DNA of 24,848 nt from a virus: positions 1-24,848 of IMG/VR virus record IMGVR_UViG_3300008448_000595; one strand, written 5' to 3'. Of this stretch, positions 1 through 24,848 are shown one piece after another. The position numbers were made by a program, and so were the translations under genes. Position 1 is the stretch's first letter. Each line of letters opens with the position of its first letter. The notes beneath the pieces are model-generated. The model had not been told where the DNA came from. It made no database searches and saw only the letters and a list, made by a program, of their open reading frames with translations.

Positions 1-163
1 CCCGCGCTTGCAGCCTCGCATTCTCCGCACGCAGCGCCTCGGCTTCCCGCGCGGTGGCGGTGAGGGATTGAAGCGCGGTAACGGCTTCGGGTATTGCCGC
101 AAGGTCGCCCAGTTCCAACCGCCCCACCAGTTCATCCACCCCGGCCAGTTCTTCGTTGGTCAT
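1..163 (-). CDS. Hypothetical phage protein, partial (C-terminus cut by window edge)
   Basis: An ATG at 163 opens a frame that stays open to the left edge, giving at least 54 residues beginning MTNEELAGVDELVGRLELGD. The remainder is rich in Ala, Glu, Leu and Arg (TAREAEALRAENARLQ) with a heptad-like pattern, so a helical or coiled-coil protein is likely. Its ATG overlaps the TGA of the upstream gene in a TCAT (ATGA on the coding strand) arrangement, typical of translationally coupled phage genes. I do not recognise a family. It is the last visible gene of the leftward arm. Confidence 0.7.
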   Translation of the reverse strand, partial: MTNEELAGVDELVGRLELGDLAAIPEAVTALQSLTATAREAEALRAENARLQAR

Positions 164-381
164 TTCTTGTAGTCCCCGGCCTCGATGGATGCGGCCACTT
201 GGGTCATACCCATGCGGCGGAAGTAGGCTGCAATCAGCTTGACCTCGGCGAGGATGGCGTGCTTGCGGTCGATAGCCAGTGCGCCTTGCTGCGCCTCCAG
301 CGGCCCGTCGAACCACACGATGTCATCACCATCGTGTACCCAGTAGCGGTCTTCCTTGTGGCTGTAGTGTACTGTCGGCAT
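160..381 (-). CDS. Hypothetical small phage protein (73 aa)
   Basis: Small soluble protein beginning MPTVHYSHKEDRYWVHDGDD. The N-terminal half is beta-like (YWVHDGDDIVWFDG) and the C-terminal half helical (HAILAEVKLIAAYFRRMG). A GTG lies one codon upstream at 384, but the AGGAG at about -7 fits the ATG at 381 better, so I chose that start. The stop overlaps the start of the next gene by 4 nt. The gap to the upstream gene is about 26 nt. Family and function are not recognised; it looks like the small accessory proteins phages carry beside their replication genes. Confidence 0.72.
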   Translation of the reverse strand: MPTVHYSHKEDRYWVHDGDDIVWFDGPLEAQQGALAIDRKHAILAEVKLIAAYFRRMGMTQVAASIEAGDYKK

Positions 382-407
382 CACACTTCTCCTAAAACAG
401 TAGGTCC

Positions 408-590
408 TTAGTCACACTCGATCTCCCGGATGCTGGTCCAGACGTAGGGCATGTAGCAAATCTCATCCCCGTCCTTGGTGACGGTCCAGCCCGACAAGTA
501 GCCAGTGCCACCCACGATGGTGGCCGCAGCGGCAGGCACGACAGTGCCCATGGCGAGGCCCACGATGAAGCCAGTGATATACTTACGCAT
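408..590 (-). CDS. Small exported protein with N-terminal signal sequence (60 aa)
   Basis: From the ATG at 590, preceded by AAGGAG with a 6-nt spacer, the protein begins MRKYITGFIVGLAMGTVVPA: a positively charged tip, a hydrophobic stretch of about 15 residues and an Ala-rich AAAA segment around residues 19-22 that fits a Sec signal peptidase site. The mature part would be about 38 residues with two cysteines and several aromatics (YLSGW, YMPYVW), suggesting a small periplasmic or surface domain. A longer in-frame start exists at 629 but it lacks a ribosome site and spoils the signal sequence. It overlaps the upstream membrane-protein gene by 8 nt. No lipobox cysteine is present, so it is not a classical outer-membrane spanin. 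Function unknown. Confidence 0.68.
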   Translation of the reverse strand: MRKYITGFIVGLAMGTVVPAAAATIVGGTGYLSGWTVTKDGDEICYMPYVWTSIREIECD

Positions 591-795
591 CGATGTTCTC
601 CTTCTTGGTAAACTTGCCAGACTTGTCACGCTCAGGGGTAAGGTTGCGGTAGTAGTCGCGTTCGCATTCCATTGCGTACAGATCGGCGAGCAGTTGGCTC
701 ATGCCACGTATCCCCCACAGTGTGCCTGCGAAGAACCCGATAATCCCAACCGCAGCAGCACCCACGGTGAGTTCAACCATGTCAATGTATACCAT
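583..795 (-). CDS. Small inner-membrane protein (70 aa)
   Basis: The ATG at 795 overlaps the polymerase TGA by one base (TGATG) and has GGAG about 7 nt upstream, so I chose it over a GTG two codons earlier at 801. Residues 7-29 (VELTVGAAAVGIIGFFAGTL and following) form one clear transmembrane helix. The remaining 40 residues are charged and helical (MECERDYYRNLTPERDKSGK), consistent with a single-pass anchor with a soluble tail. The next gene overlaps it and encodes an exported protein, so the two may act together in the envelope. One membrane helix followed by a helical tail also resembles an inner-membrane spanin or holin-like protein, but nothing else supports a lysis role. Confidence 0.72.
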   Translation of the reverse strand: MVYIDMVELTVGAAAVGIIGFFAGTLWGIRGMSQLLADLYAMECERDYYRNLTPERDKSGKFTKKENIDA

Positions 796-2678
796 CAGCA
801 CTCTCCATAGTTATCTGCCCGCCCCGACTCGCAGGCTACAGGAAGGTCGGGTGCCCATGCCGGTGGCGTGGACATGATGCGAATGATCTCTGCCTCGGCA
901 GCTTCAGCACTGGCCGTAGGTACTACACACACGTTCTCGTCATGAACTTGGAAGGCCACGAAGTGTCCGGCCTGTCCGATCAGGGTCATCTGCCAGCGCA
1001 CGATGATACCGGCCAGAGCTTGCACGATATTCTCAGTGACCTTGCCGCCGTAAATCTTGATCCACGGCAGGTCTTCGAGGGTGCCACCAGCAACCCGGTC
1101 CTTCAGCGCCTTGCGATATGTCCGTGCGTCATTGATGTACTGGAACCCATCCTTGGTCTGACGCAGTGCGGGGTAGGTGATACGCAGGTGGTTCGGTAAC
1201 CGGATGCCTTCCTTATCGTAGGTGATGACTTCCTTGAGCGTACCATTGCGGTTGCCCACCATGTCCTTGAGCACCTGACCACAGGTCTGCCATAGCTGGA
1301 CGATCTTCCAGTACTTCTGGCGGTAGAGACGGACGATGCGCTCGGCCTCGTTCTCGTCGATGTAGATTTTGGCAAGGGTCAGAGTCTTACGGAACTTGTC
1401 AGCCCCCATACCGTAGCCAAGGCCAAGGATGCAGGTCTTGCCTACAAACCTCTCAGTGTAGTCCGCCTTGGTTACAGTGCGGCCATAGACCTCGCTGGCA
1501 AACTCGGAATAGACATCGCGTCCCTCACGGAACGCCTGCACCAGATCGTCCTGTCCTGCCAACCACGCGACAGTGCGCGCTTCGATCTGACTGGAGTCGC
1601 AGGCGATGATCTCGTATCCCTCCGGTGCCTTCAGGGCTTGACGGATGGTGGTGTTACCTCGGCTCGGCAGGTTCTGGAGATTGACCTTGTCGCCACCTGA
1701 GAACCTGCCTGTGTGTGCGCCATAGTAATTGAGCATGATCGGCAGGGGGCCACGGCCAGCGATCCCGATGAACGCCTCGGTCCGGGTCTCTTCCAGCGTG
1801 GACTTGGTACCAAGCCGCGCCTCAGCCGCAGCCCGGACACGCTCGTCCGGGTGCTCAAGCAGGGCGAGGAAAGCCTGATCAGTCTTACTGAAGGCGAAGG
1901 TCTCCTTACCAGTGCGGGCACTTGTCTTGGTCGGCGCTGTCACACCCAGCAGGTTCAGCAGTTTGGCAAACTGAGGGTTGCTCATCAGCAGTGTCTTCAG
2001 TGCCGCTGGGTCAAAGCGTTCACCCATACCGACGATGTCAGACAGTTCCTTGAGTACGTCCTCCTTGTGCTGGCGCACGTCAGTCAGGTGCTTCTTCAGC
2101 AGGGGCACATCCAGTTCGATCATCGGCTGGGTGTACATCCGCAGGGTCTGGTCAATCACCAGCAACTCAGAGGGCGGCAGTTCCTTCTTCAGCTTCAGCC
2201 ACAACTGGTAGGTTAGCTCCACGTCATTGACGCAGTATTCAGCGTAGCGCTCCAGTTCCTGCTTGGAGAAGTCAGCGTAGCGTTTACCCAGAGCGTTGAC
2301 CACCTCGTCGCCCTTGGCACCCAGCTTGTAGTACTGGGCCAGCGCCTTGAGGCTACCTCCCACAGTGACGTTGTGCAGGGGACGGGCCATCGACAGGGTA
2401 TCCAGCCACAGCTTGGGCTTCACACCGTAGTGCCATGACAAGATAGCCCCATCGAAGGCAGTGTTGTGACAGAGGATGGCCGACTTGGAGAAGTCGATGG
2501 CCTTGATGAACGGCTCGATCAGCGGCTTGGGTATCCACTTCACCGGGCCGTTGTTCTTTTTGATGCCCAGCAGGATCGCCTCGAATCGGGGATCACGGAC
2601 GTAGCTCTCGGTGGTCATCTTCGAAAGCGAATAGTCTCGGTCATAAGTTGTTTCGAAATCAATGGTATAGATGTCCAC
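795..2678 (-). CDS. polA: Family A DNA polymerase with 3'-5' exonuclease domain
   Basis: This 627-residue enzyme is the phage replicative DNA polymerase. The N-terminal 160 residues are a DEDDy proofreading exonuclease: Exo I DFET (D7, E9), Exo II with D76, Exo III YCVND (Y148, D152). The polymerase domain shows the TGRFS...NLQNLPSRG segment (323-341), motif A CDSSQIEAR (D361), motif B R410-x3-K414-x3-L418-x3-Y422-G, and motif C VHDEN (H579, D580, E581). There is no 5'-3' exonuclease domain, as in T7-type enzymes. The start is GTG at 2678, with GGAG 7 nt upstream; the first residues MDIYTIDFE run straight into Exo I, leaving no room for a later start. L418 sits at the position equal to Phe762 of E. 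coli Pol I. The next gene overlaps its stop by 1 nt. Confidence 0.96.
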   Translation of the reverse strand: MDIYTIDFETTYDRDYSLSKMTTESYVRDPRFEAILLGIKKNNGPVKWIPKPLIEPFIKAIDFSKSAILCHNTAFDGAILSWHYGVKPKLWLDTLSMARPLHNVTVGGSLKALAQYYKLGAKGDEVVNALGKRYADFSKQELERYAEYCVNDVELTYQLWLKLKKELPPSELLVIDQTLRMYTQPMIELDVPLLKKHLTDVRQHKEDVLKELSDIVGMGERFDPAALKTLLMSNPQFAKLLNLLGVTAPTKTSARTGKETFAFSKTDQAFLALLEHPDERVRAAAEARLGTKSTLEETRTEAFIGIAGRGPLPIMLNYYGAHTGRFSGGDKVNLQNLPSRGNTTIRQALKAPEGYEIIACDSSQIEARTVAWLAGQDDLVQAFREGRDVYSEFASEVYGRTVTKADYTERFVGKTCILGLGYGMGADKFRKTLTLAKIYIDENEAERIVRLYRQKYWKIVQLWQTCGQVLKDMVGNRNGTLKEVITYDKEGIRLPNHLRITYPALRQTKDGFQYINDARTYRKALKDRVAGGTLEDLPWIKIYGGKVTENIVQALAGIIVRWQMTLIGQAGHFVAFQVHDENVCVVPTASAEAAEAEIIRIMSTPPAWAPDLPVACESGRADNYGEC

Positions 2679-2716
2679 CGGGCTACTCCGTTTATTTCTG
2701 CGGGGAGACTACCGAA

Positions 2717-2923
2717 CTATACAGCCTTGTCAAGCAGGCCGTGGTTCTCGGCAGCGATGCGAAGGTGGTGGGGCGCACAGCCCCACAACCCGAAGTATTT
2801 ATCATAGGCTCGGCATAGCGCACGCAGTTCCGTGTCGTTCCTGCGGATGGCATCGCGCAACCGGTTCTGTTCGGTGAGGGCAGCCGCTGCCCTTGTGAGG
2901 ATATCTTTCTGTTCGTCCGTCAC
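2717..2923 (-). CDS. Hypothetical helical protein (68 aa)
   Basis: Small, charged, mostly helical protein beginning MTDEQKDILTRAAAALTEQN. The start is a GTG at 2923 that overlaps the TGA of the upstream gene (GTGA, 4 nt) and has GGGGAG 7 nt before it. The C-terminal half carries two cysteines and a His pair (LWGCAPHHL). It ends 38 bp before the polymerase start, and its last codons contain one copy of the CTGTATAGTT motif seen in the central control region. No family recognised. Confidence 0.7.
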   Translation of the reverse strand: MTDEQKDILTRAAAALTEQNRLRDAIRRNDTELRALCRAYDKYFGLWGCAPHHLRIAAENHGLLDKAV

Positions 2924-3387
2924 TTGGAGTCTCCCCTCAGTCTGTCAGCCACGAGCTTGGCATAGCCAGCGATGTCATCCCACGAGTCGATGTAACTGGG
3001 GTCTCCATTGATGATCCGTCCGATCTTGTGGAAGATCATGTCGAGTGCTTCCTGCTGGTCGTGGTCAAGCTCCTTGCCTGAGTTGTGCAGGAACTTGTGG
3101 GTCAACCGCTTGTACCGCTGCGTGATCTCTGCATGGGTCTCGAACTTGCCATACCTAGAGCCACGTTCTGCGAGGATGGTGTCAATCGTGTTCATATCCT
3201 GCACATCGACGCGCTTATCCTCCTCAAACATCTCTGTCTGTCTCTCGTCCTTGGCAGTGTCCTTGAGCCACTGGTTCTCGACCTGACTTACATAGGTCGG
3301 ATGGCACCCCACGCGGCTGGCAATCTGCCACTTGTTGAGGTTGGGGAAGTCGCACATCGTGCGGATGATCATCTCTTTCTTGGTCAT
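2920..3387 (-). CDS. HTH plus DUF6378-like phage protein (155 aa)
   Basis: Two parts are visible. Residues 3-42 read as a helix-turn-helix (KWQIASRVGCHPTYVSQV), so the N-terminus probably binds DNA. Residues 68-150 (LAERGSRYGKF, then DQQEALDMIFHKIGRI, then DSWDDIAGYAKLV) match my memory of the DUF6378 domain, widespread in phages and of unknown function, with a conserved RYGxF and a DxWxDIAGYA end. The ATG at 3387 has GGAGG about 8 nt upstream and starts 1 nt after the upstream stop. A regulatory role is possible because of the HTH, but is inference. Confidence 0.82.
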   Translation of the reverse strand: MTKKEMIIRTMCDFPNLNKWQIASRVGCHPTYVSQVENQWLKDTAKDERQTEMFEEDKRVDVQDMNTIDTILAERGSRYGKFETHAEITQRYKRLTHKFLHNSGKELDHDQQEALDMIFHKIGRIINGDPSYIDSWDDIAGYAKLVADRLRGDSK

Positions 3388-3388
3388 G

Positions 3389-4018
3389 TCACAGTCCTCC
3401 CATCTTGCTTGCTGCCAGCACTGCGGTCAGTTTGGTCGTGTCGATATCAGGTACTTCCTTCTCGGGCTTCTTACGCTCAACGATCTCCTTGTGTTTGTTC
3501 TTGGTATGCTCTGGCACCAGTTCCCACAGCGGAGGCCATGCCTTCAGGGCAGGCGACAGCGTCGAGTAGGACGCCAGTATCTTGGACACCCCTTCCGTAA
3601 ACTCCTCGGCCTGCTTGCGGATCGCAGCACACTTGTCCTTCCACGCCACGACTTCTGCGTGGAGTTCTCCCCACACGAGATCATCTTTCAGGGTGATTGC
3701 ACCGCCATAGTAGTTCATTTCTGCCGGGGCATCAGCGGGTAAACGCTTGGGCCACCGCTTGCGTGAGGACAGTGTAAAGTGCAGGTTTACTGCCTGCCCA
3801 CCGATCCGCTGCACAATGATTTTGTCTGTCAAGTCAAAGAACCCTTCAGGAAGTTGTTCCATGAGCGGGATGTATTTACCGAATAGCTTCTCGTAGACGT
3901 AGTCACCCCAGCTTACCGGGGCAGTGGCCTCCACCGCCCTGATCCGATCAGTGAACTTGGCACGGGCGTTACCGGTGATCTGCTCAGTCAGTTCCTTAGT
4001 TATGCGAACGGTTGCCAT
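3389..4018 (-). CDS. Hypothetical phage protein (209 aa)
   Basis: Begins MATVRITKELTEQITGNARA from the ATG at 4018, which has GGAG 7 nt upstream; a longer frame to 4060 has no ribosome site and unusual residues. The N-terminal half is helical then beta-rich (DKIIVQRIGGQAVNLHFTLS), the middle has WKDKCAAIRKQAEEF, and the last 50 residues are charged (KNKHKEIVERKKPEKE). It overlaps the upstream gene by 23 nt. The N-terminal RITKELTEQI...AR start loosely recalls the phage Nmad5 family (putative nucleotide-modification associated), but I could not confirm this and leave the function open. Confidence 0.78.
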   Translation of the reverse strand: MATVRITKELTEQITGNARAKFTDRIRAVEATAPVSWGDYVYEKLFGKYIPLMEQLPEGFFDLTDKIIVQRIGGQAVNLHFTLSSRKRWPKRLPADAPAEMNYYGGAITLKDDLVWGELHAEVVAWKDKCAAIRKQAEEFTEGVSKILASYSTLSPALKAWPPLWELVPEHTKNKHKEIVERKKPEKEVPDIDTTKLTAVLAASKMGGL

Positions 4019-4247
4019 TGCTGTTCTCCATGTCATCATACAGGTTGGACAGGCTCTCATATGCCTGCGCTAGGAACTCATGCTTGGGTACGTTACTCTG
4101 GGCAGCACAGTCGGCCAGCAGGTACAGCAGTGCCGTCACCACTGTACCCATCTCATAGCCAGAACACGCCTGCCCAAGCAGGATGGTGAGGGCACCAAGG
4201 CCCTCGGGTTCATCGTCATCAAACACTACACTCACCTCGCTTACCAC
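3996..4247 (-). CDS. Hypothetical small protein (83 aa or slightly shorter)
   Basis: An acidic N-terminus (VVFDDDEPEG) is followed by a hydrophobic helical core (ALTILLGQACSGYEMGTVV, then ALLYLLADCA) and a charged tail. The start is uncertain: GTG codons at 4247, 4235 and 4226 are all in frame, and GAGGTG sequences lie close to each. The 4247 start overlaps the upstream stop by 7 nt. The three cysteines and hydrophobic core suggest a compact helical bundle rather than a membrane segment, because charged residues interrupt it. Not recognised. Confidence 0.62.
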   Translation of the reverse strand: MVSEVSVVFDDDEPEGLGALTILLGQACSGYEMGTVVTALLYLLADCAAQSNVPKHEFLAQAYESLSNLYDDMENSNGNRSHN

Positions 4248-5380
4248 TTCACCACCTCGCCGAACGGTGCCTTGTCAGCACCATCGCTGACCCAGAGCAC
4301 GGGATAGTCAGGCTCCGGACCGAAGTCGGAGCAATACAGATCAGTCAGGAACACGCAGGCCACCGGCTCGATGTCGTTGTCCACCATGTACTGGAACACC
4401 GGGCTGAACGCAGTGCCGCCACCACCATGAGGCTTGATATCCAGCGTGTCACCCGGCTCGTAAACATCCGCATGGGACACCTCGCTGTCGAAGTAGATCA
4501 CATGCAGCTTGCGAGGACGGAAGTGTTCGAACACCTTGGTGATCTCGGCTGCCGCCTGATTGATCTGCTGCGGAGTGATAGAACCAGAGCAGTCCACACA
4601 GAAGGCGATCTCACCCATGGTCTCACCCGTGATGCTCGGCAGATAGAGACCCTGCGCTGCGAAGATACGGCTCGGTCGGGCATAGGTCCGGACATCGTTC
4701 TTGCACTTCTGCATGAACCGCCAAAGTACGTCAGCCCAGTTGACCTTGGGTTGCAGCACCGCATCGACAAGTCGCTGCATGTTTGCCGACAGTTTACCCA
4801 TCATCTTGGCAGCCTGCGCTGCCTGAGCAACCTGAACCTTCATCTCGGCAGCGGCCTGAGCCTGATCAGCAGGGCTACCCCCACCGTCCTCGCACTCATC
4901 GTAGGCTTCGCCGCCACCGCCGTTGTCATCGTCATCATCAGGCAGCAGGTTGTAGATGCCATCACTGGTGCCACCGCCTGCGTTGAACAGGTTGGGATCA
5001 AGGCAACCACCGGGGATGAACTTGCCGATACCTTCCTGCGTCAGATGGTGGTTGATCACATAGTCACAGGCCCGGTTCCACCTGCCCGGAGTGCGCTCAC
5101 CGCGCCGATAGTTATGCTCGAACATGGGGTGGAAGCACTCATGGGCAACGAGGAACTTGAGTTGCTCATCACACAGCGGATCGATGAAGCTCGGATTGAA
5201 CTTGACATACTTGCCATTGGTTGCCGCAGTGGGGACAGACTCGTCCAGTATGAACGGCATGTTGAGAGCGATGGTCCCGACGAAGGGATGCTCTAGGATG
5301 AGGGAAGTCTTGGCCTTGGCCAGACGGCGGGTGAGGGCGGCGACATCGCCGGTGAACTCACGCTTCACTGCTACTTGCAT
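4241..5380 (-). CDS. VWA-domain protein with DUF2201-like metallopeptidase N-terminus
   Basis: 379 residues in two domains. The N-terminal 135 carry a zinc-protease-type HECFH (H80-E81-x2-H84) within VAHECFHPMFEH, followed by WNRACDYVIN (101-110), the pattern of the DUF2201 putative metallopeptidase family. A low-complexity Asp/Gly/Ala linker (148-195) follows. Residues 257-379 form a von Willebrand A-like domain with metal-site residues D263-x-S265-x-S267 (VDCSGS), T323 (GGGTAF) and D347 (LTDLY). VWA proteins of this type partner with MoxR-like AAA+ ATPases, and such an ATPase lies two genes upstream. Start ATG 5380 overlaps the previous TGA by 1 nt, with GGGAG 7 nt before it. Likely a chaperone or protease-like complex; its target is unknown. 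Confidence 0.88.
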   Translation of the reverse strand: MQVAVKREFTGDVAALTRRLAKAKTSLILEHPFVGTIALNMPFILDESVPTAATNGKYVKFNPSFIDPLCDEQLKFLVAHECFHPMFEHNYRRGERTPGRWNRACDYVINHHLTQEGIGKFIPGGCLDPNLFNAGGGTSDGIYNLLPDDDDDNGGGGEAYDECEDGGGSPADQAQAAAEMKVQVAQAAQAAKMMGKLSANMQRLVDAVLQPKVNWADVLWRFMQKCKNDVRTYARPSRIFAAQGLYLPSITGETMGEIAFCVDCSGSITPQQINQAAAEITKVFEHFRPRKLHVIYFDSEVSHADVYEPGDTLDIKPHGGGGTAFSPVFQYMVDNDIEPVACVFLTDLYCSDFGPEPDYPVLWVSDGADKAPFGEVVKW

Positions 5381-6234
5381 CAGTTCGCTCCCTGCATGAA
5401 AGTGGCCATGGCATCCATGATCTTGCGCGCTTCCTCTGCCGTGTCCTGACGGACATCGAGGTCGTTACGCAGGGTATCAGGGTGGTGGTCCAGCAACTTG
5501 CGCTCCACCTGCTGCCGCATGGCTTCGAGGTTGGGGTCTTCGGCGATATTCAGACGTGTCAGTAGGTCACAGGTCTCCCTTGCGTTCTCGATCATGCTGT
5601 CACGGAAGATATTCTTGGGGTCGGACAGCTTCTCGGTGATGTGTTCCACATGCTTGTACAGCCGGTGCCAACAGTCGCTCATCGCTTCCTGCTGGATGGT
5701 TGCCATGCGGCTTTCGAGGTCCTCTTGGATACGGGTAAGCTCATCACTGGACAGGGCCACACGGAAGTCATTGCTCGGCACCGGGAAAATACCCATGTCC
5801 ATGTTGAACTTGTTGGTGATGCTCTCCTTGGAGGGGTAGTCCTTCTCGTCATAGAGATCACCCAGCCACCGCTTGGCCTCGGCCACGAGGTACTCGTAGT
5901 TATCGAGGAAGGTGGTAACCAGCGACTGCCACTCGGCCTTCTCCTTGCGGAAGTCCTGCATGAACTGGAGGTAGTTGGCACTGGGCAGCATCCGGGTCCC
6001 GTCGATACCCCAAGGCAGGGTATTCTTGGCGAACTTCTCACGGATCACACCGGTCTTCTGGTGTACGTTGGCAAGCAGATCGTTAAGCGGAAGCAGAGAC
6101 TTGTTGTAGCGACCAGCACTGGTGCTGGCACGGTTGATATCAGCCACTTCCTTGGTGGCCTTCTTGTCAAGTTTGCGGGCAGTCCACTGCGAGATCGACA
6201 GGGACACGAGGAGAGCACGATCATTGAGCTTCAT
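5380..6234 (-). CDS. Helical protein of MoxR-VWA module, DUF3150-like
   Basis: 284 residues, almost entirely helical and charged, beginning MKLNDRALLVSLSISQWTAR. No catalytic motif is evident. It sits between the AAA+ ATPase (24-nt gap) and the VWA protein (1-nt overlap), so the three genes are almost certainly co-translated. From memory, the LLVSLSISQWTARKLDK start resembles DUF3150 proteins, which occur between CobS/MoxR-like ATPases and CobT/VWA-like proteins in conjugative elements and phages; this identification is tentative. A scaffold or adaptor linking the ATPase and VWA partner is the simplest role. Start ATG 6234 has GTGGAG 8 nt upstream. Confidence 0.78.
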   Translation of the reverse strand: MKLNDRALLVSLSISQWTARKLDKKATKEVADINRASTSAGRYNKSLLPLNDLLANVHQKTGVIREKFAKNTLPWGIDGTRMLPSANYLQFMQDFRKEKAEWQSLVTTFLDNYEYLVAEAKRWLGDLYDEKDYPSKESITNKFNMDMGIFPVPSNDFRVALSSDELTRIQEDLESRMATIQQEAMSDCWHRLYKHVEHITEKLSDPKNIFRDSMIENARETCDLLTRLNIAEDPNLEAMRQQVERKLLDHHPDTLRNDLDVRQDTAEEARKIMDAMATFMQGAN

Positions 6235-6258
6235 AGTTGTTACTCCACTAGGTTGTTA

Positions 6259-7254
6259 TCAGAACAGCACGTCTTGGTGAGCCAGCGACCACTTGATAAA
6301 CGCTTGGGTCGAAGCGAGGTCAGGGTCACGGCGCACCGCATGGCTGACCATCAGCACAGAGAACTCGGCAGGCATACGCTCGGCATAGGTAACCGCACGG
6401 TCCATATTGCTGTCAGTGATCCGGGCAGCGATAGAGCCAGCCAGTGCATAGAGCGTAGCCGGATCGGTCGGCACGTCAGCCGTAGACGGGTTCATCAGGA
6501 CAGCATCGGGGTTGGGTAGCTTGCGCCAGATACGCATGAAACCCACGAACTCAGCGGCTGCACCCTCACCCACGGCACCCTTGAAGCACTCATATTCTGC
6601 CTCGTAGGGCACAGTGCCAAGCACATCGGAGACACCTTCGACCCAGCTACGAGGAGTCGGGTTGGCATCGCGCTGCGGATCGAAGTCATGCAGCAGACCG
6701 GGACGAAACCGGATAAAGCTGATAACCTCGGGCTTGACGTTGTGGTCGATCATCCACTTGGTGCTGTCGTTGAGGTCAGTCTCGAACTCCAGCGTGGTCT
6801 CACGGTTAGCCAGATGGCTCAGGGTACGCACAGCACCAGCACGGTGAGACTGGAGATTACCAGTGGACACCACCTGCCAGCCATCAGCCAGTGGTACACC
6901 ATGCAGGTCACGAGCCTGACAGAGATGAGCGATGGCCTTCTGGTGATCTGGACCAGCCTGTGTCCGGTCGTCAAACAGCAAGATACCACCACGTTCCGTA
7001 CCGGGCTTGCCCTTGTAGGGGAACCAGTCAGGCATCTTGTAACCGAACGACTTACCCTCGGCCAGCATATCGGGAGCACCGAAGTCTTCGACCGGAGTCA
7101 ACGCAGGGTTGCGCATGATGACAGGAACATCCAGTTCATTAGCCACTTCACGGACGATAGTGGTCTTGCCACCGCCCGGAGGGCCGACGATCAGCACAGT
7201 ACGCTGGATGGGATAGAGAGCCTTGAGAGTCTGCTTGAGAAGTTCAGCACGCAT
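6259..7254 (-). CDS. MoxR-like AAA+ ATPase
   Basis: 331 residues. Walker A is GPPGGGKTT (24-32). The Walker B position reads GILLFDD (90-96), sensor 1 is STGN (130-133), and a LANRETTLEFE segment (148-158) matches the region following sensor 1 in MoxR/CbbQ-type ATPases. The usual Walker B Asp-Glu is Asp-Asp here (D95, D96), which may alter hydrolysis. The MoxR family acts as a chaperone that activates or inserts cofactors into targets together with VWA proteins, and the partner gene lies downstream. Start ATG 7254 has AAGGGA about 7 nt upstream, located inside the end of the preceding small gene. Confidence 0.9.
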   Translation of the reverse strand: MRAELLKQTLKALYPIQRTVLIVGPPGGGKTTIVREVANELDVPVIMRNPALTPVEDFGAPDMLAEGKSFGYKMPDWFPYKGKPGTERGGILLFDDRTQAGPDHQKAIAHLCQARDLHGVPLADGWQVVSTGNLQSHRAGAVRTLSHLANRETTLEFETDLNDSTKWMIDHNVKPEVISFIRFRPGLLHDFDPQRDANPTPRSWVEGVSDVLGTVPYEAEYECFKGAVGEGAAAEFVGFMRIWRKLPNPDAVLMNPSTADVPTDPATLYALAGSIAARITDSNMDRAVTYAERMPAEFSVLMVSHAVRRDPDLASTQAFIKWSLAHQDVLF

Positions 7255-7256
7255 AA

Positions 7257-7427
7257 TCAGTTCCCTTCATAGAGCTTGTGGTCCGGGCCGAATGACACCA
7301 CCGTCTTACCCCCCATGCGGTCACGATGGTGCTTCGCTGTCATCTTGTTGTCGTAGTAGATCACGTCACCGAACTGGTCCTTGACCAGTGGTCCGTTGCG
7401 GTGGTGCCGCAGGGTAAACAAACGCAT
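7257..7427 (-). CDS. Hypothetical small basic protein (56 aa)
   Basis: A short gene between the AAA+ ATPase and the upstream gene. The ATG at 7427 overlaps the preceding TAA by one base (TAATG) and has AGGAG 8 nt upstream. Translation begins MRLFTLRHHRNGPLVKDQFG and ends FGPDHKLYEGN. It is basic with five His residues, has a beta-like pattern (VIYYDNK, TVVSFGPDHKLY), and its last codons contain the ribosome site of the ATPase gene. The perfect spacing and overlaps make it a real gene despite its size. Function unknown. Confidence 0.78.
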   Translation of the reverse strand: MRLFTLRHHRNGPLVKDQFGDVIYYDNKMTAKHHRDRMGGKTVVSFGPDHKLYEGN

Positions 7428-7732
7428 TACCAGTACTCCTTGATATCACGCAGCAAAAGCTGCGCCTCTTCGAACAGGTCCTCGTTGAGTGCATCACCGG
7501 GTCCGCCAATGGACTCCAGTTCACTCACGATAGAGTTCAGCACCCCGAACAGTTCCTGAGCATGGACGAAACTGGCCGTAGCCAAGTCCAGATCGTCGAC
7601 AGTTTGCCCCGTCTTGGGTAGAACCGTGATGGTTACACGGACAGCCTTCTGCCCTTCGAAGTCCACACCTCCGACACGGGCCACGATAGGCTGGATGGAA
7701 CGAACGTGGATTTCCTCGTCTTCGACACGCAT
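7427..7732 (-). CDS. Hypothetical phage protein (101 aa)
   Basis: Begins MRVEDEEIHVRSIQPIVARV at ATG 7732, which overlaps the upstream TAA by one base and has GGAG 8 nt before it; an in-frame start 18 codons earlier lies inside the upstream gene and has no ribosome site. The N-terminal half is a beta-sheet-like stretch (KAVRVTITVLPKT) and the C-terminal half is acidic and helical (DALNEDLFEEAQLLL). No family recognised. Confidence 0.75.
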   Translation of the reverse strand: MRVEDEEIHVRSIQPIVARVGGVDFEGQKAVRVTITVLPKTGQTVDDLDLATASFVHAQELFGVLNSIVSELESIGGPGDALNEDLFEEAQLLLRDIKEYW

Positions 7733-8313
7733 TACACAGTCTCCTCTTCTGGTTGATCTAACTCGTTTGCCACTATGGCTTCCCACACAGCTTCATCGCT
7801 GGTCAGATAGTTGTACTCCTCCTCAAGACGGCGGTAGAGATCGCGGCAGTGCCCACGGATGATGGTGTTCACCTCGTCGATCAGAGCCAGATACTCAGCG
7901 TCCAGCAGCTTATCTAAGTGGTCAGCCACAGCACTACGCAGGTCGTCCCGTGGTGCGATACCGAAGAACATATCAGCGAATGACAGATCGACGCTGACAG
8001 TGTTCTCATGGACGTAGTGGTGGCCGGTCCGCTCGATTGTCAGCGTGAAGTCACCACCCATGGACATGAGTTTGGTTATGTATGGATAGGTCTCTGTAAG
8101 GTTGTGTGCCTCGAAGAAACACTTGTTATCGTTGACGTAGCCAGTGAAGGACGCACCATCCCCCTGTGACCAGAAGCCAGAGAACGACATGTCCTTCACT
8201 GTGATACCGATCTTGGCCATGTCCTCCATGAAATTATCGTAGGTACAATCCCACCACTCGGTATGCTCGACGTTGAAATGGCGGTACTTTTCGATCAGTT
8301 CTTCCTTGGTCAT
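7732..8313 (-). CDS. Conserved phage protein with FSGFWSQGDGA motif (193 aa)
   Basis: Begins MTKEELIEKYRHFNVEHTEW. The segment FSGFWSQGDGASFTG (about residues 44-58) is a signature I have seen in many phage and prophage proteins of unknown function. It is followed by FFEAHNLTETYPYI, GHHYVHENTVSVDL and a helical C-terminus (RDLYRRLEEEYNYL). Length is usual for this group. Start ATG 8313 overlaps the previous TGA by 4 nt, with GAGGA 7 nt upstream. No enzymatic role is known to me. Confidence 0.85.
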   Translation of the reverse strand: MTKEELIEKYRHFNVEHTEWWDCTYDNFMEDMAKIGITVKDMSFSGFWSQGDGASFTGYVNDNKCFFEAHNLTETYPYITKLMSMGGDFTLTIERTGHHYVHENTVSVDLSFADMFFGIAPRDDLRSAVADHLDKLLDAEYLALIDEVNTIIRGHCRDLYRRLEEEYNYLTSDEAVWEAIVANELDQPEEETV

Positions 8314-8729
8314 GCTGCAATCCTCGCCTTGACAGCCAGTGGCACGAGTTCATCCGGCAGGAGCTTGAGTTGTGCTGCCTCTACCAAGGCACTCTCCTCA
8401 GGCTGACCGAACAGAACAAAATGCTCCATCTCCAGCTTGGACATGGGGACGTAACCAGTAAGGGGATGAGTCTGAGAGAAATGCTTGGTAGTAGTCCGAC
8501 CGTACCTGTCGATGTTGCCGAACCAGACGCCTTTCCAGTTGATCCACAGCGGCCAGTGTCGGCCATAGCTATAGACCACATAGAGATCACCCAGCCATTC
8601 ACCCCACAAAGTGGAGTACTTAGGACCGTTGCCGGTCTTGGAATTGTTGCGGAATAGCTTGCGTTCCTGAACCAGAGAGCGGGCTTCCCAACCCGATACG
8701 ACAGTGGACTTGGTGTTGTTATCCGTCAT
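8310..8729 (-). CDS. Conserved hypothetical phage protein (139 aa)
   Basis: Starts at ATG 8729 (MTDNNTKSTVVSGWEARSLV); AAGGA lies 8 nt upstream, whereas the ATG at 8738 is too close to that site and the longer frame runs into the previous gene. The middle is rich in aromatics (DLYVVYSYGRHWPLWI) and leads into TTTKHFSQTHPL (about residues 80-91), a pattern recurring in phage proteins that sit beside the FSGFWSQGDGA family, as here. Beta-rich, probably a small soluble domain. Function unknown. Confidence 0.8.
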   Translation of the reverse strand: MTDNNTKSTVVSGWEARSLVQERKLFRNNSKTGNGPKYSTLWGEWLGDLYVVYSYGRHWPLWINWKGVWFGNIDRYGRTTTKHFSQTHPLTGYVPMSKLEMEHFVLFGQPEESALVEAAQLKLLPDELVPLAVKARIAA

Positions 8730-8745
8730 TGACTTCATCCTTACT

Positions 8746-9021
8746 TTACGAGTGAAAACCAAAGTGATCACCGTGCCAGACGGCACCGATCTGATAGGCG
8801 ATAGGTTGGGGTTCATTGTGGTCGTATCGCCAATAGGTAGCGATCAGTTCAGGCTTGCCGTCATAGACACCACCAATGATACGAACCTTCTTGAGGTTCA
8901 TGTTCCACTGAGACAGGTAACCAATGGCCTTGAGAAGCTCGTTGTTACCGGCGATCTCAGCCATCTCGACATGCTTGTCAGCGTCGATAGACAGTTCGAT
9001 TGTACGTTCCATCGGGTTCAC
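8746..9021 (-). CDS. Hypothetical phage protein (91 aa)
   Basis: Starts at a GTG (9021) overlapping the upstream TGA by 4 nt, with GGAG 8 nt before it. The first ATG (9012) would have an overlong spacer, so GTG is preferred. Begins MNPMERTIELSIDADKHVEM. It has an N-terminal beta-helix part and a C-terminal aromatic stretch (YWRYDHNEPQP, VWHGDHFGFH). Not recognised. Confidence 0.75.
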   Translation of the reverse strand: MNPMERTIELSIDADKHVEMAEIAGNNELLKAIGYLSQWNMNLKKVRIIGGVYDGKPELIATYWRYDHNEPQPIAYQIGAVWHGDHFGFHS

Positions 9022-9299
9022 AGCTTGATCTCCACAGACATGTCGTTGTTATATTCGAGGGTAGCATCGGTATAACCGTGCTCCTTCAGGGTCCGCTTAT
9101 CCAGCACTGAGATCAGGCAGCCATCGAAAGGGGAGGACTGGTCAGTGACAACGAAGTCATGGCCAATGGTGAAATCATACACAGCATCAGCCGCACTGAG
9201 ATAGTGGCGACGAACTGGACGTATAGTAAGGGCCTTGAAATTGGGGGTGTAGACACCCTTGAGATCAGCAAAACTGGTGTAAACTTTGGTCCGGTTCAT
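9018..9299 (-). CDS. Hypothetical phage protein, first gene of the leftward arm (93 aa)
   Basis: Starts at ATG 9299 (MNRTKVYTSFADLKGVYTPN) with AAGGAG and an 8-nt spacer; a GTG at 9308 would overlap that ribosome site. It looks like a small alpha/beta protein (HDFVVTDQSSPFDGCLISVL). As the gene nearest the control region, it would be translated first from the leftward promoters at about 9384-9493, with one copy of the 30-bp repeat in its leader. An early role is inferred from position only. Confidence 0.75.
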   Translation of the reverse strand: MNRTKVYTSFADLKGVYTPNFKALTIRPVRRHYLSAADAVYDFTIGHDFVVTDQSSPFDGCLISVLDKRTLKEHGYTDATLEYNNDMSVEIKL

Positions 9300-9335
9300 G
9301 ACCTTCACTCCTTGGTTTAAGGTAACTGAACAGCC

Positions 9336-9367
9336 AAATCAAAATAAAAACGTGTTTGAAATTTGAT
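9336..9367. repeat. Intergenic repeat R1 (32 bp)
   Basis: This 32-bp stretch, AAATCAAAATAAAAACGTGT plus TTGAAATTTGAT, is identical to R3 (9523-9554) and nearly identical to R2 (9493-9521). It has an imperfect dyad (ATCAAA at the left, TTTGAT at the right). It lies in the predicted 5' leader of the leftward arm, about 16 bp beyond the nearest predicted -10 element, a position suited to an operator or RNA-level control. Confidence 0.85.
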
Positions 9368-9383
9368 CGGCGGTTCGGCGACG

Positions 9384-9412
9384 AGTGTATCGTTCCCGCC
9401 GTTCGGCGTCAA
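9384..9412 (-). promoter_or_regulatory. Candidate leftward promoter P1
   Basis: Reading the minus strand, TTGACG (9412-9407), a 17-bp spacer and TACACT (9389-9384) fit a sigma70-type promoter (5/6 and 4/6 matches). Transcription would start near 9377 and give a leader of about 78 nt to the first leftward gene, including repeat R1. Confidence 0.5.
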
Positions 9413-9463
9413 GTTTCGGCGCAAGCCGTTGAAATCCCGAGGTTTTTCGGCGAGGCGCGGCAG

Positions 9464-9493
9464 AGTGTATGGTTAGCCATGAGGTAGTGTAAA
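9464..9493 (-). promoter_or_regulatory. Candidate leftward promoter P2
   Basis: On the minus strand, TTTACA (9493-9488), an 18-bp spacer and TACACT (9469-9464) form a second candidate promoter about 80 bp upstream of P1 with the same -10 (both lie in GAGTGTAT on the plus strand). Its -35 abuts repeat R2. Between P1 and P2 the heptamer TTCGGCG occurs at 9402, 9415 and 9446, with a fourth copy at 9374. Confidence 0.35.
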
Positions 9494-9521
9494 AATCAAA
9501 ATAAAAACGCGTTGGAAATTT
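9493..9521. repeat. Intergenic repeat R2 (variant copy)
   Basis: Variant of R1/R3 with ACGCGTTGGAAATT in place of ACGTGTTTGAAATT. It lies 30 bp before R3, forming a tandem pair directly upstream of candidate promoter P2. Confidence 0.8.
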
Positions 9522-9522
9522 A

Positions 9523-9554
9523 AAATCAAAATAAAAACGTGTTTGAAATTTGAT
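9523..9554. repeat. Intergenic repeat R3 (32 bp)
   Basis: Exact 32-bp copy of R1, in direct orientation and in tandem with R2. The three copies could be repressor operators, origin iterons or phage-specific promoter elements. Confidence 0.85.
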
Positions 9555-9990
9555 TGGATTGTGTTTAGTTAGGTGTAACTGATTGATAACGCGCGATTAA
9601 AATGAAACGATACACTGCGCAATGATATAGTATAGTTAGCCAAATGATCTACTGTAAGTACCTGAAAACAAAGGAATGATATAAATAATATAGGTTTTTG
9701 GAGATAATAAGGCGAACGGGAGTGATGTTTGTTGAGAGGTTGTATAGTAGTATGTTTGTTCCTATATTGTTCCAAAAAATTGCTTCTGAAAAAAGGGTTA
9801 AACAAAAAATTGTTGGATTATTTATATTGTTTATATTAAATTAATTATACAGACACTCACTCACCCCTTGGATTTCCGTGGCTTTCTCCCCACTTTACGT
9901 AAAGTTTGTAAAAATTATACACAATCTATTTTCACGGTTTGTTCCGCGCGTTTTTTGATTGTTGATTATTCCAGTGGTAAACCGTTGATT
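9555..9990. other. AT-rich gene-free tract, candidate replication origin
   Basis: About 435 bp with no believable gene: frames are short, lack ribosome sites and have low-complexity translations. It is visibly far more AT-rich than the rest of the window, with runs such as TTTATATTGTTTATATTAAA (9821-9840) and many A/T homopolymers. It lies between the leftward replication arm and the central mini-operon, with repeats at one side and a 14-bp palindrome inside. Easily melted AT-rich tracts beside repeats are typical of phage origins, but no initiator box is identified. Confidence 0.45.
9892..9905. promoter_or_regulatory. Perfect 14-bp palindrome, candidate operator
   Basis: ACTTTACGTAAAGT is identical to its own reverse complement over all 14 bases and sits in the gene-free tract. 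Perfect dyads of this length are usual binding sites for dimeric repressors or initiators. Confidence 0.45.
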
Positions 9991-10006
9991 CTATTACAAG
10001 TATTTA

Positions 10007-10038
10007 TAACTATACACTTTACATGACATAACTATACA
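10007..10038 (-). promoter_or_regulatory. Paired TGTATAGTTA motifs, 22 bp apart
   Basis: On the minus strand TGTATAGTTA occurs twice (10038-10029 and 10016-10007) with a 22-bp period, close to two helical turns. Similar copies lie elsewhere in the control region. No -35 hexamer fits at the usual distance, so they may be protein-binding sites or promoters of a phage-type RNA polymerase rather than sigma70 promoters. Confidence 0.4.
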
Positions 10039-10110
10039 GCCCCCTGTGATCTGCCTGATAGCGGCGCTAGCAGAGCTATAAACCCCCGACGTATGGGAGG
10101 AGGTACGACG

Positions 10111-10128
10111 ACGCGAAAGCGCTCGCGT
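10111..10128. other. Small GC hairpin
   Basis: ACGCGA (10111-10116) and TCGCGT (10123-10128) are perfect complements around a 6-nt loop, just beyond the terminator of the central mini-operon. It may back up termination; no T-run follows on either strand. Confidence 0.35.
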
Positions 10129-10136
10129 AGCGGGCG

Positions 10137-10170
10137 AAAAGAAACCCCACCAGCCGGAGCCAGTGGGGTT
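10137..10170 (-). terminator. Rho-independent terminator of the central mini-operon
   Basis: Read leftward, AACCCCAC (10170-10163) pairs with GTGGGGTT (10150-10143) over a 12-nt loop, followed by TCTTTT. It lies 5 bp after the stop of the 47-residue gene, so it should end transcripts of the three small genes and isolate them from the leftward arm. Confidence 0.8.
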
Positions 10171-10174
10171 GGGG

Positions 10175-10318
10175 TTAGAAGTCAGCGGACTCGTTCTCCA
10201 CGATCTCGAACTCGTCCGGGTCCATCCCAGTGAGGTCGATGAATGCAGCGGCTTCGTCCTTCGTGTCAAAGCTGTGGACGTTCTCGGTCCAGCCTTCGTA
10301 CCAAACAACGTGGAACAT
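10175..10318 (-). CDS. Hypothetical small acidic protein (47 aa)
   Basis: Starts at ATG 10318 with GAGG 6 nt upstream. Sequence begins MFHVVWYEGWTENVHSFDTK and continues with an acidic helix and tail (DEAAAFIDLTG, DPDEFEIVENE). The beta-beta-alpha look and net negative charge (13 Asp/Glu in 47 residues) recall small phage inhibitors of host enzymes, but no family is recognised. Last gene of the central mini-operon, directly followed by a strong terminator. Confidence 0.75.
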   Translation of the reverse strand: MFHVVWYEGWTENVHSFDTKDEAAAFIDLTGMDPDEFEIVENESADF

Positions 10319-10363
10319 AGGTCACCTCAGTGAAGCGGGAGGGGCTTGCGCCCCTCCCTAGGT

Positions 10364-10504
10364 TTAGGCCAGTCGGAAGTGATAGACCTGTTGCAGGCGA
10401 TGGATGGTAGCTTCCTTGCGCTTGCGTTCAACAACCACTTCGGTCGGGCGACCGTAGCGATCAGTCAGGCGAACCACTTCCGTGGTCTTACGTGCGATGA
10501 ACAT
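10364..10504 (-). CDS. Hypothetical small basic protein (46 aa)
   Basis: Starts at ATG 10504 (MFIARKTTEVVRLTDRYGRP) with AAAGG 7 nt before it; the longer upstream frame is antisense-like and lacks a ribosome site. It is strongly basic, with a beta-hairpin-like start and an Arg/Lys helix (VERKRKEATIHRL). The middle gene of the three-gene leftward operon. Nucleic-acid or polymerase binding is possible from charge alone. Confidence 0.7.
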   Translation of the reverse strand: MFIARKTTEVVRLTDRYGRPTEVVVERKRKEATIHRLQQVYHFRLA

Positions 10505-10557
10505 AGGCTTGCCTTTCAGAAAGGAAGGGAGGCGGGCGAACCCGCCTCCCAGTTTGG

Positions 10558-10845
10558 TCAGTCGAACCAAGCGGCGCGCTTGGGGGCGTTGACGCCTTCC
10601 CGCTTGGGAAGGAGAGCGAGGTACGGATTGCCCCACTTGTCGGCGAGGATCACCGGTTCCGTGCCCTTGGCGTCGGGCTTGAAAACCCGAGCGACCAGCT
10701 TGTGCTCCTTGGCGATGGCTTGCACCTTCTTGAGAACGACAGCCGCATCATCTGCGGAGTACTTGCCGTCCACGAGCTTGCCGAGGACCACTTCACCCTT
10801 GCGGTTGGCCTTGATGCCGAACCGACCTTCATAAACCTTAGCCAT
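10558..10845 (-). CDS. Hypothetical small basic protein (95 aa)
   Basis: Starts at ATG 10845 (MAKVYEGRFGIKANRKGEVV) with GGAG 8 nt upstream. Lys-rich, with a beta N-terminus, a helix (DDAAVVLKKVQAIAKEHKLV) and a further beta part (EPVILADKWGNPYLALL). Good codon usage and clean boundaries. First gene of the leftward mini-operon, preceded by a leader with two hairpins. Its position, facing away from the virion genes with its own promoter and terminator, suggests an early product. Not recognised. Confidence 0.8.
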   Translation of the reverse strand: MAKVYEGRFGIKANRKGEVVLGKLVDGKYSADDAAVVLKKVQAIAKEHKLVARVFKPDAKGTEPVILADKWGNPYLALLPKREGVNAPKRAAWFD

Positions 10846-10887
10846 AGCTAAGTCTCCAGTTGCCTATCCCGAGGCTTGTCAAAGAGA

Positions 10888-10937
10888 GCCGGGTGGGATT
10901 CGGGTCCCGGCCCGTCGAAGCGGCGTTCCGTTTCGAC
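10888..10937 (-). promoter_or_regulatory. Two hairpins in the predicted leader of the mini-operon
   Basis: GCCGGG (10888-10893) pairs with CCCGGC (10906-10911), and GTCGAA (10914-10919) pairs with TTCGAC (10932-10937), each over a 12-nt loop. If transcription starts near 10937 as predicted, the RNA would begin with the second hairpin. Such 5' stems can protect mRNA or regulate translation. Confidence 0.45.
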
Positions 10938-10943
10938 AATCCC

Positions 10944-10972
10944 TTTATCGCCTAAAGTGACAGGAATGTAAA
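10944..10972 (-). promoter_or_regulatory. Candidate promoter of the central mini-operon
   Basis: On the minus strand TTTACA (10972-10967), a 17-bp spacer and GATAAA (10949-10944) match a sigma70-type promoter at 5/6 and 4/6 positions. The start point would be near 10937, giving a leader of about 92 nt. Confidence 0.4.
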
Positions 10973-10975
10973 GTT

Positions 10976-11144
10976 ATGCCCTATTGCGCGGCTTGTCGCG
11001 TGGCGATTGCGCACCATGGCAGAGGCGACCCGGGGGGCACATGGACTGGCGAAACGCAGGCCCCCCATGGGATAGTATTCCGCGCTGAACGAGACCCCCA
11101 AAAACCAACGTGTATAGTTAGCTACACCCCCCTCCCCCTTGACC
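10976..11144. other. Divergent intergenic region between mini-operon and terminase operon
   Basis: No gene is visible. It holds an inverted repeat GGGGGGC (11032-11038) / GCCCCCC (11060-11066) and one TGTATAGTTA copy (11111-11120, plus strand). Being next to the small terminase gene, it is a candidate place for a packaging recognition site, but nothing in the sequence proves this. Confidence 0.4.
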
Positions 11145-11172
11145 TTGACGAACCCCGCGAAAATGCTACTTT
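11145..11172 (+). promoter_or_regulatory. Candidate promoter of the terminase operon
   Basis: TTGACGA (11145-11151), 13 bp, then GCTACTTT (11165-11172) fits the Caulobacter housekeeping pattern TTGaCgS-N10-14-GCTAnAWC. The predicted start point falls on or next to the ATG at 11179, which has no ribosome site, implying a leaderless transcript. Confidence 0.5.
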
Positions 11173-11178
11173 CCAACC

Positions 11179-11676
11179 ATGGACAGCCTACCTCTCCATC
11201 TCACCAAGTGGACCGACCGCCTCGCGTTTGACGTGGCCCTATGCTTGGAAGGTTCAGGTGAGAGCCTCGACGAGATCAAGGACCGGCACCGCATCGACGC
11301 GGACGACCTCTTGGTGTTCAACAAGGACCCCGTGTTCCTCAAGCGCGTGGAGACTTACCGCGACGAGGTGAAGGAGAAGGGACTGACGTTCCGACTCAAA
11401 GCGCGGGCACAGGCGGAAGAACTCCTGACGACAAGTTACATGTTGATCCACGACCCGGCTGTCTCCCCAGCCGTCAAGGCCGACCTGATCAAGAGTACGG
11501 TCAAGTGGGCTGGTCTCGAACCGAAGAACACCGAGAACGACAACAATGCCGGTACGGGCGGGGTGAAGATCATGATCAACCTTGGCTCCTCGCCGTCCGA
11601 CATGAAGGTCATCGATGCGACTCCCCGCGTGATTGAGGATGACAGCGATGGCGTTGACTCCGACGAGTACTTATGA
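11179..11676 (+). CDS. terS: Putative terminase small subunit
   Basis: 165 residues beginning MDSLPLHLTKWTDRLAFDVA. Residues 15-50 can form a helix-turn-helix (DEIKDRHRIDADDLLVF), followed by a long helical stretch (VETYRDEVKEKGLTFRLKAR) and an acidic C-terminus (IEDDSDGVDSDEYL). Length, HTH, helical oligomerisation region and position at the head of the packaging operon fit a small terminase, which recognises phage DNA and regulates the large subunit. Identification leans on context. There is no Shine-Dalgarno upstream of the ATG; the predicted promoter lies so close that translation may be leaderless. The next gene overlaps its end. Confidence 0.65.
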   Translation: MDSLPLHLTKWTDRLAFDVALCLEGSGESLDEIKDRHRIDADDLLVFNKDPVFLKRVETYRDEVKEKGLTFRLKARAQAEELLTTSYMLIHDPAVSPAVKADLIKSTVKWAGLEPKNTENDNNAGTGGVKIMINLGSSPSDMKVIDATPRVIEDDSDGVDSDEYL

Positions 11677-11821
11677 AGGCGTTCCATGCCTGAGGTTGCG
11701 GACGGCCAGTGGCGCTTCGACAGCCGAGGCCATGCTCCGCGAAGATGGCAGGTCCTATCGGACCAAGATTGTCAGGTCCAAGAAACACGGGCTTGAGTAC
11801 ATCGTCATGGTACTGGACTGA
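11648..11821 (+). CDS. Hypothetical small protein (57 aa)
   Basis: Starts at ATG 11648 inside the end of the small terminase gene in another frame, with GAGGA 8 nt upstream. Begins MALTPTSTYEGVPCLRLRTA and ends in a basic stretch (YRTKIVRSKKHGLEYIVMVLD region). The TGA at 11819-11821 is followed at once by the next gene. A shorter start at 11732 would give 29 residues. Moderately sure it is real because it fills the gap exactly; function unknown. Confidence 0.55.
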   Translation: MALTPTSTYEGVPCLRLRTASGASTAEAMLREDGRSYRTKIVRSKKHGLEYIVMVLD

Positions 11822-11825
11822 TGCC

Positions 11826-12032
11826 GTGCGGTTCGAGTGGGTAGCAGCGATGGTCTATGAGCCGGATGACTCGCAACACTTCCACATCGTCCCGCTTGGT
11901 GACTTGAAGGATCACTTGGCCGACCCGTCTTGCTGGTGCTGCCCATCGGAGGATGAGGACGATCCCGGCATCTGGGTGCATCACGCGATAGACCGGCGCG
12001 AGGAATATGAACAAGGCAGGATGAGACACTAG
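11826..12032 (+). CDS. Conserved small phage protein with CWC and WVHH motifs (68 aa)
   Basis: The HIVPLGDLKDH, CWCCP and GIWVHHAIDRREEYE segments form a pattern I have met repeatedly in small phage proteins near terminase genes (H-x2-P-x2-D-L...CWC-x-P...VHH-x2-D-x-RE). The cysteines and histidines could bind a metal. The start is unclear: GTG 11826 keeps the WVAAMVYEPD lead-in, while ATG 11850 would give 60 residues; neither has a strong ribosome site, and coupling to the previous stop 5 bp upstream is likely. Function unknown. Confidence 0.68.
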   Translation: MRFEWVAAMVYEPDDSQHFHIVPLGDLKDHLADPSCWCCPSEDEDDPGIWVHHAIDRREEYEQGRMRH

Positions 12033-12583
12033 CGCCCGTGGTTCTCATGGTACTCGTAGATTTTTTCGGCAGCTTTACGTGCGGCCACTGCCTCTTCGTA
12101 TGTTCGGAAATACCCGAGTAGAATCGTCTCACCATTGTGGTTGATCCGTGCCCGCCACGTCCCTTTGGGTCGGAAGAAGCTGACTCCGGTCATACCGGAT
12201 AGATTATCGCCTCGGCGTTTTGCGTTCTTGGTATTCCCACTATGCGAAACAGATCGGAGATTGGTAATGCGGTTATCGCTACGGTCTCCGTTGATGTGGT
12301 CGATAAACTCAAGCTCGGTGTTGTAGGTCATAACCCAAGCCAGTCTATGCGCGCGGTAGTCCACACCGTTAACGCGGATCAGGGTGTATCCGTTAGGATC
12401 ACGTGATCCTGCGATGGTACCAGCAAAACGCTTATTCCACCACCGGCACTGCCATTCCGTAGTGCGGCGAAGGGTCGGTGTGAAATGGTCGGGGCGTCTG
12501 GTTTTCCATATGAACTCTCCGGTTTCGGGGTCATACGAGAGGAGTTCAGTAAGGAGGCTTGCAGGGGGTAGCGGTTTAAGCAT
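12029..12583 (-). CDS. HNH homing-type endonuclease with AP2 DNA-binding domain
   Basis: 184 residues. The HNH core spans about 79-120: H79 (AHRLAW), D95-H96 (IDHINGD), N104 and N108 (DNRITNLR), then GNTKN. An AP2-type DNA-binding domain follows at 130-173 (GVSFFRPKGTWRARI, LGYFRTYEEAVAAR). This pairing is standard for free-standing phage homing endonucleases, which cut a recipient lacking the gene and spread by repair. It is the only leftward gene in the rightward arm, inserted between the terminase genes, and its 3' end overlaps the preceding gene by 4 nt tail to tail. Its composition is less GC-rich than its neighbours. Start ATG 12583 has only a weak GGTG site. Confidence 0.92.
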   Translation of the reverse strand: MLKPLPPASLLTELLSYDPETGEFIWKTRRPDHFTPTLRRTTEWQCRWWNKRFAGTIAGSRDPNGYTLIRVNGVDYRAHRLAWVMTYNTELEFIDHINGDRSDNRITNLRSVSHSGNTKNAKRRGDNLSGMTGVSFFRPKGTWRARINHNGETILLGYFRTYEEAVAARKAAEKIYEYHENHGR

Positions 12584-12905
12584 ATCATCACCATGTTGGT
12601 TACGGAGTTCATTGTAACCAAGAAATGTTTTAATGCAAGGGTCAGATTGATGTCACTAACCATAAATTATACGCCGCCGCCTACCGGTAAGCGTTTTATG
12701 GAGAGCAATGCGCGGATGCGCGTGTTGATGGGACCTGTGGGCAGCGGCAAGTCAGTTACTTGTTGTTTCGAGATAATTCGGCGGGCATCCATGCAACATC
12801 CGGATGAAACTGGTAAACGTAGGACCCGGTGTATTGTCGTCCGCGAGACTGCTAGGCAGCTAGAAGATACGACAATAAAATCATTTTTAGATTGGTTTCC
12901 GCCCG
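12029..12905. mobile_element. Inserted homing-endonuclease segment with foreign-looking terL flank
   Basis: The endonuclease gene plus the first ~250 bp of terL share lower GC and rarer codons (ATA, TTA, AGG, CGT) than the surrounding genes. Homing by double-strand-break repair co-converts flanking DNA, which would give this pattern. The right boundary is judged by eye from codon usage and could be off by tens of bases. Confidence 0.4.
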
Positions 12906-14038
12906 GTCAGTGCGGTACATACCTACGCACGAAGAAGACCTACTTCTTCAAAGTCGGCGACGTAGAATGTGAAATCATGTTCCGTGCCCTTGATGACTCA
13001 GACGATGTGGCCAACCTGAACTCCCTCGAAGCTACTTTTGCTTGGGTAAACGAGTGTCGTGACATTCACCCTGATATTATCGACGCGCTCTCGAAGCGCG
13101 TTGGTCGCTTTCCATCCGCTAAGGATGGTGGCCCAACATGGCACGGCACCTTCTGTGACACCAACCCGCCAGTGATGGATAGTTGGTGGTATTACATGAT
13201 GGAACGCCTCGACCCCAAAGACGGCGTGTCGTTCAACGACAATGGCTGGGATGTGTTCAAGCAGCCGTCAGGTCGCAGTCCCTACGCCGAGAATATCGAG
13301 AACCTGCCCGAAGGGTACTACGACACGCAGGGGCGGTCGGAAGAGTACATCCGGGTTTTCATCGACGGGGACTACGGCCTCAGCACCGCAGGGCAGCCGG
13401 TCTACAAGTACTTCAGGCCGGACTACCACATGGCCAAGCAGATGCTCAGGCCCATTGTCAACGGGGTGCGGCCCATCATCGTCGGGATGGACTTGGGGTT
13501 AACGCCTGCGGCTGTCATCGGGCAGCAGGACCCGAGGGGGCGGGCGCTCATCCTCGCCGAGGCGGTTAGCTTCGACATGGGCATCCAGAGATTTATCCGC
13601 ACGGTGCTCAAGCCGCTGCTCTACGAGCGCTTCTCCGGCGTGCCGGTCATGGTGGTCACTGACCCGGCTGGTATCCAGCGGGCGCAGACTGACGAGCGCA
13701 GTGCTGTGGACATTATCAAGGCGGAGGGCCTCAGGGTCATGGCTGCCAAGACCAACAACGTCTCGGCGCGGATCAACGCGGTTGATGAGTATCTCATGCG
13801 GCAGGTGGACGGCGATCCGGGGTTTCTGCTCGATCCGCGCTGCACTGCGCTCAAGGCTGCCATGATGGGCGGTTACCGCTACAAACCCAAGAGCGATGGG
13901 ATGATCGAGAAGAACAAGCACAGTCACGTAGCCGAAGCGTTGCAGTATCTATGCCTCCATCTGCATAGTGCCGGGGAGGGTGCGATGGTTACCCAGCGGC
14001 GCGAGATCAAAAGGGTTGCGGCAGCCGGATGGACCTGA
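12650..14038 (+). CDS. terL: Terminase large subunit
   Basis: 462 residues from ATG 12650 (MSLTINYTPPPTGKRFMESN), which has AAGGG 8 nt upstream; an in-frame ATG at 12593 would add 19 residues without a ribosome site. ATPase: Walker A GPVGSGKS (28-35), Walker B FAWVNE (N134-E135). RNase H-fold nuclease: GMDLGLTP (D281), VVTDPAG (D338) and SHVAEALQYL near residue 425-435. It powers packaging of DNA into the prohead through the portal and cuts the concatemer. Length is normal. Codon usage in the first ~85 codons differs from the rest. A strong terminator follows. Confidence 0.95.
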   Translation: MSLTINYTPPPTGKRFMESNARMRVLMGPVGSGKSVTCCFEIIRRASMQHPDETGKRRTRCIVVRETARQLEDTTIKSFLDWFPPGQCGTYLRTKKTYFFKVGDVECEIMFRALDDSDDVANLNSLEATFAWVNECRDIHPDIIDALSKRVGRFPSAKDGGPTWHGTFCDTNPPVMDSWWYYMMERLDPKDGVSFNDNGWDVFKQPSGRSPYAENIENLPEGYYDTQGRSEEYIRVFIDGDYGLSTAGQPVYKYFRPDYHMAKQMLRPIVNGVRPIIVGMDLGLTPAAVIGQQDPRGRALILAEAVSFDMGIQRFIRTVLKPLLYERFSGVPVMVVTDPAGIQRAQTDERSAVDIIKAEGLRVMAAKTNNVSARINAVDEYLMRQVDGDPGFLLDPRCTALKAAMMGGYRYKPKSDGMIEKNKHSHVAEALQYLCLHLHSAGEGAMVTQRREIKRVAAAGWT

Positions 14039-14093
14039 TATAACCATACATGTCAGACATGACGTTACTCCTAGTCCTTACCCCCGTTGAGCG

Positions 14094-14122
14094 TACCCCC
14101 TCCCGCTCCGGGGGTATTTTTT
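14094..14122 (+). terminator. Rho-independent terminator after terL
   Basis: TACCCCC (14094-14100) pairs with GGGGGTA (14110-14116) over a 9-nt loop, followed by six T. It lies 56 bp after the terL stop, so packaging genes form their own transcript, separate from the portal/capsid operon. Confidence 0.88.
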
Positions 14123-14127
14123 GACTG

Positions 14128-14156
14128 TTGTCCCCTGCAATACCTCGTGCTAAGTT
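14128..14156 (+). promoter_or_regulatory. Candidate promoter of the portal-capsid operon
   Basis: TTGTCCC (14128-14134), 14 bp, then GCTAAGTT (14149-14156) fits the alphaproteobacterial pattern TTGaCgS-N10-14-GCTAnAWC. It sits 6 bp after the terL terminator, and the start would be near 14162, 22 nt before the next ATG. Confidence 0.45.
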
Positions 14157-14183
14157 AACCCAAACATCTTACGAGGTGCAGGC

Positions 14184-14534
14184 ATGACTATTTACTCGAC
14201 AAACCCAAAGATGGACACGTCCGGCATCAAGGGCGAGCAGCCTGTGTATGGGTATATGGGTAATAAGATCGGCACCAAGACCAAGACTGGTGGTGACCTC
14301 TATATGGAGGCCATCAAGGAACAGGCCGACGAGTACGGCATGAACAAGACCAAGGCGCTGTCGTCCAGCAACAACATGCGTGCTGCGGCGAATCTGGTCA
14401 ATCAAGGTTACTCCTGCGACCACGCGATGGATATCGTCAGTAAGGATACCATGTGGATGCCGGACAAGGTCGATATTGTGAAGGCCGGGGCCAAGGCGGT
14501 CAAGAAGATGTCGAAGGGTTGCAAGGGCTACTGA
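14184..14534 (+). CDS. Hypothetical protein between terL and portal (116 aa)
   Basis: Begins MTIYSTNPKMDTSGIKGEQP; GAGG lies 7 nt upstream of the ATG. The first 40 residues are polar and flexible; the middle is helical (DLYMEAIKEQADEYGMNKTK; NNMRAAANLVNQGY); the end is Lys-rich (KAGAKAVKKMSKGCKGY). It is the first gene after the candidate promoter and lies just before the portal, so a minor virion or assembly role is plausible. No family recognised. Confidence 0.78.
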   Translation: MTIYSTNPKMDTSGIKGEQPVYGYMGNKIGTKTKTGGDLYMEAIKEQADEYGMNKTKALSSSNNMRAAANLVNQGYSCDHAMDIVSKDTMWMPDKVDIVKAGAKAVKKMSKGCKGY

Positions 14535-14537
14535 TAG

Positions 14538-16592
14538 ATGGCTGGTCTAACCTTCCTTCGTGTTGTCGGGAATGACGAGTTGGTTCGTCAGGAGAAGGAA
14601 GCTGCTGACCGCGCGCTTCAGGAACGACAGAACCAGCCTGTCATCCTTGGCTTGACGGGTTACCTTCGGCAGTGCTGGGATGTGGCTGAGATGGCCAAGC
14701 GTCCCATTGAGCAGATCATGCTTCGGGCCATGCGCCAGCGCAATGGCGAGTACGACGCAGACAAGCTCCAGCAGATCAGAAGCCAAGGTGGCTCTGAGAT
14801 TTACATGATGATCACCGAGGTGAAGTGTCGTGCCGCTGAGTCGTGGTTGCGTGACATTCTCCTCGAAGGCGGCGGTCCTCCGTGGGACCTCGATGCTACA
14901 CCGATCCCTGACTTGTCGCCTGCTCAGTCTGCCGAAGTGCAGGGTGCCTTCGCCGAGAAGGTCCTTGAGATCGTGCAGAACACCGGACAAGCTCCGACGA
15001 AACAGCAGATGATGGAACTGCGCGAGATGGTCAGTCAAGACTATCGCTTCGCAGTGCTGCGTCAGACCCAGATCAGGGCTGACCGGATGAAGACCAAGAT
15101 CGAGGACCAGTTCGCGCAGGGCGGCTGGAACACGGCGTTCAACGACTTCATCACCGATCTGGTCACGTTCCCTGCGGCCTTCATCAAGGGGCCGATTGTG
15201 CGTCGGCAGCGGGCGCTCGGGTGGAAGACGACCAGTGGTCGCACGCAGGTCGAGGCCATTGAGCGCCTTGGTCCCGAGTATGAGCGGGTCGATCCGTTCC
15301 GTATTTACCCGGAGCCGGGGATCAGCAACCTCAACGAGGGGTATGTTTTCGAGCATCACCGTCTGTCACGCACAGAGTTGTCTGACCTTATCGGTGTGCC
15401 GGGTTACGATGACGACGCCATTCGCAAGGTCCTTGAGATCGGCAATGGTCAGTCGTGGATCAACGAGGACGTGGAGCTTCAGAAGGACGAGGAGGAGCGC
15501 AAGTACTATAGCTACATGCGCCCGACGACCGAGTTCGACGCGCTGGAGTTCTGGGGTAAGGTGAGCGGCAAGATGCTCATCGAGTGGGGCATGACCGAGG
15601 ACGAGGTTCCTGATCCTGCCCGCGAGTACGACGCCAACGTCTGGATTGTCGGTAACTACGTCATCAAGGCGGTTCTGAACTACGACCCGCTGGGTGAGAA
15701 GCCCTACTCGAAGACCAGCTTCATCAAGTGCCCCGGTGCCTTCTGGGGTAAGGGTATCCCCGAGATCATCGAGGACCTTCAGGGTGTCTGCAACGCGGCT
15801 GCCCGCGCACTGGTGAACAACATGGGGATCGCCTCTGGTCCGCAGGTCGAGGTCAACCTCGAACGCATCCCGGCCAATGAGGATATCACCCAGCTATCGC
15901 CTTGGAAAATCTGGCAGACGGTCAACGATCCGGTTGGGTCGTCCGCGCCAGCGATCCGTTTCACGCAGCCGGACTCTCGCGCAAGCGAACTGATGGCCGT
16001 TTACGAGAAGTTCTCCCGCCTCGCAGACGACCACTCAGGTATTCCGGCCTATGTGTATGGCGACCTGAATGTGCAGGGGGCCGGTCGCACTTCATCGGGT
16101 CTGTCGATGCTGATGGGTGCTGCTGGTAAAGGCATACGTCAGGTCGTCATGCACATTGACAGCGATATCGTTAAACCCATCGTCGAGCGTCAGTTCGTGT
16201 ACAACATGCGCTACGATGAGGATGAGTCCATCAAGGGCGACGTTGAGGTGGTGGCCAAGGGTGCCATCAACCTTGCGGTCAAGGAGACCGTCAACGTGCG
16301 CCGCATCGAGTTCCTCAACGCAACCGCCAATCCTTTCGACATCGAAATCATTGGTAGGGATGGCCGCGCCGCGATCCTTCGCGAAGTGGCTAAAGGGTTG
16401 CAGATGCCCGTGGATGACGTTGTCCCGTCTCGGGAGAAGTCCGCGTATGACCAGCAACAGGCTGCACTTGCGATGGCTGCGATGCCACAGCAGACCCAGC
16501 AACCCGCGCCTGCCGCGACTGGTCCTGCCGGAGAACCCAAAGGTGGGATGGAAGGAAACACGGTCACTAACCGCGTGAGTGGGGCGGCATGA
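14538..16592 (+). CDS. Portal protein
   Basis: 684 residues, the size of portals from short-tailed phages. Residues 40-75 (YLRQCWDVAEMAKRPIEQIM, then RQRNGEYD) and the central VDPFRIYPEPG, FIKCPGAFWGKGIPEIIEDL and RTSSGLSMLMGAAGKGIR segments follow the order of podovirus portal proteins: an N-terminal helical wing, a clip/stem part and a crown. The last 50 residues are Gln/Ala/Pro-rich and probably disordered. It forms the dodecameric ring at one capsid vertex, docks the terminase and binds the tail. Ribosome site is weak (AAGGG about 10 nt upstream). The next gene overlaps by 4 nt. Confidence 0.9.
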   Translation: MAGLTFLRVVGNDELVRQEKEAADRALQERQNQPVILGLTGYLRQCWDVAEMAKRPIEQIMLRAMRQRNGEYDADKLQQIRSQGGSEIYMMITEVKCRAAESWLRDILLEGGGPPWDLDATPIPDLSPAQSAEVQGAFAEKVLEIVQNTGQAPTKQQMMELREMVSQDYRFAVLRQTQIRADRMKTKIEDQFAQGGWNTAFNDFITDLVTFPAAFIKGPIVRRQRALGWKTTSGRTQVEAIERLGPEYERVDPFRIYPEPGISNLNEGYVFEHHRLSRTELSDLIGVPGYDDDAIRKVLEIGNGQSWINEDVELQKDEEERKYYSYMRPTTEFDALEFWGKVSGKMLIEWGMTEDEVPDPAREYDANVWIVGNYVIKAVLNYDPLGEKPYSKTSFIKCPGAFWGKGIPEIIEDLQGVCNAAARALVNNMGIASGPQVEVNLERIPANEDITQLSPWKIWQTVNDPVGSSAPAIRFTQPDSRASELMAVYEKFSRLADDHSGIPAYVYGDLNVQGAGRTSSGLSMLMGAAGKGIRQVVMHIDSDIVKPIVERQFVYNMRYDEDESIKGDVEVVAKGAINLAVKETVNVRRIEFLNATANPFDIEIIGRDGRAAILREVAKGLQMPVDDVVPSREKSAYDQQQAALAMAAMPQQTQQPAPAATGPAGEPKGGMEGNTVTNRVSGAA

Positions 16593-16804
16593 TCCGGCCC
16601 GATCCTCAAGTGATCAAGGCGCTTGCCGCCTCAGTCAGGCAGTTCCCTGTCCTTCTGGACTGGCTGCGTGAGTGGGAGATGCAAGAGCTTCGGCGCTTGC
16701 CTCAAGCGGTTGACAACACTGGCATTTTTCAGGGCAGATGCCAAGTGCTTGGCGAGCTTACCAAGTTCGCTTCCGATGCCCCCAACCTAGCGGCTGACTT
16801 ATGA
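16589..16804 (+). CDS. Small helical protein downstream of portal (71 aa)
   Basis: Begins MIRPDPQVIKALAASVRQFP. The layout VLLDWLREWEMQELRRLP followed by FQGRCQVLGELTKF resembles small helical proteins encoded directly after portals in several podophages, with a conserved QGRcQxL. The ATG overlaps the portal TGA by 4 nt. It may assist head assembly or portal incorporation, but this is inferred from position only. Confidence 0.78.
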   Translation: MIRPDPQVIKALAASVRQFPVLLDWLREWEMQELRRLPQAVDNTGIFQGRCQVLGELTKFASDAPNLAADL

Positions 16805-16840
16805 GCCGACTAATCAAGCTCACAGATTGGAGCAATTAAC

Positions 16841-17866
16841 ATGGCACTTCCAGAGCAAGTTCGTAAACAATCCGAAGCCGTACAGGAACTGTACAAGCAG
16901 CTTAACAGCGATGCCGCTCCGGCGGGGGATGCCCCGACCGAGGATGAAGCTGTGGGTAGCGAAGACATGGACCCCCCGGCTGACGAGGTTGATAACGACA
17001 GCGCTGCTCAGGTACCGGCAGGCGAGCAAACTGCCGGTGCGTCAGACACGGAAGATGAGAACTCTGAGACCTATGCTCAGAGATGGCGTTCCCTTCAGGG
17101 GTCGTACAATGCGACGGTTCGGCAGAAGTCCGAACTGGAGCAGCGCGTACAGCAGATGGAACAACTGCTTGCTACGCTCTCACAGTCGCCGCCTGCGGCT
17201 GCCCAGACTGAGAAGGAGGCAGAGCCTGTGCGCTATGTCTCTGAGCAGGAGGCCAGCGAGTATGGTGAGTCGATTGATGTGATGCGCAAGGTCAGCCGCG
17301 AGGAACTCGTCCCCGTGGCACAACGCCTTGCCCAGATCGAGGGCCTCCTCCAGCAGATGCAGGCGACCGTTGTCCCGCAGGTTCATGCGGTATCACAGCG
17401 TCAGCAGATGTCGGCGGAACAGCAGTTCTGGTCTGATCTGACTAACTACGTACCCAACTGGCGTGAAGTTAATGACGATGACGGGTTCCAGTCTTGGTTG
17501 CTGGATATCGACCCGCTCACCGGCCTTAATCGCCAGACGTACCTCGAAGATGCCCAGCGGTCGCTCGATGCCCATCGGGTGAGCGCATTTTTCCGGACTT
17601 GGCTTGAGTCTACTGGACAAGCCTCTGTTGCTCAATCCACTCCCAAACCTGCTGTCGAGCTTGAAAAGCAGGTTGCTCCGGGCCGTTCGCGCGGTGCCGG
17701 GTCAGCCTCTTCCAAGCAACCCAAGACCTACACGCCTGAGGATATCAAGAAGTTCTTCGATGATGTCCGGTCGGGTAAGTACAAGGGTCGGGAACAGGAG
17801 CGGGACCGTATCGAACGCGACATCTTTTCCGCGCAGCGGGAAGGTCGTATAATGGCCAATGCTTGA
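16841..17866 (+). CDS. Putative scaffolding protein
   Basis: 341 residues. After a short helix, residues 24-75 are highly acidic and low in complexity; 80-112 and 145-175 are coiled-coil-like (QKSELEQRVQQMEQLLATL; VAQRLAQIEGLLQQMQ); the C-terminus (about 297-335: YTPEDIKKFFDDVRSGKYKG, then REQERDRIERDIF) is a basic helix-loop-helix of the type that binds coat protein. An acidic, coiled-coil, helix-loop-helix-ending protein directly before the capsid gene is the classic scaffold. It would guide prohead assembly and be lost on maturation. The ATG has GGAG 8 nt upstream. Confidence 0.88.
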   Translation: MALPEQVRKQSEAVQELYKQLNSDAAPAGDAPTEDEAVGSEDMDPPADEVDNDSAAQVPAGEQTAGASDTEDENSETYAQRWRSLQGSYNATVRQKSELEQRVQQMEQLLATLSQSPPAAAQTEKEAEPVRYVSEQEASEYGESIDVMRKVSREELVPVAQRLAQIEGLLQQMQATVVPQVHAVSQRQQMSAEQQFWSDLTNYVPNWREVNDDDGFQSWLLDIDPLTGLNRQTYLEDAQRSLDAHRVSAFFRTWLESTGQASVAQSTPKPAVELEKQVAPGRSRGAGSASSKQPKTYTPEDIKKFFDDVRSGKYKGREQERDRIERDIFSAQREGRIMANA

Positions 17867-17885
17867 TTAGAAGGAACTCTTTGCT

Positions 17886-18809
17886 ATGTCGTATCCTGTT
17901 TCCCCCGGTCGCCCGAACTACTCGGGCAACTTCATCCCCGAAATCTGGTCGGGTAAGCTGATCGAGAACTTCTACGATGCCACCGTGCTCGCAGCGATCT
18001 CGAACACCGACTACGAAGGCGAAATCCGTCAGTTCGGTGATACCGTCAACATCCGCACCACCCCGGAGATCACGATCCGTGACTACGTCAAGGGTCAGGC
18101 TCTGACGGTTGAGAACCCCGACAAGCCGAAGCTCCAGCTTGTCATCGACAAGGGCGAATACTTTGCCTGCGTCGAAGACGACGTGGATAAGGTGCAGTCG
18201 GACATCAACCTGATGGACACTTGGTCGAAGGACGCCTCGGAGCGTATGAAGATCAAGATCGACCAGCGCGTTCTGACCGACCTGCTGCCGGACATCGCCG
18301 CCACCAACAAGGGTGCCACTGCCGGTGAGCAGTCGGCCTCGTTCAACCTCGGCACCAACGCTTCGCCGCTGACCGTGACCAAGGATGGCGCTGGTGGTAC
18401 CACCTCGGTGATCGACCTGATCGTCGATATGGGCACCGTGCTTGACGAAGCCAACGCTCCTGAAGCTGACCGCTTCCTCGTCATTCCTGCCAAGATGGCT
18501 GGTCTGATCAAGAAGTCGGAACTGAAGGACGCTTCGCTGACCGGTGACAGCCAGTCGATTGTCCGCAATGGCCGTCTGGGTATGGTTGATCGGTTCACCC
18601 TCTATGTGAGCCACAACCTGTACGTGTCCTCGGGCAAGTACAACCTGATCGCCGGTCACAAGATGGGCTTCACCTTCGCCTCGCAGATGACCAACATGGA
18701 AACCATCCGCTCTGAAACGACCTTCGGAAACATTATCCGTGGTCTTCAGGTGTATGGCTACAAGGTCGTCAAGGGTGAAGCACTCTCGACCGCTGTGGTC
18801 CAGTTCTGA
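17886..18809 (+). CDS. Major capsid protein
   Basis: 307 residues beginning MSYPVSPGRPNYSGNFIPEI. The FIPEIWSGKLIENFYDATVL opening, the RQFGDTVNIRTTPEI strand pair, the DIDKVQ-like KVQSDINLMDTW helix with ASERMKIKIDQRVL (the backbone helix region) and the FVVIPAKM-like DRFLVIPAKMAGLIKKSEL segment match HK97-fold coat proteins of marine and other podophages (P22-coat-like group). Size and place after the scaffold agree. Codons are strongly biased to C/G-ending forms, as expected for the most expressed gene. A very stable UUCG hairpin follows 8 bp after the stop. Confidence 0.92.
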   Translation: MSYPVSPGRPNYSGNFIPEIWSGKLIENFYDATVLAAISNTDYEGEIRQFGDTVNIRTTPEITIRDYVKGQALTVENPDKPKLQLVIDKGEYFACVEDDVDKVQSDINLMDTWSKDASERMKIKIDQRVLTDLLPDIAATNKGATAGEQSASFNLGTNASPLTVTKDGAGGTTSVIDLIVDMGTVLDEANAPEADRFLVIPAKMAGLIKKSELKDASLTGDSQSIVRNGRLGMVDRFTLYVSHNLYVSSGKYNLIAGHKMGFTFASQMTNMETIRSETTFGNIIRGLQVYGYKVVKGEALSTAVVQF

Positions 18810-18816
18810 TCATGAT

Positions 18817-18834
18817 GGGGGGCTTCGGCCCCCC
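18817..18834 (+). promoter_or_regulatory. UUCG hairpin after the capsid gene
   Basis: GGGGGGC-TTCG-GCCCCCC is a perfect 7-bp stem closed by a C(UUCG)G tetraloop. There is no T-run directly after it, so it is more likely an RNA stabiliser or partial attenuator than a full terminator. Confidence 0.65.
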
Positions 18835-18858
18835 GTCTAGCCAAGAAGGATTTTTGAA

Positions 18859-19311
18859 ATGGCTGCTTACACTGACTCTCTCGGCTTCAACAAGGGTACC
18901 GCTGCGTATCCGGACACCGCATGTGTCTACAAGTTTGAAGTCGAACTCGACTTCGCCGAGATCATCGCTGCTCGTGCCGCTGCCGGTGCTACCGCACTGG
19001 TTGCTACCGATACCCTTCAGGTGATCAACCTCCCGGCTTATTCGGTGGTCCTCGCTGCCGGTCTGAACGTGGTCTCGGTCGAGTCCACCAACACGACCGC
19101 GACGTTCGACTTCGGTTATACCGGCGGTTCGCCTGCGGCTGCCAACGTGTACTGCGATGACTTCGCGTGCACTTCGGTTGCCATGGACTCGGATAACCTT
19201 GCTAACCCCACGGTTATCAAGACGGCTGACACCATCGACCTTCTGCTGAACACTGCGGTTCCGACCGACTGCGTTCTGAAGGCGTGGGCCATCGTCGCGA
19301 ACTGCGGTTAA
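18859..19311 (+). CDS. Putative virion (capsid-associated) protein (150 aa)
   Basis: Begins MAAYTDSLGFNKGTAAYPDT; beta-rich with an Ala/Thr/Val composition (LQVINLPAYSVVLAAGLNVV; TFDFGYTGG) and five cysteines. Proteins of this look directly downstream of the coat gene in marine podophages are usually virion proteins, often called decoration or head proteins. Isolated by hairpins on both sides, it may be expressed at a level distinct from the coat. I cannot assign a specific role. Confidence 0.72.
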   Translation: MAAYTDSLGFNKGTAAYPDTACVYKFEVELDFAEIIAARAAAGATALVATDTLQVINLPAYSVVLAAGLNVVSVESTNTTATFDFGYTGGSPAAANVYCDDFACTSVAMDSDNLANPTVIKTADTIDLLLNTAVPTDCVLKAWAIVANCG

Positions 19312-19317
19312 CAGTTT

Positions 19318-19362
19318 GGGGCTGCTGGCTGGATTGGGAGTTCCCGGTCGGAAGGCAGCCCC
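19318..19362 (+). promoter_or_regulatory. Intergenic hairpin in the virion operon
   Basis: GGGGCTGC (19318-19325) pairs with GCAGCCCC (19355-19362), with an inner GGGA/TCCC stem possible at 19335-19344. It begins 7 bp after the stop, and no T-run follows. The next gene begins 19 bp later with a near-perfect AAGGAGG ribosome site. Confidence 0.55.
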
Positions 19363-19380
19363 ATACTCAAGGAGGTTATC

Positions 19381-19947
19381 ATGGGTGTGTATCGCGGTAT
19401 TACTCAAGACAATGTGACTATTCAGGGCGGTACGGCGTACAGCCTGAACCTCGTCACTCCGTCCATCGGTGGCACGGCTGTTGCAGCCACTGCTGCTGAG
19501 ATCAACGCTGCTGCTGACATGTCGGCTCGCCTCGTGTCGGCTACTGCTGCAACTCTGGCTGTTACGGCTGCGGCGCATGACCAGAAGGTCATCGTCCTTA
19601 ACCGTGCGGCTGGCGTTACGGCTACCCTTCCGGCTGCAACCGGTTCGGGTGCTGTGTTCCGGTTCACCACCGGCACGACTGTCACGTCGAACAACAACAT
19701 CATCAAGGTGGCTGATAGCAGCGACGTGATGTCGGGTTCGATCTATGTGACTGATCAGGCTGCCGGTACTGGTACCGAGTTCAGCACGGTTGCGGCCAGC
19801 GACACGATCACGATGAACGGCACTACCTCTGGCGGTATCGCTGGCGGTATCCTGACGCTGATCGACGTTGCAACTGACCTGTATGCGGTGCATGGTAACA
19901 TCATCGGTACGGGTGTCGAAATCACTCCGTTCAGCGCGACGGTGTAA
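19381..19947 (+). CDS. Putative virion surface protein (188 aa)
   Basis: Begins MGVYRGITQDNVTIQGGTAY. The short helix GTAVAATAAEINAAADMS is followed by a beta-sandwich-like domain (KVIVLNRAAGVTATLPAATG, FRFTTGTTVTSNNNIIKV, SDTITMNGTTSGG). This combination is shared by many marine phage head-decoration or head-fibre proteins. The ribosome site AAGGAGGTTATC is the strongest in the window, so a high-copy structural protein is likely. Homology to fibre attachment domains suggests it sits on the particle surface; exact site unknown. Confidence 0.78.
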   Translation: MGVYRGITQDNVTIQGGTAYSLNLVTPSIGGTAVAATAAEINAAADMSARLVSATAATLAVTAAAHDQKVIVLNRAAGVTATLPAATGSGAVFRFTTGTTVTSNNNIIKVADSSDVMSGSIYVTDQAAGTGTEFSTVAASDTITMNGTTSGGIAGGILTLIDVATDLYAVHGNIIGTGVEITPFSATV

Positions 19948-19949
19948 CC

Positions 19950-19972
19950 GATGGGGGCCTTGTGCCCCCATC
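19950..19972 (+). promoter_or_regulatory. Perfect 9-bp hairpin in the virion operon
   Basis: GATGGGGGC (19950-19958) and GCCCCCATC (19964-19972) pair perfectly over a 5-nt loop, starting 2 bp after the stop codon. No T-run follows. It is the third such stem within 1.2 kb, each placed right after a virion gene. Confidence 0.65.
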
Positions 19973-19988
19973 AACACAGGGGAAGACC

Positions 19989-20432
19989 ATGGCTGGTAAG
20001 CGCATCTACGACACGGACCCATCCAAGAGCCTAGCTCCGCTATCTGGTGCGCAGTCCGCGAACAACGACAAGCTCGTCATCTTCGACGTAGATGCGAACG
20101 AGACCAAGCGTATTGATCGGTCTCAGCTTGCCGCTGGCCTCGTAGGTGATCTTCCGTTCACCCCTACCGGGCAGGTGACGGCTACGACTATCCCCACAGC
20201 AATTGCTGAAATCGCTAACATGACCATTACGCCGCAGCGGTTTAGCGGTAATGGGGCTACAGTTAATTTCACGCTCTCTGCGGCACCGGCCAGCGAAAAT
20301 TTTACGTGGGTATTCGTGAACGGCGTATACCAGCAAAAGGATACTTACTCGGTGTCCGGCACGACGCTTACATTTTCGCAGGCACCACCGCTGGGTACCA
20401 ACAACATCGAAGTAAACACGTTGGGGTTCTGA
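19989..20432 (+). CDS. Fibre-like protein, probable adaptor (147 aa)
   Basis: Starts at ATG 19989 (MAGKRIYDTDPSKSLAPLSG) with AGGGGAA 6 nt upstream; a longer frame to 19962 lies in the hairpin. The C-terminal part (VNFTLSAAPASENFTWVFV, NGVYQQKDTYSVSGTTLTFS) is a beta-domain very common in phage tail fibres and appendages, here placed at the end of a short protein. The LPFTPTGQVTATTIPTAIAE segment is also common in fibres. It probably links a receptor-binding fibre to the particle. Confidence 0.78.
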   Translation: MAGKRIYDTDPSKSLAPLSGAQSANNDKLVIFDVDANETKRIDRSQLAAGLVGDLPFTPTGQVTATTIPTAIAEIANMTITPQRFSGNGATVNFTLSAAPASENFTWVFVNGVYQQKDTYSVSGTTLTFSQAPPLGTNNIEVNTLGF

Positions 20433-20435
20433 TCT

Positions 20436-21542
20436 ATGCCCACTAACCTGACAGGCTCAACGATCAACAGCACGTATGATCAGTTGCTGCACATTGACGG
20501 CGGTCCGGTCGCGACTGAGCAGACGATCTATAGCGGCACTGGTGTTGCGACGGCCCTGAAGGTCGGCACGGTATCTGTCTCGGTGGACAACGTCCGCTTC
20601 GATGGCAACACCATCTCGACACTGGATACCAACGGTAACCTCGTGCTTGCTCCGAACGGGACCGGCTCTGTCAGCATGTCCAAGGTCGCCATCACTGGCG
20701 GGACGATCTCGGGGATTACTGACCTCGCCATCGCTGATGGTGGTACGGGTGCTTCAGACGCCGTGACGGCTCGGTCTAATCTCGGCCTTGGTTCCATCGC
20801 CACTCAGAACTCGAATAACGTCACCATCACGGGTGGCGCGATTTCCGGCGTGTCGTTTACTGGGTCTTTCTCCGGCGTCACGTCCATCGAGTCGGGGACC
20901 TTCACCACGAGTAATGCCGCAACTGGTCTCACCATCACGAGCAGCACGATCTCGGCTGATGGCACCGACGCGAATATCGATATCAACATCACTCCGAAGG
21001 GGAGCGGTGAGGTCAACGTCACCAACATTGATATTCTGAGTGGTAAGGTTCCATTCAGCACCGTCACCGGGCGGGCCTATGCTTCATTATCGGACATCAC
21101 GGATCAGACTGGTAACGTCTCAACGCCGACCGCAGTGAAGTTCGGTACGACTGAAGTTGCCGGTAGTGGTATCACGATGGTGACTGACGGGTCTAACCTA
21201 ACGCGCCTGACTTTCGCTGCGGCGGGCACTTACATGGTTGCACCCAACCTCCAGCTTTTGAACACCGATGCCGCTGACCACGACGTTACTGTCTGGCTCC
21301 GACTTGATGGTTCTGACATTGCTCGGTCTGCTACGCGGGTTACGGTCCCCAAAACTGGTGACGGCGGAAGCGCTTTCTTCCAGATCGTGTTCTATGTGAC
21401 CGTGACCGCAGGGCAGTATGTTCAGGTCATGTGGCTTCCGGAGAACGTCGCTGTTACTCTGGATCATGTTGCCGCAGCCGCAGGACCGCCTGCTGTCCCT
21501 GCTATCCCTTCCGCTGTTATCGTTTCTGAAAGGATTGCCTGA
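20436..21542 (+). CDS. Fibre protein with jelly-roll-like C-terminal domain
   Basis: 368 residues. The shaft (about 10-200) is Gly/Thr/Ser-rich with short repeats (TNGNLVLAPNGTGSV, ITGGTISGI, IADGGTGASDAVTARSNLG), typical of trimeric phage fibres. From about residue 205 (YASLSDITDQTGN) to the end, a C1q/TNF-like beta-sandwich is suggested by RLTFAAAGTYMVAPNLQL, VTVWLRLDGSDIARS and FYVTVTAGQYVQVMWL. The globular tip would bind the receptor. Located between the adaptor fibre and the basic-protein cluster, 3 bp after the previous stop; the next gene overlaps its stop by 1 nt. Confidence 0.85.
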   Translation: MPTNLTGSTINSTYDQLLHIDGGPVATEQTIYSGTGVATALKVGTVSVSVDNVRFDGNTISTLDTNGNLVLAPNGTGSVSMSKVAITGGTISGITDLAIADGGTGASDAVTARSNLGLGSIATQNSNNVTITGGAISGVSFTGSFSGVTSIESGTFTTSNAATGLTITSSTISADGTDANIDINITPKGSGEVNVTNIDILSGKVPFSTVTGRAYASLSDITDQTGNVSTPTAVKFGTTEVAGSGITMVTDGSNLTRLTFAAAGTYMVAPNLQLLNTDAADHDVTVWLRLDGSDIARSATRVTVPKTGDGGSAFFQIVFYVTVTAGQYVQVMWLPENVAVTLDHVAAAAGPPAVPAIPSAVIVSERIA

Positions 21543-21775
21543 TGCCCAAGCGCGTTCCCGGTGTCACTGACATGACTCCTGCACAGAAGAAGATGTATAC
21601 CTCTGGTGCGACCAAGTACATGAAGGAGAGCGCTGAGGAGCGCCGCTACCGTCGTGCTATGGGGTCGCAGGCGGACATCGTCGAGCGCGGCAACCGTATG
21701 CAGTCGATGGAAGCCAAGGAGAGCAAACTCATCCAGCGCAGTGGAACCGGCTACGGCAGCTACAGGAGCAAGTGA
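21542..21775 (+). CDS. Small basic protein 1 of five (77 aa)
   Basis: Begins MPKRVPGVTDMTPAQKKMYT; Lys/Arg-rich with a helical centre (KYMKESAEERRYRRAMGSQA) and a flexible GTGYGSYRSK tail. Coupled to the fibre gene by TGATG. It opens a run of five small basic genes. Not recognised. Confidence 0.78.
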   Translation: MPKRVPGVTDMTPAQKKMYTSGATKYMKESAEERRYRRAMGSQADIVERGNRMQSMEAKESKLIQRSGTGYGSYRSK

Positions 21776-21776
21776 G

Positions 21777-22037
21777 ATGGCGAAGACCCCAGCGTGGACC
21801 CGCAAAGAGGGGAAGGACCCGAAGGGTGGGTTGAACGCCAAGGGTCGTGCCTCTGCCAAGGCTCAGGGGATGAACCTGAAGCCGCCTGCTCCTAACCCCA
21901 AGACCAAGGAGGACAAGGGACGCAGGGCGTCCTTCTGTGCCCGGATGGAGGGGATGAAGAAGAAGCTCACTTCGGAGAAGACCGCCCGCGATCCCAACTC
22001 GCGCATCAACAAATCTTTGAGAGCTTGGAACTGCTGA
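21777..22037 (+). CDS. Small basic protein 2 of five, DUF6321-like (86 aa)
   Basis: ATG 21777 has AGGAG 8 nt upstream. The sequence opens MAKTPAWTRKEGKDPKGGLN, has RRASFCARMEGMKKK in the middle and ends ARDPNSRINKSLRAWNC. The WTRKEGK...GGLNAKGRAS start and the SFCARM...SRINKSLRxWNC end are signatures I have seen in phages and large DNA viruses; the DUF6321 name is from memory. About one third of residues are Lys or Arg. Function unknown; nucleic-acid contact is plausible from charge. Confidence 0.85.
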   Translation: MAKTPAWTRKEGKDPKGGLNAKGRASAKAQGMNLKPPAPNPKTKEDKGRRASFCARMEGMKKKLTSEKTARDPNSRINKSLRAWNC

Positions 22038-22038
22038 G

Positions 22039-22206
22039 ATGGCCAGTCCGAAACCCACTAATCCGTCGCTCTGGTCGAGGGTCAAGGCTGAAGCCAAGTC
22101 CAAGTTCGACGTGTATCCCAGTGCCTATGCCAATGCGTGGGCTGCCAAGGAGTACAAGAAGCGCGGCGGCGGGTGGAAGGGGCCGGATAACCGGGTGAAG
22201 AAATGA
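22039..22206 (+). CDS. Small basic protein 3 of five (55 aa)
   Basis: ATG 22039 directly follows the previous stop. Sequence begins MASPKPTNPSLWSRVKAEAK and carries YPSAYANAWAAKEYKKRGGG, a pattern recurring in viral proteins. It contains 13 Lys/Arg. Its TGA overlaps the next ATG by 4 nt (ATGA). The short length makes it easy to miss, but the overlaps and pattern argue strongly for a real gene. Function unknown. Confidence 0.82.
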   Translation: MASPKPTNPSLWSRVKAEAKSKFDVYPSAYANAWAAKEYKKRGGGWKGPDNRVKK

Positions 22207-22436
22207 GCAAGGGCGGTCTCGGCAAATGGTTTGGTGAGAAGTGGGTCGATGTGAAGACCGGCAAGCCCTGCGGGCGGTCCGGCTCTGAGAAGTCTACTCG
22301 CAAGTATCCGGCCTGCCGCCCTGAGGCCGCTGCCAAGAAGCTCACAGCTTCAGAGCGCAAGACCATGGCGGCTAAGAAATCTGGTCCGGCTCGTCAGTCA
22401 TGGCCGGTCACGCCGTCTGGTAAGAGGAAGAACTGA
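22203..22436 (+). CDS. Small basic protein 4 of five, KWFxEKWVD family (77 aa)
   Basis: Begins MSKGGLGKWFGEKWVDVKTG, then KPCGRSGSEKSTRKYPACRP and a Lys/Ala/Ser tail (LTASERKTMAAKKS). The GGLxKWFxEKWVDVxTGxPCGR opening and the KYPACRP segment occur in phage and large-virus proteins of unknown function (possibly DUF5872, from memory). The two conserved cysteines suggest a small metal or disulphide site. Strongly basic. Confidence 0.85.
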   Translation: MSKGGLGKWFGEKWVDVKTGKPCGRSGSEKSTRKYPACRPEAAAKKLTASERKTMAAKKSGPARQSWPVTPSGKRKN

Positions 22437-22437
22437 C

Positions 22438-22605
22438 ATGGCAAAGAAACCCGACAAGGTAGCTGTCGTAATGAGAGAGTACAAGCGTGGCACGCTCCAC
22501 GCTGGCCGGGACCCCAAGGGTCCCAAGAAGGCACCTATCGTCAAATCTCGCAAGCAGGCTATCGCCATCGCACTGAGTGAGGCGGGTAAAGCAAGGAAGA
22601 AGTGA
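22438..22605 (+). CDS. Small basic protein 5 of five, DUF6496-like (55 aa)
   Basis: ATG 22438 comes 1 bp after the previous stop. Begins MAKKPDKVAVVMREYKRGTL and ends IVKSRKQAIAIALSEAGKAR plus KK. The VMREYKxGxL...KSRKQAIAIALSEAGKA layout matches the DUF6496 family as I remember it, found in phages and bacteria. About one third of residues are Lys or Arg. The next gene overlaps its stop by 1 nt. Function unknown; DNA binding is plausible. Confidence 0.85.
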   Translation: MAKKPDKVAVVMREYKRGTLHAGRDPKGPKKAPIVKSRKQAIAIALSEAGKARKK

Positions 22606-22892
22606 TGGAAGAGAAGCTCTATATCCGCGTCAAGAGTGACGGGTTCATCTACGACTATAATGAGCGGATGGCGGTTCATCCGTCCTGCGAAGTGGTCACC
22701 GAACGGGAAGTCTATCCTGAACGGTCCATCACCCCGGAGGTTGCCCAGAAGATCGAGGAGTTCACCAAGCCCGCCCCCAAGCGCGGACGCAAGCCTCGCA
22801 AGGGTCTCGATCTGGCTACTGACATTGCAGAAGAACCAGTATATACTGACCCCGAACTGGCTGCTGAAGCTGCACGGGGTTGGCCTGAATGA
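22605..22892 (+). CDS. Hypothetical protein (95 aa)
   Basis: ATG 22605 overlaps the previous TGA (TGATG), with AGGA 7 nt upstream; a GTG one codon earlier is also possible. Begins MEEKLYIRVKSDGFIYDYNE, a beta-rich part, followed by a KPAPKRGRKPRKG basic linker (an AT-hook-like GRKPRKG) and an acidic end (IAEEPVYTDPELAAEA). The first 40 residues resemble small virion or late proteins placed before adaptors. Not recognised. Confidence 0.78.
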   Translation: MEEKLYIRVKSDGFIYDYNERMAVHPSCEVVTEREVYPERSITPEVAQKIEEFTKPAPKRGRKPRKGLDLATDIAEEPVYTDPELAAEAARGWPE

Positions 22893-23533
22893 CGCCTGCG
22901 GATATCATCGCTGAAGCACGAGTACTTATTCAGGACTCGCGGACTCCGTATCGCTATAGCGATACGGTACTGTTGGGTTTCGTCAATCAGACGTTGCGCC
23001 GCATGTCGATCCTGCGTCCTGATCTGTTCATGGTCATCGGTGATATCCCCACGACGGCAAACACGGTTATCCAGAGTTGTCCTAGCGACTCGCTACGTCT
23101 GGTCGAGATTTTCCAGATCAAGAACGGCGATGCCGTCACCGAGGTCAATCGGGAAGTCCTCGATCAGATGAGTCCCGGCTGGGTCAACGAGGCGGCAGGG
23201 ACGCCGCTCAACTTCATGCGGCACGTCCGCAACCCGAACAAGTTCTTCCTTTACCCCCGCCCTACGGCGGGGATCGTGCTTGTCGGTGAGTACGCTCAGG
23301 TCCCGCCCACCTATACGTTGAACCAGACGATTGTGGCGCTTCCTGACTCCTACCTCCCCGTGGCTGCGGATGGCGTGGTATTCCTCGCAGAGTCGGTCGA
23401 TAACGAACACGTCAACTCGAACCGCGCCAAGCTGTTCCAAGACTCGTTCAACCAGACGCTGGCGGCAGGTCTCCAGACTCGCACCCTTACCGACACAGAG
23501 GAAGGCGGACTTGATCCGAAGCAGGTGATCTGA
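22889..23533 (+). CDS. Head-tail adaptor protein (DUF6682-like)
   Basis: 214 residues beginning MTPADIIAEARVLIQDSRTP. The RYSDTVLLGFVNQTLRRMSI helix region, the DSLRLVEIFQIKNGDAVTEV strand and FFLYPRPTAGIVLVGEYA are typical of the phage adaptor family that docks below the portal in short-tailed phages (gp11-like role). ATG overlaps the previous TGA by 4 nt and its own stop overlaps the next ATG. The family name DUF6682 is from memory. Confidence 0.85.
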   Translation: MTPADIIAEARVLIQDSRTPYRYSDTVLLGFVNQTLRRMSILRPDLFMVIGDIPTTANTVIQSCPSDSLRLVEIFQIKNGDAVTEVNREVLDQMSPGWVNEAAGTPLNFMRHVRNPNKFFLYPRPTAGIVLVGEYAQVPPTYTLNQTIVALPDSYLPVAADGVVFLAESVDNEHVNSNRAKLFQDSFNQTLAAGLQTRTLTDTEEGGLDPKQVI

Positions 23534-24306
23534 TGGTTGATCGTGCGTTCTCCTCTCTGGCTGCCAAGATCAACCCGAGCGTTCCGGGCTGCCCTACTGC
23601 GACGATGATCCAGTACATCCGCGACTCGGCGATCCGGACTTGTGAGCGCACGCTGGCATGGCGCTATGAGGTGCCGCTGTTCGACCTCCTGCCGGGGGTC
23701 CACGAGTACGCCTACAACAAGCCGACCAACACGGATGCTCACGCAGTCTTCGCCGCTATCGTCAACGGTAGCCATTTGGAGAAGCTGACGCTCGACGATG
23801 CCCTGCGGCTTTATCCCCAGTGGGCCGATCTCTATTCGGGCGAAGACCCATCCGTACTGTGGAGCCTGACGCCTCCGGGTAGCTATAACACGTTTGACTA
23901 TAACGACTCGCTGTTCAATGATGGTGAACCGTTCGTGCTGCCCGAGTCTGTGGTCGCTGATGCAAGCACGCCACGCTCGATCTGTCAGGTAACCCCAGAT
24001 AAGTTTATCGTTCTTCCGTTGCCGGATGACAACGAGACCTACACGATGCGGATGTTCTTGGCGCTCAAGCCCAAGCGTGATGCATCTGGTATGGACTCGG
24101 TTATCTTCGATGATCTCGAAGAAGTCATCATGCACGGTGCGCTCCAGCATTTGCTGGTGCTGCCTAATCAGTACTGGTCTGATCGGGAACTCGCAGCGTA
24201 CCACGCCAAGCAGTACGTCTATCAGATCGCAGAACGTCGCGCTCGTGCCAATCTCGGTAATGTCCGGGGTTCGATGCGAGCTAAGATGCAGCCATTCGGA
24301 GCCTGA
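23533..24306 (+). CDS. Putative tail adaptor / tubular protein (257 aa)
   Basis: Begins MVDRAFSSLAAKINPSVPGC. The pattern of an N-terminal helix with CERTLAWRYEVPLFDLLPGV, a central beta-rich part (RSICQVTPDKFIVLPLPDDN) and a C-terminal helical region (DLEEVIMHGALQHLLVLPNQ; YHAKQYVYQIAERRAR) fits connector/tail-tube adaptor proteins of podophages, in which the LxxxxxxLLxxPxxYWSD helix packs below the portal. Stop/start overlap with the preceding adaptor (TGATG) supports joint assembly. Confidence 0.8.
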   Translation: MVDRAFSSLAAKINPSVPGCPTATMIQYIRDSAIRTCERTLAWRYEVPLFDLLPGVHEYAYNKPTNTDAHAVFAAIVNGSHLEKLTLDDALRLYPQWADLYSGEDPSVLWSLTPPGSYNTFDYNDSLFNDGEPFVLPESVVADASTPRSICQVTPDKFIVLPLPDDNETYTMRMFLALKPKRDASGMDSVIFDDLEEVIMHGALQHLLVLPNQYWSDRELAAYHAKQYVYQIAERRARANLGNVRGSMRAKMQPFGA

Positions 24307-24308
24307 CC

Positions 24309-24638
24309 ATGGGTGTGAAGGTAACCAATAACGCGACGACGACAATCGCTGCCGACCTCGGTAGTGCTGCGCTGTCACTCACTGTTGCCAGCGGCACGGG
24401 TGCGCTGTTTCCTGTCCTTGGGGGTGGCGACTACTTCTACGCCACGCTGAGTGACACGAACGACAACTACGAGGTGGTCAAGGTTACGGCCCGCACTGAT
24501 GACGTGATGACCATTGTCCGTGCGCAGGAGGGGACTCTTGCGCTGCCGTTCCCGGCGAACAGCCGCTTTGAGCTTCGGGTTACTGCTGCTAGTGTGATGG
24601 AGTCATTCATCTCGAACTACGATTTCCTGCTTCTGTGA
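24309..24638 (+). CDS. Small virion or tail protein (109 aa)
   Basis: Begins MGVKVTNNATTTIAADLGSA, with GGAG 7 nt upstream. The layout TTIAADLGSAALSLTVASGTG, DYFYATLSD, YEVVKVTARTDDVMTIVRAQ and FELRVTAASV is a small beta-domain often found in phage particle and fibre proteins (SLTVxxGxGxxFP...EIVKVTxRxGxxxTVVRxQEGT). It ends YDFLLL, possibly a docking tail. Exact role unknown. Confidence 0.8.
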   Translation: MGVKVTNNATTTIAADLGSAALSLTVASGTGALFPVLGGGDYFYATLSDTNDNYEVVKVTARTDDVMTIVRAQEGTLALPFPANSRFELRVTAASVMESFISNYDFLLL

Positions 24639-24649
24639 AAGGTTAGGTC

Positions 24650-24848
24650 ATGGCTACTATCTCTCCGGTCTTTGATTTTGTAACCACGCAGTCGTCAAAG
24701 ACCCCACGTATTACATGGGCTGATGCGTCTACGGGCGATACGATTGAGCCGTTTTCGGTCGATGCGCAGACTGCTATTGCGGGGGCGGTTCAATTTGCTG
24801 GCACCTTTGGTGGGGCTACGGTGAAGCTGCAAGTATCGAACGACGGGA
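24650..24848 (+). CDS. Putative virion protein, partial (runs off window)
   Basis: ATG 24650 has AAGG 7 nt upstream, and the frame stays open to the right edge (66 residues visible). It begins MATISPVFDFVTTQSSKTPR and includes DTIEPFSVDAQTAIAGAVQF and GGATVKLQVSNDG, a beta-rich pattern usual for phage tail or head structural proteins. The C-terminus is missing. Confidence 0.75.
   Translation, partial: MATISPVFDFVTTQSSKTPRITWADASTGDTIEPFSVDAQTAIAGAVQFAGTFGGATVKLQVSNDG

Follow-up and report, generated by a model that had tools for sequence, protein, structure and literature searches.

A run of small basic genes in a late viral operon

The stretch of DNA analysed here (the window) is a viral record of 24,848 bases, IMGVR_UViG_3300008448_000595, whose plus strand carries a late operon encoding a large terminase, a portal, a scaffold-like protein, the major capsid protein and fibre-like proteins, followed by five small open reading frames (ORFs), P1 to P5, which we refer to as the cassette; at its downstream end lie P6, an SU10-type adaptor, a phrog_437 virion protein and a further fibre-like ORF (Table 1). 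An AT-rich stretch at 9310-10170, whose GC falls as low as 31% where the flanks have 50-60% and which has no convincing ORFs, separates the minus-strand early genes from the plus-strand late genes and is a possible origin or promoter region. The isolate capsids nearest to that of the window (gene at 17886-18806) belong to the Rhizobium phages RHph_TM3_14A and relatives, at 54% identity, in which a search of isolate phages with P4 found no match.

Table 1. Position and supporting evidence for the cassette genes and their neighbours in the window.
Feature	Position	Strand	Evidence
Fibre-like protein 5' of the cassette	20436..21542	+	Weak PHROG tail-fibre matches; position kept in most adaptor loci
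P1, 77 aa, net +9, lineage-specific small basic protein	21542..21775	+	ORF; dN/dS 0.35
P2, 86 aa, net +16, DUF6321 (PF19846)	21777..22037	+	Pfam 77.7 bits; phrog_4689 1.2e-33; dN/dS 0.12
P3, 55 aa, net +9, N-terminal half of DUF5872	22039..22206	+	30.0 bits; dN/dS 0.11
P4, 77 aa, net +15, C-terminal half of DUF5872	22203..22436	+	29.8 bits; dN/dS 0.10
P5, 55 aa, net +13, DUF6496 (PF20106)	22438..22605	+	50.1 bits; dN/dS 0.095
P6, 95 aa, acidic (net -5), outside the basic set	22605..22892	+	After the cassette in 36/36 scored adaptor loci
P7, SU10-type head-tail adaptor	22889..23533	+	PF24175, phrog_399
P8, virion structural protein	23533..24306	+	phrog_437

The initial annotation of this DNA had described five stop/start-coupled genes of 77, 86, 55, 77 and 55 residues at 21542-22605; coordinates and lengths proved exact, and the junctions are tight or overlapping throughout. 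The fibre stop and P1 start overlap by 1 nt, P3 and P4, in different frames, by 4 nt (ATGA), and P5 and P6 by 1 nt, while the remaining stops and starts nearly abut (21775 and 21777 for P1 and P2, 22037 and 22039 for P2 and P3, 22436 and 22438 for P4 and P5). The proposed site between a fibre gene and the head-tail adaptors stands, with the correction that the acidic P6 separates P5 from the adaptor, and the proposed content of a quarter to a third Lys+Arg holds for P2, P4 and P5 (27, 26 and 31%), with P1 (22%) and P3 (24%) slightly below a quarter. Elsewhere in the operon, net charge is -2 to -23 for the proteins of capsid, portal, scaffold, fibre and adaptor, and a mild positive charge (+5) is confined to TerL and a single ORF of 116 aa. 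Contiguity of the five most basic among 20 late genes has a p of about 0.001, by a rough count that takes gene order as random.

Median dN/dS is 0.118, 0.108, 0.102 and 0.095 for P2, P3, P4 and P5, and 0.354 for P1; the capsid protein, for comparison, has 0.083 and the adaptor 0.132. P2-P5 are under strong purifying selection and P1 under a looser one, and, since the ratios are low, all five ORFs can be taken as real genes. The suspicion that genes this short escape common callers was borne out by P4-type ORFs in two other phages: that of CRP-2 (L236:2317-2535) was missed, gp69 being annotated over it in another frame, and that of DSL-LC04 (L275:6001-6189) bears no annotated feature.

Families of the cassette proteins and their kin

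P2 aligns with all 72 positions (1-72) of the DUF6321 profile (cut-off 28.5 bits) and has the motif GGLNAKGR...SFCARM...DPNSRINKSLRAWNC, while P5, with the motif KQAIAIALSEAGKA, exceeds the cut-off of 24 bits for DUF6496. Relatives of P2 occur in 493 of 50,697 phage records, almost all with aquatic hosts. In public annotation, a bare DUF6321 protein of phage MinM2 (L239:8001-8246) is labelled 'RecA-like recombination protein', a label that looks wrong, and a DUF6496-like match in MW202462.1 (29059-29187) lies beneath a gene labelled 'high potential iron-sulfur protein'. A literature search by the names DUF6321, DUF5872 and DUF6496 and by motif returned next to nothing: among 5.39 million papers a single one mentions any of the three, and does so incidentally. 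P1 matches no family above cut-off in Pfam, PHROG or NCBIfam; its homologues among the fetched loci amount to 20 ORFs (11 non-redundant), and this confinement to close relatives rules it out as a member of a widespread set.

P3 and P4 pass the cut-off of one and the same family, DUF5872 (PF19197; 27.5 bits), P3 on positions 1-39 and P4 on positions 53-101 of its 116-position profile, with the motifs KFDVYPSAYANAW and GLGKWFGEKWVDVKTGKPCGR...YPACRP, respectively. Because they match the N- and C-terminal parts of a single profile, we regard them as one domain cut in two, which would act as one unit. P3 accompanies P4 in 125 of 130 P4 occurrences in the fetched viral loci, nearly always directly before it, and three of the five exceptions lie near contig edges; of the 124 pairs that could be measured, 113 have an in-frame start codon for P4 no more than 8 nt before the stop of P3. 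In bacteria both halves form one chain, and in virus contig L091 a DUF6321 gene has a one-piece DUF5872 gene right behind it, where the P3-P4 pair would otherwise stand; the window has two overlapping genes instead of such a single polypeptide. A scan of viral contigs with a bacterial alignment for one-piece DUF5872 gave two loci. The initial description of five independent proteins is therefore unsupported on two counts, P3 and P4 being halves of one domain and P1 not being conserved beyond its lineage.

Two further observations concern P3. In some relatives (L180:6335-7261, L070:7046-7996 and L063:2-742, on the contigs of L374-L376) the gene is interrupted at KFDVYP^SAYANAW by an insert of 254 aa, although P3 itself has just 55 aa. 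The insert begins with Cys, ends in ..CVTGN before Ser and comes in two alleles that occupy the same site and share 63% identity; its match to Pfam Hint is sub-threshold (E 0.088) and it has none in NCBIfam, but these features lead us to predict that the inserts are intein-like. In S-CBS4, the portal protein (L243:398-2299, PF06381) contains a P3-like segment, KFKTWPSAVAGAYVTRKYKE, near its C-terminus (ORF residues 520-566).

The kin of these families extend beyond phages. Kinship with large DNA viruses, initially proposed through motifs in at least three of the proteins, is supported for P3 and P4, DUF5872 being annotated in the haptophyte virus Chrysochromulina parva virus BQ1 (CpV-BQ1), whose protein, like the bacterial ones, has the same Pfam domain as P3 and P4 together. 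In bacteria the domains are rare: among 299 genomes of one phylum, four carry DUF6321, one DUF5872 over cut-off and 14 DUF6496. Three of the DUF6321 carriers are species with large genomes, and each of these has DUF6496 as well. The Pseudomonadota DUF6321 and DUF6496 proteins share their Pfam domains with P2 and P5 but bear long Lys/Ser/Ala-rich tracts resembling histone H1 tails, whereas the phage forms are bare domains; the C-terminal segment of bacterial DUF5872 has a sub-threshold match to Rho_N (E 0.021). A genome scan with P4 gave four MAG/SAG contigs only, and the two examined further, L250 and L251, carry P2 and P3 nearby and are probably phage, which makes a bacterial P4 family unlikely.

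Co-occurrence, recurrence and fusion

Whether the five genes co-occur as a block near capsid genes, the check put forward in the initial annotation, was assessed on loci fetched with the neighbouring adaptor, a query independent of the five, and scored in the 36 with 2.5 kb on both sides. P2, P3 and P4 were each found on the same strand in 25 of these loci, P5 in 19 and P1 in 11; all five are present in eight and none in six, and P2-P3-P4 stand beside the adaptor in 25/36, which upholds the block. Gene order is kept in 77 of 80 adaptor loci, and in 13 loci P5 is fused to P3 as one ORF. In loci fetched with P2 itself (26 scorable), P2 mostly occurs without the other cassette genes, so DUF6321 also lives independently.

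Unrelated phages that infect SAR11, Roseobacter, Methylophilales, Prochlorococcus and lake bacteria also have the P2-P3-P4 set. P4 relatives among isolates are limited to ten phage records, usually with a P3-type gene adjacent or a few genes off and often with P2 close by. HTVC027P has gp49 (P3)-gp50 (P4)-gp52 (P2) upstream of the capsid gene; DSL-LC04 has gp56-gp54-unannotated P4, in the order P2-P3-P4, between cement and adaptor genes; CRP-7 has gp65-gp64-gp63 before the terminase, gp64 resembling by eye the P3-like segment of cyanophages; MEP401 (gp48-gp47-gp46, before the terminase) and Lederberg (gp55-gp52-gp51, the gp52 match reaching only E 1.7e-4) have, following P2, separate genes for N and C halves of the bacterial type; and P-SCSP2 has gp19, gp22 and gp23 between scaffold and capsid. 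The P3-P4 pair occurs without P2 in CRP-2, C72C1 and HTVC106P, and P2 lies 4.5 kb away in HTVC023P. In most carriers these genes adjoin those for capsid, scaffold, cement, adaptor or terminase.

A chance grouping of unrelated small Lys-rich ORFs is scarcely credible on this evidence: short Lys-rich sequences do inflate weak matches, but P2-P5 pass curated cut-offs, have low dN/dS, keep their order in the adaptor loci and recur in unrelated phages, so that for them the idea is refuted, P1 being the weakest member.

P2 identity to the window protein is 79% in MinM2, 72% in Lederberg, 63% in P-SSM2 and 59% in MEP401. The window capsid protein has no significant match to the capsids of P-SSM2, S-SCSM1, DSL-LC04, HTVC027P and P-SCSP1d and only marginal ones to those of MEP401 and P-SCSP2, and its terminase matches none of the four carrier terminases tested. 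Since P2 is conserved while capsid and terminase have diverged, its partner is likely to be something common to all these phages, DNA before all, and, as far as sequence comparison can tell, such a shared partner likely explains the conservation better than contact with a phage-specific capsid would; recent gene exchange could also account for the similarity. The same divergence bears on a structural role, in which the proteins, small and basic, would bind the acidic capsid or adaptor proteins as cement, as linkers or at the head-tail joint. The window set adjoins the adaptors, and in P-SCSP1d P2 lies between the capsid and tail-adaptor genes; yet the families persist while capsid and terminase diverge beyond recognition, and a passage on the portal-tail complex in the P-SCSP1u cryo-EM paper lists no proteins besides those of portal, adaptor, nozzle and fibre. 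We consider this role very unlikely.

In T4-like cyanophages the domains occur in one long polypeptide. PSSM2_123 of P-SSM2 (T4-GC 119) and gp29 of S-SCSM1, encoded between neck and terminase genes, have DUF6321 at the C-terminal end and, unlike the three separate genes of the window, combine it with P4-like and P3-like segments and extra Cys-rich segments. Profile-profile comparison of the upstream part gave E 1.6e-7 (probability 94%) with P4 and E 5.8e-7 (probability 92%) with P3, against 0.54 and 0.07 for swapped controls, and the P4 HMM finds the S-SCSM1 gp29 segment at 7.6e-6; as the profiles from cyanophages have little depth and the alignment with P3 takes in 28 columns around PSAYA, the P3 link is weaker than the P4 link. 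MinM2 has a 55-aa gene before DUF6321, and two bacterial proteins (L255, L256) appear by eye to consist of the same two parts with a Lys-rich linker. Domains fused here and encoded by adjacent genes there would usually work together.

Such fused forms provide the link to virions. The S-CREM2 protein gp137 (108049-109521), which has a C-terminal DUF6321 (2.6e-13) and no detectable P3- or P4-like segments, was identified in the virion proteome by 4 unique peptides with 4.1% coverage (PMC10665884 Table 3), peptides that may derive from the part outside DUF6321. In the S-SCSM1 record, gp29 bears one of 48 tags reading 'virion protein', against 45 proteins reported by mass spectrometry (MS; PMC9602691). 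The tag is thus probably an MS call. Lys-rich proteins are poorly seen after trypsin. For this reason, we treat as weak counter-evidence that the DUF6321 protein of S-SZBM1 (PP650_gp084), by gene order, is absent from the 30 listed virion proteins (PMC9146016). The label 'similar to Synechococcus phage S-SM1 protein', which sits on P-SSM2 neck, tail and head genes as well as on PSSM2_123, was set aside as ambiguous as a mark of S-SM1 virion proteomics. Our literature search found no report of a search of virions for the stand-alone forms, and we infer that these, too, sit in the virion. Of the late virion context initially proposed, the operon position thus holds, and packaging into virions gains support from the published MS detection of a fused relative.

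Possible roles in the phage particle

The charge contrast with the other virion proteins, the recurrence in independent lineages, the virion-detected relative and the conservation pattern of P2, together with the H1-like tracts and the Rho_N-like segment of the bacterial kin, lead us to favour, with evenly balanced confidence, the reading that the five are virion-internal DNA-binding proteins, made late and packaged with the genome in the manner of the T4 internal proteins. The cassette proteins would bind DNA, enter the particle together with the genome, travel with it and probably exit with it on infection. That they bind locally, to DNA in the particle or on its way into the host, or help to fill the head, would agree with the evidence equally.

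The epithet 'histone-like', used for the set in the initial annotation, has neither fold nor sequence support. A PDB sequence search with P2-P5 gave no match up to E=10, and Foldseek with a mostly helical P2 model of moderate confidence (mean pLDDT 80) gave one meaningless match; the P4 model was too poor for use. Condensation of the bulk of the genome is possible but not favoured and quantitatively doubtful: one set contributes +62 against about 100,000 phosphates, taking the 45-56 kb contigs of close relatives, so that some 1,600 copies of each protein would be needed for neutralisation, and basic proteins are thought to contribute little to the neutralisation of phage dsDNA (PMC3281028).

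The closest known systems are the T4 internal proteins IPI, IPII and IPIII, three small basic proteins present in about 360 copies each, which bind DNA at low salt and of which IPI is injected, inhibits GmrSD and protects the DNA (PMC9026906, PMC9958956). Both sets comprise several small basic proteins, the T4 ones head-associated and those of the cassette putatively so, and Pfam and PHROG searches of the five gave no match pointing to IPI-IPIII. The head-protease site motif of T4 capsid-targeting peptides is [LI]xE. This motif is absent from the first 30 residues of all five, which thus lack the T4-type targeting signature. The likeness to IPI invites the thought that the cassette proteins are particle-borne effectors ejected against the host or its DNA defences; however, the T4 internal proteins are reported to be poorly conserved and the cassette proteins are highly conserved. 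Purifying selection on them is comparable to that on the capsid protein, and identity between phages that infect different hosts is very high, which does not resemble an arms race; we judge such effectors decidedly unlikely. The chlorovirus PBCV-1 has virion DNA-binding proteins that are likewise basic and packaged with dsDNA (PMC3281028), a likeness by description for which no homology is claimed, PBCV-1 being a eukaryotic virus whose DNA is packed more loosely.

Late DNA-binders might alternatively serve as packaging or head-filling accessory factors that aid terminase or portal in starting or regulating packaging and are not destined for the mature particle in quantity. Terminase or portal genes are indeed nearby in CRP-2, CRP-7, MEP401 and C72C1, and the T4-like cyanophage form has a terminase neighbour too, but the cassette of the window lineage adjoins the adaptor, not the terminase, elsewhere it adjoins scaffold, capsid or cement genes, and a relative has been detected in mature virions; we think such factors unlikely.

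Extending the favoured virion-internal, DNA-binding reading, the families might form a transferable 'phage chromatin' kit of three or four basic domains, exchanged among tailed phages of aquatic bacteria as separate genes or fusions and akin to H1-like bacterial and, for DUF5872, large-DNA-virus proteins of algae, which would coat or organise the packaged DNA and enter the host with it, a proposal that we advance tentatively and regard as rather unlikely. Joining DUF6321, DUF5872 and DUF6496 as one late module, which has fused forms and a relative detected in virions, turns three unknown families into a single testable hypothesis, and the question whether DNA-organising proteins are packaged by tailed phages can be put to the cassette as a natural system.
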